Shown here one piece after another: positions 1 to 64,000 of a stretch of DNA of 64,000 nucleotides (position 1 is the stretch's first letter; the number at the start of each line of letters is the position of its first letter). Below the pieces are notes generated by a model that saw nothing but the letters and a program-made list of their open reading frames with translations, was not told the DNA's origin and searched no databases. This stretch comes from Bradyrhizobium sp. 200 (GTDB taxonomy: Bacteria > Pseudomonadota > Alphaproteobacteria > Rhizobiales > Xanthobacteraceae): contig NZ_CP064689.1 in the NCBI RefSeq assembly GCF_023100945.1, forward strand, positions 372,001 to 436,000. Direction: 5' to 3'. Made by a program: the position numbers and the translations under genes.

Positions 1-590
1 CTGGACTCGTCCATGAAGATCACGAGGCCGAGCACGGTGATGATGCCGAACGGCAAATTGACGAAGAACACCCAGTGCCAGGAATAGGTCTCGGTCAGCC
101 AGGCGCCGAGCGACGGGCCCATGATCGGCCCCATCATCACGCCCATGCCCCAGATCGCCATCGCTTTCGCCCGCTCCTGCAGGGTATAGGAGTCGAGCAT
201 CACGGCCTGCGACAGCGGCACCAGCGCCGCGCCGAATACGCCCTGCAGCAGGCGGAACAACACCATCTGGCCAATGTCCTGCGCCAGCCCGCACATCACC
301 GAGGCGATGGTAAAGCCGGCCGAGCAGATGATGAAGATGCGCTTGCGGCCGAAGCGGTTGGCGATCCACCCCACAGGCGCGGTCATGATCGCGGCGGCGA
401 CGATATAGGAGGTCAGCACCCAGTTGATCTGATCCTGCGACGCCGACAGCGTGCCCTGCATGTAGGGCAGCGCGACGTTGGCGATGGTTGTGTCCAGCGC
501 CTGCATGATCGTCGCTGTCATGGCGCAGATCGTCACCATGTTCCGGCGCAGGCCGGGAACGGCAGCCGATGGTGCGCCCGGCGTCGTCAT
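1..590 (-). CDS. emrB: EmrB-like DHA2-family MFS drug exporter (3' end outside window)
   Basis: The reverse strand opens with an ATG at 590 and reads through the window edge without a stop; about 196 residues are visible. The N-terminus (MTTPGAPSAAVPGLRRNM) is followed by the family signature ALDTTIANVALPYM near residue 35. NWVLTSYIVAAA and the MFS loop motif GWIANRFGRKR come next. These match the 14-TM DHA2 (EmrB/QacA) inner-membrane proton antiporters, which work with an EmrA adaptor. It starts 3 bp after the emrA stop, so it is the distal gene of a marR-emrA-emrB operon and is probably under the MarR repressor. The substrate cannot be told from sequence. The C-terminal half is missing only because the window starts here. 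Confidence 0.93.
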   Translation of the reverse strand, partial: MTTPGAPSAAVPGLRRNMVTICAMTATIMQALDTTIANVALPYMQGTLSASQDQINWVLTSYIVAAAIMTAPVGWIANRFGRKRIFIICSAGFTIASVMCGLAQDIGQMVLFRLLQGVFGAALVPLSQAVMLDSYTLQERAKAMAIWGMGVMMGPIMGPSLGAWLTETYSWHWVFFVNLPFGIITVLGLVIFMDES

Positions 591-593
591 GGC

Positions 594-1760
594 CTATTCG
601 TGGTCCTGGTTGGCCGCCGCCGGCGAGAGGCCGAGCAGGGCGGACAGCGAGCGGCGATGGTTGGTGTCGATCGTGGCATAGACGCTCATGCCGGCCTTCA
701 GCTTGCGGACGAACTTGTCGTTCTTGTCGAAATAGATCCGTACCGGAACGCGCTGCACCACCTTGACGAAATTGCCTGACGCGTTCTGCGGCGGCAGGAT
801 CGCGAACTGCGCGCCGGTGCCGGGTGAGAGCGAGCCGACCGTACCCTTGAACGGGTGGTTCGGGAACGCATCGACCTCGAGCGTGACGGACTGGCCGACC
901 GCGACATAGGTGAAATCGGATTCCTTCGGGTTGGCGTCGACCCATGGGGTGGAGGTATCGATGATGCTGAACACCGGCGTGCCGGCCATCACGAAGCGGC
1001 CGAGCTGAATCTGTTCGACCTGCGTGGCGATGCCTGCCATCGGCGCGCGCATCACGGTGTGGTCGAGATTGCGCTGCGCCTGGTCGAGCGCCGCCTTGGC
1101 CTGGGCATAGGGCGGGAACTCCTCGAGCGGCAGATCGGGATTGCCGAGCAGTTGTGCCTTGGCGGTCGCAATCTTCTGCTGCAGCAACTGGTACTGCGCA
1201 CTCGCGGTGACGAGAGCAGTGGACGCATTGTCGAGGTCGAGCTGCGAGCCGAAATTGTTCTTCACCAGTGAAGATTTGCGTTCGACGTCGCGCCGCTTCA
1301 GGTCCATGCCCTGCTGCGACAGCTCGCTCATCTGGCCGTAGATCCTGAGGTCGGCGATCAGATTGTCGTAGGTGACCTTGGCCTGCGCGAGACTGGCTTT
1401 GGCCTGCGCCACGGCGAGGCGGAACGGGACGGGATCGATCTCGAACAGCACATCGCCCGGACCGACCTGCTGGCCCTCTTTCACCACGACCTTCTCGATC
1501 TTGCCGGAGATGTCGGGCGTGATCAGAACCTTCTGCGCGCCGACATAGGCGTCGTCGGTGGTCACGTAGCGGCCGCCATTGAGATAGAACGTCACGCCGG
1601 CGACCAGCGCCACCAGCGGCAACACCACCAGCAGCAGGAAGCGACGGTACCGTCGCATGCCAGCCATCAGGCGGCGGCGCGGCTCGGCCGCGAGTTTCGG
1701 TCCTGGCGTCGCAGGATTGCCCTTCTGTTCGGGCGGAAATTTGAGCACGGGATCAGCCAT
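594..1760 (-). CDS. emrA: EmrA-like HlyD-family membrane fusion protein
   Basis: Periplasmic adaptor (388 aa) that links the EmrB pump to an outer-membrane channel. A basic cytoplasmic N-terminus is followed by one membrane segment at about residues 38-60. The barrel/lipoyl half-motif YVTTDDAYVGAQ...ISGKIEKVVVKEGQQV comes next (about 65-105), then an alpha-hairpin rich in Ala, Gln and Lys (about 112-205). The second lipoyl half is RAPMAGIATQVEQIQLG near residue 238, with a beta-barrel C-terminus after it. Length and domain order are normal for EmrA/HlyD proteins. The start overlaps the end of the MarR gene by 8 bp, so the three genes are translationally coupled. Role is by family; substrates unknown. 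Confidence 0.94.
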   Translation of the reverse strand: MADPVLKFPPEQKGNPATPGPKLAAEPRRRLMAGMRRYRRFLLLVVLPLVALVAGVTFYLNGGRYVTTDDAYVGAQKVLITPDISGKIEKVVVKEGQQVGPGDVLFEIDPVPFRLAVAQAKASLAQAKVTYDNLIADLRIYGQMSELSQQGMDLKRRDVERKSSLVKNNFGSQLDLDNASTALVTASAQYQLLQQKIATAKAQLLGNPDLPLEEFPPYAQAKAALDQAQRNLDHTVMRAPMAGIATQVEQIQLGRFVMAGTPVFSIIDTSTPWVDANPKESDFTYVAVGQSVTLEVDAFPNHPFKGTVGSLSPGTGAQFAILPPQNASGNFVKVVQRVPVRIYFDKNDKFVRKLKAGMSVYATIDTNHRRSLSALLGLSPAAANQDHE

Positions 1761-2232
1761 ACCGCTGCTCCTTTCGCGGAGGTTCGTTCGCCGGATGCTG
1801 GATCGCGTTGCGAACGTTCTCCTTGATCAGGTCGAGTTGGTCGAGAAGGCGGTGGGCGTCGGCGGGGTTGATGCCGCCGAGCGCGGTAGCCGTCAGTTCG
1901 GAGCGAAGCCCGGCGAGCTTGCCGAGCAGGGGACGCGCGGCCTTGCGCAGATAGAGGCGGTTGACGCGGCGGTCGTTCTCGTCGCCGCGGCGTTCGATCC
2001 AGCCATTGTCGCAGAGCTTGTCGATCAGCCGCGTCAGCGTGATCGGCTGCATCTCCATCTGCTCGGCGAGTTCCGACTGCTTCAGGCCCTCGGTACGTTC
2101 GACCTTGGCCAGAACCGCCCATTGCGCGCGGGTGATGCCGTAGCGCGCCGCCTGCCTGTCGGCATAGGCGCGCATCATCCGCTGCACCTCGCCGAGCGTA
2201 AACAGGAAGTTCATATCTACGGAACCGCGCAT
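1753..2232 (-). CDS. MarR-family transcriptional regulator of the emrAB operon
   Basis: Winged-helix regulator of about 159 aa. Visible family features are the helix GEVQRMMRAYADRQAARYGI, the recognition region LKQSELAEQMEMQPITLTRLID, and the wing GWIERRGDENDRRVNRLYL with its usual D-x-R-x-x-R. The first in-frame ATG (2247) lies inside the palindromic operator. I prefer the ATG at 2232, which has GAGGGT directly upstream; an ATG at 2214 (MNFLFTLGEV) is a third option. It is first in the operon and overlaps emrA. MarR proteins usually repress their own operon and release DNA on binding a phenolic or drug ligand. The operator repeats just upstream support autoregulation; the ligand is unknown. 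Confidence 0.9.
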   Translation of the reverse strand: MRGSVDMNFLFTLGEVQRMMRAYADRQAARYGITRAQWAVLAKVERTEGLKQSELAEQMEMQPITLTRLIDKLCDNGWIERRGDENDRRVNRLYLRKAARPLLGKLAGLRSELTATALGGINPADAHRLLDQLDLIKENVRNAIQHPANEPPRKEQRYG

Positions 2233-2245
2233 GACCCTCGTCTCC

Positions 2246-2275
2246 ATAAGCTTGCGATATAATAAGCTTGCTTAT
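2246..2275. promoter_or_regulatory. Probable MarR operator: direct repeat plus palindrome
   Basis: ATAAGCTTGC occurs twice, at 2246-2255 and 2262-2271, with start-to-start spacing of 16 bp. The second copy extends into the palindrome ATAAGCTTGCTTAT (2262-2275). The stretch is markedly AT-rich compared with its surroundings and lies directly before the marR start, where a MarR dimer would block transcription of marR-emrA-emrB. Binding is inferred, not shown. Confidence 0.7.
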
Positions 2276-2386
2276 GATTTCTGCATGGGACGTTAACAAG
2301 GGCCTGATCCGCTTCCAGCACATGGCTGGGAACCAAGGGGTGGTCGGGCTTTGGGATTGGCTCTCAAACTGCTACAAAAGTGGGAC

Positions 2387-2872
2387 ATGACCCTGACAAA
2401 GCCGACATTTCCCGCGCCCGACCACGATCACGGCCGCTGCACTGCGGAAGCGATGGCGCATGCGGAAGAGGTTTGTGCGCGGCGGACGCAGAAATTCACC
2501 CCAATCCGGCGCCAGGTGCTGCAGGCGCTGCTGTCGAGCCACCGCCCGCTCGGCGCCTATGAGGTGATCGACGAACTCGCCAAGTCGATGCCGCGGCCGG
2601 CGCCGATCACGGTCTACCGCGCGCTCGATTTCTTGATGGAAAACGGCCTCGTTCACCGGATCGAGAGCCGCAATGCGTTCCTTGCCTGCGCGCATGACCA
2701 TGACGAGACCTCCATGGTGGCGTTTTTGATCTGCGATCATTGCGGCTCCGTCGGCGAAATTCCCGCCGCTCCTGTGGCGCAAAGCCTCAATGCCGCGGCG
2801 CGCGCGTCGGGTTTCGCGCCAAAACTCTCCGTCGTCGAGATCGCCGGCACCTGCGCGCACTGCCAGAAATGA
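2387..2872 (+). CDS. zur: Fur-family zinc uptake regulator (Zur-like)
   Basis: About 161 aa. The winged helix (FTPIRRQVLQALLSSHRPLGAYEVIDEL...PITVYRALDFLMENGLVHRIES) is followed by a dimerization domain. Two CxxC pairs are present, CDHC and the C-terminal CAHC; these are the structural zinc site of Fur/Zur proteins. The early His/Cys-rich stretch DHDHGRC and the AHDHDE segment fit zinc ligands. I start at ATG 2387; an upstream TTG at 2351 is in frame but adds an unfamily-like leader. The next gene, an EamA exporter, overlaps its stop by ATGA, so both are probably co-transcribed. Zur rather than Fur or Irr is my reading of the Cys pattern, not proven. Confidence 0.85.
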   Translation: MTLTKPTFPAPDHDHGRCTAEAMAHAEEVCARRTQKFTPIRRQVLQALLSSHRPLGAYEVIDELAKSMPRPAPITVYRALDFLMENGLVHRIESRNAFLACAHDHDETSMVAFLICDHCGSVGEIPAAPVAQSLNAAARASGFAPKLSVVEIAGTCAHCQK

Positions 2873-3843
2873 AGAACACGGCGATCAGCCGGCCACGAGG
2901 ATCGATGTCTCCCAAGCCAGAAAACCCTTCCGCCGGGCGTGCGCTCACCCCGGGCGCTATCGCCTTGATGCTGATGCTGTGCCTGAGCTGGGGGTTCAAC
3001 CAGATCGCGGTGAAGCTGGTGTTGGCGGACGTGCCGCCAATGCTGCAGGCCTTGACCCGCTCTGTCGGTGCGTTGCCGGTGTTGCTCGCGATCGGCTGGT
3101 TCCGCGGTGTGAAATTCTTCGAGCGCGACGGCACGCTATGGCCCGGCGTGGCCGCGGGCGCGATCTTCGGCATCGAATTCGTGCTGATCTATCGTGGTCT
3201 GCTGCTGACGTCGGCATCGCGTGCGGTGGTGTTTCTGTATGTGGCGCCATTCTTCGTCGCGCTCGGCTCTTTTGTTTTTCTCGGCGAACGGCTGCGGGCG
3301 CCGCAATGGGGTGGCCTGGCCCTGAGTTTCGCCGGCGTCGCGCTGGCCATCGGGGTGCCCCAGACCAATGTCGATGCGACGGTTTTGCTGGGTGACCTCC
3401 TGATCGTCGCCGGCGGCGCGCTCTGGGCGACCACGACGCTGATCGTCAAGACCACGGCGCTGATCAAGGCTCCGGCGGAAAAGGGGCTCGGCTATCAGGT
3501 GGCGCTCTCGATCCCGATTCTCGCGCTTGCCGCCTGGATATCGGGCGAAACCATCACCCATGTTCCCGGGCCGCTGTCGCTGTCGCTGCTGGCCTACCAG
3601 GCGTTCTGGGTGGTCGGTCTGACGTTCCTGTTGTGGTTCGCATTGGTCAAAACCTACTCCGCCAGCAAATTGTCGGCGTTCACTTTCGTCACGCCGCTGT
3701 TCGGCGTCGTCGCCAGCTATTTCATCCTGCATGATACGCTGACCATCGCCTTCGGTGTCGCGGCGCTGCTGGTCATTGCCGGGCTCTATCTCGTGAACAA
3801 GCCGGATCCGAAGGTCACACCGGATCCGAACGTGCCGGCGTGA
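2869..3843 (+). CDS. EamA/DMT-superfamily transporter
   Basis: Inner-membrane protein of about 324 aa with ten predicted helices in two EamA repeats. Visible segments include LTPGAIALMLMLCLSWGFNQ at the start of repeat 1, YVAPFFVALGSFVFLGERL at its end, and SAFTFVTPLFGVVASYFIL late in repeat 2. DMT proteins of this size export small metabolites such as amino acids, but the substrate cannot be assigned. The ATG at 2869 overlaps the zur stop (ATGA). An alternative ATG at 2905 has a better ribosome site (GAGG, 4 bp upstream) and may be the true start. A B-type inverted repeat follows the stop. Confidence 0.88.
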   Translation: MKNTAISRPRGSMSPKPENPSAGRALTPGAIALMLMLCLSWGFNQIAVKLVLADVPPMLQALTRSVGALPVLLAIGWFRGVKFFERDGTLWPGVAAGAIFGIEFVLIYRGLLLTSASRAVVFLYVAPFFVALGSFVFLGERLRAPQWGGLALSFAGVALAIGVPQTNVDATVLLGDLLIVAGGALWATTTLIVKTTALIKAPAEKGLGYQVALSIPILALAAWISGETITHVPGPLSLSLLAYQAFWVVGLTFLLWFALVKTYSASKLSAFTFVTPLFGVVASYFILHDTLTIAFGVAALLVIAGLYLVNKPDPKVTPDPNVPA

Positions 3844-3852
3844 TGTTTCCGG

Positions 3853-3932
3853 CGTCATTGCGAGCGGAGCGAAGCAATCCATCTCTCGTCACCCGCGGAA
3901 AGATGGATTGCTTCGCTTCGCTCGCAATGACG
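3853..3932. repeat. Intergenic inverted repeat (REP-like, type B)
   Basis: The arm starting CGTCATTGCGAGC at 3853 is matched by the reverse arm ending GCTCGCAATGACG at 3932, with a short unpaired centre. It lies between two convergent genes and could fold into a long hairpin in RNA, acting as a bidirectional terminator or mRNA end protector. This GTCATTGCGAGC element is typical of Bradyrhizobiaceae intergenic repeats. Confidence 0.8.
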
Positions 3933-3958
3933 TTGAGAGAGTGCGGAATCGTCAGCGC

Positions 3959-4834
3959 CTACCCCGTTTCGATAGGCAGCGACGTATCCTTGGCCCATTC
4001 GCCCATTGAGCCGTCGTAAAGGGTGAGGTTGTCGTAGCCGAGCCGGTGCAGCAGGAACAGATCGACGGTTGCCGAGATGCCGCCGCCGCAATAGGCGACC
4101 ACACGCTTGTCTTTCGTAATGCCCTGCGCCTTGAATTTGGCTTCCGCCTCGCCAAGCGGCACGAAGGCCTTTGTCTTGGGATCGAGCAGTGTCGCGGCCG
4201 AGACGTTGCAACTGCCGGGAACGCGGCCAGGCCGGCCGTAGCGGCTGGGCTCGAGCCCCTTGTGAAATTGCGGGCCGAGTGCGTTGACGACGACGGTGCC
4301 TCGCTCGGAGGTGGCGGCGAGCGTTTCGTGCTTGTCGACGAAAAATCCGTCCCTCGGTTTGGCCGTGAACGTTGCCGACGGATATCCCTTCGCCGGCCCG
4401 GTTTCGAGCGGACGGCCTTCGAGCTTCCATTTGTCGAGACCGCCGTCGAGCACCGCAACGTTCTCGAAGCTGAGCGATGTGAGCATCCACCAGAACCGCG
4501 TCGCCCACATCGGCGTGCCGATGCTGTACAGCACGACCTGGCTTTCGTTGGACACGCCGTGGCGGCCAAACGCCTGCTCGAGATGCGCAACATCCGGCAT
4601 CATGAAGCGAAGCTCCGTATTAGGATCGGAGAATTCGGCCTGCAGATCGAGAAAATCCGCCCCCGGAATGTGCCCGGCCTCGAATGTCTGCCGCCCGGAC
4701 ACGGCGAGATAGGGCAGGCTGCTGCCTTCGGGCGCCGGTTCGAGATAGGTGGTGCAGTCGAACAGGCGCAGGTCGGCCTGGCCCAAAATATCAGCGAGTT
4801 CCGCCGCAGAGATCAGCCCGTTACGCCCCGACAT
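3959..4834 (-). CDS. sseA: Sulfurtransferase (two rhodanese domains)
   Basis: A 291-aa tandem rhodanese. The N-terminal domain (LRLFDCTTYL...FEAGHIPGADFLDL...YSIGTPMWATRFWW...VAVLDGGLDKW) keeps the fold motifs but has no Cys at its active loop. The C-terminal domain has the catalytic loop YCGGGISATVDLFLL with the persulfide-forming Cys. This one-dead, one-live layout is normal for thiosulfate or 3-mercaptopyruvate sulfurtransferases, which pass sulfane sulfur to cyanide or thiols. The loop CGGGIS is closer to the 3-mercaptopyruvate group (CGxGxx) than to rhodanese proper. It is cytosolic, monocistronic and divergent from ispG; the 270 bp between them must hold both promoters. Confidence 0.9.
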   Translation of the reverse strand: MSGRNGLISAAELADILGQADLRLFDCTTYLEPAPEGSSLPYLAVSGRQTFEAGHIPGADFLDLQAEFSDPNTELRFMMPDVAHLEQAFGRHGVSNESQVVLYSIGTPMWATRFWWMLTSLSFENVAVLDGGLDKWKLEGRPLETGPAKGYPSATFTAKPRDGFFVDKHETLAATSERGTVVVNALGPQFHKGLEPSRYGRPGRVPGSCNVSAATLLDPKTKAFVPLGEAEAKFKAQGITKDKRVVAYCGGGISATVDLFLLHRLGYDNLTLYDGSMGEWAKDTSLPIETG

Positions 4835-5101
4835 TTGGTGGTCTCCCGTTATTTTAGGCCGATGCTAAGGCCCGCATCGGGCTATGAAAAGGCGGCCGGG
4901 AAGTGGGCTCGCCCTTTCAATTGGGCGATTCCTGTCCAATATAGCGGTTAACGGAAGTTGCGGTATTTCTGCCTAGCCTCCGTCCGCCGCAACCGTCCTA
5001 AGATGTTGAATGTACAATACAAAATCCGAAACGTGACGGAGCGCACAGACGCTTCGCTACCCCCTTGGTGAATGTCACCAAAACCTGATATTCGAGGCCC
5101 C

Positions 5102-6388
<1,287 letters not shown>

Positions 6389-6392
6389 CCGG

Positions 6393-6569
6393 TCAATTTC
6401 GATCGGGCTGCTCGTAGACCTTGCACCACTCGGGATCTGCCGGCTCGGTCAAATCAACTCCGGGCGGAACGGACGCCAGACCCTTCAACGCGCCGAACAG
6501 TGGATAGCGCCCACGTCGGCTTGGCTTTGGACGGATCGAAGGGTCTTTCGGTCGATCATCCTGGCCCAT
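6393..6569 (-). CDS. Small conserved hypothetical protein (58 aa)
   Basis: An ATG at 6569 opens a 58-codon frame ending TGA at 6393. The product starts MGQDDRPKDPSIRPKP and contains RRGRYPLFGALKG, then PPGVDLTEPADPEW. I recognise the pattern RKGRYPLFGALKG...PDLDLTEPADPEW from small proteins common in alphaproteobacteria, some filed as antitoxin-like. No partner toxin is adjacent here, and I give no function. It is divergent from the TauD gene and convergent with ispG. Confidence 0.6.
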   Translation of the reverse strand: MGQDDRPKDPSIRPKPSRRGRYPLFGALKGLASVPPGVDLTEPADPEWCKVYEQPDRN

Positions 6570-6685
6570 TTGTTTGTGTCTCCGTCAGTTCTCCGAGCAG
6601 CATAACAGAATATGAGCCCACTTGCATTGCGCGTTGCCGCACACGGGGTACGATGGCCAAAACAACAAGCCATCGGAGAACGCCC

Positions 6686-7579
6686 ATGAGCTCGCTGTCG
6701 GGCAAGCAAGGTCCGCGTTATCGCCACACGGCCGGTGACACCGACCCCTACGAAACCATCGCCGTCGAAAAACTCACGCCGATCATCGGCGCGGAAATCT
6801 CCGGCGTCGATATCGGCAAGCTGGTCTCGGACGACGCGCGCTCCAATCGGCAGATGGACGAGATCCATCGCGCACTCGCCGAAAATCTCGTGATCTTCTT
6901 TCGCGACCAGCACATCACCCCGCAGCAGCATCTCGCCTTCGGGCGCAAGTTCGGCGAATTGCATGTGCATCCGGCAGCGCCCAACGAGGGCGACCCGGCG
7001 CTGATGAAGATCTATGCCGACAAGGATTCGCCGCGCGCCAACGGCGAGGGCTGGCATACTGACGTGTCCTGCGATGTCGAGCCGCCGATGGGCTCGATCC
7101 TCTACATCAAGCAGTGCCCGCCGCGCGGCGGCGATACGCTGTTCGCCAATATGTATGCCGCCTATGAGGCGCTGTCGGACCGGATGAAGGCCTATCTCGA
7201 CGGGCTGACCGCGCTGCACGACGGCGAGCAGACCTATCGCGGGCTCTACGCCAATTACGGCGTCGCCGACCGGATGGAATATCCGCGCGCCGAGCATCCG
7301 GTGGTGCGCACCCACCCGGTGACGGGCGGGAAAGCGCTCTACGTCAACCGCGGCTTCACCCGCTTCATCGTCGGCGTCCCCCGCGACGAGAGCGACGCCA
7401 TGCTGGCCTATCTCTACCAGCACGCGGAAAATCCGTTGTTCCAGTGCCGCTTCCGCTGGACGGAAAACGCCATCGCGTTCTGGGACAACCGCTGCGCCCA
7501 GCACCGCGCGATGTGGGATTACTGGCCGCATACACGATCGGGCACGCGCGTGACGGTGAAGGGAGAGCGGCCCGTCTAG
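6686..7579 (+). CDS. TauD/TfdA-family Fe(II)/2-oxoglutarate dioxygenase
   Basis: A 297-aa cytosolic oxygenase. The iron site is readable as HxD in GWHTDVSCD (about residue 123) and a distal His in CAQHRAMWDY (about 271). The 2-oxoglutarate arginine is in RSGTRVTVKGERP near the end. The N-terminus IIGAEISGVDIGKLVSDD is the standard TauD opening. The start at 6686 is set by CGGAGAACGCCC before the ATG; the frame is open to 6500 but that leader is not family-like. Family members split taurine, 2,4-D and similar compounds; the substrate is unknown. It precedes a Rieske oxygenase by 70 bp and shares its leader sequence, so the pair likely serves one catabolic pathway. Confidence 0.9.
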   Translation: MSSLSGKQGPRYRHTAGDTDPYETIAVEKLTPIIGAEISGVDIGKLVSDDARSNRQMDEIHRALAENLVIFFRDQHITPQQHLAFGRKFGELHVHPAAPNEGDPALMKIYADKDSPRANGEGWHTDVSCDVEPPMGSILYIKQCPPRGGDTLFANMYAAYEALSDRMKAYLDGLTALHDGEQTYRGLYANYGVADRMEYPRAEHPVVRTHPVTGGKALYVNRGFTRFIVGVPRDESDAMLAYLYQHAENPLFQCRFRWTENAIAFWDNRCAQHRAMWDYWPHTRSGTRVTVKGERPV

Positions 7580-7649
7580 AGACGCGTTGACGCCTCGCCT
7601 GAGCTGCGCCAAGCTTGGCCAAAAGCAATAACAATCCGGAGGACGCCCT

Positions 7650-8990
7650 ATGCTCCGCGCCGAAGACAACAAATTCCTCACCGAGAGCGGCCCGGGAACG
7701 GGCATGGGCGAATTGCTGCGCCGCTTCTGGATTCCCGTGCTGCTTTCCGAGGAGTTGCCCGAAGCCGACGGCACCCCGAAGAAGATCGTCGTCATGGGCG
7801 AGGAACTGCTCGCCTTCCGCGACACCCGCGGCGTGGTCGGTGTCATCGATCAATACTGCCCGCATCGTGGCGCCAATCTCTGGCTCGGGCGCAACGAGGA
7901 ATGCGGCATCCGCTGTGTCTATCACGGCTGGAAGTTCGATACCGACGGCCGCTGCGTCGACATGCCGACCTCCTACCCCGACCTCAACGCCAAAGACCTG
8001 ATCCGTATCAAGTCCTATCCGGTGCGGGAATGGGGCGACATGATCTGGGCCTATATGGGGCCGGCCGATCAGGTGCCCGAATTGCCCGATCTGGAAATGG
8101 CGCTGCTGCCTCCTTCCCATCGCTACGTCACGAAGAAGTGGCAGGACTGCAATTGGGTGCAGGCGCTGGAAGGTTCGATCGACACCGCGCATTTCACCTT
8201 CGCGCACCTCTCCTTTGAAAAGGAAGAGAACGAAATCCTCGACATCAAGAAGCACTTTGTGAATCCGCTTGTAAGGGTCGCTACCGATCACATGCGATGG
8301 ATCGCCGAAGATCCGCGTCCGGTGATCAAGATCAATCCGCACGAGGCCGGACTGACGGTCGCCGGCGGGCGATTGACCGGGTCAGACAATATCTACTGGC
8401 GCATCGCCCAGTTCCTGATGCCGGTGCATGCCTATGCGCCAAGCTCGATGCCGGGGGAGAATATTTTCGGTCAGAGCTTCGTTCCGGTGACGGATACCAA
8501 TTGCTGGATCTACACCTATGCGTGGAATCCGGAACGTCCGCTGACGCAAGCCGAACGCGATGGTTACGATCGCGGCAACGGGGTGATGGCGGTAGTCGAC
8601 GAGAATTATGTGCCGCTGCGCAACAAGTCGAACGACTATCTGATCGACCGCAAGCTGCAAAAGACCAGCAGCTACACCGGCATCAAGGGCGTGTCGGAGC
8701 AGGACGCCGCCGTGCAGGACAGCCAGGGCCCGATCGCCGACCGCACCCGCGAACATCTCGGCCCGACCGATCTCGGCATCATGCATTTCCGAAAGACTGT
8801 GATGGATGCCGCCCGTGCGCTGCAGAAGGGCGAGGCGCCGCCGCATCTGAAGCATCAGGATCGTTATGCCGTGCGCTCCGGCGCCTGCGTCACCGGCAAG
8901 GCAAAGGACCTCGCCGCAGTCATGATCGAGCGGTTCGGCGACGCCGCCGGCTATGTCGGCCGTCCCGGCAGGAATGCGGCGGCGGAGTAG
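7650..8990 (+). CDS. Rieske ring-hydroxylating oxygenase, large subunit (phthalate 4,5-dioxygenase-like)
   Basis: A 446-aa oxygenase. The Rieske 2Fe-2S ligands are CPHRGANLWLGRNEECGIRCVYHGWKFD split across about residues 70-95 (C-x-H and C-x2-H). The mononuclear iron site is in WVQALEGSIDTAHFTFAH near residue 175. GGAGG lies 7 bp before ATG 7650. The start MLRAEDNKFLTESGPGTGMGELLRRFWIPVL is typical of the phthalate dioxygenase subgroup, which lacks a small subunit and needs a separate reductase. No reductase gene is present nearby, so one must be supplied from elsewhere. Position after a TauD oxygenase suggests a two-oxygenase degradation route for an aromatic or aryl-ether compound; this is inference. 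Confidence 0.92.
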   Translation: MLRAEDNKFLTESGPGTGMGELLRRFWIPVLLSEELPEADGTPKKIVVMGEELLAFRDTRGVVGVIDQYCPHRGANLWLGRNEECGIRCVYHGWKFDTDGRCVDMPTSYPDLNAKDLIRIKSYPVREWGDMIWAYMGPADQVPELPDLEMALLPPSHRYVTKKWQDCNWVQALEGSIDTAHFTFAHLSFEKEENEILDIKKHFVNPLVRVATDHMRWIAEDPRPVIKINPHEAGLTVAGGRLTGSDNIYWRIAQFLMPVHAYAPSSMPGENIFGQSFVPVTDTNCWIYTYAWNPERPLTQAERDGYDRGNGVMAVVDENYVPLRNKSNDYLIDRKLQKTSSYTGIKGVSEQDAAVQDSQGPIADRTREHLGPTDLGIMHFRKTVMDAARALQKGEAPPHLKHQDRYAVRSGACVTGKAKDLAAVMIERFGDAAGYVGRPGRNAAAE

Positions 8991-9007
8991 CCCCGTTCTC
9001 CCGGCGG

Positions 9008-9160
9008 GTCGTCCCCGCGAACGCGGGGACCCATACCCACAAGCTTGCGTTGTGGAAGAAAGCCGTCGACCAGCGTACCTGATTAATTACCGCCGCGGCG
9101 TATGGGTCCCCCGATGTGCAATTGCACATCTGAGCTCGCGCTTCGCTTGGCCGGGACGAC
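9008..9160. repeat. Intergenic inverted repeat, type A copy 1
   Basis: The left arm GTCGTCCCCGCGAACGCGGG starts at 9008 and is followed by GACCCATAC. The right arm runs from GTATGGGTCCC to GGGACGAC at 9160. The right half carries an insert with a perfect 18-bp palindrome (9113-9130) and the text CTCGCGCTTCGCTTGG, which recurs in copy 3. It sits between two convergent genes. Confidence 0.8.
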
Positions 9161-9162
9161 AG

Positions 9163-10770
9163 CTACAACGGCATCTTCCGGTATTCCCGGTTGCTCAGGC
9201 TCGCTTCTTCCAGATCGAGATCGCGCTCGATCCGCCGCCTGGTTTCGTCGGTAATCTTGCCGTCGCGCAGCAGGACGTGGATGAATTTCCGTTCCTCCGT
9301 GATCAATTCCCGTGTCAGGGCGGTCCCCGCCAGTGTGACGTCGTGGGCGGCAGGATCGAGCGAATCGGGAAGCTGGTTGCTGCGGACCTCGTGCCGCGCG
9401 CGCAGCAGCTTGACGACTTCATCGGATAGTTCGCGGTCGTCGGTGATGGCATCCAGCGACTTGAGCGCCGCATCGAGCGCCTCGCGGCGCACCGCGATCT
9501 CGGCTTCATGCTCGGCTCGATGCTCGTTGCGGCCGTCCTTGGTGACGTCGAGCCATCGTGCCACCAGCGGCAGTCCCGAGCCCATTCCGACCAGCGTGAT
9601 GAAGATGACGCCGAAGGCGACGAACAGGATCATGTCGCGGTGAGGAAAGGCCTCGCCGCTCGGCAGCGCGAGCGGCAACGCCAGCGCCGCGGCCAGCGAC
9701 ACCGCGCCACGCACGCCGGTGAAGGAGATCACGAAAACGGTCCGCCAGTTCGGAGCAGGGTCGTGCTTGCGAATGCGCTTGCTGAACAGGCGCGGCAAAT
9801 AGGTTGCCGGATAAACCCAGGCAAAACGCGCGACGACGATAATGATCGCGACCAGCGCCGTGGCCAGCAGGATATCGGCAAGCGGAAATGCTTTCGATTT
9901 CTCGAACAGGAGCCGCATCTGGAATCCCGTCAGCAGGAACAGCAGGCCCTCGACCAGAAAGATGACGAGGTCCCAGAAGAAAATGCCCTGCAGACGCGTC
10001 GCCGACGAGATCAACAGCGGGCCGTTCCAGCTAATGTAAAGGCCACACGCCACGGTCGCGAGGATGCCGGAGCCGCCGAGATGTTCAGGAATCCAGTAGG
10101 CGAGGTAGGGGGTAATCAGCGACAACGTGATCTCGACCTGCGGATCGCGCGCGCGGTGCCGTGCACGTAGCGAGAGCCAGCCTACCGCCACGCCGAACAG
10201 GATTTCGGCGACAACGATAAGTGCGAAGGTGCCGGTCGCCTTGGGCAGCGAGAACATTCCGGTGGTAATTGCTGCTACCGTGAACCGATAGAGGATCAGC
10301 GCGGTGGCGTCGTTGGCGAGCCCTTCGCCCTCGAGCACCACGAGGATGCGGCGGGGCATGCCGAGCCTGCGCGCAATCGCCAGCGGCGCTACCACGTCCG
10401 GCGGCGCAACGATGGCTCCCAGCAGGAAGCCGACCGTCCAGGGCAGCCCGATCAGGTAATGCGTCGCGGCGGCGACCGCGAAGGCGGTGAAGATCACGCA
10501 GCCGACCGCCAGCAAAACGATCGGCCGCAGGTTGGCCTTGAATTCGCGCCAGCTCATGGCAACGCCCGCCGAATAGATCAGCGGCGGCAACACCAGGAGC
10601 AGCACCACTTCAGGCGGCAATTCCACCGCCGGCATGCCCGGCACGAAGGCGAGCGCGATGCCGGCGAGCAGCAGCAGGATGGCCGGCGCGACGTTGATTC
10701 GCCGCGCCAGCAACGAGGTTCCTGCCAGCACGGCGAGCAGGATCAAGAAGATCTGAAACTTGGCTTCCAT
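9163..10770 (-). CDS. CPA1-family Na+/H+ antiporter
   Basis: A 535-aa inner-membrane cation/proton antiporter with 11-12 helices over the first 400 residues. Conserved pieces include INVAPAILLLLAGIALAFVPG, VLLLVLPPLIYSAGVAMSW, and the ion-binding core GAIVAPPDVVAPLAIARRLGMP followed by LEGEGLANDATALILYRF; the Asp in the latter is the expected transport residue. A charged cytoplasmic tail after about residue 410 (KDGRNEHRAEHEAEIAVRREALDAALKSL) is helical and may regulate pH sensing. Length fits the NhaP/YjcE-like TIGR00831 group. It is likely monocistronic, with its stop 2 bp from an inverted repeat. Na+ versus K+ preference is not visible. Confidence 0.93.
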   Translation of the reverse strand: MEAKFQIFLILLAVLAGTSLLARRINVAPAILLLLAGIALAFVPGMPAVELPPEVVLLLVLPPLIYSAGVAMSWREFKANLRPIVLLAVGCVIFTAFAVAAATHYLIGLPWTVGFLLGAIVAPPDVVAPLAIARRLGMPRRILVVLEGEGLANDATALILYRFTVAAITTGMFSLPKATGTFALIVVAEILFGVAVGWLSLRARHRARDPQVEITLSLITPYLAYWIPEHLGGSGILATVACGLYISWNGPLLISSATRLQGIFFWDLVIFLVEGLLFLLTGFQMRLLFEKSKAFPLADILLATALVAIIIVVARFAWVYPATYLPRLFSKRIRKHDPAPNWRTVFVISFTGVRGAVSLAAALALPLALPSGEAFPHRDMILFVAFGVIFITLVGMGSGLPLVARWLDVTKDGRNEHRAEHEAEIAVRREALDAALKSLDAITDDRELSDEVVKLLRARHEVRSNQLPDSLDPAAHDVTLAGTALTRELITEERKFIHVLLRDGKITDETRRRIERDLDLEEASLSNREYRKMPL

Positions 10771-10983
10771 GATCGCCCCCCTTCGCAGGGAAAAACCGCG
10801 AGGTCAATGCAAGGCGCGCGGCGGCCCACGAAGGTGGAGCGATCCGGTTTTCCGGAGTCGGATATTTCGCGCAAGGGCGTGCCGCAGGGACGCCAAGCGC
10901 ATGGCCGGCTGGCGCGAGGGGGCGGAACGTGATTGAGAACTTCTTTCCGGGCTGGACTGATGAGGTCGTTGCCAGCGGGAATA

Positions 10984-11358
10984 CTACTCGCGCAGATCGT
11001 AGCGGTAGGATTTCGAGACGATCTTCCAGCCGTCGCGCAGTTTCATCGCCACCAGATAGTCGGTGAAATAGCGCGGCGGCAACTGGCAGCGCACCTTGAT
11101 GAAGGCGGTCTGATCGTCCGAGCGGTCGATCGTGACGATGAAATCCTCGCGCGGCTTGCCCTCAGCCTTGGCGGAGGGGCGCTTGCGCACGCGGTCGAGC
11201 CAGTCCGGCACAGTGAGTACCTGCAACTCGCCCTTCTCCAGCCAGCGCAAATCGGCGGTAGTGTCGAAGATCGCGCCGAGCTTGTCGGCATCGCCTTCAT
11301 AGAGGCCATCGAAATAGTTCTTCACCACGGCTTCCACGGTCGATCGGTCGTGACTCAC
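10984..11358 (-). CDS. NTF2-like (SnoaL/lumazine-binding-type) protein
   Basis: A 124-aa cone-fold protein: an N-terminal helix (STVEAVVKNYFDGLYEGDADKLGAIFDTTADLRW) followed by strands (EDFIVTIDRSDDQTAFIKVRCQ...YFTDYLVAMKLRDGWKIVSKSYRYDLRE). That helix-sheet pattern with a DGWKIVSK ending is typical of NTF2-like or putative lumazine-binding proteins. They serve as small enzymes or ligand carriers, and no catalytic Asp/His pair is plain enough to name a reaction. GGAGG lies before ATG 11358. It reads toward the antiporter across 213 bp and is divergent from the GFA gene. Confidence 0.75.
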   Translation of the reverse strand: MSHDRSTVEAVVKNYFDGLYEGDADKLGAIFDTTADLRWLEKGELQVLTVPDWLDRVRKRPSAKAEGKPREDFIVTIDRSDDQTAFIKVRCQLPPRYFTDYLVAMKLRDGWKIVSKSYRYDLRE

Positions 11359-11459
11359 GGCAGTTCCTCCCAGCGAAAAGAAATTTGTTCGAACTGAATT
11401 AAGCCACGAACCGCTTCATTGCGCTAGGCTGACTTCATCACGGTTGCGAGGAGTTACAG

Positions 11460-11888
11460 GTGGCGGGTTCAGCAAAATCGAATGCTCGCATTCTTGCCGG
11501 AGAATGCTTTTGCCGCGCGGTCAGCTACGCCGTAGCTGACGAATTCGGCTACGCCTTGAACTGCCATTGCTCGAATTGCCGGCGCACCACCGGTGCGGCG
11601 TTCAAGCCGTTCGCCGGCATCGCGCGCGACAAATTCAGCGTCACCAAGGGCGAGGACGATCTCATGATCTATGGCGACGAGGCTGGCCACGACGCCCATT
11701 GCCGGAAATGCGGCTCGTTGCTCTATTCCGTGGTGCGCGATGGCGCCTTTGTCCACGTCGCCATGGGCACGCTGGTCGACGATCCCTCGATCCGCCCGAC
11801 CGCTCACATCTTTGTCGGCTCCAAGGCATCGTGGTTCGCGATCACGGACGACCTGCCGCAATACCGGGAGCATGTCGTGCCGCGTTGA
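11460..11888 (+). CDS. GFA-family zinc protein (glutathione-dependent formaldehyde-activating-like)
   Basis: A 142-aa protein with the GFA zinc pattern: GECFCRAVSYAV, then CHCSNCRRTTGAAFKPF, then HCRKCGSLLYS. Members fold as a zinc-bound beta domain and include the glutathione/S-hydroxymethyl-glutathione binder Gfa, but most have unknown substrates. GAGGAG 7-12 bp upstream of GTG 11460 sets a GTG start. It is divergent from the NTF2-like gene and probably transcribed alone. Confidence 0.88.
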   Translation: MAGSAKSNARILAGECFCRAVSYAVADEFGYALNCHCSNCRRTTGAAFKPFAGIARDKFSVTKGEDDLMIYGDEAGHDAHCRKCGSLLYSVVRDGAFVHVAMGTLVDDPSIRPTAHIFVGSKASWFAITDDLPQYREHVVPR

Positions 11889-12121
11889 ACGGCTCACGCT
11901 GCTCCGGGAATACATGCTCGTCGCCCGAGGTTTATATCTGGACGGAACCCGGCGGAAAAGGTGATCGGCCGTGGCCGAACCGACGGGGCGCTGGCCCGAC
12001 CAAGGATAAGGCGATGGCGCGATTCACATCAGCGTGGATCGTGACTTAACTCACAAAGTCGGTCTCTGGCTTCTGGTAGGCAGGCCGGTGTAGTAAAAAA
12101 GTGCGAGGCTCCGGAGGAGCC

Positions 12122-13933
12122 ATGATGATGTCTGGATCGCTAAAATTGCTTCGATGGGCCGCTGCGGCGGCCTTGCTGTTCGTGAGCGGGCCGGCCTTTG
12201 CCGAGAAGCGCGTGGCGCTGGTGCTCGGCAATTCCGCCTACCAGAATGTCGCACCGCTGGCCAATCCGGTTAACGACAGCGGCAGGATCGCGGCGACGCT
12301 GAAAGACGCCGGCTTCGACGTCGTCGATTCCCGCCGCGACCTGGCCGCGGCCGAAACCCGTCGCGCGCTGCGCGACTTCGCCGACCGCGCCCGCGATGCC
12401 GACATCGCCGTCGTCTACTATGCCGGCCATGGCATCGAGGTCGACGGCGCCAATTATCTCATTCCGGTCGATGCGCGGCTGGAACGCGACACCGACATCT
12501 ATGACGAAGGCCTCTCGCTCGACCGCATCCTGATCGCGATCGAGCCGGCCAGGAAACTGCGGCTGGTGATTCTCGACGCCTGCCGCGACAATCCGTTCGC
12601 CCGGACCATGAAGCGCACCATCGCTTCGCGCGCGATCGGGCAGGGTCTCGCCAAGGTCGAGCCGACCAGCCCGAACGTCCTGATCGCCTATTCGGCCAAG
12701 GCCGGTTCCACGGCCGCCGACGGCGACGACGGCAAGAACAGCCCGTTCACGACGGCGCTGTCGCATCATCTGACCAAGCCTGGTCTCGACGTGCGCCGCG
12801 CCTTCGGCTTCGTGCGCGATGAGGTGCTCAAGACCACCGGCAACCGCCAGGAACCGTTTGTCTATGGTTCGCTCGGCGGCGAAGACGTGCCGCTGGTGCC
12901 GGCGCCCCGTCCGGCGCCGGCTGCTGCTGCGACGCCCGCGCCCAGCGCGCAGGCCGAAGCCCGCCGCGATTACGAGCTGGCGCTGCAGATCGGCAACCGA
13001 AGCGCGCTCAGCGCCTTCCTCGGGCAATATCCCGATGGTTTCTACGCCAGCCTTGCCAAGCTGCAGCTCGACAAGATCGCCGCCGAGGAGACGCGCGTCG
13101 CGGCGACCGAAAAAGCGCGGTTGGCCGAACAGGAGCGGGCGCGGCTCGCCGCCGAGGGCGCCCGGAAATCGCAGCAGGCCAAGGCCGAGGCCGAAGCCAG
13201 GGCTGCCGAGCAGGCGCGCCTCGCGGCCGAGAAGGCCAAGCAGGTGGCGCAGGAGCAGGCGGCCGCGGCCGAGCAGAAGCGCGTCGCCGCCGAAAGCGCC
13301 GCCGCCGACAAGGCGTCCACGCCGGCGCCCGCTGACAAGGACGTGAACGTTGCTGCCCTCGCCGCGGGGCCGCCGCAGGCCGACGTCACCAAATCGGTGC
13401 AGGCCGAACTGCGCCGCGTCGGCTGCCTGACCGGCAACGCCGATGGCAACTGGAATAACGCCTCGCAGCGGTCGCTGACGCTGTTCAACCGCCACGCCGG
13501 GACCAGGCTCGACACCAAGGTCGCCAGCGTCGATGCGCTCGATACGATCAAGCTGAAGTCGTCACGGGTGTGCCCGCTGGTCTGTGAGCACGGCTTCAAG
13601 GCCGAGGGCGAACGCTGCACCAGGATCACATGTGCGGCGGGATCGTTCCTCAACGACGACAATGAGTGCGAGAAGCGCCGCGCCAACAAGCCGGTGGCCA
13701 AGCGCGATACCGACAATCGCCGGGAGCGTGAGCGCCCGGTACGGGAACGACTGCAACCCCTGCCCGAGGCCGGCATGTCCAGGCCGCGCGTGTCGGCCGG
13801 ATCGGCCGGTGGATCGGGCCAGATCATTTGCAGCGTCAGCGGTTGCCGGCCTGTCAGACGCGGCTGTCGCATCGACTATCAGGGTGGCTCGCCTCGCGAT
13901 GGCAGCGGAGGCAATGTGGAAGTCTGCAACTAA
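12122..13933 (+). CDS. Secreted caspase-like (peptidase C14) protein with coiled coil and Cys-rich tail
   Basis: About 603 aa. A signal peptide (LLRWAAAAALLFVSGPAFA) precedes a caspase p20 domain starting KRVALVLGNSAYQNVAPLANPVNDS. The catalytic dyad is visible: His in VVYYAGHGIEVDG near residue 103 and Cys in LVILDACRDNPF near residue 152. A linker follows, then an Ala/Glu/Lys-rich coiled coil (about 315-400). After that comes a domain with LRRVGCLTGNADGNWNNASQ, resembling a peptidoglycan-binding-like repeat, and a Cys-rich tail. GGAGGAG at 12113 fits the third of three tandem ATGs (12128) best. Family members are periplasmic orthocaspases of unknown substrate. Confidence 0.88.
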   Translation: MMMSGSLKLLRWAAAAALLFVSGPAFAEKRVALVLGNSAYQNVAPLANPVNDSGRIAATLKDAGFDVVDSRRDLAAAETRRALRDFADRARDADIAVVYYAGHGIEVDGANYLIPVDARLERDTDIYDEGLSLDRILIAIEPARKLRLVILDACRDNPFARTMKRTIASRAIGQGLAKVEPTSPNVLIAYSAKAGSTAADGDDGKNSPFTTALSHHLTKPGLDVRRAFGFVRDEVLKTTGNRQEPFVYGSLGGEDVPLVPAPRPAPAAAATPAPSAQAEARRDYELALQIGNRSALSAFLGQYPDGFYASLAKLQLDKIAAEETRVAATEKARLAEQERARLAAEGARKSQQAKAEAEARAAEQARLAAEKAKQVAQEQAAAAEQKRVAAESAAADKASTPAPADKDVNVAALAAGPPQADVTKSVQAELRRVGCLTGNADGNWNNASQRSLTLFNRHAGTRLDTKVASVDALDTIKLKSSRVCPLVCEHGFKAEGERCTRITCAAGSFLNDDNECEKRRANKPVAKRDTDNRRERERPVRERLQPLPEAGMSRPRVSAGSAGGSGQIICSVSGCRPVRRGCRIDYQGGSPRDGSGGNVEVCN

Positions 13934-14017
13934 GGGCAGTCTTCGGGCTGGAGCCCGCAGGGCCAACTCCCCGGGAGAGGCGGTGGCGGCAACATCCAGA
14001 TTGGCCGCTGCCGGCTG

Positions 14018-14698
14018 CTAAATCGCGCTCCCGGCGATATTGACCATCAACGCGATCAGCGCGGTATTGAACACGAACGAGATGATGCCGTGCACGGTCG
14101 CGGTGCGGCGGATGACCCTGTCGGTGATGCCGACGTCGGAAACCTGCGCGGTCATGCCGATCACGAACGAGAAGTAGACGAAGTCCCAATAGTCCGCATC
14201 CTCGTGCGGCTCGCCGCTCGGGAACTGCAGGCCGCCCGCTTTGCTGCCGCGGTAGAAATCATGGGCGTAGTGCAGCGCGAAGGCGGTGTGGACCAGCACC
14301 CACGATAATACGATCGTCACCGTCGCCAGGATCAGTCCGGCCGGATTGCCCTTCAAGGCGCCGAGCTCGAACACGATCGCGCCAAGGCTCGCGAGGGCGC
14401 CGAACGCGGTCAACAGCAGCAGCAGGAAACGCCCATCATCCTGCAACACCGCGCTGCGGCGGATATGGGCGACGTCGCAGCGCAACATCATGATGTAGGC
14501 GAGTACGAGATACAGGGCGGCGAAGACATCCCATCCGACGATGAGACGCGTCGCCAGCCGCCGCGTGTCAGGCAGCAGGAAGAATACGATAGCGCCGACC
14601 GCGATCGCGATGAAGGTGCGCGGCCGCCCGTAGACCACGCGAACCGGCAGCGGCAGGTTGCGGAACCGAACAAGGTGCTCTTCGAATTCCTTGTTCAT
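14018..14698 (-). CDS. DUF1345 membrane protein
   Basis: A 226-aa integral membrane protein with about five helices, starting VVYGRPRTFIAIAVGAIVFFLLPDTRRLATRLIVGWDVFAALYL. The signature region HTAFALHYAHDFY and DYWDFVYFSFVIGMTAQVSDVGI is diagnostic of DUF1345. No function is known for the family. It lies 17 bp from the prenyl synthase gene on the same strand and is probably its downstream operon partner, a pairing that may be only positional. Confidence 0.85.
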   Translation of the reverse strand: MNKEFEEHLVRFRNLPLPVRVVYGRPRTFIAIAVGAIVFFLLPDTRRLATRLIVGWDVFAALYLVLAYIMMLRCDVAHIRRSAVLQDDGRFLLLLLTAFGALASLGAIVFELGALKGNPAGLILATVTIVLSWVLVHTAFALHYAHDFYRGSKAGGLQFPSGEPHEDADYWDFVYFSFVIGMTAQVSDVGITDRVIRRTATVHGIISFVFNTALIALMVNIAGSAI

Positions 14699-14715
14699 CC
14701 GCTGCCTTTACCGGG

Positions 14716-15636
14716 CTAGTTCTTGCGCTCCGCGACGAAGCGTGCGGCTGCCCGCAATACGTCGCCCTTTGTCCCGAAGATTGACAGCGCGGAATCGGCG
14801 CGCGCCAAGAGATCGCGCACGCGCTGCTTGGCGCCGTCGATGCCGAGCTGGGTGACGAAGGTAGTCTTGCCGAGCGCCGCATCCTGGCCGGTCTGCTTGC
14901 CGAGTGCGGCGGCGTCGCCCTCGACGTCGAGCAGGTCGTCGGCGATCTGGAAGGCCTCGCCGAGCGCGCGGCCGTAATCGTCGAGCACCTGGTATTCCTT
15001 CGGCGTGGACTGGCCGAGGATCGCGCCTGAGATGCAGCCATAGCGCAACAGCGCCCCGGTCTTCATCTGCTGCAGCCGCGCCACGTCGACCGGTTCCCGG
15101 TCGCCGAACCGGCCTTCGCCGGCGAGGTCGAGGATCTGGCCGCCGACCATGCCGCCAATGCCGGAGGCGCGCGCCAGCGCACGCGTCAGGAGCAGGCGCA
15201 CCGTGGCGTCCTTGTGGATCTCGTCGCGGGTGACGATGTCGAAGGCCAGCGTCAAGAGCCCGTCGCCGGCAAGGATCGCGGTGGCGTCGTCGGTCTTCTT
15301 GTGCAGCGTGGGCCGGCCGCGGCGCAGGTCGCTGTTGTCCATCGCCGGCAGATCGTCATGGATCAGCGAATAGCAATGGATGCATTCCAGCGCGGCGCCG
15401 ACCAGCAGGGCCGCTTCGCGCGGAACGCCGAACACCGCCGAACTTTCGACCACCAGAAAGGGGCGCAGCCGCTTTCCGCCGCCGAGGCTGGAATAGCGCA
15501 TCGCGTCCATCAGCCGCTTCGGCCGGGTGATCTCGTCGGGCAGCAGCGTATCGGACAACAGCTTCGCCAGCAGGGCTTCGGTGTCCTCCGCGGTCTGGTC
15601 CAGGCGCTTGGCAAAATCGGCGGTGGCGGTGGTCAT
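14716..15636 (-). CDS. ispA: Polyprenyl (farnesyl/geranylgeranyl) diphosphate synthase
   Basis: A 306-aa trans-isoprenyl diphosphate synthase. The first Asp-rich motif is HDDLPAMDNSDLRRGRPTLHK near residue 95, and the second is AFQIADDLLDVEGD near 231. These bind Mg2+ and the diphosphates. GGGKRLRPFLV and GGQILDL are the other family blocks. The C-terminus (LAERKN) is normal. I chose ATG 15636, preceded by GGAG; the frame is open to 15669. The spacing DDxxxxD in the first motif is the bacterial farnesyl type, so farnesyl diphosphate is likely, but chain length needs assay. It uses C5 units from the IspG pathway. Confidence 0.92.
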   Translation of the reverse strand: MTTATADFAKRLDQTAEDTEALLAKLLSDTLLPDEITRPKRLMDAMRYSSLGGGKRLRPFLVVESSAVFGVPREAALLVGAALECIHCYSLIHDDLPAMDNSDLRRGRPTLHKKTDDATAILAGDGLLTLAFDIVTRDEIHKDATVRLLLTRALARASGIGGMVGGQILDLAGEGRFGDREPVDVARLQQMKTGALLRYGCISGAILGQSTPKEYQVLDDYGRALGEAFQIADDLLDVEGDAAALGKQTGQDAALGKTTFVTQLGIDGAKQRVRDLLARADSALSIFGTKGDVLRAAARFVAERKN

Positions 15637-15753
15637 TAAGAATAGCTCCAGATCAATTTGGCCGGACAATCGTTGATGCCAAGGGCTTCGTCAATTCCAT
15701 GACCTCGGTCACAAAAGCGCTGGAAAACGCACGAAATATCATGGAGATGTCAC

Positions 15754-16485
15754 GTGGGTGGGGGCAGTTTATCGATCCTGGGCCGGCTTGGGCTGAACCG
15801 GAAGCATCCAATTTTGCGCATTATCCGAATTTTAGTGCTGATCCTGCTTGCGGTGCTGTTGCTGCCTTATCTGCTGACGCCGCTCTACCGAACGGGCCAT
15901 CCGGTGTCGGCGCTGATGGCCTGGCGCTGGCTCAAGGGCGCGCCGGTGTCCCGGCAATGGGTCGATTTCAACGCGATTTCACCCTATCTGCCGCGCTCGG
16001 TGGTGGGATCCGAGGACGCCAAATTCTGCAGCCATCGCGGGATCGATTGGGACGCGCTGCAGGACGCGATCGACGATGCCGAGGACGGCGAGCCTGCCCG
16101 CGGTGGATCGACCATCACCCAGCAGGTCGCGAAAAACCTGTTCCTGTGGCCGGGCCGCAGCGTGGTCCGCAAGGCGCTGGAACTACCGCTTGCGATGTGG
16201 ATCGATTTCGTATTGCCCAAGCAGCGGATCCTGGAAATCTATCTCAACATCGCCGAACTCGGCCCGTCCGGGCAGTTCGGAGCCGGGGCCGGGTCGATGT
16301 ACGCGTTCGGCCGCTCGGCCGCGACCCTTTCGGCGCGCGAGGCCGCCCTGCTGGCGGCGATCCTGCCCAATCCTGTCAGGCGCAGCGCCCGCAACCCCGG
16401 CCCCGGGGTGCGCCGTCTGGCCGGGACCTATATGGCGCGGGCAGGCGCGGTACAGCGCTGCTGGAGCGAAAATCGTGCTTTTTGA
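15754..16485 (+). CDS. mtgA: Monofunctional peptidoglycan glycosyltransferase (GT51)
   Basis: A 243-aa inner-membrane enzyme that polymerizes lipid II into glycan strands. One N-terminal membrane anchor lies at about 22-45. The GT51 motifs are [18 protein letters not shown] with the catalytic Glu, [34 protein letters not shown], and [13 protein letters not shown] [10 protein letters not shown] near the end. No transpeptidase domain follows, so it is the monofunctional type. It opens with GTG 15754 and has no strong ribosome site. It is divergent from the prenyl synthase, which makes precursors of undecaprenyl carriers; that link is only biochemical. Confidence 0.93.
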
Positions 16486-16638
16486 GCCAATTTTCGGTCC
16501 CTTTAACCGCAAGCCGGCCTAGCTTTACGCCATCCCATCCTCTATAAGCGCGGCCTTATCGGCATCGCAGCCCGTGCGCGCAGCGCTGGGCCGTCCGGTT
16601 CCGGACGATGCCTCCGACAACACCCCTAGAGGACCGTT

Positions 16639-16821
16639 ATGGCCGTTCCCAGAAGAAAAACATCGCCCTCGCGGCGTGGCATGCGCCGCTCGGCGGACGC
16701 GCTGAAGAAGCCGACCTATGCCGAGGACAAGGATTCCGGCGAACTGCGCCGTCCGCACCACCTTGACCTCAAGACCGGCATGTACAAGGGCCGGCAGGTG
16801 CTGAAGAAGAAGGAATCCTGA
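16639..16821 (+). CDS. rpmF: 50S ribosomal protein L32
   Basis: A 60-aa basic protein beginning [20 protein letters not shown] with [20 protein letters not shown] at the end, which is a full-length alphaproteobacterial L32. The Cys zinc pairs found in some bacteria are absent, as is usual in this class. The leader GAGGACCGTT precedes the ATG. In many alphaproteobacteria rpmF precedes plsX/fabH; here it is followed by a proline-rich membrane protein and an inverted repeat instead. Confidence 0.97.
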
Positions 16822-16955
16822 TCGGATCGGGGATAAGGCGCCGTGTGTTGCGCCGTCTGCCCGAATTTGGCCAACGAGTGGGCCAACGGTTCCACAGGGC
16901 GAAGCGATGCTTTGCCCGGGGGACATTCCGGTTATCCTAGGAAGGCGCGATACCC

Positions 16956-17714
16956 ATGGTCGGTTTTCCGCTGCTTCTGATTCCGCTCGCGATCTACAAC
17001 ATCATCGTCTTCCTGATGCCCAGCGTGTCGTTCACCGATCCGCTGGTGAAGCTGACATTGATGTCGGGGGCGGAATGGACGGTGACGCTGAGCGACGTGC
17101 TGCTCGCACTCGCCATCCTGCTGCTGCTCGCCGAAGTCATCAAGGGCGCGCGTCCCGGCGCGAAATATCTCACCGACCATCTGCTGTCGCTGATCGTGTT
17201 CGGCGCGGCGGCGGCCGAATTCATGCTGTGGCCGAAATTCGGCACGTCGACCTATTTCCTGCTGACGGCGCTGGCGCTGGTGGATTTCCTCTCCGGCCTT
17301 GCATTGCGAACGCGGCGCCGTGCCGTTGCGGTAGCGGCGGCGCCTGCCCCTGCCCCTGCGCCTCCGCCAAAAGCCGCCGAACCTCCGCCAAAAGCCCCCG
17401 AAAAAGTCGAGGCGCCGGCGGCCGAGCCCCAAATCGAGCCCGCACCGCCGGCAGCCGCACCTGCGCCTGCTGCACCATCGGTGCCGCCGGCAGCCACTGT
17501 TGCCGAATCCGTGTTGAAGGATCACCCCGAGCCGAAACCGGTGCAACCCGCCGTCGCGTCCGAGGCGGTCTCGCCGAAAACGCCTTCACCGGAAGTCCAT
17601 TCACCGGACGTCTCGGCGCCGGAAACATCGTCACCGGAGGTCCCGTCACCGGGACTGCAGCCGGGTCCAGGCTTTCCGCCGCCGCCGGACAAGCCGGACA
17701 CGCCTCAGCGCTAA
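16956..17714 (+). CDS. Membrane protein with long Pro/Ala-rich tail, function unknown
   Basis: A 252-aa protein. Four hydrophobic helices occupy the first 115 residues (MVGFPLLLIPLAIYNIIVFLM, VLLALAILLLLAEVI, LLSLIVFGAAAAEFMLW, YFLLTALALVDFLSGLAL). The rest is a low-complexity tail of Pro, Ala, Glu and Ser with repeats of the type SPEVHSPDVSAPE. I do not recognise the membrane part. The tail could extend into the cytoplasm or periplasm as a spacer or interaction arm. It follows rpmF by 134 bp and ends before a long inverted repeat. Confidence 0.7.
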   Translation: MVGFPLLLIPLAIYNIIVFLMPSVSFTDPLVKLTLMSGAEWTVTLSDVLLALAILLLLAEVIKGARPGAKYLTDHLLSLIVFGAAAAEFMLWPKFGTSTYFLLTALALVDFLSGLALRTRRRAVAVAAAPAPAPAPPPKAAEPPPKAPEKVEAPAAEPQIEPAPPAAAPAPAAPSVPPAATVAESVLKDHPEPKPVQPAVASEAVSPKTPSPEVHSPDVSAPETSSPEVPSPGLQPGPGFPPPPDKPDTPQR

Positions 17715-17745
17715 TCCATCGCGCTTTCGGACCCAAGCTCTAAAG

Positions 17746-18030
17746 CATGATGAAATTAGGTTTGATTGCGACCACGAAGAAGGTGCGCACCCTCTCCCGC
17801 TTGCGGGGGAGGCATAGGCGGCCTATGGCCGCCGTTTTTTGGAAGAACGCCGATGCGAAGCATCGGCTATGGGTGGAGGTGTCTCCGCGGGCGACACTGC
17901 CCGAGTAGAGAGAGCCCCCACCCGGCGCTTCGCGCCGACCTAAGAGCGAGCTTCGCTCGTCTCGACCCCCGCAAGCGGGAGAGGTAAGCGCGTCTGCGGC
18001 CAATCAATCTAACCAAAAATCATCATGCTC
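17746..18030. repeat. Nested intergenic inverted repeat (type F)
   Basis: The outer arms are AGCATGATGAAATTAGGTTT at 17746 and its imperfect complement ending ATCATCATGCT near 18030. The inner arms are CCCTCTCCCGCTTGCGGGGG (about 17790-17809) and CCCCCGCAAGCGGGAGAGG (about 17966-17984). The middle includes a palindromic GGCGGCCTATGGCCGCC and short CGAAGC repeats. Nesting suggests one mobile palindrome inserted into another. No ORF is convincing. Confidence 0.7.
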
Positions 18031-18314
18031 TAGATGGTTTGCCGCGTGCGGAAGCCGGTGCCGGACCGCCGGATCTGGCTGGCGCCATAGGCCGTCTGCG
18101 CATCCGCCAACGAAGCCCGCCTCAGGCTGCGGGTTTGCGGCGCCTGGTCGGCGGTCGCGATCAACTGCGTGAGGAAGGTTGGATCGGGCCGCGGCGCCGG
18201 TCTCGGCGACCAGTGCACGGACTGGGTTACCGGCACCAGCTCGGTACCGGCCGGCTCGTCGAGGTTGACGAACTCGCCGTCCAAAATTTCGTCTGGTCGA
18301 TCGATATCCAGCAT
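18030..18314 (-). CDS. Hypothetical protein (94 aa)
   Basis: The frame opens MLDIDRPDEILDGEFVNLDEPAGTELV, then has a Pro-rich PRPAPRPDPTFLTQLIATADQAPQ segment and a basic C-terminus. No membrane segment and no known motif. It is divergent from the EAL gene and its stop falls at the edge of the type F repeat. The acidic-to-basic composition and clean ATG make it plausible as a real small cytoplasmic protein, but I cannot name a family. Confidence 0.5.
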   Translation of the reverse strand: MLDIDRPDEILDGEFVNLDEPAGTELVPVTQSVHWSPRPAPRPDPTFLTQLIATADQAPQTRSLRRASLADAQTAYGASQIRRSGTGFRTRQTI

Positions 18315-18543
18315 CGCACACCGTAACCTAAACTGTCACGTTTTGGGACGTTACGCCCCCACTGCGATCTGACCTCGCAAGGTCTATGCCGTTCCCTCCC
18401 GGTTCGTTCCTCCCGGGGCCGGGAAGTCTGTGAAACGTGGTTTCCGGATTGTTTATGAACTTGGCCTAGTCTCGTGCTCGAAACAGCCACTATCCTCAGG
18501 CGGTGGGAATCACCCGGCGGTGTCCCGAATCGAGGCGGTCCTG

Positions 18544-20238
18544 ATGCTTCCTGTCCCACAAGCCTCCGGCATCCTTGCCTCGCTAGGTCAGGCGGCCTTC
18601 CTCTGGGACCTGACGGCGGACACCATCGCCTGGAGCGACAATGCCGGCACGGTCTTCACTGATATTCCGGCCGAGGCGCTGGCCAGCGGCGCCGGCTTCG
18701 CAAGGCTGATCGAGCCCTCCGGTTCGATCCGCAACGAGGCGCTGGCTCACTCGGCCCCGGCGCGGGGCGGCGAAGGCGTCGCCTACCGGATCGAATATGG
18801 CGTGCGGGCCTCGACCTCCGCGCCCGTGATCTGGATCGAGGAAACCGGCTGCTGGTTTGCAGGGCCTGACGGCAAGCCGGCGCGCGCGCATGGCATCGTC
18901 CGTGTCAACAATGAGCGCCACGCCCGCGACGAGCAGCTCATGCGGCTGTCGAGGCACGATCCGCTGACCGGTGAGCTCAATCGCACGCATCTCGTCGCCG
19001 CGCTGGCGGAAGCGATCGAGGAAGCCATGCGCTTCCGATCGTCCTGCTCCTTCATGCTGATCGGCATCGACCACCTGGCGCGCGTCAACGACGCCTTCGG
19101 CTTCGATGTCGCGGACGCCGTGATCGCCGAAGTCGGAAAACGCATCCGTGCCAAGCTGCGCGCCGGCGACGTGCTCGGGCGGTTCTCCGGCAACAAGTTC
19201 GGGCTGATCTTGAGGAACTGCACCGTCGACGACACCAATATCGCGGCCGAGCGCTTCCTGGCCGGGATCCGCGACGAGGTGATCCCGACCAAATCCGGCC
19301 CGGTCTCGGTGACGGCCTCGATCGGCGCGATCACCATCCCGCGCTACGCCCCCAACGCCGATGAGGCGATCAATCGCGCCCAGGAAACGCTCGACGGCGC
19401 CAAGCGCCGCCGCGCCGGATCGTTCTCGCTGTGGCGGCCGAATGTCGAACGCGACGCCCAGCGCCGCGTCAACATCCGCGTCACCGACGAGATCGTCACC
19501 GCGCTCAACGAGCGCCGCATCGTCACGGCGTTCGAACCGGTGGTCGAAGCGCGCTCGCGGCAGCCGGCGTTCTACGAGTGCCTGGTGCGAATGGAGCAGG
19601 CGGACGGCCAGGCGCTGCTGGCGCCTGACATCGTTCCGGTCGCCGAGCGATTGGGCCTGATCCGGCTGGTCGACCACCGCGTGCTCGAACTCGCGGTCGC
19701 CGAACTCGCGGCGTCGCCGAACGTGCGGCTCAGCCTCAATATCTCGCCCGACACCACGATGGACCCGGATTGGTGGACCGGAATCGAATCGCTGATGCGG
19801 GCCCATCCCGGCGCCGGCGAGCGGCTGATCGTCGAAATCACCGAAACGGTGGCGATCCAGGACATCGACGACGTCCGCGGTTTCGTCACCCGCTTGAAGA
19901 ATTTCGGCAGCCAGATTGCGATCGACGATTTCGGCGCCGGCTACACCTCATTCCGAAACCTGCGCAAGCTCGGCGTCGACATCGTGAAGATCGACGGCGC
20001 CTTCGTGCAGAACATCGCACGCTCCGCGGACGATCGCGCCTTCGTGCATACGCTGATCGACCTGGCCAACCGCCTGCAGATCAAGACTGTCGCGGAATGG
20101 GTGCAGGACGAAGAAGCCGCCGTGATGCTGCGCGAATGGGGCTGCGATTACATCCAGGGCCGCCTGATCGGGCTGGCCTCGCCGCAGCGGCCGTGGAGCA
20201 CGGCGGCGGCCGATACGGTGCTGCCAGCGGCGGGTTAG
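18544..20238 (+). CDS. GGDEF/EAL protein with degenerate GGDEF
   Basis: About 564 aa, with no membrane segment. A PAS-like N-terminus (AAFLWDLTADTIAWSDNA) leads to a GGDEF domain (about 135-300) whose active motif reads SGNKF (near residue 215) instead of GGDEF, so cyclase activity is unlikely. The EAL domain (about 330-555) has ECLVRM for EAL and keeps RLIVEITETVA, IDDFGAGYTSFRNL and VKIDGAFVQN, the metal and substrate positions. It is likely a c-di-GMP phosphodiesterase, with the dead GGDEF as a GTP sensor. I use ATG 18544 with GAGG upstream; an in-frame GTG at 18430 would add 38 residues. Confidence 0.88.
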   Translation: MLPVPQASGILASLGQAAFLWDLTADTIAWSDNAGTVFTDIPAEALASGAGFARLIEPSGSIRNEALAHSAPARGGEGVAYRIEYGVRASTSAPVIWIEETGCWFAGPDGKPARAHGIVRVNNERHARDEQLMRLSRHDPLTGELNRTHLVAALAEAIEEAMRFRSSCSFMLIGIDHLARVNDAFGFDVADAVIAEVGKRIRAKLRAGDVLGRFSGNKFGLILRNCTVDDTNIAAERFLAGIRDEVIPTKSGPVSVTASIGAITIPRYAPNADEAINRAQETLDGAKRRRAGSFSLWRPNVERDAQRRVNIRVTDEIVTALNERRIVTAFEPVVEARSRQPAFYECLVRMEQADGQALLAPDIVPVAERLGLIRLVDHRVLELAVAELAASPNVRLSLNISPDTTMDPDWWTGIESLMRAHPGAGERLIVEITETVAIQDIDDVRGFVTRLKNFGSQIAIDDFGAGYTSFRNLRKLGVDIVKIDGAFVQNIARSADDRAFVHTLIDLANRLQIKTVAEWVQDEEAAVMLREWGCDYIQGRLIGLASPQRPWSTAAADTVLPAAG

Positions 20239-20250
20239 CTCACTCCGCCC

Positions 20251-20368
20251 GTCGTCCCTGCGAACGCAGGGACCCATACGCCGCGGCCATCAGTGGGGCA
20301 ATCGGGTAGACGGCTTCGCTAAACAATCAACGCTGGTGGTTATGGGTCCCTGCGTTCGCAGGGACGAC
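20251..20368. repeat. Intergenic inverted repeat, type A copy 2
   Basis: The left arm GTCGTCCCTGCGAACGCAGG continues into GACCCATACGCCGCGG. The right arm is TGGGTCCCTGCGTTCGCAGG followed by GACGAC at 20368. It lies between convergent genes (EAL and phaR), where the RNA hairpin could end both transcripts. Confidence 0.82.
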
Positions 20369-20399
20369 AGTGGAGAGAGTCTCATCAAGACGAAGAGCT

Positions 20400-20999
20400 C
20401 TACTCTTCCTTCTTCGGCTCTTTCGACATGCGCTCGAGGCGTTCCTGCATGTCCTTCATCTGGCGGCGAAGATCGTCGATATTGTCTTCGTCGGGCGCCG
20501 GCTCCGGCACCTTCTCCGGCTCGGTCGTGCTCGCGCCGGGGCGCGGCGGCACGAACGGCTTGAACATCGAGAACGTCTGCTGAAACAATTCCATGTTGCG
20601 GCGGACATGTTCCTCGAGTGGCGCGAACGGCGTTCCGCTGAACGTGTTGGTGAGCTGCTTGCGGAATTTTTCCTGTTCGCGCGTCAGCGTGTCGATCGAC
20701 TGCTCCAGATATTTCGGAACCACCATCTGCATGCTGTCGCCGTAGAAGCGGATCAACTGCCGCAGGAAAGTGGTGGGCAACAGATTTTGTCCGGCCTTGT
20801 TTTCCTGCTCGAAGATGATCTGCGCCAGCACGGAGCGGGTGATATCGTCGCCGGTCTTGGCGTCATAGACGAGAAAATCCTCGCCTTCCTTCACCATCGC
20901 CGCGAGATCCTCGAGCGTCACATACGTGCTGGTTCCGGTATTATAGAGCCGCCGGTTGGCGTATTTCTTGATAGTCGTAGGTTGTTCTGACTTTGCCAT
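20400..20999 (-). CDS. phaR: Polyhydroxyalkanoate synthesis repressor PhaR
   Basis: A 199-aa DNA-binding regulator of PHB granule genes. The N-terminal domain TTIKKYANRRLYNTGTSTYVTLEDLAAMVKEGEDFLVYDAKTGDDIT is the PHB/PHA accumulation regulator DNA-binding signature. A second domain (LAQIIFEQENKAGQNLLPTTFLRQLIRFYGDSMQ) follows, and the C-terminus is Pro/Glu-rich with a short helical end. PhaR represses phasin and its own gene and is titrated away by nascent PHB. I start at ATG 20999 (MAKSEQPT); the frame is open upstream but not family-like. It is divergent from phaA, so the 300 bp between them is the likely control region. Confidence 0.95.
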   Translation of the reverse strand: MAKSEQPTTIKKYANRRLYNTGTSTYVTLEDLAAMVKEGEDFLVYDAKTGDDITRSVLAQIIFEQENKAGQNLLPTTFLRQLIRFYGDSMQMVVPKYLEQSIDTLTREQEKFRKQLTNTFSGTPFAPLEEHVRRNMELFQQTFSMFKPFVPPRPGASTTEPEKVPEPAPDEDNIDDLRRQMKDMQERLERMSKEPKKEE

Positions 21000-21229
21000 A
21001 AGCTCACACAATACACCGAGAGCGGGGAACCCGACGGCATCGCCGCGGGCAGACGAGCAACGCAAACGCAGCAAAGTAAGCATTTTCAATGCCGTTCGGC
21101 TACCGTTTTGTGCGGCACGGTTAATTCCAAGGCATGGACGCTGCTATGGAAACCCTCATGGGGATCAATTTGAATGCGCCGCGGCAGGAATTTAGGCTCT
21201 GGCCGATTGACATGGGTCAACGGGGTTAA

Positions 21230-22483
<1,254 letters not shown>

Positions 22484-22550
22484 ACTAAAGGCAGCGTGAC
22501 CGGTTGAATGATGAAAAGATCATCTGTCACCCGCAGCCCGAATTGCTAAA

Positions 22551-22586
22551 GATGAAATGCCCGGTCTCGCGCCGGGCATTTTCATC
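22551..22586. terminator. Hairpin between phaA and phaB
   Basis: GATGAAATGCCCGG (22551) is complemented by CCGGGCATTTTCATC ending at 22586, with a 7-nt loop. The stem is G+C-rich at its top with A/T-rich feet, and the 3' side has a short T run. It could attenuate readthrough from phaA into phaB or protect the phaA mRNA end. Confidence 0.6.
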
Positions 22587-22688
22587 TCCGGAGCGTTTTC
22601 AGGAACGCTTCAAACCTGCAGGTTGAGCTTCGTCAAAAGACCGGGACAATTCCGGCTTACAAAGAAGACCACCAAGGAGGACTACGAC

Positions 22689-23414
22689 ATGGCACGTGTT
22701 GCATTGGTTACGGGGGGCACGAGGGGTATCGGCGCTTCGATCAGCAAGGCGCTGAAGGCTGCGGGCTACAAGGTTGCGGCGAGCTACGCCGGCAATGATG
22801 CCGCCGCCGAGAAATTCAAGTCCGAGACCGGCATTCCCGTCTACAAATGGGATGTCAGCTCGTTCGACGCCTGCGCCGACGGCGTCAAGAAGGTCGAGGC
22901 CGATCTCGGCCCGATCGACGTGCTCATCAACAATGCCGGCATCACCAAGGACGGCGCCTTCCACAAGATGACGCTCGATCAGTGGAACGCGGTCATCAAC
23001 ACCAATCTCGGCTCGCTGTTCAACATGACGCGCCAGGTGATCGAAGGCATGCGCGCCCGCAAGTTCGGCCGCGTCATCAACATCTCCTCGATCAATGGCC
23101 AGAAGGGCCAGTTCGGTCAGGTCAACTATTCCGCGGCCAAGGCCGGCGACATCGGTTTCACCAAGGCGCTCGCGCTGGAGAACGCCAAGGGCGGCGTCAC
23201 CGTGAACGCGATCTGCCCCGGCTACATCAACACCGAGATGGTGCAGGCGGTGCCGAAGGAGGTGCTGGAGAAGAGCATCCTGCCGCTGATCCCGGTGAAC
23301 CGTCTCGGCGAGCCCGAAGAAATCGCCCGCGCCGTGGTGTTCCTCGCCGCCGATGAGGCTGGAGGCATCACCGGCTCGACGATGACGATCAACGGCGGGC
23401 AGTACATGGTGTAA
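22689..23414 (+). CDS. phaB: Acetoacetyl-CoA reductase (NADPH, SDR)
   Basis: A 241-aa short-chain dehydrogenase giving (R)-3-hydroxybutyryl-CoA, the monomer for PHB. The cofactor site is VALVTGGTRGIGASI (residues 4-18) and NNAGI follows near 85. The catalytic Ser-Tyr-Lys set is in NISSINGQKGQFGQVNYSAAK. GGAGG 8-12 bp before ATG 22689 fixes the start; the frame is open far upstream through the terminator hairpin, which I exclude. It works directly after PhaA. Confidence 0.96.
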   Translation: MARVALVTGGTRGIGASISKALKAAGYKVAASYAGNDAAAEKFKSETGIPVYKWDVSSFDACADGVKKVEADLGPIDVLINNAGITKDGAFHKMTLDQWNAVINTNLGSLFNMTRQVIEGMRARKFGRVINISSINGQKGQFGQVNYSAAKAGDIGFTKALALENAKGGVTVNAICPGYINTEMVQAVPKEVLEKSILPLIPVNRLGEPEEIARAVVFLAADEAGGITGSTMTINGGQYMV

Positions 23415-23467
23415 CGGCACGCTCGTCATCGCATGGCTGTTGCATGTCGCAACGGCTCGTAAAAAGT

Positions 23468-23556
23468 CGTCATGCCCGGGCTTGTCCCGGGCATCCACGT
23501 CTTTACAACCAGCGGCAAGAAAGACGTGGATGGCCGGGACAAGCCCGGCCATGACG
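23468..23556. repeat. Intergenic inverted repeat (type C)
   Basis: The left arm CGTCATGCCCGGGCTTGTCC runs into CGGGCATCCACGTCTT. The right arm is AAGACGTGGATGGCCGGGAC followed by AAGCCCGGCCATGACG. The arms are nearly complementary over about 36 bp. It sits between phaB and a co-directional exporter. Confidence 0.8.
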
Positions 23557-23570
23557 AGAGAACTCTGCGC

Positions 23571-24443
23571 ATGACTCCCCGCACCGCCACGCTAATCGGA
23601 CTGACTGCGATCCTGATGTGGTCGCTATTATCAGTGTTGACGGTTGCGACCGGAAAGATTCCGGCGTTCCAGCTCGCCGCCATGACGTTTGCGATCGGCG
23701 CCCTGGTCGCGTTTGCGAGCTTTCTGTTCCGTCCCGCCGCCTTCAATGCGCTGAAGCAACCGCTGGTCGCCTGGGTCGTCGGCGTCGGCGGACTGTTCGG
23801 CTATCACGCGCTGTATTTCCTCGCGCTGCGTTTCGCGCCGCCGGCCGAAGCCGGCCTGCTGAACTATCTCTGGCCGCTCCTGATCGTGCTGTTCTCCTCG
23901 CTGCTGCCGGGTGAGCGGCTGGCGTCGCATCACATCATCGGCGCCGGGCTGGGATTGGTTGGAACGGTGCTCCTGCTCGCCGGCAACACCGGCAGCTTTG
24001 CGCCGGGCCAGATCCCGGGCCTGGCCGCAGCCTTCGTCGCCGCCTTCGTGTGGGGGGCCTATTCGGTGATGTCGCGCAAGCTCAAGGCGGTGCCGACCGA
24101 CGCGGTTGCCGGCTTCTGTCTCGCCACTGCGCTACTGGCCGCGCTCGTGCATGGCATGGTCGAGACCACGGTCTGGCCTGAGACGATCGGGCAGTGGCTG
24201 GCGATCATTGCGCTCGGCGTCGGCCCGGTGGGGGCCGCGTTCTTTGTCTGGGACATCGGCATGAAACGCGGCGATATCCGCGTGCTCGGCGCCGCGTCCT
24301 ACGCGACACCGCTGCTCTCGACGCTGTTCCTGATTCTCGCCGGCTTTGCGCAGCCGACCGCCACGATCGCCATCGCCGCAATACTGATTGCGGGCGGCGG
24401 GTTGATCGCGGCAAAGGATATGGTGTTGAGAAAAAGACTGTAG
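23571..24443 (+). CDS. DMT-superfamily exporter (YddG-like)
   Basis: About 290 aa with ten helices in two EamA halves, beginning TATLIGLTAILMWSLLSVLT. The segment GLFGYHALYFLALRFAPPAEAGLLNYLWPLLIVLFSSLLPGE and later GPVGAAFFVWDIGMKRGDIRVLGAASYATPLLSTL match the aromatic amino acid exporter YddG group. The true start is ATG 23571; the longer open frame runs back through the type C repeat. Its stop abuts a type D repeat. Export of aromatic or other amino acids is inferred from the family. Confidence 0.86.
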   Translation: MTPRTATLIGLTAILMWSLLSVLTVATGKIPAFQLAAMTFAIGALVAFASFLFRPAAFNALKQPLVAWVVGVGGLFGYHALYFLALRFAPPAEAGLLNYLWPLLIVLFSSLLPGERLASHHIIGAGLGLVGTVLLLAGNTGSFAPGQIPGLAAAFVAAFVWGAYSVMSRKLKAVPTDAVAGFCLATALLAALVHGMVETTVWPETIGQWLAIIALGVGPVGAAFFVWDIGMKRGDIRVLGAASYATPLLSTLFLILAGFAQPTATIAIAAILIAGGGLIAAKDMVLRKRL

Positions 24444-24522
24444 GATGGGTGGAGCGCAGCGATACCCATCATCTCACCGCACGGATGCAATTGATGGGTA
24501 TCGCTTCGCTCCACCCATCCTA
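24441..24522. repeat. Intergenic inverted repeat (type D), overlaps a stop codon
   Basis: TAGGATGGGTGGAGCGCAGC (24441) pairs with the arm ending GCTTCGCTCCACCCATCCTA at 24522. The left arm's first TAG is the stop of the exporter gene (24441-24443). The right arm supplies the TAG stop of the cupin gene on the other strand. The palindrome therefore spans the exact 3' ends of two convergent genes. Confidence 0.82.
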
Positions 24523-24954
24523 CGAAGAGGGCTGCCATCCCTTCGGCGCCAATTCGAATTTCGCAAACTCAAACCCAGGCGCCACCGTGCAGCCGACGAG
24601 CGTCCAACTTCCGTTGCTCTCGGCCGACTGCCACGCGTGCGGCGGGACGATCGCCTGCGGCGCTTCGCCTGCGGCGAGATCGGGGCCGAGCTTGATGCTG
24701 CGTTGGCCTTTGTCGTCGGCGATCTGCAGCGTCAGCGCGCTACCGGCGTAATAATGCCAGGTCTCCACTGCATCGATGCGGTGCCAGTGCGAGCGCTCGC
24801 CGCGCGCCAGCAGGAAATAGATCGCGGTCGATCGCGAACGCCCGTCGGCATCGACGCTTTTGTCACGAAACGTCTCGCGATAATGCCCGCCTTCGGGATG
24901 CGGCTTCAGGTCGAGCCGCGCGATGATCTCGGCGGCTTCTTTCGAGAGCGCCAT
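24520..24954 (-). CDS. DUF985 cupin protein
   Basis: A 144-aa single-domain cupin. It opens with a helix (SKEAAEIIARLDLKPHPEGGHYRETF), then strands RSTAIYFLLARGERSHWHRIDAVETWHYYAGSALTL, then VPPHAWQSAESNGSWTLVGCTVAPGFEF. The last block is the DUF985 signature. Metal-type His ligands are present (HWHR, WHYY). Relatives bind sugar nucleotides or are of unknown activity. Its ATG overlaps the gloB stop (TGATG), so it is translated from the same mRNA as gloB, though a link with methylglyoxal metabolism is only suggested. The stop is contributed by the type D repeat. Confidence 0.85.
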   Translation of the reverse strand: MALSKEAAEIIARLDLKPHPEGGHYRETFRDKSVDADGRSRSTAIYFLLARGERSHWHRIDAVETWHYYAGSALTLQIADDKGQRSIKLGPDLAAGEAPQAIVPPHAWQSAESNGSWTLVGCTVAPGFEFAKFELAPKGWQPSS

Positions 24955-25721
24955 CAGGACTTGTTCTTGCGTTCGCGCAACTCACCGAACACTTCGACGG
25001 CGCTGGCGCCCTTCATGTGCAGCTTGGCCGCCACCTCAGGCTCGTCGGCGCGCAGGAACACGTTGGCTTTTTTTTCCTCGCCCAGCAGAACCGGGATCGT
25101 CGGCTTGTTCTCCGCGCGCAGCCGCGTCACTTCTTCCGCGCGCGCCTTCAGCGCGGGATTGTCGCCGTCGACCGTGAGTGCGAACTTGACGTTGGAAGCC
25201 GTATATTCATGCCCGCAATAGAGCTTGAAATCGTCCGGCAGCGCGCGGAGCTTCAACAGCGAATCCCACATCATCGGATAGTTGCCCTCGAACACCCGGC
25301 CGCAGCCGATCGAGAACAGCGTGTCGGCGGCAAACACCGCCTTTTCGGTGTCGAACACGTAGGAGATATGATCGAGCGTGTGGCCTGGCGTTTCCAGCAC
25401 CCGCGCCAGCAGGCTTCCCACCTTGATCACGTCGCCATGGGCCGCGCGCAAGTCGACATCGGCGATCTTGGTGGACTTGTCATTGGGGGCAACGACCCGG
25501 CAGTTGAATTTCTGCTTCAGTTCGGCGACACCGCCGACATGGTCGTGATGGTGATGGGTGACGAGAATGTCCGTCAGCGTCCAGCCCTCGCGCTCCAGCG
25601 CCTTGATGATGGGCGCGGCCTCCGGCGCGTCGATCGATGCGGTGGCCTTGGTCGCGGGATCGTGGATCAAATAGCCGAAATTGTCGCTGAGGCAGGTGAA
25701 GGTGCGAATTTCCGCGGCCAT
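24954..25721 (-). CDS. gloB: Hydroxyacylglutathione hydrolase (glyoxalase II)
   Basis: A 255-aa metallo-beta-lactamase-fold thioesterase that hydrolyses S-lactoylglutathione in methylglyoxal detoxification. The metal ligands are in THHHHDHVGGVAELK (about residue 56), TPGHTLDHISYV (His), AADTLFSIGCGR (Asp) and LYCGHEYT (His). The C-terminal glutathione-binding domain (LKARAEEVTRLRAENKPTIPVLLGEEKKANVFLR) is complete. I start at ATG 25721 (MAAEIRTF); a far longer open frame reaches 26672 but runs antisense through a methyltransferase gene. It overlaps the cupin gene. Confidence 0.95.
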   Translation of the reverse strand: MAAEIRTFTCLSDNFGYLIHDPATKATASIDAPEAAPIIKALEREGWTLTDILVTHHHHDHVGGVAELKQKFNCRVVAPNDKSTKIADVDLRAAHGDVIKVGSLLARVLETPGHTLDHISYVFDTEKAVFAADTLFSIGCGRVFEGNYPMMWDSLLKLRALPDDFKLYCGHEYTASNVKFALTVDGDNPALKARAEEVTRLRAENKPTIPVLLGEEKKANVFLRADEPEVAAKLHMKGASAVEVFGELRERKNKS

Positions 25722-25841
25722 GATAGCTCCGTGGTTAAGGCTTTCAGCCCCATTAATTCCCCAGAAATATGGCGTTAACGCTCGCGCGGCAATGCCATTT
25801 TCGGGGCGCCGCAACGAAACACGGTGTGGTAGATTGCACCC

Positions 25842-26588
25842 ATGACCATCGACGTCATCGACCTCCGCGATTTCTATTCGCAGCGCCTCGGCATCGTGGC
25901 GCGGCAGTTGATCAACCGCGGCATCCGGGCGCGCTGGCCCGATGCGGCGGGGCAGCGCGTGCTCGGGCTCGGCTATCCGACGCCCTATCTCGGCCTGTTT
26001 CGCGAGGATTCCGAACGCTGCATCGCCTTCATGCCGGCGGCGCAAGGTGTCTTGAAATGGCCGACGGCGCGGCCTGCGCTGGCGACCCTGATCGATGAAT
26101 TCTCGATGCCGCTGCCGGATGCCGCGGTGGACCGGATCCTGCTGGTCCACGCGCTGGAAATGTCCGACGATCCGGAACGCTTGCTGCGCGAGGTGTGGCG
26201 CGTGCTGGCGCCGTCCGGACGGCTGATTGCGGTGATTCCGAACCGGCGCGGCGTCTGGACGCGCACCGACACGACGCCGTTCGGTCACGGCCGGCCCTAT
26301 TCGCGCGCGCAGATCACGCAATTGCTGCGGCAGACCTGGTTCACGCCGGCGGCGTGGGGCGAGGCGCTGTTCCTGCCGCCGGTCGGCAATAGCTGGTTCC
26401 TGCGCTCGGCGATGGCGTGGGAGCGTGTCGGTGCCGCGCTGTCGCTGCCGTTCGCAGGCGTCCATATCGTGGAAGCAACCAAGCAGGTCTATCGCGCAAT
26501 CCCCGCGGGCCGCGAGCGCACGCGGCTGATTCCATCGCTGGAGCCGGTGCTGGTGCCGTCGTCGACGGCGACCAGGGACAAGGCGTAG
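25842..26588 (+). CDS. Class I SAM-dependent methyltransferase (type 11-like)
   Basis: A 248-aa protein. The SAM motif is weak in form, GQRVLGLGYPTPYLGLF, and the motif II region is AAVDRILLVHALEMSDDPERLLREVWRVLAPSGRLIAVIPNR, typical of Methyltransf_11. The C-terminal part (WGEALFLPPVGNSWFLRSAMAWERVG) is common to the group found beside gloB in Rhizobiales. Substrate unknown. It is divergent from gloB, with 120 bp between the starts. Confidence 0.83.
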   Translation: MTIDVIDLRDFYSQRLGIVARQLINRGIRARWPDAAGQRVLGLGYPTPYLGLFREDSERCIAFMPAAQGVLKWPTARPALATLIDEFSMPLPDAAVDRILLVHALEMSDDPERLLREVWRVLAPSGRLIAVIPNRRGVWTRTDTTPFGHGRPYSRAQITQLLRQTWFTPAAWGEALFLPPVGNSWFLRSAMAWERVGAALSLPFAGVHIVEATKQVYRAIPAGRERTRLIPSLEPVLVPSSTATRDKA

Positions 26589-26596
26589 TCTCAGGG

Positions 26597-26725
26597 GTCG
26601 TCCCTGCGAAAGCAGGGACCCATAACCACAGGCGGTGGTTGATTGAAAAGGTCGTGGATCCCCGTGCCTCAATGAGAGGCCGCGGAGTATGGGTCCCGGC
26701 TCGCGCTTCGCTTGGCCGGGACGAC
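26597..26725. repeat. Intergenic inverted repeat, type A copy 3
   Basis: The left arm GTCGTCCCTGCGAAAGCAGG continues into GACCCATAACC. The right arm is TATGGGTCCC then CTCGCGCTTCGCTTGGCCGG and GACGAC. The right half is of the copy 1 type, so its tip does not pair well with the left tip. It lies between convergent genes. Confidence 0.78.
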
Positions 26726-26742
26726 GACAGCGTTGCCGCTAC

Positions 26743-27486
26743 CTACTCATTGCCCGGATTGAAATCTTCGCTGGGGGCGGCCGGTGCGGACATGCTGTCG
26801 GGACGCGGGCCATGCGGCCGGCGGCGACGGCGCGGGAAACGCTCGCCGCCACGGCCCTCTTCATACCCGCCGGGCGCGCCATTCACCTGCGGCTGCGGGC
26901 CGGTGATGAAGGAGGGCAGGCGATCGACGCCGCCGGTATCGGCAATCACCGGCTGCGGCTGGGGTTGCGGCTGATATTGCGGCTGCGGACGATGCTCGCG
27001 TTCGCGATGATGTTCGCGCGGCTGCTGGTCGCGCTGATAGGGCGGGCCGTCGCCGCGCTGTTCACGCGGATTGTTGTCGCGGATGTAGGGCTGCGGCTGC
27101 TGCGGGACGAAGCCCGGTTCCTGGCCGAAATGCGAGAAGCTCTCGCCCTCGTCCTCGCCGTCTTCCGTCGCCGGCGCTTCGTTGTCGATGCGCGGTTGCG
27201 GCTGGTTCTGCCGGAACTGCTCCTGGGCGGCCGCGATCAGGCGGAAATAATGTTCGGCGTGCTGGTAGTAGTTCTCGGCCGCGACCGGGTCGCCGGAAGA
27301 GCGCGCGTCACGCGCCAGTTGGACGTATTTTTCGGCGACGTGCGAGGCGGTGCCGCGGATCTTGATATCGGGTCCGTTCGATTCGAACACCCGGGTCATC
27401 GGGTTTTGACCACGCCGGTTATTATTGTTGTTATTATTGTTATTATTCCGGTTACGCATCCGCTTGTTGTTCTGACCGTTTCTCAT
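26743..27486 (-). CDS. DUF4167 protein with N-terminal polyasparagine tract
   Basis: A 247-aa hydrophilic protein. The N-terminus is MRNGQNNKRMRNR followed by ten Asn, then RRGQNPMTRVFESNGPDIKIRGTASHVAEKYVQLARDARSSGDPVAAENYYQHAEHYFRLIAAAQEQFR, which is the DUF4167 core (about residues 27-95). The rest is Gln/Pro/Arg-rich and ends in a basic PRRRRRPHGPRP patch. A role with nucleic acid is possible from the basic patches, but none is known. The Asn tract is encoded by a trinucleotide run (about 27415-27450) and may vary in length. It lies downstream of prmC, its usual neighbour in Rhizobiales. Confidence 0.87.
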   Translation of the reverse strand: MRNGQNNKRMRNRNNNNNNNNNNRRGQNPMTRVFESNGPDIKIRGTASHVAEKYVQLARDARSSGDPVAAENYYQHAEHYFRLIAAAQEQFRQNQPQPRIDNEAPATEDGEDEGESFSHFGQEPGFVPQQPQPYIRDNNPREQRGDGPPYQRDQQPREHHREREHRPQPQYQPQPQPQPVIADTGGVDRLPSFITGPQPQVNGAPGGYEEGRGGERFPRRRRRPHGPRPDSMSAPAAPSEDFNPGNE

Positions 27487-27974
27487 GTCTCGCCTTTATT
27501 CCAGCCCTGAAATTATGCAGTTGCCGTTGTAGCCTGTTCCGACCCGGCGCGCTCAGGCGCACCGAATCATGGTGCCGTTCAGATTCATGTCGTCGATTTC
27601 GCCAACCATCGCGCTCAGCAAAGACGCGCTCCCCAACCGGCGGCGTACATTCGCCGGCCGGACCAAATCGTTCAGTCTGCCAAAACCAGCCTAATCGTCT
27701 TGCGTGACGGCTTCGCGTGACCAACTGTTGCGTAAGTCTTCAAGCGCAATATCAGGCTTTCGTTCGCTTTGCGGTCGAGAGCAGCACAGCTCCAGCTATT
27801 GCGCTCGATTCGACCTGCGTTTTGGAACCTTTCACCCGGCGGGCTCTCGTTTCGAGAACTCTGGCCTCACCCGCATCGTCTTACGGGGCCAGTAACCCTG
27901 GACCGATGTTGTGGCCGGAACGTAGTCGCTCCGGGGGAATATTCCAAGGGGTTTTTTTGCGTTCCAAAGGGACT
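27487..27974. other. Gene-free stretch before DUF4167
   Basis: This 488-bp gap separates prmC (stop 27975) from the DUF4167 start. Short frames exist on both strands but none has a family pattern or a good ribosome site. The stretch 27720-27960 is less GC-rich than its flanks and may hold the DUF4167 promoter and leader. I see no RNA gene. Confidence 0.4.
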
Positions 27975-28856
27975 TTATCGGGCCATTTTGTGACCTGCGA
28001 CGGCCCTCGGAATGCCCGCCAGATCGGCTTTGGGGGGGATCACAGTCATTAACCCTGCGGCCGTCATCAAAACCTGGATCTGGGCGCTTTGACCGTCCCC
28101 GGCCTCAACAACAAGGGCTGCGCCTGGGGCGAGGAGGGCAGCCGCCTGGGGAATCAACCCGCGATAGGCGTCCAGCCCGTCGGCGCCGCCATCGAGTGCG
28201 GCCGGCGGATCGTATTTCCTGACATCGACGGCCAGGCCGTCGATGTCAGCCGTGCGGATATAGGGCGGATTCGAGACGATCAGATCGAACGGGCCGGAAA
28301 GCCCGCTGGCGTAATCGCAGGCAATGAACGTCGCGCGCTCCGCGAGGCCAGCGCGTGCCGCGTTGGCCGAAGCCGTCTGCAGGGCAGCCTCCGAGATGTC
28401 GGTTCCGAATCCTTGCGCCGCCGGCAACTCGGACAATAGCGCGAGCAAGATTGCGCCGGAGCCGGTGCCTACATCGACGATTCGCAGCGCCCGATCGAGG
28501 TTTCCGCCGGCACGCAGCAGTTCCAGCGCCAGTTCCACCACCGTCTCGGTATCGGGCCGCGGCACCAGCGTCGCGGACGAAAGTTGCAGCGTCAGACCCC
28601 AGAACTCCTTCTCGCCGATGATGCGGGCGACCGGTTCTCCGGCGAGGCGGCGGCGGGCGAATTCTTCGAGCCGTGCCGATTCGTCCGGGGTGAGTTGGCG
28701 CTGTGCGGCCGATATCAAGCCGGTCAGGTCGAGGCCGAGGGCATGGCCCGTCAGAATCCGTGCATCGAGTTCGGCGGATTCGATGGCGGCGGTTTTGAGT
28801 TGCGCAGAGAGCACGCGCCGCGCGGCCTCGATGGTCTGGCCGGCGAAATCCGTCAT
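27975..28856 (-). CDS. prmC: Peptide chain release factor N5-glutamine methyltransferase
   Basis: A 293-aa methyltransferase that modifies the Gln of the GGQ motif in RF1 and RF2. It has the N-terminal helical domain (about 1-75), the SAM motif IVDVGTGSGAILLALL, and the catalytic NPPY in DLIVSNPPYIRTADID. The last block is AALDGGADGLDAYRGLIPQA. I start at ATG 28856 (MTDFAG). Its substrate, RF1, is encoded directly upstream by prfA; a type A repeat now separates the two genes. Confidence 0.95.
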   Translation of the reverse strand: MTDFAGQTIEAARRVLSAQLKTAAIESAELDARILTGHALGLDLTGLISAAQRQLTPDESARLEEFARRRLAGEPVARIIGEKEFWGLTLQLSSATLVPRPDTETVVELALELLRAGGNLDRALRIVDVGTGSGAILLALLSELPAAQGFGTDISEAALQTASANAARAGLAERATFIACDYASGLSGPFDLIVSNPPYIRTADIDGLAVDVRKYDPPAALDGGADGLDAYRGLIPQAAALLAPGAALVVEAGDGQSAQIQVLMTAAGLMTVIPPKADLAGIPRAVAGHKMAR

Positions 28857-28885
28857 GCAGCGTCCTCGCGCAAATCCATCCACAC

Positions 28886-29005
28886 GTCGTCCCTGCGAAC
28901 GCAGGGACCCATACGCCGCGGCCTATCGGTTGAGGGGATGTGGGTCGAGATCTTGAGCAACAACGGAGGCTGGTGGTTATGGGTCCCTGCTTTCGCAGGG
29001 ACGAC
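28886..29005. repeat. Intergenic inverted repeat, type A copy 4
   Basis: The left arm GTCGTCCCTGCGAACGCAGG continues into GACCCATACGCCGCGGCC. The right arm is TATGGGTCCCTGCTTTCGC followed by AGGGACGAC. It lies between prfA and prmC, genes usually joined in one operon, and could modulate readthrough. Confidence 0.82.
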
Positions 29006-29019
29006 GGCGAGATTAATGC

Positions 29020-30099
29020 TCACGCCGCCGCACCCTGCGCGGCAAGCTGCGCGGCCTGGTGCTCGGTCGTCAGCGCGTCGATCAATTCGCCCAGCGCTTC
29101 GCCCGCAATCACCTGCGGCAATTTGTAGAGCGTCAGGTTGATGCGGTGGTCGGTGACGCGGCCTTGCGGGAAATTATAGGTGCGGATGCGCTCGCTTCGG
29201 TCGCCGGAGCCGACCTTCTCCTTGCGGTCGGCGGAGCGTGCCGCATCGACGCGCTGGCGCTCGGCGTCATAGATGCGCGAGCGCAGGATGTTCATCGCGG
29301 AAGCGCGGTTCTTATGCTGCGAGCGGCTGTCCTGCATCATGACCACGATGCCGGTCGGGATGTGGGTGATGCGGATCGCCGATTCGGTCTTGTTGACGTG
29401 CTGACCGCCGGCGCCCTGCGCGCGCATGGTCTCGATCCGCAAATCGTCGTTCTTGATGTCGACGTCGACATCTTCGACCTCGGGCAGCACCGCCACCGTT
29501 GCCGCGGAAGTGTGAATACGCCCCTGCGTTTCGGTGTCCGGCACGCGCTGCACGCGGTGCACGCCGGATTCGAATTTCAGCTTGGCGAACGCGCCGCGGC
29601 CCTGCACTTCGGCGATTATTTCCTTGAAGCCGCCCATGGTGCCTTCGGAGGCCGAGATCACTTCGACCTTCCAGCCCTGCAGGGAGGCAAACCGCTCATA
29701 CATCCGGAACAGGTCGCCGGCGAACAGCGAAGCTTCGTCGCCGCCGGTGCCGGCGCGGATTTCCAGCATCACGTTGCGGTCGTCCATGGCGTCCTTGGGC
29801 AATAGCGCCACGCGAATCTTCTGCTCCAGTTCGGCAACGCGGGCCTGCAGCGTTTCGAGCTCGAGTTCAGCCATGCTGCGTATTTCCGGATCGCTGGCGG
29901 AATCCGCCAGCAGCGATTCGGCGCCCGCAATCTCGGCCCGCGCCGCGCGATAGGCCTTTACCGCGTCGATCAGCGGATTGAGCTCGGCAAGCTCGCGCGT
30001 GATCTGGACGTATTTTTCGGAGTTCACCTGTCCCAGCAGCTCGGCTTCGAGCGAGGCGTGGTGGGCGAGCAGGATATCGAGTTTGGCTTCGGGTAGCAT
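29020..30099 (-). CDS. prfA: Peptide chain release factor 1
   Basis: A 359-aa class I release factor that ends translation at UAA and UAG. The GGQ motif lies in [58 protein letters not shown] is the family block, and the stop-recognition PxT region is in [25 protein letters not shown]. Full length. It is 56 bp downstream of ptsP on the same strand and upstream of prmC, so the order ptsP-prfA-prmC is conserved. Confidence 0.97.
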
Positions 30100-30154
30100 G
30101 GCGTTGTTCTCAAAGACCGGATGCGGATGGCTAAGTTGTCGGGACCGAGCCTCG

Positions 30155-32422
30155 CTACAACGACAGCCCCTCGCGTTCGGCGAATTCCGTCAGCTTCTGC
30201 CGGATCGAGACGCTGCCGGCCGGCGCGTCGAGCAGCGGCATGATGACAGCCTCGGCCTTCTTCGCGTCGAGGTCCAGGATCATCGCCTTCACCGGACCGT
30301 GCGCGGTGGCCGACAGCGACAGCGAGCGGTAGCCGAGCGCAATCAGTGCCAGCGCGCCGAGCGGCTTCGAGGCCATCTCGCCGCACAGCGACGCCATCTT
30401 CTTCGCCGTCTGCGCCTTGCGCACGATGTCGCGCAGCGCACGCATTATCGGCGCCGACATGGTGTCGAACCGCTCGGAAACCTTGGCGTTGCCGCGGTCG
30501 ACCGCGAACAGGAACTGGAACAGGTCGTTCGACCCGACCGAAACGAAATCGACCTTCTTCAGGAGTTCGTCGAGCTGATAGAGCAGCGCCGGCACCTCCA
30601 CCATGGTGCCGACGTCGATGCGTTCCGGCAGCGCATGGCCGTGCTGGCGCAGGTATGTCAGCTCGCGCTCCACGATCGCCTTGGCCTGGTCGAATTCGGC
30701 GACATCCGAAATCATCGGGAACATGATCTTCAGCGCGCGTCCGCCGCCGGCCCGCAGCAGCGCGCGGATCTGGCCGCGCAGCAATCCCGGCCGGTCGAGC
30801 CCGAGCCGGATCGCGCGCCAGCCGAGCGCCGGGTTTTCCTCGATCACGGTCTCCATATAGGGCAGCGCCTTGTCGCCGCCGATATCGAGGGTGCGGAACG
30901 TCACGGGCTTGGTGCCGGCAGCGTCCAGCACGGTGCGGTAGAGCGCGAGCTGGTCGGAGGATCGCGGCAGGCTCTGGCCGACCATGAACTGCAACTCAGT
31001 GCGGAACAGCCCGATGCCGGCGCTGCCGGTATCGTCGATATGCGGCAGGTCGATCACGAGGCCCGCATTGATCATCAGTTCGACCGGCTGGCCGTCCTTG
31101 GTCACGCAGGGCTTGTCGCGCAACGCGGCATACTGCGCCTGCCGCCGCGCGCGAAACCGCACCCGCTCGGCATAGGCCGATTCGATCTCGGCCGAGGGGC
31201 GTACATAGATCGAGCCCGAGGTGCCGTCGACGATGATGGCATCGCCGGGATCGGCGATGCCGGGCGCGTTCGGCACCTCGCCGACGGCGGGAATGCCGAG
31301 CGCGCGCGCCACGATCGAGACGTGGGAATTTGCGGTGCCTTCCTCCAGCACCAGGCCGCGCAGCCGTTTGCGGTCGTAGTCGAGCAGGGCCGCAGGTCCC
31401 ATCGCGCGTGCGATCAGGATGGCGTTTTCGGGAAGCTGCTCGCGCGACGGCGCGTGGTCCTGCCCGACCAATTGCCGCATCAGGCGATGGCCGAGGTCTT
31501 CCAGATCATGCAGGCGGTCGCGCAAATAGGGATCGGTCGAGCGCAGCATGCGCGCGCGGGTATCGGACTGCACGCGTTCGACGGCGGCTTCGGCGGTGAG
31601 CCCGGTGGCGACCGCCTCGTGCAATTTGTGCGACCAGCCATGGTCGTTGGCGAACATCCGGTAGGCTTCCAGCACGTCGCGGTGCTCGCCGCCGTCGGCG
31701 ACGTCGCCGCGCTCCAGCATGCGGTCGAGATCGGCGCGCAGCTTGGTCAGCGCCGCATCCAGCTTCTTGATTTCCTTCGGCAGGTCCTCGGCGATGTAGT
31801 TGGTGATGACGACGCGCGGCTCGTGCAGCACGACATGGCCGAGCGCGATGCCGTCGGAGAGGATCGCGCCGGTCTTGTGCAGGGAGTGCCGCGCCGCCGG
31901 CTCCGCGCCGGGTTGCGCCAGCGCCGCCAGTTCGCCGGAGGCGATCATTTCCGCCAGCACCATGGCGGTGGTCTGCAGCGCCTCGACCTCTTCCTCGACA
32001 TAGGTGCGCTTGGCGCGGTTCTGGACGACCAGCACGCCGAGCGTGTTGCCGGCCCTCAGGATCGGCACGCCGAGGAACGAGTGGTAGATTTCTTCGCCGG
32101 TCTCGGGGCGGAACGAGAAGGCCGGATGGCTTTGCGCGTCCGACAGATTGAGCGGGTTCGCCTCGCTGGCGACCAGGCCGACGAGGCCCTCATGCGAGTT
32201 CAGGACCGTGCGGTGCACCGCGTCGCGGTTCAGACCTTCGGTGGCGTAGAGTTCGAGGGTGTTATCGATGCGCAGCACGTAACAGGAGCAGACCTCGGCC
32301 ACCATGTTGGCCGCGATCAGCACCACGATCTTGTCCAGGCGCTCCTGCGCCGAGACCTGCTCCGCCATGGTTTCGCGGAGCCGTCTCAACAAGACGCGGG
32401 GGCCTCCCGACGCGCTCCGCAT
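30155..32422 (-). CDS. ptsP: Nitrogen PTS enzyme I (EI-Ntr, PtsP)
   Basis: A 755-aa protein that takes phosphate from PEP and passes it to NPr and EIIA-Ntr, a regulatory chain for nitrogen, K+ and PHB metabolism. A GAF domain occupies about 20-165 ([26 protein letters not shown]). Then come the EI N-domain and the swivelling His domain ([25 protein letters not shown], the phosphorylated His). The PEP-binding barrel is [59 protein letters not shown] and [22 protein letters not shown] start at ATG 32422. It is downstream of lysC. Confidence 0.95.
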
Positions 32423-32725
32423 GTGCTGGTATCCTCCCCCGCAAGTCCAATCCGCCGGGTGGCCGGCGGCTGGCGTGAAACGCACGAAACACTACAATTT
32501 TATTCATTCGGCGCGGCCGCAGGCACCTGATCCCGGCCGAATCGGGATCGCCAAAACCGTGGCGCAGTTTGCGGCAACCCACCTCATAGGCCGTATAGCC
32601 AATCGAGGCTCGCTTTGCCAAGCAAAACGCCTGCCAGAAGCAATAACGTGTGTGTCAGCGCCGATGCTGCGTCAGCGAAGTGCATGGTCTGCCAAACCAT
32701 GCGCTAAATTTGAGAGAAAATCGTT

Positions 32726-33979
32726 CTAAGCCTGGTCGAGCCCGTAGAGCGTGTGCAGCGTGCGCACCGCTAGTTCGGTGTAGGCGGCGTCGATCAGCAC
32801 CGAAAACTTGATCTCGGAGGTGGTAATGGCGCGGATGTTGATATTGCGCTCGGACAACGCCTTGAACGCCTTCGCCGCGACGCCGGCATGGCTGCGCATG
32901 CCGCTGCCGATCACGGAAACCTTCGACACGTCGGTGGCGCTGTCGAGCCGGGCATAGCCGATCTTGCCCTTCGACGAGGTGATGGTGTCGCGGGCGCGGT
33001 TGTAGTCGGAGGCCGGAACGGTGAAGGTGAGGTCGGTGGTCTTGCCGTCCTCGGAGACGTTCTGGACGATCATGTCGACATTGATGTTGGCGTCCGCCAG
33101 CGGGCCGAAGATCGCGGCGGCAACGCCGGGCTTGTCCTCGATCTGGCGCAGTGAAATCTGGGCTTCGTCCTTGGTGAAGGCAATGCCGGTGACGACGTGG
33201 CTTTCCATGATTTCCTCCTCGCTGCAGATCAGCGTGCCCGGCGGCGTGCCGTGCGGGTCGATATCCTCGGGCTTGTCGAAGCTGGAACGGACGAACACCG
33301 GCATGTTGTGCACCATGCCGAGTTCCACCGAGCGTACCTGCAGGACCTTGGCGCCCAGCGAGGCCAGTTCCAGCATATCCTCGAAGGCGATCTTGTCGAG
33401 CCGCCGCGCCTTGGGAACCACCCGCGGGTCGGTGGTGTAGACGCCGTCCACATCGGTATAGATGTCGCAGCGGTCGGCGCGAATCGCGGCCGCAATGGCC
33501 ACCGCCGAGGTGTCCGAGCCGCCGCGCCCGAGCGTGGTGATTCGGTTGGTCTGCGGATTGATGCCCTGAAAGCCGGCAATGACGGCGACTTCCTTGCGGT
33601 CGCCGAAACGATTGAAGATCTCGGTGCCGTCGATCTCGAGAATCCGCGCCGAGGCGTGGGCGTCGGAAGTCTTGATCGGGATCTGCCAGCCCTGCCACGA
33701 GCGGGCCTGGATGCCCATGCCCTGCAGCACGATCGCGAGCAGGCCCGAGGTCACCTGTTCGCCGGATGCCACCACGGCGTCATATTCGCGCGCATCATGC
33801 AGCGGTGAGGCGTCGCGGCACCAGTCCACCAGCTCGTTGGTCTTGCCGGACATGGCCGACACGACGACGGCGACATCATGTCCGGCATCGACTTCGCGCT
33901 TGACGTGACGCGCGACGTTGCGGATTCGGTCGATATTGGCGACGGACGTGCCGCCGAATTTCATCACGAGGCGGCCCAT
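32726..33979 (-). CDS. lysC: Aspartate kinase
   Basis: A 417-aa enzyme phosphorylating L-aspartate, the entry to Lys, Thr, Met and diaminopimelate synthesis. The kinase motif VMKFGGTSVANIDRIRNVA is at the start. EYDAVVASGEQVTSGLLA and GRGGSDTSAVAIAAAI follow in the catalytic domain. Two ACT domains fill the C-terminus (about 265-417), with VSVIGSGMRSHAGVAAKAFKAL and NIRAITTSEIKFSVLID, the sites of Lys/Thr feedback. It is divergent from the PH-domain gene and upstream of ptsP by about 300 bp. Confidence 0.96.
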   Translation of the reverse strand: MGRLVMKFGGTSVANIDRIRNVARHVKREVDAGHDVAVVVSAMSGKTNELVDWCRDASPLHDAREYDAVVASGEQVTSGLLAIVLQGMGIQARSWQGWQIPIKTSDAHASARILEIDGTEIFNRFGDRKEVAVIAGFQGINPQTNRITTLGRGGSDTSAVAIAAAIRADRCDIYTDVDGVYTTDPRVVPKARRLDKIAFEDMLELASLGAKVLQVRSVELGMVHNMPVFVRSSFDKPEDIDPHGTPPGTLICSEEEIMESHVVTGIAFTKDEAQISLRQIEDKPGVAAAIFGPLADANINVDMIVQNVSEDGKTTDLTFTVPASDYNRARDTITSSKGKIGYARLDSATDVSKVSVIGSGMRSHAGVAAKAFKALSERNINIRAITTSEIKFSVLIDAAYTELAVRTLHTLYGLDQA

Positions 33980-34154
33980 GACGACGCGTGCATTCCCTGT
34001 GAGGATAAGTTAAGTGACCCGCACGGAAATTGGAGCGCCCGGGCCGAAAGCGGCGTATACATAGCGGCGCGGTCCGGGGCAAGCACCCCGGGTTCCGTTT
34101 TCGACCGAAAATGACGCAAATTGCTGTAGTAGCGGGTTAATTCAGGGCGAGCGT

Positions 34155-34634
34155 ATGGGGCGTTACATCGACGAGATACTGCAGCCCGGAGAGCGGGTGC
34201 TGTATTCGACCAACGCGCACTGGATATTTTTCCTGCCCGCGATCATCGGCTGGATTGTCGCGGCCGTATTCCTGGTGCTCTCGGGCATGGTGCCGGCGGG
34301 TCCATCCGTACTGATCTGTCTGTCGCTGGCGGCGATTTCAGCCATCGCTGCGTTGTACAAGACGGTCACCGCCTGGTTCCATCGATGGACCACCGAGACC
34401 GACGTCACCAATTTCCGTGTCGTCCACAAGACCGGCTTTGTTCAGCGGCAGACGTTCGAGATGGGTGTCGACAAGGTAGAGAGCGTCGACGTCAACCAGA
34501 GCATCCTCGGCCGCATGCTCAACTACGGCGACGTAACGGTCTTTGGGGTCGGCGAGGGCGGCAAGACCCTCGACACCATTGCTTCGCCGCTGGCATTTCG
34601 CAATGCCATCACGGCGCGACCGGCCGGTACGTAA
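34155..34634 (+). CDS. Membrane-anchored bacterial PH domain protein
   Basis: A 159-aa protein. Two membrane helices (HWIFFLPAIIGWIVAAVFLVL and PSVLICLSLAAISAIAALY) lie before a bPH_2 (DUF304) domain: TTETDVTNFRVVHKTGFVQRQTFEMGVDKVESVDVNQSILGRMLNYGDVTVFGVG. This block is well conserved. Function is unknown; related proteins act in membrane stress responses. It ends 3 bp before ubiG and probably shares an mRNA with it. Confidence 0.86.
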   Translation: MGRYIDEILQPGERVLYSTNAHWIFFLPAIIGWIVAAVFLVLSGMVPAGPSVLICLSLAAISAIAALYKTVTAWFHRWTTETDVTNFRVVHKTGFVQRQTFEMGVDKVESVDVNQSILGRMLNYGDVTVFGVGEGGKTLDTIASPLAFRNAITARPAGT

Positions 34635-34637
34635 ACG

Positions 34638-35402
34638 ATGGCCATGCAGCAAAATTCACCCGCTGGTCTTTCCACCGGCAGCACGGTCGACCCGGCCGAA
34701 GTCGCGAAATTCTCGAAATTATCGGAGGAGTGGTGGGATCCCAGGGGCAAGATGGCCCCATTGCACAAGATCAATCCGCTGCGGCTCGCCTATATCCGCG
34801 ACGCGGCGTGCCGCAAGTTCGATCGCAACGCGAAGAGCCTGAGCTGTCTGTCGGGCCTGCGCATTCTCGATATCGGCTGCGGCGCAGGGTTGTTGTGCGA
34901 GCCGTTCACGCGGCTGGGCGCGCAGGTGATCGGGATCGATCCATCCGCGACCAACATCGCCGCCGCCAGGCTGCATGCCGACAAGGGACATCTGTCGATC
35001 GATTATCGCTGCACCACCGTCGAGGAGATGGACGTGCGCGAGCGCTTCGACATCGTGCTGGCGATGGAAGTGATCGAGCATGTCACCGATGTCGGCGCGT
35101 TCCTCGCCCGCTGTGCGGCAATGGTCAAGCCGGGCGGGATCATGGTGGTCTCGACGCTGAACCGCAACTGGAGGAGTTTTGCGCTGGCGATCGTCGGCGC
35201 CGAATACGTGCTGCGCTGGCTGCCGCGCGGCACCCATCAGTGGGACAAGTTCGTCACGCCCGACGAACTCGCCCAGCATCTCGCCAACAACCGGCTCACC
35301 ATCACCGACCAGGCCGGCGTGGTCTACAACCCGCTCGCTGACCGATGGAGCATCTCGTCCGACATGGGCGTGAACTACATGGTGGTGGCGGAGGGGGCGT
35401 GA
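34638..35402 (+). CDS. ubiG: Ubiquinone biosynthesis O-methyltransferase
   Basis: A 254-aa SAM enzyme performing both O-methylations of ubiquinone synthesis. The family block EVAKFSKLSEEWWDPRGKMAPLHKINPLRLAYI opens it. The SAM motif is LRILDIGCGAGLLCEPFTRLGAQVIGIDPS, and VLAMEVIEHVTD and STLNRNWRSFALAIVGAEYVLRWLPRGTHQWDKF follow, the last being a UbiG membrane-binding signature. Full length. It follows the PH protein closely and ends before a type A repeat. Confidence 0.96.
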   Translation: MAMQQNSPAGLSTGSTVDPAEVAKFSKLSEEWWDPRGKMAPLHKINPLRLAYIRDAACRKFDRNAKSLSCLSGLRILDIGCGAGLLCEPFTRLGAQVIGIDPSATNIAAARLHADKGHLSIDYRCTTVEEMDVRERFDIVLAMEVIEHVTDVGAFLARCAAMVKPGGIMVVSTLNRNWRSFALAIVGAEYVLRWLPRGTHQWDKFVTPDELAQHLANNRLTITDQAGVVYNPLADRWSISSDMGVNYMVVAEGA

Positions 35403-35419
35403 GTTAGCCCATGTCTATC

Positions 35420-35539
35420 GTCGTCCCTGCGAACGCAGGGACCCATACCCCGCGGCGCTAATTGGGTTACGAGACATCTGCCATTCGGGGTTTACATGAG
35501 AGAGCACGGCGTATGGGTCCCTACGTTCGCAGGGACGAC
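35420..35539. repeat. Intergenic inverted repeat, type A copy 5
   Basis: The left arm GTCGTCCCTGCGAACGCAGG continues into GACCCATACCCCGCGG. The right arm is GTATGGGTCCCTACGTTCGC followed by AGGGACGAC, with one mismatch in the stem. It lies between co-directional ubiG and an EamA gene. Confidence 0.82.
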
Positions 35540-35642
35540 GACCGTTCGTGGCGTGCACGCAATCCTGTCATGACCCCGCTCCGGTTGACCGCACCTATCC
35601 CGCCCGGCACGGTAGGCCAGCTCTCCCGCCGGTATCCCCCAA

Positions 35643-36542
35643 ATGCTCTCCGTCGCCTCGCTCTGGATTCCCTTCACCATCGTCGCTGCGCTCGGCCAGG
35701 TCGCGCGCAATGCGATGCAGCGCTCGTTGACGGGGCCGCTCGGGACCTGGGGCGCGACCAATATCCGCTTCCTGTTCGGCTTTCCGTTTTCGATCATCTT
35801 CTTTGCGGTCGTGGTGGCGGTGACCGGCGACGGCGTGCCATGGCCGACCGCGGTATTCTGGCCGTGGCTATTGCTCGGCGCGCTCAGCCAGATCGTCGCT
35901 ACCGGTCTGATGCTGCTGGCGATGAACGATCGTTCCTTTGTCGTGACCACGGCGTATATCAAGACCGAAGCGATCCAGACCGCGATCTTCGGGTTCATCT
36001 TTCTCAGCGACCATTTAACGGTGCTGAAAGTGATCGCGATCCTGATCGCGACCGTCGGCGTGGTCATCACAGCGCTGCGGCCGGGCGGCGAAAAGGGCTT
36101 TGCGGAGCTAAAGCCGACCATCATCGGCCTGGTTGCAGCGGCGGGCTTTGCCCTGTCGGCCGTTGGCTTTCGCGGCGCGGTCATCGTGGTGCCGGGCGTC
36201 TCCTTCGTCACCGCGGCGTCCTACACGCTGGTGTTCGGCCTGTTCGTGCAAACGCTGGTGTTGACGGTCTATCTCCTGTTTCGCGCACCGGACGTGCTCA
36301 GGAAGATTTTGGGACTGTGGCGGCCCTCGATGCTCGCGGGCTTCATGGGTGCGTTCGCCTCGCAATTCTGGTTTCTGGCGCTCGCACTGACGGTGGCTGC
36401 GAATGTGCGCACGCTGGCGCTGGTCGAGGTGCTGTTCGCGCAGGCCGTATCCTACTATTCGTTCAAGCAGCCGCTGTCGGCGCGCGAGCTGTCCGGGATC
36501 GCTCTGATCGTGATCGGCGTGGCGCTGCTGGTGGCCGTGTGA
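35643..36542 (+). CDS. EamA/DMT-family transporter
   Basis: A 299-aa protein with about ten helices, opening MLSVASLWIPFTIVAALGQVARNAMQRSL. The two EamA halves meet near residue 150. YIKTEAIQTAIFGFIFLSDHLTVLKVIAILIATVGVVI and ALVEVLFAQAVSYYSFKQPLSARELSGIALIVIGVALL are the paired late segments. The substrate is unknown. I start at ATG 35643; a longer frame reads back through the repeat. It stands alone between two inverted repeats. Confidence 0.85.
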   Translation: MLSVASLWIPFTIVAALGQVARNAMQRSLTGPLGTWGATNIRFLFGFPFSIIFFAVVVAVTGDGVPWPTAVFWPWLLLGALSQIVATGLMLLAMNDRSFVVTTAYIKTEAIQTAIFGFIFLSDHLTVLKVIAILIATVGVVITALRPGGEKGFAELKPTIIGLVAAAGFALSAVGFRGAVIVVPGVSFVTAASYTLVFGLFVQTLVLTVYLLFRAPDVLRKILGLWRPSMLAGFMGAFASQFWFLALALTVAANVRTLALVEVLFAQAVSYYSFKQPLSARELSGIALIVIGVALLVAV

Positions 36543-36556
36543 TTCGAGCTTGGAAT

Positions 36557-36656
36557 CGTAGGGTGGGCAAAGGCGCGTTTGCGTCGTGCCCACCATCTTT
36601 AGCTCCGAGATATCGCTGTGAAACGGTGGGCACGCTTCGCTTTGCCCACCCTACGG
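36557..36656. repeat. Intergenic inverted repeat (type E)
   Basis: TCGTAGGGTGGGCAAAGGCG followed by CGTGCCCACCAT is mirrored by ACGGTGGGCACGCTTCGC then TTTGCCCACCCTACGG, ending near 36656. The tips resemble the type D repeat. It lies between an EamA gene and convergent DUF1178. Confidence 0.8.
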
Positions 36657-36670
36657 AATGACGCTGCGCA

Positions 36671-37144
36671 TCAATTCCTGTCGTCCGGCAGCACCGGCAG
36701 CGGGGAGACCTCGACGCCTTCGTCGATCAGCGCGCGGGCTTCGTCCGGCGATGCCTCGCCGTAGATCGGGCGATGCTCGATATCGCCGTAATGCATCTTG
36801 CGCGCCTCGTTGGGGAAGCGTTCGCCGACATTGTCGGCGTTCTTGACGATGTGATCGCGCAATTCCTTCAGCTTGGCGCGCAGCTCGCGCTCCTGCGCCA
36901 TCAAGAGCGGCGTCGATTCGGATGGCGCCGTCACTTCCGCGGGCGCGGCCGGCGCCGGCGCGGCTGGTTCGCGGCCCTTCTTGCTCACGATCTGCGGGGC
37001 CATGATCGCGCGCTCTACCTTGACCGAGCCGCAGGAAGGGCAGCCCACGAGTCGGCGCTTTTCCTGGCTTTCATAGGCCGCAGAGCTTTGAAACCAGCTC
37101 TCGAACGCATGGCCCTTCTCGCAGCGAAGGTTGTAGCGGATCAT
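36671..37144 (-). CDS. DUF1178 zinc-ribbon protein
   Basis: A 157-aa protein. The N-terminus MIRYNLRCEKGHAFESWFQSSAAYESQEKRRLVGCPSCGSVKVERAIMAP is the DUF1178 block with a C...CxxC zinc ribbon. A Pro/Ala linker follows, then ERELRAKLKELRDHIVKNADNVGERFPNEARKMHYGD and a C-terminal ARALIDEGVEVSPLPVLPDD. No function is established. The ATG overlaps the nitrilase stop by ATGA, so grxC, the nitrilase gene and this gene form one overlapping operon. Confidence 0.88.
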   Translation of the reverse strand: MIRYNLRCEKGHAFESWFQSSAAYESQEKRRLVGCPSCGSVKVERAIMAPQIVSKKGREPAAPAPAAPAEVTAPSESTPLLMAQERELRAKLKELRDHIVKNADNVGERFPNEARKMHYGDIEHRPIYGEASPDEARALIDEGVEVSPLPVLPDDRN

Positions 37145-38019
37145 GCCGAGCCCCGGACGAGATGCAGATGCTCGGGCCCTGCTTTGGGGTCGGCAATGCC
37201 GAAGCGCCGTCCGTGCTGCAGCGACGGTACGCTCCTGCGCGCCGCCTCGACCTTCGAGGTATCGATGGTGGCAAGGAATACGCCGGGCTCGACGCCGCCT
37301 TCGGCCAGAATCTCGCCCCAGGGGGCGATGATCAGCGAATGGCCGTAGGTCTCGCGCTTGTTCTCATGCATGCCGGCCTGCGCGGCCGCGAACACGAAAC
37401 AGCCGTTCTCGATGGCGCGGGCGCGCAGCAGCGTGTGCCAATGCGCCTCGCCGGTCTTTTTCGTGAATGCCGACGGGACCGTGAGGAACGATGCGCCGGC
37501 TTCGGCCAGCGCCCGGTAGAGCGCGGGGAAGCGCACATCGTAGCAGATGGTGAGACCAATGCGGCCCCACGGCAGATCCGAGATCACAGCCGTCTCGCCC
37601 GGCTGATAATTGGCAGACTCGCGATAGCTCTCGCCGCCGGGCAGATCGATATCGAACATATGGATCTTGTCGTAGCAGGCGAGCAGATTGCCATCAGGGC
37701 CGATCAGGAACGACCGATTGACCGCGCGCTCCGGCGAGAAGCGCAGCGCCAGCGAGCCGATATGCAGATGGATCTTCAATTCCGCCGCCAGCGCGCGATA
37801 GGCCTTCAGCGACAGATCGTTCTCCTCGGACGCGAGATGCTCGAACAGCGCCTTGCGGTTCAGTTGCATCATGTTGCTCACTTCGGGCGTGAGCACATAG
37901 TCGGCGCCCTGCGCGACCGCTTCGCGAATCAGCCTGATGCCCTGCTCGAGACTCGGCTCGGGCAACAGCCCGGTGCGCATCTGCACCATGGCGGCGGTAA
38001 AGGTCGAGCCAGCGCTCAT
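37141..38019 (-). CDS. Carbon-nitrogen hydrolase (Nit/omega-amidase family)
   Basis: A 292-aa nitrilase-superfamily amidase. The Glu-Lys-Cys triad is readable: Glu in ADYVLTPEVSNMM, Lys in LACYDKIHMFDIDLPGGESYRES, Cys in GRIGLTICYDVRFPALYRALA. GDLPGGE-like spacing and QAGMHENKRETYGHSLIIAPWGEILAE fit the Nit1/NitFhit group, whose members hydrolyse deaminated glutathione. That role fits its position between glutaredoxin 3 and DUF1178, but is inferred. The gene overlaps both neighbours by ATGA. Confidence 0.9.
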   Translation of the reverse strand: MSAGSTFTAAMVQMRTGLLPEPSLEQGIRLIREAVAQGADYVLTPEVSNMMQLNRKALFEHLASEENDLSLKAYRALAAELKIHLHIGSLALRFSPERAVNRSFLIGPDGNLLACYDKIHMFDIDLPGGESYRESANYQPGETAVISDLPWGRIGLTICYDVRFPALYRALAEAGASFLTVPSAFTKKTGEAHWHTLLRARAIENGCFVFAAAQAGMHENKRETYGHSLIIAPWGEILAEGGVEPGVFLATIDTSKVEAARRSVPSLQHGRRFGIADPKAGPEHLHLVRGSA

Positions 38020-38288
38020 GAGGGGGCCTTTTCTCCCGCCAGCAGGCCATCGAGCTTGCCCGCGCGGTCCAGCGCGTAAAGCTCGTCACAGCCGCCGACA
38101 TGGGTTGTGCCGATGAAAATTTGCGGAAAGGTCGAGCCGTGGCCTGCACGGCCGTACATCTGGTCGCGATAGGCCGGGTCGCTCGCCACGTTCAATTCGG
38201 TGAACGCGGCGTTCTTGCGCGTCAGCAGCGATTTGGCCGCGGTGCAATAGCCGCAGCCCGGGCGAGTGTAGATTTCAATGGCAGTCAT
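38016..38288 (-). CDS. grxC: Glutaredoxin 3
   Basis: A 90-aa thiol oxidoreductase. The redox site is CGYC in IEIYTRPGCGYCTAAKSLL, the cis-Pro loop is GSTFPQIFIGTTHVGGCDEL, and the length is full. It reduces disulfides with glutathione in the cytosol. It begins the operon grxC-nitrilase-DUF1178 and follows comF after a 30-bp gap, so comF may be the first gene. Confidence 0.96.
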   Translation of the reverse strand: MTAIEIYTRPGCGYCTAAKSLLTRKNAAFTELNVASDPAYRDQMYGRAGHGSTFPQIFIGTTHVGGCDELYALDRAGKLDGLLAGEKAPS

Positions 38289-38317
38289 GGCGCGCTCTGG
38301 TTTGGAAGTATTTTGAA

Positions 38318-39127
38318 TTATATGGGGGTCCGGTGGGTGTCCACAACCCGCGCAAATACCAGCACGTCGACCTGCGCGGCTTTGGCGCGCAACAAGGCAC
38401 GGGCGCAGGCATCCGTTGTGGCGCCCGAAGTCAGGACATCGTCGATCAGGATGACGCGGCGGCCGGCAACATCTGCGCTGCGCTCGGGCGCGACCTTGAA
38501 CGCGCCCTGGACGTTCGCGGCGCGCTGCGGCCGGGACAGTCCGATCTGCTGCTCGGTCGCCCGGATGCGACGAAGCGCCTCGGAGGCCAGTTTCACGCCG
38601 CTTTGGCGCGAAATCACCCGCGCCAGCGCGCCGGACTGGTTGTAGCGGCGGCTCCAGCCGCGTCGCCAGTGCAGGGGAACCGGCACCAGCACGTCGGCCT
38701 CGTCGAGCAATTCCTGCCCCGCGCGGGCCATCCAGCGACCCATCGCGGGCGCCAGATCCGTGCGGTCCTGGTATTTCAGCGAATGAACCAGCGTGCGGGC
38801 GACATCGTCATAGCGCACCGCGGCGCGGGCGCGCTGATAGGCGGGTGGGCTCGCAATTGCCTCCATCGACAGCAATTCCGGACCGGGATCGTAGACAAAG
38901 GGGATGCCGAGCCGCGGACAGAACGGCGGCGCGATGAACGACAATTTCGCCCAGCACGCCGCGCAAACGCCTTCGCCATCCACCGGCTCGCGGCAGGAAA
39001 CGCACAGCGTCGGCAGCGCGATGTCGAGCGCGAGTTTTGGAAGATGCGCGAGCGCGCCACGGCAAGCGCCGAGCGCACCGCGAAGATGGCTGGAGATGGA
39101 GCGTGATGGTGATGCCTCGGCGTCCAT
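38318..39127 (-). CDS. comF: ComF-family phosphoribosyltransferase-like protein
   Basis: A 269-aa protein. A zinc-ribbon N-terminus (LPTLCVSCREPVDGEGVCAACWAKL) is followed by the segment LLDEADVLVPVPLHWRRGWSRRYNQSGALARVIS, the ComF signature. The PRPP loop is RRVILIDDVLTSGATTDACARALL. ComF proteins help single-stranded DNA uptake in natural transformation or recombination; in alphaproteobacteria the role is not settled. It sits upstream of grxC and is divergent from a methyltransferase gene. Confidence 0.92.
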   Translation of the reverse strand: MDAEASPSRSISSHLRGALGACRGALAHLPKLALDIALPTLCVSCREPVDGEGVCAACWAKLSFIAPPFCPRLGIPFVYDPGPELLSMEAIASPPAYQRARAAVRYDDVARTLVHSLKYQDRTDLAPAMGRWMARAGQELLDEADVLVPVPLHWRRGWSRRYNQSGALARVISRQSGVKLASEALRRIRATEQQIGLSRPQRAANVQGAFKVAPERSADVAGRRVILIDDVLTSGATTDACARALLRAKAAQVDVLVFARVVDTHRTPI

Positions 39128-39205
39128 GGGAAGAGGCTAGCGCTGGTGGGCGGTACGCTCAAGCGCAGGATTGCCAGAGATAGGGCAGCCAGCGTACCAA
39201 CCGGC

Positions 39206-40045
39206 ATGGCTTCGAACCCGACCGCCGCACCCATCCTGTTCGACCGTGCGCTGTTGCGCGCGCGAATGGAACGCGCGCGGCGCAGCGGGCCGGTGACGTT
39301 CCTGCTTGATCGCGTCAGGGAGGACATGGAGGAGCGGTTGCAGGCGGTGATGCGGAATTTTGCCGATGTCGCCGATATCTGGACGCCGTGCGAATTGCTG
39401 CGAAAGCCTGTCGCTGACCGTTTCCAGTCGATCAGGCGCATCGATCCCGATCCATCCGAAACGCTGCGCTTGCCGCCGCAATCGCTCGACCTCGCGGTTT
39501 CGGCGCTCGCGTTCCAGTTCGTCAACGATCTCCCCGGCGTGCTGGCGCAGATTCGCCGCGCACTGAAGCCCGATGGGTTGTTGCTTGCAGCGATGCTCGG
39601 CGGCGATACGCTGACGGAGCTCAGGCAGTCCTTTGCCGCCGCGGAAGCCGAATGCGAGGGCGGCGTGTCGCCGCGCGTCGCGCCGTTTGCGGATTTGCGG
39701 GATATCGGCGGCCTGTTGCAGCGTGCGGGCCTTGCGCTGCCGGTTACCGACGTCGATCGCGTCGTGGTGCGCTATGACGGCGCGTTCGCGCTGATGGCTG
39801 ATCTCAGGCGGATGGGCGCGACCAATATCCTGATCGAGCGGCGGCGCATGCCGACCCGCCGCGCCACCATGCTGCGGATGGCACAGATTTACGGCGAACG
39901 GTTTGCCGATGCGGACGGCCGCATCCGCGCCACCTTCGATCTTGTCTGGCTGTCCGGCTGGGCGCCGCATGAAAGCCAGCAGCAGCCGTTGCGGCCAGGT
40001 TCGGCGAAGGCGAGCCTGGAAGCGGCGGTGAAGGGGAAGAAGTAG
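39206..40045 (+). CDS. NDUFAF5-like methyltransferase-fold protein
   Basis: About 279 aa, from ATG 39206 (MASNPTAAPILFDRALL). The N-terminal block LFDRALLRARMERARRSG is the hallmark of NDUFAF5/BioC-type proteins. The SAM region is weakened (no clear GxGxG). LDLAVSALAFQFVNDLPGVLAQIRRALKPDGLLLAAMLGGDTLTELRQSF and DVDRVVVRYDGAFALMADLRRMGATNIL follow and closely fit the alphaproteobacterial relatives of the mitochondrial complex I assembly factor, which hydroxylates an Arg. Whether it methylates anything is open. The gene is divergent from comF. Confidence 0.85.
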   Translation: MASNPTAAPILFDRALLRARMERARRSGPVTFLLDRVREDMEERLQAVMRNFADVADIWTPCELLRKPVADRFQSIRRIDPDPSETLRLPPQSLDLAVSALAFQFVNDLPGVLAQIRRALKPDGLLLAAMLGGDTLTELRQSFAAAEAECEGGVSPRVAPFADLRDIGGLLQRAGLALPVTDVDRVVVRYDGAFALMADLRRMGATNILIERRRMPTRRATMLRMAQIYGERFADADGRIRATFDLVWLSGWAPHESQQQPLRPGSAKASLEAAVKGKK

Positions 40046-40166
40046 TGGGTGTCGCCAGACGACCCGACGGGGCAAATCAGCCGCGCGCGAGGCCCCATTC
40101 TACTTTGCATGGGGTTGTTTTCGCGATTTTGTGTCTTGGCCCTGCGTGTACCGCCGACCACCCAAT

Positions 40167-40577
40167 TCACATCAATAAATCAATCAGATGCGGGATCAGC
40201 GGAATGTCCGCGGGCGGCATCGGATAGTCGCGCAGTTTGTTGGCGCGGACCCAGGCCAGTTGCTGGCCCTCGCGGGCGACCACCAGGCCTTCCCAGCGCC
40301 GGCAGATGTAGAGCGGCATCAGCAAGTGAAAGCTGTCATAGGCGTGGCTCGCAAAGGTCAGCGGCGCCAGACAGGGCTCGCTGACGTCGATCCCGATCTC
40401 CTCATGCAACTCGCGGATCAGGGTCTGCTCCGGCCGTTCGCCGGGCTCGACCTTGCCGCCGGGAAATTCCCAGAGACCTGCGAGCGCCTTGCCCTCGGGG
40501 CGTTGCGCGATCAGCACGCGCTTGTCGGTATCGACCAGCGCGCAGGCGACCACGAGGGTGAGCTTGATGTCAGCCAT
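40167..40577 (-). CDS. mutT: 8-oxo-dGTP diphosphatase (Nudix, MutT)
   Basis: A 136-aa Nudix hydrolase that removes 8-oxo-dGTP from the nucleotide pool. The Nudix box is complete: GGKVEPGERPEQTLIRELHEEIGI (residues about 39-61, metal Glu in REL-x-EE). The preceding LWEFPGGK and trailing HAYDSFHLLMPLYICRRWEG are MutT-like. It lies 15 bp downstream of argJ on the same strand, the standard argJ-mutT pairing in Rhizobiales. Confidence 0.94.
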   Translation of the reverse strand: MADIKLTLVVACALVDTDKRVLIAQRPEGKALAGLWEFPGGKVEPGERPEQTLIRELHEEIGIDVSEPCLAPLTFASHAYDSFHLLMPLYICRRWEGLVVAREGQQLAWVRANKLRDYPMPPADIPLIPHLIDLLM

Positions 40578-40592
40578 GCGACGCTGTCTCGC

Positions 40593-41834
40593 TCATGAGC
40601 GATAATCGCCGTTGATCGCGACGTATTCCTTGGTGAGGTCGCAGGTCAGCACACGGTCGCGGCCCTTGCCGAGGCCGAGCGCGACCTTGATCTGGATCTT
40701 CGGGTTTTTCATCACCTCGGAGACTTCGGTCTCGTTGTAGGACGGATCGCGCGCGCCGCTCTTGGCGACGCGAATGCCGTTGAACGAGATCGAAAGCTTG
40801 TCGCGGTTGGCGGGCTCGCCGGCCTTGCCGACCGCCATCACCACGCGGCCCCAATTGGCGTCCTCGCCGGCGATCGCCGTCTTCACCAGCGGCGAATTCG
40901 CGATCGACATCGCGATCTTGCGCGCCGAGATCTTGGTGGTCGCGCCCTCGACGATCACCTCGACCAGCTTGCGCGCGCCTTCGCCGTCGCGGGCCACCTG
41001 TTCGGCGAGATCCGCCAGCACATCGCGGAAGGCCTTGGCAAACCCCTTCAGCCTGGGATCGCTGGCGCGGCTGATCTTCGGCGCGCCGTCGGCCGCGGCC
41101 GCGCCGGTGGCGAAGGCCAGCAGCGTATCCGAAGTCGATGTGTCGCTGTCGATGGTGATGGCGTTGAAAGTGTCCTCGACGCCGTTTTTCAGCAGCGACT
41201 GCAGCACGGAGGACGACAGCGGCGCGTCCGTGAACACGAAGGACAGCATGGTCGCCATGTCGGGCGCGATCATGCCGGCGCCCTTGGCCATGCCGTTGAT
41301 GGTGACCTTGGCCTTGCCGAGCTTCACCGTGGCGGTCGCGACTTTCGGGAAGGTATCGGTGGTCATGATCGCTCTTGCCGCGTCCATCCAGTGGTCGGGC
41401 GTGGCGGCCTCCGCCAGCGTCGCCAGCACGCCGTCGAACTTGGTGGCGTCGAGCGGCTCTCCGATCACGCCGGTGGAGGCGAGGAACACGTCGCCCGTGG
41501 TGCAGCCGACCGCCTTCGCCGCGGTTTGCGCGGTCAGCGCCGTCGACTGCTTGCCGGTCTTGCCGGTGAACGCGTTGGCGTTGCCGGAATTCACCACCAG
41601 CGCGCGGGCTTGTCCCCGGCCGAGCTTGGCGCGGCACCATTCAACTGGAGCGGACGGACATTTCGACTTGGTGAACACGCCGGCGACCGTGGTGCCCTTG
41701 TCCATGACGGCGAGCAGCACGTCGGTGCGTCCCTTGTAGCGGATGCCGGCCGCGGCGGTCGCAAGCCTGACGCCGGCAATCGCGGGCATCTCGGGAACAT
41801 CGGTCGGGGCGAGGGGAGAGACGGCAGTGGACAT
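40593..41834 (-). CDS. argJ: Glutamate N-acetyltransferase / amino-acid N-acetyltransferase
   Basis: A 413-aa bifunctional enzyme of arginine synthesis that moves acetyl from N-acetylornithine to glutamate. It cleaves itself before the Thr in [12 protein letters not shown] (about residue 167), forming alpha and beta chains. [35 protein letters not shown] and [18 protein letters not shown] are the family blocks, and [12 protein letters not shown] ends it. I chose ATG 41834; the frame is open to 41921. It is downstream of the PPIase gene on the same strand, with a hairpin in the gap. Confidence 0.95.
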
Positions 41835-41928
41835 GGGTGCACCTTCTTCGACCAGATCAACCATAGCCGGAACTGCGCCGGCATCGATGTCTTCGGGGCC
41901 TGCCAACCAGTCCCCAGACATGGAACGG

Positions 41929-41951
41929 CCGGGCGCTTCGGCCCGGCCATG
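41929..41951. terminator. GC-rich hairpin between PPIase and argJ
   Basis: GGCCGGGC and its complement GCCCGGCC flank a short GCTTCG loop in the 160-bp gap. It has no downstream T run, so it is a weak terminator or an mRNA end stabilizer for the PPIase transcript. Confidence 0.4.
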
Positions 41952-41996
41952 ACGATGGTAGATACTATCGGTCTCGAAGAAGTGACAGCGATTTTT

Positions 41997-42908
41997 TTAC
42001 TTCTTCGCCGGCGGCGCCATCTTGGAATCGGCGGGCTTGGCGGCATCCGGCTTGGCGGCTTCCGCCGGCTTGTCCATGCGCTCGACCTTGGCGGCTTCAC
42101 GCAGCTTGGCGACATATTCGGCCTGCGCCTTGCGCGTCACATAGGTCTCGATCTGGGCCTTGACCTGCTCGAAGTCGGGCGCCTTGCGGGCGCGCTTTTC
42201 CTCGACCTTGATGATGTGCCAGCCGAATTGCGACTTGACCGGGTCCGAGATCTTGCCGGGCTCGAGCGTGAAGGCGACGGCGGAGAATTCCGGCACCATC
42301 TGTTCCTTGGTGAAGAAGCCGAGATCGCCGCCATCGGAGGCGCCGGGGTCCTTGGACTTCTTCTTCGCCAGTTCGGCAAAATCGCCGCCCTTCTTCAGCT
42401 CTTCCGCGATCGCCTTGGCCTCGTCCTCGGTCTCGACCAGGATGTGCCGGGCGTGGACTTCCATTTCGCCGGTGATCTGCTTGGAGGCCTCCTCATAGAC
42501 CTTCTTCATGGCGTCGTCGGTGGTCGCGGCCTTGCCCTCGGAGGCGAGCAGGCTGTCCATCAGCAGGCGGCTGCGGGTGAACGCCAGGCGCTTCTTGAAG
42601 TCTTCGGAATTCTCGACCTTCTTGTCCTCGGCGGCCTTGGCGACGATTTTCAGGTCGATCAGGAAGGCCAGCACGTTGTCCTTCTTGGTCGCCGGGTCCA
42701 TCTGCGCGAGGCTGGGGCCGAGTTCCTCTTCCGCGAGTGCGACGTCGCTCTGGCGGATCTCCGCACCGTTGACCTTGGCGAGAACGGGGTTGTCCTGGGC
42801 ACGAACCGGCAGGCCGGCGGCCAGAACCGCAGCCAGACAGGCCGTCGTGGCCAGGGAGGCCAGGCCGAAGCGCAGGCCGGTTTTCGTTTCCGGGAACGAG
42901 GTGGTCAT
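41997..42908 (-). CDS. Periplasmic parvulin-type peptidyl-prolyl isomerase
   Basis: A 303-aa protein with an N-terminal signal peptide (LASLATTACLAAVLAAGLPVRAQ). A SurA-like helical N-domain follows (DNPVLAKVNGAEIRQSDVALAEEELG...). The parvulin domain is at about residues 145-235: VHARHILVETEDEAKAIAEELKKGGDFAELAKKKSKDPGASDGGDLGFFTKEQMVPEFSAVAF and QFGWHIIKVEEKR, with the usual His and Phe positions. A Lys/Pro/Ala tail ends it. It folds exported proteins, and its neighbour is secA, reading the other way from a shared 350-bp region. Confidence 0.93.
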   Translation of the reverse strand: MTTSFPETKTGLRFGLASLATTACLAAVLAAGLPVRAQDNPVLAKVNGAEIRQSDVALAEEELGPSLAQMDPATKKDNVLAFLIDLKIVAKAAEDKKVENSEDFKKRLAFTRSRLLMDSLLASEGKAATTDDAMKKVYEEASKQITGEMEVHARHILVETEDEAKAIAEELKKGGDFAELAKKKSKDPGASDGGDLGFFTKEQMVPEFSAVAFTLEPGKISDPVKSQFGWHIIKVEEKRARKAPDFEQVKAQIETYVTRKAQAEYVAKLREAAKVERMDKPAEAAKPDAAKPADSKMAPPAKK

Positions 42909-43255
42909 GGAAAATCCTTGTCTTGAAGAGGGGGCGGCAAAGGCGGCGGGACACTCGCCCAATCATGCGGCCTTGGCAACGCGAAAAGTCTGTCAAAATG
43001 ATGAATTCCTTGACAGATGGAGGCACGTTGACAAGGTCCGAACCCAGCCATATCTGTGCCGGATCGTACGGCGGCGATAGCGCTTATTTTACTGCGTTTT
43101 TTGCCGTTGAACCTTGGATTGCTTAAATCCCACTCATTAGGCGGATGATGCCCCGGAACGGGGTATTGCCGCAATGCGTCACGGTGAGTTGATAGGCAAC
43201 CTGGTGGACCACGTCACGGCTTGCAACGCAAGTAACGGCAAAGGCAGGAATTGGC
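42909..43255. other. Divergent promoter region between PPIase and secA
   Basis: No convincing gene lies here. It contains a candidate sigma-70-type promoter for secA (separate entry) and must also hold the PPIase promoter. The segment 43080-43140 is AT-rich for this genome. Confidence 0.55.
43028..43056 (+). promoter_or_regulatory. Candidate sigma-70-type promoter for secA
   Basis: TTGACA at 43028-43033 and TATCTG at 43051-43056 are separated by exactly 17 bp, about 200 bp before the secA ATG. A second TTGACA lies about 18 bp upstream. The match is good for a high-GC alphaproteobacterium. Inferred by pattern only. Confidence 0.45.
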
Positions 43256-46090
<2,835 letters not shown>

Positions 46091-46183
46091 GCGCGGGTAG
46101 GCGCTTTACATCAATGGCTTAGGGCCTCGCTCGCCCTTGCGCATTGAAAGCATATCAACTCGTGTGGTGCTTGCTGATTTTCA

Positions 46184-46191
46184 GGGACACC
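46184..46191 (+). promoter_or_regulatory. Integrase arm-type motif before the integrase remnant
   Basis: GGGACACC lies 4 bp before the ATG of the integrase fragment. The same octamer occurs in tandem at both ends of the 49910-63790 element. It may be a relic arm site of the lost element. Confidence 0.35.
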
Positions 46192-46195
46192 ACGG

Positions 46196-46471
46196 ATGGA
46201 AGGTGCTCGCTATCTTGAGGATGGCAGGCTCACGATCTTCAAGCGCTCTGGCGTCTATTATGCCCGTCTGCGCAGCACAGCGTCGAGCAATTACATCTGG
46301 CGGTCGCTGAAGACCACCAACGAGCAGACCGCTGTCGATCTCGGCCGGTGATTGCTGTTCCAAATAGAACAGCGCACCGAGAAGGGTCCTCCGCCAAAAT
46401 CGAAGTTATTCGTAGCCGTCATCGATGATTACATCCGCTATCGTGAGCAGGATCGACACGGCAAGGGATAA
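46196..46471 (+). pseudogene. Degenerate phage-type integrase N-terminus
   Basis: ATG 46196 opens MEGARYLEDGRLTIFKRSGV and YYARLRSTASSNYIWRSLKT, then TNEQTAVDLGR and a TGA at 46349-46351. In the same frame the protein continues LLFQIEQRTEKGPPPKSKLF, AVIDDYIRYREQDRHGKG to a TAA at 46469. This is the arm-binding and start of the core-binding part of a tyrosine integrase; the TGA stands where relatives have an Arg codon (CGA). The catalytic half is absent. It lies 105 bp after secA and marks an older insertion that has decayed. It is not the integrase of the intact element, whose sequence differs. Confidence 0.78.
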
Positions 46472-46685
46472 ACGCACACTGTGATCGACGCTCTGGTCAA
46501 GGCGGTTTGAACCGGCGAACTTGACGAGCAAATGAAGCAATCAACAAAATTCGGAAGGCCAATGCCTGTCCGCAAGGCAGGCTGATGATAGGGTTAGATC
46601 CCCGGCTAAGTCAGTGGATTGATTCGCTTAGCTTGGTCGCTTGATTTGAGGAATTACCATCACGGATGGTACACAGGGAGGCAGA

Positions 46686-47051
46686 ATGCGTGTTCAACTA
46701 GGTTTGTGTGCCGTCGGTCTTTTGATGGCTAGCACGGTCAATGCGTCGGCAATGTCGATGAGCTTCAAGTGGTGCGGCGGACCTTCTCCGGTATTCTCCT
46801 TAAGTGGCGTTCCAAGCGGAACGAAAACACTTCAATTCCACATGATCGATCTGGATAAACCTGATTACAATCATGGTGGCGGCAACGTCGCCTACACGGG
46901 CCAAAAGACAATCCCTTGCGGCACATTGAACAACTATTCACCGCCCAGCCCTCCGGGCGGCAGCCATAGCTATCGCTTTGATGTCACGGCAGTTGGAGCA
47001 GGTGGAACATTAGGTTCAGCAAGCTTCACCCGAAAATTCCCAGAGAGATAG
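46686..47051 (+). CDS. Small secreted PEBP-like protein
   Basis: A 121-aa protein with a signal peptide (LGLCAVGLLMASTVNASA). The body resembles the YbhB/PEBP pattern: FSLSGVPSGTKTLQFHMIDLDKPDYNHGGG, then PCGTLNNYSPPSPPGGSHSYRFDVTAV. The typical DPD and HW motifs of true PEBPs are altered (HMIDLDKP, no HW), so it is a short relative at best. GGGAGGCAGA precedes ATG 46686. It stands alone in a lower-GC stretch. Function unknown. Confidence 0.65.
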   Translation: MRVQLGLCAVGLLMASTVNASAMSMSFKWCGGPSPVFSLSGVPSGTKTLQFHMIDLDKPDYNHGGGNVAYTGQKTIPCGTLNNYSPPSPPGGSHSYRFDVTAVGAGGTLGSASFTRKFPER

Positions 47052-47756
47052 TCTCGATCAGCCGAAGCCGAGGCCTCGGACTAACTGAAATCATCCGGTT
47101 AGGGGCCACCTCCTAATCGGAATATCTGCGCTTCGCTTGGTGTTCACCAATTTCGGATTTCAGGTACACAACACCAAGGTACAATCCAAAGTACCTTAAG
47201 TCTTATCCTGCGGTTGTTTTTGATCGCACTTCAGCCGAATGGCAGAAGCACGATCGGGCCTTGCGCATGGTCTCTTCACGCACGCTAATTGTGAATTGTG
47301 GACACGCTTTGGTAAGGGGCGGCTGAGCGGTCTCCCCTTTTACGTCCTGTTCTTCAGCGCTGATCTACGAGCCCCAATTAGCCGAAGCTCGCATATCTGA
47401 GGGTCGCAGCTCGCGGCCTTGCCCTCATCGTGCCGCTGACGAATTTGCCAGTGGCTTTTGACAAATCCAGTCTCGTTCGAAATAGCGTCCTCGCTGAATT
47501 CCGCTGAAGCATGTCCAGGAATGGGCGCAGCGCGTTTGCACCCGCCCGCCTTTATTCCGTCCACCATCAAAACGGCTGCCGATCAGGTCAAGTTCGGCAA
47601 ATTGGCACCGAGCAGATGCGCACACTCGATCGCGGAAGCCACGCTGGCTGCCGGGGCACCACGCCTGCGTGACGGAAGTCACATCGTGTCGCATTCGGCT
47701 CTTCTAGGTTGGATCATCGCAGAGCGATCCTCGCGCTGCCCAACCAGGAGACGTTC
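47052..47756. other. Gene-poor stretch, nothing recognised
   Basis: About 700 bp of mixed composition with stops scattered in all frames. The frames seen (for example minus strand 47340-47570 and plus strand 47458-47808) have no family pattern and no ribosome site. It may be eroded mobile DNA, given the integrase remnant on one side. Confidence 0.45.
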
Positions 47757-48038
47757 ATGCCTAGGATCAAGAGCACGATTACGGCCGCTATCGCGGCTCT
47801 GGTGCTGACCGCTGCCTCTTTCGCCAGCCCGAGTCAGGCTTTCGCCGGCGGTCATGGCCACGGCGGTCACGGCCATCACGGCGGCCACGGCCATGGTCAT
47901 CATGGCCACGGTCACGGTCATGGCCACGGCCATTTCGGACATGGTCATTTCGGACATCGCCATCACTTCCACGTTTATAATAGCTGCTGGAAATGGACTC
48001 CCTACGGTCCGGTCAACGTCTGCTATCGCTACTATTGA
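47757..48038 (+). CDS. Secreted His/Gly-rich small protein
   Basis: A 93-aa protein. AGGAG 7 bp before ATG 47757 sets the start. The signal peptide IKSTITAAIAALVLTAASFA ends before SPSQAFA. The mature part is almost wholly Gly and His in HGHGGHGHHGG-type repeats, followed by a conserved tail HVYNSCWKWTPYGPVNVCYRYY with two Cys. Similar tails occur in small rhizobial exported proteins of unknown role. The His clusters suggest binding of Ni, Zn or Cu in the periplasm. A strong terminator hairpin follows. Confidence 0.8.
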   Translation: MPRIKSTITAAIAALVLTAASFASPSQAFAGGHGHGGHGHHGGHGHGHHGHGHGHGHGHFGHGHFGHRHHFHVYNSCWKWTPYGPVNVCYRYY

Positions 48039-48050
48039 GGCGATGAAAGA

Positions 48051-48088
48051 AACTCGCTCGGGCCAAGGCTCGGGCGAGTTTTCTTGGG
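48051..48088 (+). terminator. Rho-independent terminator after the His-rich gene
   Basis: AACTCGCTCGGGC pairs with GCTCGGGCGAGTT across a CAAG loop (13-bp stem with two G-U pairs) and is followed by TTTCTTG. It is 12 bp after the stop codon. Confidence 0.8.
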
Positions 48089-48255
48089 CGAGTTTTCTCG
48101 ATGCCGATGGTGAGATGCGGGATCGGCAAAGCGCCTTGTCCGCCGTAGAGCGAGCGAAGGCGAAAGCGTGCTCACCCTTCACAACGGCCATTCGCCATGG
48201 CTGGTCGGCGCGAAGCGCGCCTTTCCCTACCTACGATGATGGAAGCGTTCCGGCG

Positions 48256-49737
48256 TTACTTCACCGCGCCGAAGCGGCTGTCGAACGAGTTCGACGACAC
48301 GATCGGTGCGGAGCCGGAGACCAGATTGTCCTTGGCGGCGGGGGCCGGGGTATCCGATACCGACGGTTTCAGCGGCGGACGGCTGGCGGCGGCATGCTTG
48401 GTGTCAGCAGGTTTCGGCGCCGTGGCCTTCGGCGCTTCCGGCCGCGGCGGCTCGCTTCGCTTGGCCTCGGCCGCCTTCGGTTTCGAAGGCGGTGTGCTGG
48501 CGGTGGCATCGGCTGCGCCGCCGAGACCGACCTTGCGGGCGAGGTTGGAGAAGAATCCGTCGTTCTGCTCTGCCGGCGCCGCATTGGCGACCCGCGTCGG
48601 AGCCGGGGCGGGCGCTGGCGCCGCAACAAGCTTCGGCTGTTCCGGCGCCCCCGTCAGCAGATTCTCCGAAGGCGTGCGACTCTCTGCCGGCGCCCGGGGT
48701 GGATTGACGTGGGAAGGAATAGTGCCGGGCGCCCGCGCCATCAGCGACAGGGAACCGTCGCCGGGCTCCGAAAGGCCGGTGTTACCTTCGGGCACGCGCG
48801 CTGCGAATATGCGGTGCATGCCGCCATCGATGCCGGTATTGGTCCGCGCCACCGGCGTTCCCTTGGCAATCAGCCGCGCGGTCTCGGCGAGGTCGGTAGC
48901 CTGCTTTTCGCGTACGGCGTTGGCGACTTCGTCGGGAATCACATAAGCCGGGCACTTGGCCGCGGCGTCAAACACCAGGTCACGCGTGGCGTTCGGCGGC
49001 TTGACGGCATCGAAGACGTATTTCTTTTCGCAGAAATCGACCTTCGGCTCCTGCTTCGTCACCTCGAAATGATCATTGCCTTCCTTGATCATTTTCCAGA
49101 ACGGCATGTTCGGGTTGTTGCGATGCTTGGCCATGTTGGCCGGTGTCATCTTGAACGGATAGGCCTGCAACTGGAACGACTTCTGGCCGCCGAAGAAGGA
49201 TTCGCGGCCCAGCGAATAGATTTCCGCGATCTGCTCGTCGGTCATCGCGTAGCAGCCGCGCGAGGAGCAGTCGCCATGCACCATCAGTTGCGAGCCGGTG
49301 CGGCCGAGCGCCTTGTCGAACGCGTTGGGATAGCCCGTGTTGAAGGAGAGGTAGTAGGCCGACTGCGGGTTCATCTGCGCCGGCGAAATCGAATAGAAGC
49401 CTTCCGGTGCCTGACGGTCGCCTTCGCGGACCTTGGGTCCGAGATCGCCCGACCAGCGGCAGATCGGATAGGTCTTGAGCAGCGCGAAGCGGCCGGAGCG
49501 GTCCTGCTTCCAGATCTCCAGTTCGGCCTCCTGCTTGTACAGGCGAACCAGGATCGGCGACTGCAGGTCCATGTCTTTCGCCGTCATGTCGGCGATCAGC
49601 TTCGGCGGGACCGGCTGGTTGGCCTTGGCGTTGTTGGCCAATGACATGTCGTCGCCGTTGCAACTGGCCAGCAGTGCGCCTGCGCCCGCAAGGGCAGCCG
49701 ACGTGACGAGCGCGCGAACCAGCGAGCGGTTAATCAA
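48256..49737 (-). CDS. L,D-transpeptidase (YkuD) lipoprotein
   Basis: A 493-aa periplasmic protein. The signal has a lipobox LLASC (Cys near residue 26), so it is a lipoprotein. The YkuD domain lies at about 55-190. Its active site is HGDCSSRGCYAMTDEQIAEIY, with the second Cys as nucleophile. LVRLYKQEAELEIWK and REGDRQAPEGFYSISPAQMN are the family start. It forms 3-3 cross-links or attaches lipoproteins to peptidoglycan. The C-terminal 200 residues are a Pro/Ala/Lys low-complexity tail. Its start is 172 bp from attL, so the island sits in its upstream region; accA would be its upstream neighbour without the island. Confidence 0.92.
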   Translation of the reverse strand: MINRSLVRALVTSAALAGAGALLASCNGDDMSLANNAKANQPVPPKLIADMTAKDMDLQSPILVRLYKQEAELEIWKQDRSGRFALLKTYPICRWSGDLGPKVREGDRQAPEGFYSISPAQMNPQSAYYLSFNTGYPNAFDKALGRTGSQLMVHGDCSSRGCYAMTDEQIAEIYSLGRESFFGGQKSFQLQAYPFKMTPANMAKHRNNPNMPFWKMIKEGNDHFEVTKQEPKVDFCEKKYVFDAVKPPNATRDLVFDAAAKCPAYVIPDEVANAVREKQATDLAETARLIAKGTPVARTNTGIDGGMHRIFAARVPEGNTGLSEPGDGSLSLMARAPGTIPSHVNPPRAPAESRTPSENLLTGAPEQPKLVAAPAPAPAPTRVANAAPAEQNDGFFSNLARKVGLGGAADATASTPPSKPKAAEAKRSEPPRPEAPKATAPKPADTKHAAASRPPLKPSVSDTPAPAAKDNLVSGSAPIVSSNSFDSRFGAVK

Positions 49738-49909
49738 AGGCTAAGCTCCACACCCACCGGGCATCTTCGCACCCCAAATCACAGCGAACATGCCCTGAAG
49801 CCATTGCATAAAATAGTATCCTTTGACCCTCCGCGCCGCAACCCGAACGCGGTGATCCAGCCGCTTCCACGGCAGGCATAGTCAACAGAGTTTAAAGACC
49901 GGGGTCGGG

Positions 49910-49922
49910 GCCTAATTAGGGC
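49910..49922. other. attL core of the integrated element
   Basis: GCCTAATTAGGGC is repeated exactly at 63778-63790. The centre CCTAATTAGG is a perfect palindrome. The bases differ on both sides, so 13 bp is the shared core. It lies in the intergenic region between the ldt gene and accA, not in a tRNA. Joining the flanks gives a plausible uninterrupted attB. Confidence 0.85.
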
Positions 49923-50015
49923 TTTTGATACCGGGCTTTAGCTGCTATAAACCATTGAAATCACTAGCTTATTGTCTACTGGTGACTTCGCCTGTACATA
50001 GCTGATTACGGCTGT

Positions 50016-50036
50016 CCGGGACACCGCCGGGACACC
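50016..50036. promoter_or_regulatory. Tandem integrase arm-type sites, left end
   Basis: CCGGGACACC occurs at 50016-50025 and 50027-50036, an 11-bp period close to one helical turn. It is 94-114 bp inside attL and just before the integrase ATG. The same tandem lies at the right end, in the same orientation. ATTGAAATNNNTAG is also shared near both cores (49954 and 63755). Confidence 0.6.
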
Positions 50037-50054
50037 ACACAGGGACGCCACCCC

Positions 50055-51296
50055 ATGTCGAACATCACGACGAAGACCGGACGACGCGATTTGAAACCTG
50101 CAAAGAAGGCTTATTTCCGAACGGTCGCGCCCGGGCTGGCGCTCGGCTACCGCCGCACCGTGACCGGGGCGGGGCGCTGGGTTGTCCGCCGGGCGGACGG
50201 CCGGGGCGGGAACACGGTTCTGAACCTTATGACGACCAAAGCCCCGATCCGCCCCGTTGTGGCCGACGATATCGACCCGGCGAACGGCTTCGATGTGATG
50301 GACTTCGGGCAGGCACAGGCGGCGGCGGGCGGGCCGTCGCGGTCCGGCGCGTCGTTCACTGTCGAAGACGCCGTCACCTTCTATTTGAAAACGAGGGCGG
50401 CCGAAGGCCGGAACATCGCGTCGTCGGAGGGCAAGGCGGAAGCTTGGATTCTGCCGACCCTTGGAACCATCGAATGCGCTGACCTGACCCGCGAACAGAT
50501 TCGGGATTGGCTCGCAGGCATCGCCGCGACGCCGCTGGCGGGCTCGAAAGAGCCGGACCCGGAAGTCCGGGCCAAGCGCCGCCGGGCGACCGCTAACCGC
50601 GTCCTGACCGTGCTGAAGAGCGTCTTGAACGTGTGCCACGCCGAACGCAAGATTGCGTCCGACTCCGAATGGCGGAAGCTCAAGCCCCTGAAGAATGCGA
50701 AAACGGTGCGCGACCGCTGGCTGTCCCTGTTCGACTCGCAACGGCTGGAACGGGCTTGCGTCGGCGACTTCAGGACGTTGGTCAAGGCGGCGCTTCTGAC
50801 CGGCGCACGCTACGGCCAATTGTGCGAAGTGCAGGTGAAGGACTTCGACGCGGCGAGTGCGACGCTGCGGTTGGAGTCCGCCAAGGGTAGCAGCGGCGAA
50901 ACGAAGGAATATCGCGTTTTCCTGAATGCCGAAGCGGTCGCGTTCTTCACGACGCTTTGCGCCGGGCGCAACAACGCGAACGCGCTGATTTTCACAAACG
51001 AGGGCGAAGCGTGGAAGGACGGCGAGCAAATCCGTTTGGTTAACGCCGCCTGCGATTCCGCCGGAATCGCGCCGCGCATCACGTTCCATGGGTTGCGCCA
51101 TACATATGCCAGCCTGTCGCTTCAGGCGGCGAAGCCGATGACATTGCTAGAACTGGCGATGAATCTAGGGCACGCCAACACAAAGCAGGTGGAAGAGACT
51201 TACGGCCATCTGGCGGCGGCCCATCGCCGCGAAGCCGCGAGCGCGGCCCCGTCGTTCGGCTTCACGGCGGATTCCAACGTGGTCGCCCTGCGATAA
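50055..51296 (+). CDS. int: Tyrosine recombinase/integrase
   Basis: A 413-aa site-specific recombinase. An N-terminal arm-binding domain (LKPAKKAYFRTVAPGLALGYRRTV...GRWVVRR) leads to a core-binding domain at about 100-190. The catalytic domain shows Arg in LLTGARYGQLCEVQVKDF (about 250), HxxR in HGLRHTYASLSL (about 346), and the nucleophile Tyr in NLGHANTKQVEETYGHL (about 383). All catalytic residues are present, so it is probably active. It directs excision and integration between attL and attR, likely helped by the next protein. The adjoining arm sites and its place at the end of the island fit. Confidence 0.94.
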   Translation: MSNITTKTGRRDLKPAKKAYFRTVAPGLALGYRRTVTGAGRWVVRRADGRGGNTVLNLMTTKAPIRPVVADDIDPANGFDVMDFGQAQAAAGGPSRSGASFTVEDAVTFYLKTRAAEGRNIASSEGKAEAWILPTLGTIECADLTREQIRDWLAGIAATPLAGSKEPDPEVRAKRRRATANRVLTVLKSVLNVCHAERKIASDSEWRKLKPLKNAKTVRDRWLSLFDSQRLERACVGDFRTLVKAALLTGARYGQLCEVQVKDFDAASATLRLESAKGSSGETKEYRVFLNAEAVAFFTTLCAGRNNANALIFTNEGEAWKDGEQIRLVNAACDSAGIAPRITFHGLRHTYASLSLQAAKPMTLLELAMNLGHANTKQVEETYGHLAAAHRREAASAAPSFGFTADSNVVALR

Positions 51297-51302
51297 TATT
51301 TT

Positions 51303-51314
51303 CAACGTTACCTG
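51303..51314. repeat. CAACGTTACCTG repeat, copy 1
   Basis: The 12-mer CAACGTTACCTG occurs here just after the int stop and again at 62942-62953 near the other end, in the same orientation. It contains the palindrome AACGTT. It may be a regulator binding site. Confidence 0.4.
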
Positions 51315-51528
51315 GGTAAGTGGCCGTCAATTGATGTATACCGGCGGCGGCTTCGAAAGCTGACACGGTCCGCCCCCGCGAGTGGAAGGGGCGGGCATAG
51401 GCTTCGCGGCTCGCCCTACGGCAGAACGGCCCCGCGTTCTCGCGGCTACCCCGTTTTCGGCATTTGCCCTGCGCGTCCGAATCCCCGTCGCCTGTCCAGC
51501 GTGGCACGCGGCAACCGGACGCTGCGCG

Positions 51529-51726
51529 ATGTCTGCCGACTCCGACTACGATTCCAAAACATTCACGATTCAACAAACCGCTGACGACGAACTGCATTGC
51601 AGCCGCGCGTTCGTTAACAAGCTTTTGCGCACCGGCAAGCTCGAACATTCTAAAGTCGGCTCGCGTGTCATCATTCGCGGCCGTGCCATTCGCAAATTGC
51701 TGGATGACTCGGCGGTGCAGTCATGA
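51529..51726 (+). CDS. Excisionase/AlpA-like helix-turn-helix protein
   Basis: A 65-aa protein beginning MSADSDYDSKTFTIQQTADDELHCSRAFVNKLLRTGKLEHSKVGSRVIIRGRAIRKLL. This is the pattern of small excisionase-family DNA-binding proteins: a short helix-turn-helix (TADDELHCSRAFVNKLLRTG) and a wing (KLEHSKVGSRVIIRG). It is likely the recombination directionality factor. The frame is open to 51382, but ATG 51529 gives the usual length. It overlaps the next small ORF by ATGA. Confidence 0.75.
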   Translation: MSADSDYDSKTFTIQQTADDELHCSRAFVNKLLRTGKLEHSKVGSRVIIRGRAIRKLLDDSAVQS

Positions 51727-51857
51727 CGCCGCCCGCCACGCTGGAAATTGCGCGCCGCCGCGTCGTCGAAGAACTTGTTCAACGCGAACTGGCAAAGCTG
51801 ACGCCAAAGGAACGCAGACGCTTGCGCTTGACGCTTGAAGATAAGCGCGGGCGGTGA
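51723..51857 (+). CDS. Small basic ORF (44 aa), unknown
   Basis: The ATG at 51723 overlaps the preceding stop (ATGA) and the frame runs to TGA 51855-51857. The product is MTPPATLEIARRRVVEELV followed by a helical, basic QRELAKLTPKERRRLRLTLEDKRGR (Arg/Lys-rich). Coupling and amphipathic look support a real gene. No family recognised. Confidence 0.5.
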   Translation: MTPPATLEIARRRVVEELVQRELAKLTPKERRRLRLTLEDKRGR

Positions 51858-51863
51858 CGTGTC

Positions 51864-52334
51864 ATGGCGAAACACTCCCCAATTGACGACGCCGTGGCCG
51901 AATTGCTCGCGACGAATTCACTGCACGCGCTCGCGGACCTTGTCACCAACCCCGAAATTGCCGAACGGATTCGCGGCAAACGAATCGGCGATCCTTCACG
52001 CGATCAAACAATGGTGCAGGGACGCGCGACTGTGATTCTGTTGCGTGATGAAATCGGCGAGACGCGCCTCGGCGTTTTGAGCCGATGCATCGCATCGATT
52101 CATTACGGAAACCCCGACTATAGCGGGACAGTCCTCAACAAAATTCTTTCTGGCTCGCTGAAGACGGGCGCGCTTGCAGCAGAAGCCCGAGAACTCGCGA
52201 ACTGGCTTCGTGAATCCCCGACCTACATGCGACGCCTTCGCGACGTTCACGCACAATTCGCAGCCGCAAAGACGACACCCATTTTCGTGGGCGCCAAATC
52301 TTTGGGTGTTTCCAGCGACGATGACGACGTCTAG
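51864..52334 (+). CDS. Unknown element protein (156 aa)
   Basis: An alpha-helical, hydrophilic protein beginning MAKHSPIDDAVAELLATNSL. It contains LRDEIGETRLGVLSRCIASI and ends in an acidic SSDDDDV. No membrane segment and no known motif. It is in the same transcription direction as its neighbours and 6 bp from the previous stop, so it is part of the int-xis transcript or the following set. I cannot name a function. Confidence 0.65.
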   Translation: MAKHSPIDDAVAELLATNSLHALADLVTNPEIAERIRGKRIGDPSRDQTMVQGRATVILLRDEIGETRLGVLSRCIASIHYGNPDYSGTVLNKILSGSLKTGALAAEARELANWLRESPTYMRRLRDVHAQFAAAKTTPIFVGAKSLGVSSDDDDV

Positions 52335-52376
52335 TTCTCTCAAAACAGAATTCAAACCCAACGAAGGAATGAGACC

Positions 52377-53336
52377 ATGGAAATCTACGAAGTCCCCGTC
52401 GGCGACGGAATTCAGCCGCTCTCCAATCGCGAACGCTTCGAAGAAATGTTTCCGCACATCGTCCCCATCATCGCGGACGAAGAGACGTTGCGCGCGGAAG
52501 ATCAAAATAGTTACGCGGCCCACGAAACGGCGCTGAATGCGCACCGCGTCGCCATGGCTGAGAATGGCCATATGCTCTACGTCGAACAGAACTCGCCGCA
52601 CAGATCGAAAAAGCGCGAGGACCGCTTGATGAAAGAAGAGGAGAATCTGAAAGCGAAGCGGGCAGAGATCGACCGCCGCTGGGATGATTATCGGAGCAAT
52701 CGACCGGGCTCCATGATGAACGCTTTCGCTGAATTCTTTTCATCGAACGCGGCGCATCATCGATACAAGGTGGCGAACACCACAGACGAACTTCAGCCGG
52801 GCAAGACGGCACCGGAAATGGTCGCCCATTATCGCGACCTGTGGCGGACGAAATTCGCCGATCGTAAAGCCATTGCCACAGCGCCGCAGTCCCGTGCGGA
52901 GATCGAATCCGATATTGCCAGCGGCGTCTCGCGGTGCGCAGCCAAGCTGCAGATGGCGGTCAACGGCGTTCGCCGTGTCACCGTCAGCGAAAAAATGGAC
53001 TCTTTCACGTCGCGCGGACTGCATCTGCCGCGCCTCTCGATCGCCGACGCAAATGGAATCGTGACTTACGTACCCGACGCCATGGGCGTGATGGCCGCGT
53101 TGTTTGGTCCCGAAATGGTCGACAGGTTGAGCGCGATGGCGCTGGCGAATCACAATGACGCGGAAGCGCTGGATGCTTTCGAACGTGGTCGCAGACTGAA
53201 TCAAGTAAATGCCGAGATTCGAGATATCGAATACCGGGCCGCCTACTGGCATCGCGTAGCTCGTGGTCAGGGCTCCAATCCCGGCGGGCGCGTCAGCGTC
53301 AACGTCCTCGCCGCGCTAGATTTGGTCCGCGCTTAA
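52377..53336 (+). CDS. Unknown element protein (319 aa)
   Basis: A 319-aa protein with a charged central helix (KKREDRLMKEEENLKAKRAEIDRRW, about 78-102) that may be a coiled coil. It continues FAEFFSSNAAHHRYKVANTT and GLHLPRLSIADANGIVTYVPDAMGVMAALFGPEMV. No known domain is evident. GAAGGAATGAGACC precedes ATG 52377. A perfect 12-bp inverted repeat (53342-53377) follows its stop. It could have a role in packaging or replication control, but that is not supported by motif. Confidence 0.65.
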   Translation: MEIYEVPVGDGIQPLSNRERFEEMFPHIVPIIADEETLRAEDQNSYAAHETALNAHRVAMAENGHMLYVEQNSPHRSKKREDRLMKEEENLKAKRAEIDRRWDDYRSNRPGSMMNAFAEFFSSNAAHHRYKVANTTDELQPGKTAPEMVAHYRDLWRTKFADRKAIATAPQSRAEIESDIASGVSRCAAKLQMAVNGVRRVTVSEKMDSFTSRGLHLPRLSIADANGIVTYVPDAMGVMAALFGPEMVDRLSAMALANHNDAEALDAFERGRRLNQVNAEIRDIEYRAAYWHRVARGQGSNPGGRVSVNVLAALDLVRA

Positions 53337-53341
53337 AGTTT

Positions 53342-53377
53342 CGCCTGCGCATGGTTTGCCTTTCACATGCGCAGGCG
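53342..53377. terminator. Hairpin after the 319-aa gene
   Basis: CGCCTGCGCATG at 53342-53353 is fully complementary to CATGCGCAGGCG at 53366-53377, with a 12-nt loop. No T run follows. It lies 6 bp after the stop and may attenuate transcription. Confidence 0.5.
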
Positions 53378-53603
53378 GATCGCGGCGGGCGGTTGGGGAG
53401 ACCGTCCGCCGCACCCGAAATTCTGCCAAGGATTTTCTTTTGTTTACCTTGGTGGCTACCCCGCGGCCGCCATCGCAGGGGGACGCGAAGGGGGCCTGTG
53501 TCGTGACGATGGAAAAAGCCAATCCCCGGCGAAGGTTTAGGACCATTTAAGCAACATAGGCCTCCGAGCGTTTTTGTTCAAACCAACTAGAAGGAACACG
53601 AAC

Positions 53604-53948
53604 ATGAGTAACTTGGATTCGATACAGACTACGCCGCTTCAACGAGTGTATCGCGAGGCGAGGCGCGTCGCAGGCAAACACGCAACAACGATGGTGCTGA
53701 TCGCGAACGGCGCACGCAGCGGGTTTCTACCGGAGGTGCCGCCCGCCAATCTCGCAAAGTGCATGGCGGCGCTTCAGAAGCTGATCGACGGCGAGTCCGC
53801 AGGCACCGACGCCAAGCGAGTCGATGACGACTTCAGCGAAATCCGCGAGAAGGCATATGGCACGCGCGAGCGGCCCAAGACGCCGCAGCGTCTTGACCCG
53901 CGAGAAATTTACGCCCGGTGGAACAATCCGCCCTCGGCTGAGGACTAG
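53604..53948 (+). CDS. Unknown element protein (114 aa)
   Basis: Start ATG 53604 has AGAAGGA upstream. It reads MSNLDSIQTTPLQRVYREARRVAGKHATTMVLIANGARSGFLPEV then a helix NLAKCMAALQKLIDGES, and a basic, Pro-rich end. No membrane segment. It begins a run of four closely spaced small genes (53604-55092). No family recognised. Confidence 0.65.
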   Translation: MSNLDSIQTTPLQRVYREARRVAGKHATTMVLIANGARSGFLPEVPPANLAKCMAALQKLIDGESAGTDAKRVDDDFSEIREKAYGTRERPKTPQRLDPREIYARWNNPPSAED

Positions 53949-54006
53949 CCAAACGGGCGACTCCACAAGAGTCGCTGCTCCCCACAAATCTTTTGGAGAT
54001 TCAAAA

Positions 54007-54372
54007 ATGAGCAAAGACACACAACCGCCCCTAGTAGGGTCGTCGCGAATCCGAATGCTCGCCATGTCGTTTGGATCGACAGATGGCACCATCGAAGGCG
54101 TCGCGAATCGATTCGACCGCGCCCGCCTTCAAGCGCGCATCCGTTTCGAGGAAAGAGAAGCGGAGAATCGCAGGCGCGAGATTTTGTTCGATAGCGGCTC
54201 GCCTGATGGTTCGTTCGAACGCCTTCCCGCGGCCAAGCGGGAGGCCGCGCTACTGAAGGCGCGTCGAGCCCATGCTGACATGCACGCGGCCAGCCGCGAC
54301 GCAATGCGGCACCCCGCCCTTCTGCGCAGCAGGATGGCAACATTTTTGAACCCGTTCGCAGAGGAGGATTGA
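54007..54372 (+). CDS. Unknown element protein (121 aa)
   Basis: GGAG stands 8 bp before ATG 54007. The product has a helical, charged middle (FDRARLQARIRFEEREAENRRREILFD) and SFERLPAAKREAALLKARRAHADMHAASRDAM. It ends NPFAEED. It is soluble and probably coiled. The stop is 3 bp before the next gene. Function unknown. Confidence 0.65.
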   Translation: MSKDTQPPLVGSSRIRMLAMSFGSTDGTIEGVANRFDRARLQARIRFEEREAENRRREILFDSGSPDGSFERLPAAKREAALLKARRAHADMHAASRDAMRHPALLRSRMATFLNPFAEED

Positions 54373-54375
54373 GAA

Positions 54376-54750
54376 ATGGCGGACCCGACAAAACGTGCTC
54401 TGGCTGTCAATGAAGCCAGAATTCAGTTTCTAAGACTTTTTCACGGTGCAACGGATGAACTTTCCGACGACTCCGTACCAGCAGGGAAGCGCGAGAACTT
54501 CAAAGGGCATCTTGAGCACCACCGCGAATTCACCGCGCGATGGTTTGAGGAAGCTTGCAATTATTTCGGCGCATCTGATGGCACATGGAAAACCGTGCCC
54601 GAGCGGCGACAAGCTGACGCTCTCCGCTACTTGGGCTGGAAAATCGCAGAACACGACAATCGGTGCCAATTCGAGCTTGATCTCTTGAAGATCAAACTTG
54701 AAGAGCAGGCCGAAGAAGCGGCGATGGAAGACGAATTGGATTTCGGGTGA
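54376..54750 (+). CDS. Unknown element protein (124 aa)
   Basis: It begins MADPTKRALAVNEARIQFLRLFHG. HREFTARWFEEACNYFGASDGTWKTVPERRQADALRYLGWKI lies in the middle, and the tail is acidic (LEEQAEEAAMEDELDFG). The pattern is alpha-helical without membrane segments. It is 3 bp from both neighbours, suggesting one mRNA. Not recognised. Confidence 0.65.
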   Translation: MADPTKRALAVNEARIQFLRLFHGATDELSDDSVPAGKRENFKGHLEHHREFTARWFEEACNYFGASDGTWKTVPERRQADALRYLGWKIAEHDNRCQFELDLLKIKLEEQAEEAAMEDELDFG

Positions 54751-54753
54751 ATC

Positions 54754-55092
54754 ATGCCCCGCCGTCTTCCACCCGACCTTTCGGACGAATATTTGATTGC
54801 GCTCGCGAGTCAGACGCTTTGCCGCTATCGCGCGGCACATCGTCTGGCGTCGCACGTGCAGCGCCTTACGTGGCTAACCGACGTGCGAGTCTTCCTTCAG
54901 AATGCATGGCCTCTCGATTGCCCGAGTTGGCGCGTGGCCTGCATTGTCAACGAGGTCTTGTATTGGCACCGGCACAAGAATCAATCGCTTCCAGATGCGC
55001 TGGCGTCGGCGCGACGAACGCTAAGGCTGAAGCGCCAAATCGCACGGGGCTTGAACGCATCTAATTTTCTAAGGTCGCTCCCCAACGACTGA
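54754..55092 (+). CDS. Unknown element protein (112 aa)
   Basis: Short basic, Trp- and Leu-containing protein beginning MPRRLPPDLSDEYLIALASQTL, with HRLASHVQRLTWLTDVRVFLQNAWPLDCPSWRVACIVNEVLYWHRHK. It stands directly before the large primase gene, after a 66-bp gap. A regulatory or primase-accessory role is possible from position only. Confidence 0.6.
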   Translation: MPRRLPPDLSDEYLIALASQTLCRYRAAHRLASHVQRLTWLTDVRVFLQNAWPLDCPSWRVACIVNEVLYWHRHKNQSLPDALASARRTLRLKRQIARGLNASNFLRSLPND

Positions 55093-55158
55093 CAAAAAGA
55101 AATCCCCGGCAGCGATAGCGAGTCGCGGCCGGGGGTCAGAAGGTAAGGAGTCGAGAAA

Positions 55159-57702
55159 GTGAATATGCATCAAAAGCCTCCGGCGGACAAAGGAACGTGG
55201 AATGCGGCCCGGAAGCGCGACCTGTTTCGCTACAATCCCAAGCAAATCGATCTGATTCCGCTGCACAAGCCAAAAGCCAAGATGACCCTCCCCAATGGCA
55301 CGGTCAGGGAGATAGGCAAGGCCCCTCTACATGCGAAATGGACAACCAAGGCCTATGACAGCAAGGCCGTCCGGGATGCCGCCTTGGCCGAAGGGCGCAA
55401 TGTGGGGGTGCGTCTGAAGGCCGATCAACTCGTTATCGACGTCGACCCGCGCAATGGGGGTGAGGCCGGATTCGCCTCTCTATGCCACGATATTGGCTTC
55501 GATGCTGACGCCTTCCCGCGCGTCTACACAGGTTCGGGTGGATGGCATTGCTATATGAGCAAGCCCGCCGACGTGCTGGTCAGGGACACGCTCGAATCGG
55601 AAGAATACAACGGCGTGGAATTCAAATCTAAGGGCCGCCAAGTCGTCGCCGCCGGTTCGATCCATCCCAACGGCAAGCCCTATCGATGGTCGAAAGACCA
55701 TCCTGCCATTGAGGACGGCTTGCCGAAAATTCCGGCTGCGCTATTGCGCGTCATCAAGCGCCCGCCGCGCAGCGCCGTTGCAGGCGGCGGGCAATACAGC
55801 CCTTCTCAGATTGCCGAAGCGCTCGCAAAGCTGGACGTCAGCAATTACGACTCCAATGATAGCTGGCTCAATCTGATGATGGCTTGCCACCATGCGAGCG
55901 CAGGCGACGCACGACAGGAGTTCGTCGATTGGTCTACGTCCGACCCCACATACGCGAAAGACGCGTTCATCATCGGCAAGCGTTGGGACTCGCTGCACGC
56001 CGAACGCAATGACGGCGTGACCTTCAAAACCTTGAACGCAGAGCTACGCAAGGCGGGCGCTGCGTCGTCACAGGTCGCACACGTCGCCGACGATGAATTC
56101 CCGGATGACCAACCCGGCGCGGCCGAAGAGTTCGACGCTATGAAAGATGAGGACGATGACGACGGCTGGCTTAATGGCGAGAAGGAACCGCCGAAGTCGC
56201 ACGCATACACTGAAACGAAGCTTCCCGCGCTTCTGGACTACGCCGAAAAGTGCATGATCGACCAAGGCGCGCCGTTGTATCAGATGGGCGGCCGTCTAGT
56301 TCATCCCGTCCGCGTCGATAAAGACTCGGCAGATGACGAATCGATTCGACGCAAGGCGGGGTCTCTGACCATCGGCGAAGTGAATCAGCATCGCTTGCGC
56401 GAATACATCATCGACAACGTGCCGTTTCACAAGTCCGACAAGAAAGGCAAGCCGACCAAATACGCCGCGCCCATGGGCTTCGCTGCGCACTATCTGGCGC
56501 GCGGCGACAAGTGGCGAATCCCGAATATCAACGGCGTGATTGAAACGCCGACGCTGCGTCGTGATGGCACCATTATCGACTGCGATGGCTATGATGCGAA
56601 GTCTGGGCTCTTGCTGGATATGGGCGGCGTCGAATTTCCGGAAATACCGGACCGGCCGACGCGTCCGCAGGCGCTAGAAGCGCTCGCGCTGATTAAAGAG
56701 CCGTTCGCGGGCTTCCCGTTCGTCACGAATGCCAAGGGTCTAAGCGCGAGTCGGTCGGTCATGCTGTCGGCCGTGCTGACCGCGCTGGTTAGGCGGACGC
56801 TGCATTCCGCGCCTATGCACGGCACAAGCGCGCCGACCATGGGCACGGGCAAGACATTGGCGATTGACGTTGTGTCGCTGATCGCCACGGGCCGCCTAAC
56901 AACGGCAATGAGCCAAGGCGCGAACGAAGAGGAAGACGAAAAGCGACTCTTCAGCGTGCTACTGCAAAACGATTTGATTCTGCTAATCGACAACGTGAAG
57001 CGGCCCGTTGAAGGCGATGCGCTTTGCACCGTCTTGACGCAATCGACGTGGCAATCGCGAATCCTGGGCGAGAGTCGAAAGGTCGAAGTCCCGACTAACG
57101 CGCTGATGATGGCAAGCGGCAATAACCTGACCTTCAAGGGCGATATGACGACGCGTTCGCTTCTCTGTCGCATGGATGCGAAGATGGAGAACCCGGAGAC
57201 GCGCCGATTCAAAATCGATCTGAAGACATGGGTTCCGAAACACCGTGTTGCCTTGGTCGTCGCGGGTTTGACCGTGCTGCGTGCGTTCGTCGTTGCAGGT
57301 CGCCCCGGCCTTGATAAGCTGACGCCGTTCGGTCGCTTCGAAGATTGGTCAAACCTTGTGCGCGGCGCGCTGGTATGGTTGGGCGAGCCGGACCCGTGCA
57401 AGACTCGGGCGTTCATCGCGACCGATGACCCCGAACATAATGACCTTGGCCAATTGCTCGCGGCTATTAAGGACAATGCGGGCGACGAAGAGCACACGGC
57501 GAGCGAGCTAATCAAGATGGGGGAGGAATGCTCCGACAGCGTCTTGACCGACGCGATAGAGAACGCGGTGCATCGGCCCAACGCGAAAATATTTGGCCAC
57601 TACCTGCACGCGCGCAACGGCAAGATATTGGAAGGGCTGCGGTTGGTCGGCAGGTACGACAAACACGGCAAGGTGTGGCGATATCGCGTTCGGGACGCCT
57701 GA
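55159..57702 (+). CDS. Primase-polymerase with phage-type ATPase/helicase domain (replication protein)
   Basis: An 847-aa protein. The N-terminal prim-pol (AEP) domain, about residues 60-180, has LVIDVDPRNGGEAGF, with the DxD metal site near 93, then YTGSGGWHCYMSKP and VEFKSKGRQVVAAGSIHPN. A PriCT-like domain follows (NYDSNDSWLNLMMACHHAS...). After about 400 comes a P-loop ATPase: TMGTGKTLAIDVVSL near 560, then NDLILLIDNVKRP near 606. This pairing is the usual replication protein of phages and satellites. GTG 55159 has GGAG 8 bp upstream; ATG 55165 is the alternative. A helicase-loading or origin-binding role is inferred. Confidence 0.88.
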   Translation: MNMHQKPPADKGTWNAARKRDLFRYNPKQIDLIPLHKPKAKMTLPNGTVREIGKAPLHAKWTTKAYDSKAVRDAALAEGRNVGVRLKADQLVIDVDPRNGGEAGFASLCHDIGFDADAFPRVYTGSGGWHCYMSKPADVLVRDTLESEEYNGVEFKSKGRQVVAAGSIHPNGKPYRWSKDHPAIEDGLPKIPAALLRVIKRPPRSAVAGGGQYSPSQIAEALAKLDVSNYDSNDSWLNLMMACHHASAGDARQEFVDWSTSDPTYAKDAFIIGKRWDSLHAERNDGVTFKTLNAELRKAGAASSQVAHVADDEFPDDQPGAAEEFDAMKDEDDDDGWLNGEKEPPKSHAYTETKLPALLDYAEKCMIDQGAPLYQMGGRLVHPVRVDKDSADDESIRRKAGSLTIGEVNQHRLREYIIDNVPFHKSDKKGKPTKYAAPMGFAAHYLARGDKWRIPNINGVIETPTLRRDGTIIDCDGYDAKSGLLLDMGGVEFPEIPDRPTRPQALEALALIKEPFAGFPFVTNAKGLSASRSVMLSAVLTALVRRTLHSAPMHGTSAPTMGTGKTLAIDVVSLIATGRLTTAMSQGANEEEDEKRLFSVLLQNDLILLIDNVKRPVEGDALCTVLTQSTWQSRILGESRKVEVPTNALMMASGNNLTFKGDMTTRSLLCRMDAKMENPETRRFKIDLKTWVPKHRVALVVAGLTVLRAFVVAGRPGLDKLTPFGRFEDWSNLVRGALVWLGEPDPCKTRAFIATDDPEHNDLGQLLAAIKDNAGDEEHTASELIKMGEECSDSVLTDAIENAVHRPNAKIFGHYLHARNGKILEGLRLVGRYDKHGKVWRYRVRDA

Positions 57703-57706
57703 CCCG

Positions 57707-57870
57707 GTTTGCGGGTATGCGGGGTCTGCGGGTACGATTCCAGCCTACCGGGCCTTCGTATCCACTCTCTGTTTTTTAGGATTCGTTTCTCGAAATAGAA
57801 TCTAGAATGATTATGCTCAATAGGCCGCATGGGCTGGAATCGTACCCGCAGACCCCGCATACCCGCAAAC
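57707..57870. repeat. 39-bp perfect inverted repeat, origin-like, behind the primase gene
   Basis: The left arm is 57707-57745 and the right arm 57832-57870, each 39 bp and fully complementary, starting GTTTGCGGGTATGCGGGG and ending GGTACGATTCCAGCC. Each arm contains three TGCGGGKN-type units (TGCGGGTA, TGCGGGGT, TGCGGGTA). The 86-bp spacer is AT-rich in parts. Iterons, palindromic layout and position beside a primase-polymerase gene are what a satellite origin or Rep-binding site looks like. A transcription attenuator is another reading. Confidence 0.7.
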
Positions 57871-58224
57871 GGGTATCCCCTCTCTATGGTCCCGAATGCA
57901 GGGGCCATGCCCCTACTATCCGCTCGCACGTCATGCGTGGAAGCGTCCGGCAGCGCTGAAAGCGCCCTATCACGTCGGCTGGCGAGTCTTGCTTATATCC
58001 TTTAAGCTTCAAGTATCTATTTCTCATAACCCGAAACGTTGCACGTGCAGCTAATCCACCTGTGCGCATTCACTCACGATAACAATTCGACGGCCATCGA
58101 ACTATGATGGTGCACCTATTAGCAATGCCTGCAGATGCAATATGCAATGCATGGCAAGGCCCGGGGTGGGGGGTGCCACCTGCCACACTGAAGAATCGGA
58201 ATCGAAATCTTCGAAGCACTAAGA

Positions 58225-58343
58225 GAAATATTTTCCAATGTGCATGGTTAAGAAATATTTTCTAGGTTCTTCCAGCGCGAAAAACGCTATGAGGGAAAAG
58301 ACGGAGCGCATTTCATCGCTGCACGTCTTAAGAAATATTTTTC
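58225..58343. promoter_or_regulatory. Triple AAATATTT-type operator before RHH-Mom gene
   Basis: GAAATATTTTC occurs at 58225-58235 and 58252-58262, and GAAATATTTTTC at 58332-58343. TTAAGAAATATTTT is identical in the last two copies (58248 and 58328). The half-sites are near-palindromic and lie 55-175 bp before ATG 58398. A ribbon-helix-helix protein such as the one it precedes would bind tandem short palindromes, so autoregulation is a fair inference. Confidence 0.5.
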
Positions 58344-58397
58344 TTCACGATCAACGGTCCGCTTTGCCGCGATCCTCGAATCCGATACACCGCGCGG

Positions 58398-59228
58398 ATG
58401 GGGAAAATCGGTAAGACCGGAATCAAAAAAGGTAAGACCAAAAAGCGGGGCCGACCGGCGACCGGCCGCGACCCGTCCGTGACGATTCGACTCCCGGCGT
58501 CGTTGTTGGAATGGCTGGACTCGCGAGCGGACAAGGGACGTTCGGACGCCATCCGTCGATTGTTGGAAGAGTCCCGGCTTCGGCACGCGTCGCGACAACA
58601 ACGCAAGCGTGGCCCCGTGGCAGCCGTCGCCGCTCCCCTTCAGTTGGTCACGGCCGAAGAGGCGAACGCTATGCTTGCCGGGCGTCACTATCTTGGAGCG
58701 CTCGAATACCCGCCGCGATTCTGCATCGCGACTCCAGAACGCGACGCCGTCGCGATCTATTCGCCGCCGGTCGCGTCGCACTTCAAGACGATTCCGAATT
58801 TCAAACCGTTGGAGCTTGCCCGGCTATGGCAGGCAGATGACGCTGATCGGCCGCTATCGCAATTTCTTGCGGCGTCACTGCGATGGCTGCGCCAGCTTGG
58901 CCCCGAAGTGGATTGCGTCTTCAGCTACGCGGACCCGGCGCAAAAGGACAACCGCACCAAGCGCCCGCACAATGGGACCATCTATCAGGCGACGAACTTC
59001 GCTTATGTCGGCCAATCGCGCGCAACCGACTATTGGCGAACGCGGGGCGGCGAAATCATTTCCTCGCCGGTCTGCTATCGGCGCTTCAAGACGAAGAGCC
59101 GCGAGAAGATTCAGGCGCTGAATCCAAAATGGAAGCTTCTGCCCGGCGAACCAAAGCGACTCTATGTGTATGGTTTGCGACGAACGGCCGCTGAAGTGGT
59201 TGCCCTAATAAAGGGGCGATACGCCTGA
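58398..59228 (+). CDS. Ribbon-helix-helix protein fused to a Mom-like (GNAT-type) DNA-modification domain
   Basis: A 276-aa protein. A basic N-terminus (MGKIGKTGIKKGKTKKRGRP) precedes a CopG-type ribbon-helix-helix (DPSVTIRLPASLLEWLDSRADKGRSDAIRRLLEES, about 26-62). From about residue 85 comes a domain of the phage Mu Mom type: CVFSYADPAQKDN near 174, then HNGTIYQATNFAYVGQSRATDYW near 190-212, and a C-terminal PKRLYVYGL. Mom converts adenine in DNA to a carbamoylmethyl form, shielding it from restriction. The DNA-binding RHH is unusual and may target it to specific sequences. Whether it modifies DNA is inferred from the motif. It lies between the replication module and terS. Confidence 0.72.
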   Translation: MGKIGKTGIKKGKTKKRGRPATGRDPSVTIRLPASLLEWLDSRADKGRSDAIRRLLEESRLRHASRQQRKRGPVAAVAAPLQLVTAEEANAMLAGRHYLGALEYPPRFCIATPERDAVAIYSPPVASHFKTIPNFKPLELARLWQADDADRPLSQFLAASLRWLRQLGPEVDCVFSYADPAQKDNRTKRPHNGTIYQATNFAYVGQSRATDYWRTRGGEIISSPVCYRRFKTKSREKIQALNPKWKLLPGEPKRLYVYGLRRTAAEVVALIKGRYA

Positions 59229-59319
59229 ATCGACGTGCGCGGAATCGTTCCTTTTGAGCAGGGCGCGCCAAACGCTACACTCCCCTTCGGACAGTTCGAA
59301 CCCTGCGAAGAGGACCCCC

Positions 59320-59883
59320 ATGGCAAAACAGATTCCGAATTGGCTTGATGGCGGATCAGCCGACGACGACGAACCCGGCCCCGGCGCAATCGTCGATAAG
59401 CGACGACTCGGCCACGTCTTGGGACTGACGCCCTACGCCATCGGCGAAATGATCAATCTCGGAATGCCAGTCAAACGCCGCGGGGACAAGCACACGCCTT
59501 GGGAATTCGAGGTAGGCCGCGTGATGGCGTGGATGGTGGAAGACGCCGTCCGAACCATGAGCGAGGACTCCGACACTGCCAGATATCGCGAGGCGAAGCG
59601 CGCAAAGATGCAAGCGGAATTTGAACGACTGAAAGATGGGAACGACGCCACACGCCGCGAGCTAGTCAACATCGACGACGCCGTGACCGTGCTACGCGAG
59701 AACGCGGACATTGTGCGCAAGCATCTAGGCGCGGTCCCGGCCTCGATCACGACGGCGCTCGCTGCGCTGAATCCAGAAGATCGCCGCAATGCGTCCATCG
59801 TGGAGTCCTTGGTCGACGATTGCATCAACGCCGCGATGGTCGCTATCAGTGAAGAGGGAGTCGAACATGCCGAAGCAGCATAA
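59320..59883 (+). CDS. Small terminase subunit-like (Nu1-type) protein
   Basis: A 187-aa protein from ATG 59320 with AGGA upstream. Residues about 25-70 form a helix-turn-helix: VDKRRLGHVLGLTPYAIGEMINLGMPVKRRGDKHTPWEFEVGRVMAWMV, the Nu1/terS DNA-recognition pattern. The rest is helical: ARYREAKRAKMQAEFERLKDGNDATRRELVNIDDAVTVLRENADIV. In lambda-type phages Nu1 picks the cos site. A lone small terminase is a hallmark of satellites that redirect helper packaging; no large subunit is seen here. Its last 17 bp overlap the next gene. Confidence 0.65.
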   Translation: MAKQIPNWLDGGSADDDEPGPGAIVDKRRLGHVLGLTPYAIGEMINLGMPVKRRGDKHTPWEFEVGRVMAWMVEDAVRTMSEDSDTARYREAKRAKMQAEFERLKDGNDATRRELVNIDDAVTVLRENADIVRKHLGAVPASITTALAALNPEDRRNASIVESLVDDCINAAMVAISEEGVEHAEAA

Positions 59884-60082
59884 CAAATCAAAGGGCGGAA
59901 GGCCCAACGTGTTAGGAAAGGGCGCGGCTTACCTCACGGTAAAGCTGCGCGAGGATCAGATTCGCGCGATCAATCGAATCGCGTGTCCGGGCGGCAGGCC
60001 GGGCGGTCGTCCCGAGACAATCCGCAATTTGCTGGACGCCGGACTCAAAATCGCTCGCGCTAGGATTGCTCGCGCACGATGA
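59867..60082 (+). CDS. Small ribbon-helix-helix-like protein (71 aa)
   Basis: A basic N-terminus (MPKQHNKSKGGRPNVLGKG) is followed by AYLTVKLREDQIRAINRIACPGGRPGGRPETIRNLLDAGLKI, which reads as a strand and two helices of a CopG/RHH-type regulator. It overlaps the terminase gene by 17 bp and the zinc gene by 4 bp (ATGA), so the three are translated as a unit. Likely a DNA-binding regulator of the element; target unknown. Confidence 0.65.
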   Translation: MPKQHNKSKGGRPNVLGKGAAYLTVKLREDQIRAINRIACPGGRPGGRPETIRNLLDAGLKIARARIARAR

Positions 60083-60603
60083 CGACTCGAAAGATCATAC
60101 CGGCCCGACCGTGTGCCGTCTGCGGCAAAGACTTTGTGCCGCCGCAGCGTAACTTTTTCTGTTGCGCGCCCAAATGTAGCGCCGACTACCAGCGCGCCAA
60201 ACGTAGAGCAAGCGAAGCACGCCGACCGCACGTGATCCGCGATTGCCTTCGGTGCGGCAAGCCGATGGAAGTTCGCAGCCGAAAATCAGGTAACAAACTT
60301 TATTGCAGCGCGGAGTGCAAGCTTCCACCGCTTGCCCCCGTGGCCGATGGCGTGCCGTGTCGGCATTGCGGGCGACCATTCGCGAAAACGGGCAGGAGAA
60401 TTTATTGCAGCGCGGAGTGCCGCGTCGCGCATTTCAAATTGCTGCACGACGAAGGCGAAGAGATTCCCGTGGTGGATATCGACGAAGCGCCGCGTCGGCT
60501 CGCGGTCGCAAAGTTGTTCGACAAATTCGAATGCAACGGCGCGTTCGATCACTTCACGCCGCCGCAATGGATCAACCCGGCCGACCGGCGTGCGAGTCGC
60601 TAA
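60079..60603 (+). CDS. Zinc-knuckle protein with three CxxC clusters (174 aa)
   Basis: Three repeats are visible: CAVCGKDFVPPQRNFFCCAPKCSADY, CLRCGKPMEVRSRKSGNKLYCSAECK and CRHCGRPFAKTGRRIYCSAECRVAHF. Each is CxxC...CxxxC-like, a treble-clef or knuckle able to bind one zinc. The C-terminus is acidic then aromatic (FECNGAFDHFTPPQWIN). Proteins with this repeat occur near terminases in phages and may act as DNA- or protein-binding factors. Function unknown. The ATG overlaps the previous stop. Confidence 0.7.
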   Translation: MTTRKIIPARPCAVCGKDFVPPQRNFFCCAPKCSADYQRAKRRASEARRPHVIRDCLRCGKPMEVRSRKSGNKLYCSAECKLPPLAPVADGVPCRHCGRPFAKTGRRIYCSAECRVAHFKLLHDEGEEIPVVDIDEAPRRLAVAKLFDKFECNGAFDHFTPPQWINPADRRASR

Positions 60604-60703
60604 TCTTGGAATCACGCGGCTATCGACGGTTCGTCCATTCCGGCCTGATATTCGCGTCCGCCTCTTCGTTGGCAAGACATTCGTAAGTGTCTGTATCGCA
60701 CGG

Positions 60704-60889
60704 TTACTTCGTCTTCGCCGCCTTCTCACGCTGTCGTCGTTGCGCGAGTTCGCGCAAGCTCTGCGGTTCCCGTTCGCCTTCAATCTCTTGTGGCGGCTGA
60801 ATGAAGCGACCGCCGCGAAGCCGCCGAACCACTCCCGCGATGACGCATATCGCGAGCAGCACTAGAATTCCGATGATAAATTTGAGCAT
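60704..60889 (-). CDS. Small single-pass membrane protein (61 aa)
   Basis: MLKFIIGILVLLAICVIAGVVRRLRGGRF gives one membrane helix, then a basic, helical tail SLRELAQRRQREKAAKTK. The start overlaps the stop of the DUF2971 gene by one base (TAATG on the minus strand), so it is co-translated with it. A small membrane partner next to a DUF2971 gene suggests a two-part system. Confidence 0.6.
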   Translation of the reverse strand: MLKFIIGILVLLAICVIAGVVRRLRGGRFIQPPQEIEGEREPQSLRELAQRRQREKAAKTK

Positions 60890-61848
60890 TAGACCGGCCT
60901 ATATGGAATCGTCGAACGTCGAATCGGCGCGTTGATTTTGAATTTATCTAGCAAGGCGCGAACGCCCTCTTCTGTTCCGAGCGGCGCGGCCGGGCCGATG
61001 ACGATTTCGACGATGTTGCCCGGAGTGTGAAGCGGCAATTGACGCGGGATATATGGGACGACTTCTCCCTTTCGGATGCGAACAGGGACTCGGCCTTTGA
61101 AGAGTTTCGAAAGCCCGAGAATAATCAGCCGGACTTCATTCTCTGATTTATACGCGGGATGCTTGCAAACAAGACAGTTCCAAATCAGCGGCGACGCTAT
61201 GACATACCGCGCAAGGTTATCGAGAAACTGACGCAGGATTTTTCCGTTGTTTAGATGTTTGCTGGCGTACCATTCGGACTTCGCCAGAATATCATGCGCC
61301 TTTTTGATCGGCATTGCTTGCCGTCGCTTCGTCGCGGCGTTGTCATAGACGATGGGGCCGACGACTAGGTTTTTCAACGGGTCTTTATCAAGTGGGTCGT
61401 CAGGCGCGAACAGTTTGGGCGACAGGCCAAGGGCAAAGCCGCGACCATTGTCGGCGTATGCACGCCACTGGCCTAGTTCGTCGCGGTCGCGGCTGAAGCT
61501 CGCAATAAAAAACCTGATATGGTCCGAAAAATTGTCGATAGAAAACATCCCGCCGAGCATCGCGTAGAAGTGCTTTATCCAAGACGCGCCTGCGACTCCT
61601 TTTGCAATGACGCCGTGCGCGAGGTTCATGCCGTGACTAAGTTCGCTAGGGTCATTGAGGTAGCGGAAATCTGTGAACCAAATTTCCTGATTCTCAATGA
61701 TCCCCTTTAGGCCATTTGCATCAGTGTAGTGATACAGCGGTTTTTGAATCGCGTGCCGCCTCTCGACAGACCGCATGTAACGGTCGGCCCAAGCGTTATA
61801 GTCTTCGATGGCACCTTGCAGCGTATGCGGCAGTTCTGCCTTCGGCAT
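60889..61848 (-). CDS. DUF2971 protein
   Basis: A 319-aa protein. The DUF2971 signature is at about residues 35-65: PLYHYTDANGLKGIIENQEIWFTDFRYLNDPSELSHG. It continues FIASFSRDRDELGQWRAYADNGRGFALGLSPKLF and YKSENEVRLIIL. The family is widespread in mobile elements and defence loci but has no settled function. Base use is clearly lower in GC than the chromosome. It reads opposite to the main element genes, as cargo usually does, and forms a two-gene operon with the small membrane protein. Confidence 0.85.
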   Translation of the reverse strand: MPKAELPHTLQGAIEDYNAWADRYMRSVERRHAIQKPLYHYTDANGLKGIIENQEIWFTDFRYLNDPSELSHGMNLAHGVIAKGVAGASWIKHFYAMLGGMFSIDNFSDHIRFFIASFSRDRDELGQWRAYADNGRGFALGLSPKLFAPDDPLDKDPLKNLVVGPIVYDNAATKRRQAMPIKKAHDILAKSEWYASKHLNNGKILRQFLDNLARYVIASPLIWNCLVCKHPAYKSENEVRLIILGLSKLFKGRVPVRIRKGEVVPYIPRQLPLHTPGNIVEIVIGPAAPLGTEEGVRALLDKFKINAPIRRSTIPYRPV

Positions 61849-61945
61849 TCGCGCTGACCCCGTGCGTCCCGGTTGTGACCCTATACATTAGAAAAAAAAA
61901 TCCGACGCGATGGCCGGACGTTTTGTCACCATTGTCGGGTTAGAA

Positions 61946-62206
61946 TCAGTGCGTGGTTAGCGGGAGGACTTCCACGGGGCCGTGCGGGTCGTTCGTCCAG
62001 CCCGGACCGTGCGGCGACGGAATCGCGGGGCGCTTTTCTAAATAGTATTCCGATTGTGGGTCGTCGCTGAGTCGAAACAGCGGCACCGGCGCATTGATCC
62101 CACGCAAGTAGGCCGATACCTGATTGATCGCATCTTGATCGTCCGGCCCTAACGCATTTGCGAGATCAGTCAAATGAGGGTGCCGCCGCAACGTATACAT
62201 AAACAT
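61946..62206 (-). CDS. Hypothetical protein (86 aa)
   Basis: From ATG 62206 (MFMYTLRRHPHLTDLANALG) the frame reads DDQDAINQVSAYLRGINAPVPLFRLSDDPQSEYYLEKRPAIPSPHGPGW and ends EVLPLTTH. A longer frame starts at 62278, but AAGGTC stands before 62206. No family is recognised. It is of moderate composition and opposite to the main element direction, as in cargo. Could be a small cargo protein. Confidence 0.5.
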   Translation of the reverse strand: MFMYTLRRHPHLTDLANALGPDDQDAINQVSAYLRGINAPVPLFRLSDDPQSEYYLEKRPAIPSPHGPGWTNDPHGPVEVLPLTTH

Positions 62207-62415
62207 GGTGTGACCTTTCGAGTCGTGGCTGCAATCGATCATCGGACAAAAATGCCAACTGTCAAGGCGCGTAGCCAAGTCCGAACTTAGCCACTCACGC
62301 CCTTATGGTAGTTGATGACGTGCCGTCAGACCAATAGCGGAATCGCGAGTGTTGTTTTCGACGCCACGGCATGGCGCGATGTTGCGCCCCTTGCAGCGTG
62401 CGAGTCGAATCGCAC

Positions 62416-62840
62416 AATCCCTTGCGTCGGGAACAACTTCGCACCGCGACCGGCGGGGGTGGATAGATCGCAAGTCGAATCGCGTGCATTAGGATGTTGA
62501 CTCTTGTTCGTTCGTTGCTGCCAAATAGAGGCGGCGCTCGCCCTAGCTTATGGGGGCTGATCGCACAGCGCAGGGTGCAAACATGAAGCGAGCATGCATG
62601 GCCGCGTGTGATGCGGCAGTTCACTACAAGCCGAGGAAGGGCGGTTATCGACGCCGCACGATGGCTCGTGGATTCAAGCCGGTTAGAGCAAAACGCCGTA
62701 AGTAGAATCGCGGTGAGGGAACGCCGCAACGGTTCTCGCGCAGCCCGGCGCGCCCGCCGAAATAGCAATCCGCCGCCGGTCCTGACTCAGTAAATATACC
62801 ATCCCTTGCGTTCGGAACAGCATCGCGCCGCGACCGGCGG
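62416..62840. repeat. Imperfect 40-bp direct repeat
   Basis: ATCCCTTGCGTCGGGAACA at 62417 reads on to TCGCACCGCGACCGGCGG; the second copy at 62801 reads ATCCCTTGCGTTCGGAACAG then CATCGCGCCGCGACCGGCGG. About 34 of 40 positions agree. The copies are 385 bp apart, in the same orientation. Confidence 0.6.
62583..62705 (+). CDS. Small highly basic ORF (40 aa)
   Basis: ATG AAG CGA opens a 40-codon frame: MKRACMAACDAAVHYKPRKG followed by GYRRRTMARGFKPVRAKRRK. About a third of the residues are Lys or Arg. GGTG lies upstream. A short nucleic-acid-binding peptide is possible. It is too short to be certain. Confidence 0.35.
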   Translation: MKRACMAACDAAVHYKPRKGGYRRRTMARGFKPVRAKRRK

Positions 62841-62941
62841 CGTGTGTGGAAAGGTTTGACGGGCGAATCGCATCCGCACGGGCGAAAGGCAAACCACATT
62901 AACCAGCTAAGCTCTTGCTCGGCCGCGCTATTAAAAATTTC

Positions 62942-62953
62942 CAACGTTACCTG
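62942..62953. repeat. CAACGTTACCTG repeat, copy 2
   Basis: Identical to 51303-51314, in the same orientation, 60 bp before the 176-aa gene. See copy 1. Confidence 0.4.
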
Positions 62954-63003
62954 ACAACTCCGATCAATCCGGCTGTATCAATCGCGATAGATCGGACTCC
63001 CCG

Positions 63004-63534
63004 ATGAGCACAGTGGAAGCGAAAGGCGAAACGATGACCGACAAGAAACCGTCCCGGCTGGCACAGGCGCTCGCCAAATATTCGCCCGAAGAACTGGACG
63101 CACGCTACCGGCTTCCCATAGAAGGGGCCGCGCCGAAGCCCGCAAGACGCCGCGTAATACGGCCGGTCAAGGCAGCCGCGCCAATGAAATCCCGCAAAGC
63201 CCGAATCGCTGCGGCGCTCGCGATCAAGGCCGCCGCTATGCGCGTCATCGAATCCGAAGGCGAGCATATGAAGGCCGGTCCGCAGATTCCGATTGTCAGC
63301 GCTCGGTCCAAGGGGCTGAATATCGTTTACACGCCCAACGTTCCCGCGCCCGGTCCGCGCATGGTCGCGTGGCAGGCGGCTAACGGCATCGCGCCGCCGC
63401 CCCCGCTGACCGATCTTCTGGACGTGTGGCCGGTGGGTTCGAACAAGGTGTTTTCGATGCGCTGGAACGCCGCCGGGTTGGTCGAAGTCGGGACCTTCAA
63501 ACGCGGCGAGTGGGAAGCGACGCTGACCGGATAG
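63004..63534 (+). CDS. Unknown element protein (176 aa), last gene of the island
   Basis: A basic N-terminal half (MTDKKPSRLAQALAKYSPEELDARYRLPIEG, APKPARRRVIRPVKAAAPMKSRKARIAAAL) precedes a Pro-rich middle (NVPAPGPRMVAWQAANGIAPPPPLTDLLDVWPVG) and SMRWNAAGLVEVGTFKRGEWEATLTG. No family is recognised. ATG 63004 or 63034 (AAAGGC upstream) may be the start. A terminator hairpin follows. Position next to attR suggests a regulator or cargo protein. Confidence 0.6.
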   Translation: MSTVEAKGETMTDKKPSRLAQALAKYSPEELDARYRLPIEGAAPKPARRRVIRPVKAAAPMKSRKARIAAALAIKAAAMRVIESEGEHMKAGPQIPIVSARSKGLNIVYTPNVPAPGPRMVAWQAANGIAPPPPLTDLLDVWPVGSNKVFSMRWNAAGLVEVGTFKRGEWEATLTG

Positions 63535-63559
63535 CGCCGCGACCTATCGACGACCGCGA

Positions 63560-63588
63560 AGGCCCGCCCCGACCGGCGGGCTTTTTCA
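63560..63588 (+). terminator. Rho-independent terminator after the 176-aa gene
   Basis: GCCCGCC at 63562-63568 pairs with GGCGGGC at 63575-63581 and is followed by TTTTT. It lies about 30 bp after the stop and separates the element from accA. Confidence 0.78.
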
Positions 63589-63720
63589 TGCCCGGCCGCC
63601 AGCGCCAGCCGCGCCCGTCGCGTGGTCGCCGTCCGCCGGGACGTTGGGGCCGCCAGCGGGTCGCCCCTGTACTGGCTCGCCTGCGGCTTCTGGCGTGGGG
63701 TCAAAAAGGGCCTAATCTAC

Positions 63721-63740
63721 CCGGGACACCACCGGGACAC
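63721..63740. promoter_or_regulatory. Tandem integrase arm-type sites, right end
   Basis: CCGGGACACC at 63721-63730 and CCGGGACAC at 63732-63740 repeat with the same 11-bp period as at the left end, 37-57 bp inside attR. Confidence 0.6.
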
Positions 63741-63777
63741 TTCGCGCCTAACCTATTGAAATTATTAGAAATAAATA

Positions 63778-63790
63778 GCCTAATTAGGGC
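63778..63790. other. attR core of the integrated element
   Basis: GCCTAATTAGGGC matches attL exactly. The outer flank leads into the accA 3' region after about 98 bp. A partial core-like GGGCCTAAT also occurs at 63708-63716. Confidence 0.85.
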
Positions 63791-63888
63791 CGAATCAAGT
63801 GATCCGGTGAAATAAAGCACCTTTAAGGCAGGTCTAACGATTGGGATGCCGCGGCCGCCCGCCCCCTTCCAGGAGGGGAATGGGCCAA

Positions 63889-64000
63889 TCAGCCGAGCTT
63901 GCGGCCGATATCCAGGAATTTCTGCCGCCGCTGCTGGCGGATGCCGGCTGCGTCCAGATTGCTGAGGTCGTTGAAGGCCTCGGCGATAGCATCGCCCGTG
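63889..64000 (-). CDS. accA: Acetyl-CoA carboxylase carboxyltransferase subunit alpha, C-terminal end
   Basis: On the reverse strand the last 36 codons read TGDAIAEAFNDLSNLDAAGIRQQRRQKFLDIGRKLG and stop at 63889-63891. This is the helical C-terminus of AccA, the alpha half of the carboxyltransferase that makes malonyl-CoA for fatty acids. The rest lies beyond the window. The L,D-transpeptidase gene is co-directional on the far side of the island and would be its neighbour without the insertion. Short overlap, but the motif is firm. Confidence 0.85.
   Translation of the reverse strand, partial: TGDAIAEAFNDLSNLDAAGIRQQRRQKFLDIGRKLG

Follow-up and report, generated by a model that had tools for sequence, protein, structure and literature searches.

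A Mom-family DNA modification domain behind a ribbon-helix-helix-type head in a satellite-like element of Bradyrhizobium

The DNA analysed here (the window) is a stretch of 64,000 nucleotides from Bradyrhizobium sp. 200. Within it, a 13.9-kb satellite-like element (49910-63790) encodes a protein in which a Mom-family GNAT domain follows a ribbon-helix-helix (RHH)-type head in a single chain. The main new information, drawn from sequence patterns in related proteins, is that small modules of several kinds, resembling nucleic-acid-binding domains, appear to be attached to one Mom enzyme, at one end or the other. We give a probability of about 50% to the reading that the element is a phage satellite whose Mom-family acyltransferase is tethered to DNA by a dimerising RHH/AT-hook head and modifies adenines before packaging. 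Mom is, to our knowledge, one of few enzymes of bulky DNA hypermodification.

Element borders and gene content

The element is a site-specifically integrated, satellite-like unit with an integrase, a replication gene and a small terminase gene (terS). The features surrounding the fusion gene are the following:

49910..49922, no strand: left copy of the att repeat GCCTAATTAGGGC, with an identical 13-mer at 63778
50055..51296, + strand: tyrosine integrase (phrog_1, E 8.6e-44; Phage_integrase, E 2.8e-13)
55159..57702, + strand: primase-polymerase (Prim-Pol, E 5.1e-20; PriCT_2, E 1.7e-12; phrog_29234, E 1.7e-111)
59254..59883, + strand: small terminase subunit (phrog_57, E 4.9e-12; Pfam Phage_Nu1 only at E 0.07)
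59867..60082, + strand: second small RHH-like protein (GGRPNVLGKG...; RHH by eye; 91% DNA identity to the sister satellite)
60079..60603, + strand: protein with three treble-clef-like zinc-finger motifs (HNH part of phrog_1271, E 3.2e-12; Cys motifs)
60889..61848, - strand: DUF2971 protein (DUF2971, 37.2 bits, cut-off 22; PADLOC candidate PDC-S31, E 2.5e-7)
63778..63790, no strand: right copy of the att repeat GCCTAATTAGGGC, where the chromosome resumes

The original prediction had placed the gene inside an integrative element, and the borders bear this out. Empty sites with one att copy each were present in all five genomes examined (five found among 60 searched), and in each of them the left flank up to 49922 joins the right flank from 63778 with an overlap of exactly 13 bp. 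The 13-mer is one of 11 listed repeats of at least 13 bases (two of them of 15), chosen for its position beside the integrase and then confirmed by the flanks. From its layout, the C-terminal region of the primase-polymerase may be helicase-like, phrog_29234 having no assigned function. The terS start is likely the ATG at 59320. The Pfam scan of the second RHH-like protein gave no match, and the zinc-finger protein has homologues in sister satellites. The DUF2971 protein is encoded by an accessory gene with a putative defence role; in sister satellites, other genes occupy its slot. PHROG and Pfam scans of the element's main open reading frames found no capsid or tail families, many small frames remaining unmatched.

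A Mom-family enzyme in the C-terminal part

The fusion gene is divided as follows:

58398..59228, + strand: RHH-Mom fusion gene, 276 aa, ATG start, intact open reading frame
58440..58577, + strand: putative AT-hook-like (KKRGRPATGRDP) and RHH head, residues 15-60 (phrog_4738, RHH_1 in P0007, predicted helices)
58638..59192, + strand: Mom-family GNAT domain, residues 81-265 (PHROG, Pfam, PDB profile, fold search)

The C-terminal part belongs to the Mom family by each sequence and fold test that could be run, and the fusion protein presumably modifies adenine. The original prediction had the coordinates of the open reading frame exactly, and the motif on which it relied (SYADP...HNGTIYQATNF) is present in the protein. 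Its starting point for the enzyme, residue 85, was about right, since the match to phrog_1384 ("Mom-like DNA modification protein", E 2.4e-23) covers residues 82-264. The profile search that it had proposed placed residues 119-265 in Pfam PF25680 ("Mom") with 63.3 bits against a cut-off of 27.1. The Mu Mom structure (PDB 8bv8) was matched by sequence at E 4.6e-4 and, with profile A2, at E 2.7e-8. Rather than the unrelated GNAT family that had been named as the contrary outcome, the fold search with the fusion protein returned Mu Mom as best match, with a wide margin over other GNAT folds. The lists from this search were dominated by GNAT folds, so that the head was barely tested, and among the matches listed there were no RHH chains.

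Across 13 diverse Mom members, R142, A178, D179, G193 and Y196 are invariant and S154 is kept in at least 90%; we take these to be active-site residues. The conserved Mom residues of the fusion protein (ELxR, AD, GxxY and the serine) align to 8bv8. S124 alone is named as inactive, by the title of a structure entry, and its correspondence to S154 here is our own reading. In a headless subgroup, Gly replaces S154 in five of the six members read (P0015, P0018, P0019, P0021 and P0026), with Ser kept in P0016.

The N-terminal head and its occurrence in the genus

Residues 15-60 (KKRGRPATGRDPSVTIRLPASLLEWLDSRADKGRSDAIRRLLEES) combine RGRP, presumably an AT-hook-like motif, with an RHH-type sequence pattern. 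The family phrog_4738 ("transcriptional repressor") matches residues 13-57 at E 1.2e-4. Pfam RHH_1 scores 15.0 bits in the window protein, below the cut-off of 20.5, and 25.5 bits, above it, in the ortholog P0007; scores of 13.1-17.8 bits were obtained for P0002, P0003 and P0005, and none is listed for P0006. For the predicted CopG-type domain, the repressor family and the ortholog speak in favour, with the RHH_1 score of the window protein itself staying below the cut-off. The structure model, also suggested beforehand, contains the expected helices (34-43 and 48-70, block pLDDT 71-84) and no strand in the monomer; a ribbon needs the dimer. Searched alone against PDB sequences, the head had four matches, with a best E of 0.18, and RHH proteins were not among them. 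These patterns and the predicted model lend moderate support to an RHH-type domain.

With the whole fusion protein as query, 28 of 197 related genomes were matched (own included), and the listed match places fall in residues 3-93, except for the own gene, G083 (122-256) and one place in G030 (53-154). The GRPATGRDP-type head also occurs as stand-alone open frames of 64-157 aa across genomes of the genus. A stand-alone peptidase domain of the M41 (FtsH-type) family follows this RHH head in P0050-P0054 and at locus L003; RHH_1 lies above its cut-off in P0050 (head plus Peptidase M41), and L003 was assigned by likeness.

Conservation of the head-enzyme fusion

The protein search with the fusion protein gave 72 matches, and both head and enzyme are present in P0002-P0007. 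Residues identical to the window protein number 38/46 in the head, 139/185 in the enzyme and 6/20 in the linker for P0005; 33/46, 130/185 and 4/20 for P0006; and 32/46, 125/185 and 2/20 for P0007. Conservation of the head and the enzyme, and not of the linker, indicates two constrained domains joined by a free linker.

No RHH-Mom loci were found in the scanned genome contigs and viral contigs, and the scan of 397 genomes of the order returned the window's own RHH-Mom locus only. Among 265 genomes of the genus, 26 (own included) have other Mom genes, and in 23 the match is above the cut-off. Those on the plus strand that were read have a start codon close to where the Mom domain begins, with no recognised head upstream. 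Several copies and fragments of a headless Mom gene from another branch are present in G317, G323, G114, G024 and others, a pattern that looks like spread and decay together with some mobile element.

Attached modules across the close Mom clade

The close Mom clade comprises 73 proteins (the window's included), assembled from the protein search and the best 120 of 162 matches among 7997 scored candidates. Head classes were set by regular expressions, and five of the 73 rows, which lack the HYLG motif, were left out, giving 68 counted proteins. Among the matches listed, an RHH head is present in 7/68, a winged-helix-like N-terminal domain (by sequence pattern, that of P0024 resting on a short N-terminal piece) in 21/68, and a C-x2-C/C-x3-C finger at the N-terminus in 6/68 and at the C-terminus in 9/68. 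The remaining 25/68 have no head by pattern, among them P0008 and P0083 (possibly truncated at the start), the short piece P0092, and P0089; a head is accordingly not required for the Mom family. In P0089 (531 aa), a Mom domain and an MT-A70 adenine methyltransferase domain share one chain.

The zinc-finger and winged-helix classes are putative, resting on patterns and one predicted model, that of P0075 (helices 7-15, 25-32 and 38-54, then strands 57-60 and 63-66; block pLDDT 69-92). In the fold search with P0075, whose list was filled by GNAT folds, the chain 3f8m (PhnF) appears with probability 0.57 and rmsd 19.9, and Pfam gave nothing above cut-off on the zinc-finger and winged-helix parts.

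A tree of 52 catalytic domains contains at least eight head-state changes, or nine with P0083 as its own state. For this tree, 67 rows were entered, with P0092-P0097 left out, and 15 were dropped (P0008, P0010, P0020, P0025, P0028, P0036, P0038, P0040, P0044, P0048, P0049, P0074, P0078, P0090 and P0091). With so few changes, the 21 winged-helix proteins do not stand for 21 events. The RHH cluster has support of 94/87, which falls short of a starred node, and includes P0012, which is headless yet lies inside it.

Nucleic-acid-binding-like modules have thus been attached repeatedly to this Mom clade, at either end. Several kinds of attachment on one enzyme suggest that holding it on nucleic acid is useful, which is compatible with targeting, processivity or self-regulation alike. 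A bolder reading, which we regard as tentative and rather doubtful, is that the clade consists of tethered modifiers whose interchangeable heads (RHH, winged helix, or zinc finger at either end) determine which DNA is modified or at what places.

The upstream core, the AT-rich repeats and the role of the head

Between the primase and the fusion gene, the following features were identified:

57896..58350, no strand: non-coding core conserved across the satellite family, 455 bp, just 3' of the primase
58221..58234, + strand: AT-rich repeat, copy 1 (family D1)
58248..58261, + strand: AT-rich repeat TTAAGAAATATTTT, copy 2 (family D1; counted in the genome)
58328..58341, + strand: AT-rich repeat TTAAGAAATATTTT, copy 3 (family D1; counted in the genome)

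A sister element elsewhere in this genome, which lacks mom, shares 91% identity with the core over an alignment of 457 columns. Matches to parts of the core are found in 10 genomes of the genus (own included) out of 265, and a search of 50,697 phage records with the region 57890-58400 found nothing. The sister satellite, near C1:33.4 kb (G000; L036, L049), has the same gene order, no mom and a much shorter terS-like protein. Among the matches listed, none to the mom protein was found in the sister elements (L053 seen in part), and of the nine other core-bearing genomes G052 alone has a Mom match, which is weak and lies on a different contig. Mom thus looks like cargo between the core and terS.

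Three copies of the AGAAATATTT repeat lie within 58221-58341, 57-177 bp before the mom gene. With up to two mismatches, AAGAAATATTTT occurs seven times in the window against 0.96 expected; with up to one, TTAAGAAATATTTT occurs three times in the 9.49-Mb genome, twice here and once in the sister. Of 11 elements, 10 contain at least one AT-rich repeat in a 400-bp stretch around the core, a sharing that is partly by construction because the elements were picked by DNA likeness to the core; L055, L057 and L058, in which terS was not seen, are among the ten. The core of the L049-L058 satellites lies 3' of the primase, also where terS was not seen, and contains AGAAATATTT repeats together with a AACGCTATGAGGG...ACGGAGCGCA block common to them. 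The core may be a replication origin or a packaging site (for the latter, the R sites of lambda cosB offer a comparison); a promoter is as likely, and the core is not specific to mom.

Genes carrying this head were collected with the pattern GRP.TG at L002-L031, 30 loci of which 25 were informative (own included); the pattern is absent from L012, L026, L028 and L029, and upstream DNA from L020. None of the 24 other readable head genes has the AT-rich repeats upstream, and the repeats do not track the head across genes. The head as a binder of these upstream repeats is a weakened candidate, given their presence in the mom-less sister and in most related elements.

The head could instead be an autoregulator, in which case an RHH dimer on an operator near its own gene would limit a potentially harmful modifier until induction, and the enzyme would find its sites headless, like Mu Mom. 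RHH domains are classic autorepressors, the head is also found in small stand-alone frames and before a peptidase (P0050, L003), and the three repeats upstream of mom would offer an operator. Against such an operator, the repeat region is 91% identical where mom is missing, and its distribution (10/11 elements, 0/24 other head genes) follows the elements rather than the head. The C-terminal zinc fingers and the winged helices of the relatives also fit this explanation less well. In Mu, according to the accessible part of PMC6483171, mom is tightly controlled by Com, a separate zinc-finger RNA binder acting on mom mRNA, and heads may by the same logic regulate rather than target. We consider autoregulation possible, although unlikely.

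True site targeting, a role that the original prediction suggested for the head, would have it bind satellite-specific sites, with mainly satellite DNA modified. A complete RHH domain conserved about as well as the enzyme, together with a repeat cluster almost unique in the genome, would suit this role. The repeats are, however, the sole candidate target found; they occur in satellites where mom was not seen, the mom-less sister included, and are missing upstream of all 24 other readable head genes. Restriction resistance would, in addition, need the whole satellite modified and not one locus, and we judge this explanation improbable. Headless Mu Mom is said, in the accessible part of PMC12926258, to act at specific recognition sites, so that a head is not needed for site specificity. 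It is very improbable that the fusion is a decayed or neutral by-product with an idle head, formed when a headless mom landed by recombination downstream of a common RHH gene: such an accident would be easy with a head so common in the genus, and P0012 is headless within the RHH cluster, but the open reading frame is intact and head and enzyme, unlike the linker, are conserved in six further clusters.

Proposed mechanism and implications

For the tethered enzyme that we favour, the sequence of events would begin with a helper phage inducing the satellite and with expression of mom at the head of the packaging block; because mom heads the terS block, it is probably switched on at this induction. 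The RHH head, as a dimer, would hold the enzyme on DNA with an AT-rich or loose sequence preference; its action would be on DNA and in cis with the enzyme, not regulatory. The GNAT domain would then acylate adenines in the bound DNA, and satellite DNA, along with any other DNA present, would be modified before packaging. The packaged satellite would resist restriction in the next cell. The computations establish the two domains, the conserved fusion, the gene order, the borders of the element and the recurrent addition of modules in the clade; from these we infer the timing, the adenine chemistry, the protection and the part played by the head.

These results extend Mom from phages to a TerS-carrying satellite. 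If the tethered-clade reading is true, mobile elements could label the DNA that belongs to them by a bulky group on adenine. The enzyme would then be modular and retargetable, while its relative in Mu is so far known to have no separate domain for targeting. Since 43 of the 68 clade members carry a small DNA-binding-like module (among the matches listed), head-on and head-off proteins can be compared, and how Mom reaches the DNA that it marks becomes directly testable.

Comparison with known systems

The structural match to Mu Mom (PDB 8bv8, "Methylcarbamoylase mom"; PF25680) starts at residue 71 of the fusion protein, after the head, with 19% identity. The satellite mom adjoins terS, unlike Mu mom, which lies at the end of the phage genome. 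The GRPATGRDP-head proteins of the genus share the AT-hook-like and RHH head and have neither a Mom domain nor AT-rich repeats upstream. With PICI-type satellites, which carry their own small terminase, the element shares an integrase, a primase-helicase, terS, the lack of recognised capsid genes, its size of 13.9 kb and an accessory candidate defence gene; it differs from them in the family-specific core 3' of the primase and in its Mom cargo.

A further difference is that in Mu the control protein Com is separate from Mom (accessible part of PMC6483171). A DNA-binding head on Mom had been put forward as apparently undescribed, and no report of one was found in the literature searched, which does not cover key Mom papers. 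Fusions of Mom with restriction-endonuclease-fold domains are known from jumbo phages, as described in the accessible part of PMC7824862; in these, as here, Mom is part of a larger chain with another DNA-acting domain, but the partner there is a predicted nuclease and here a small DNA-binding-type domain.
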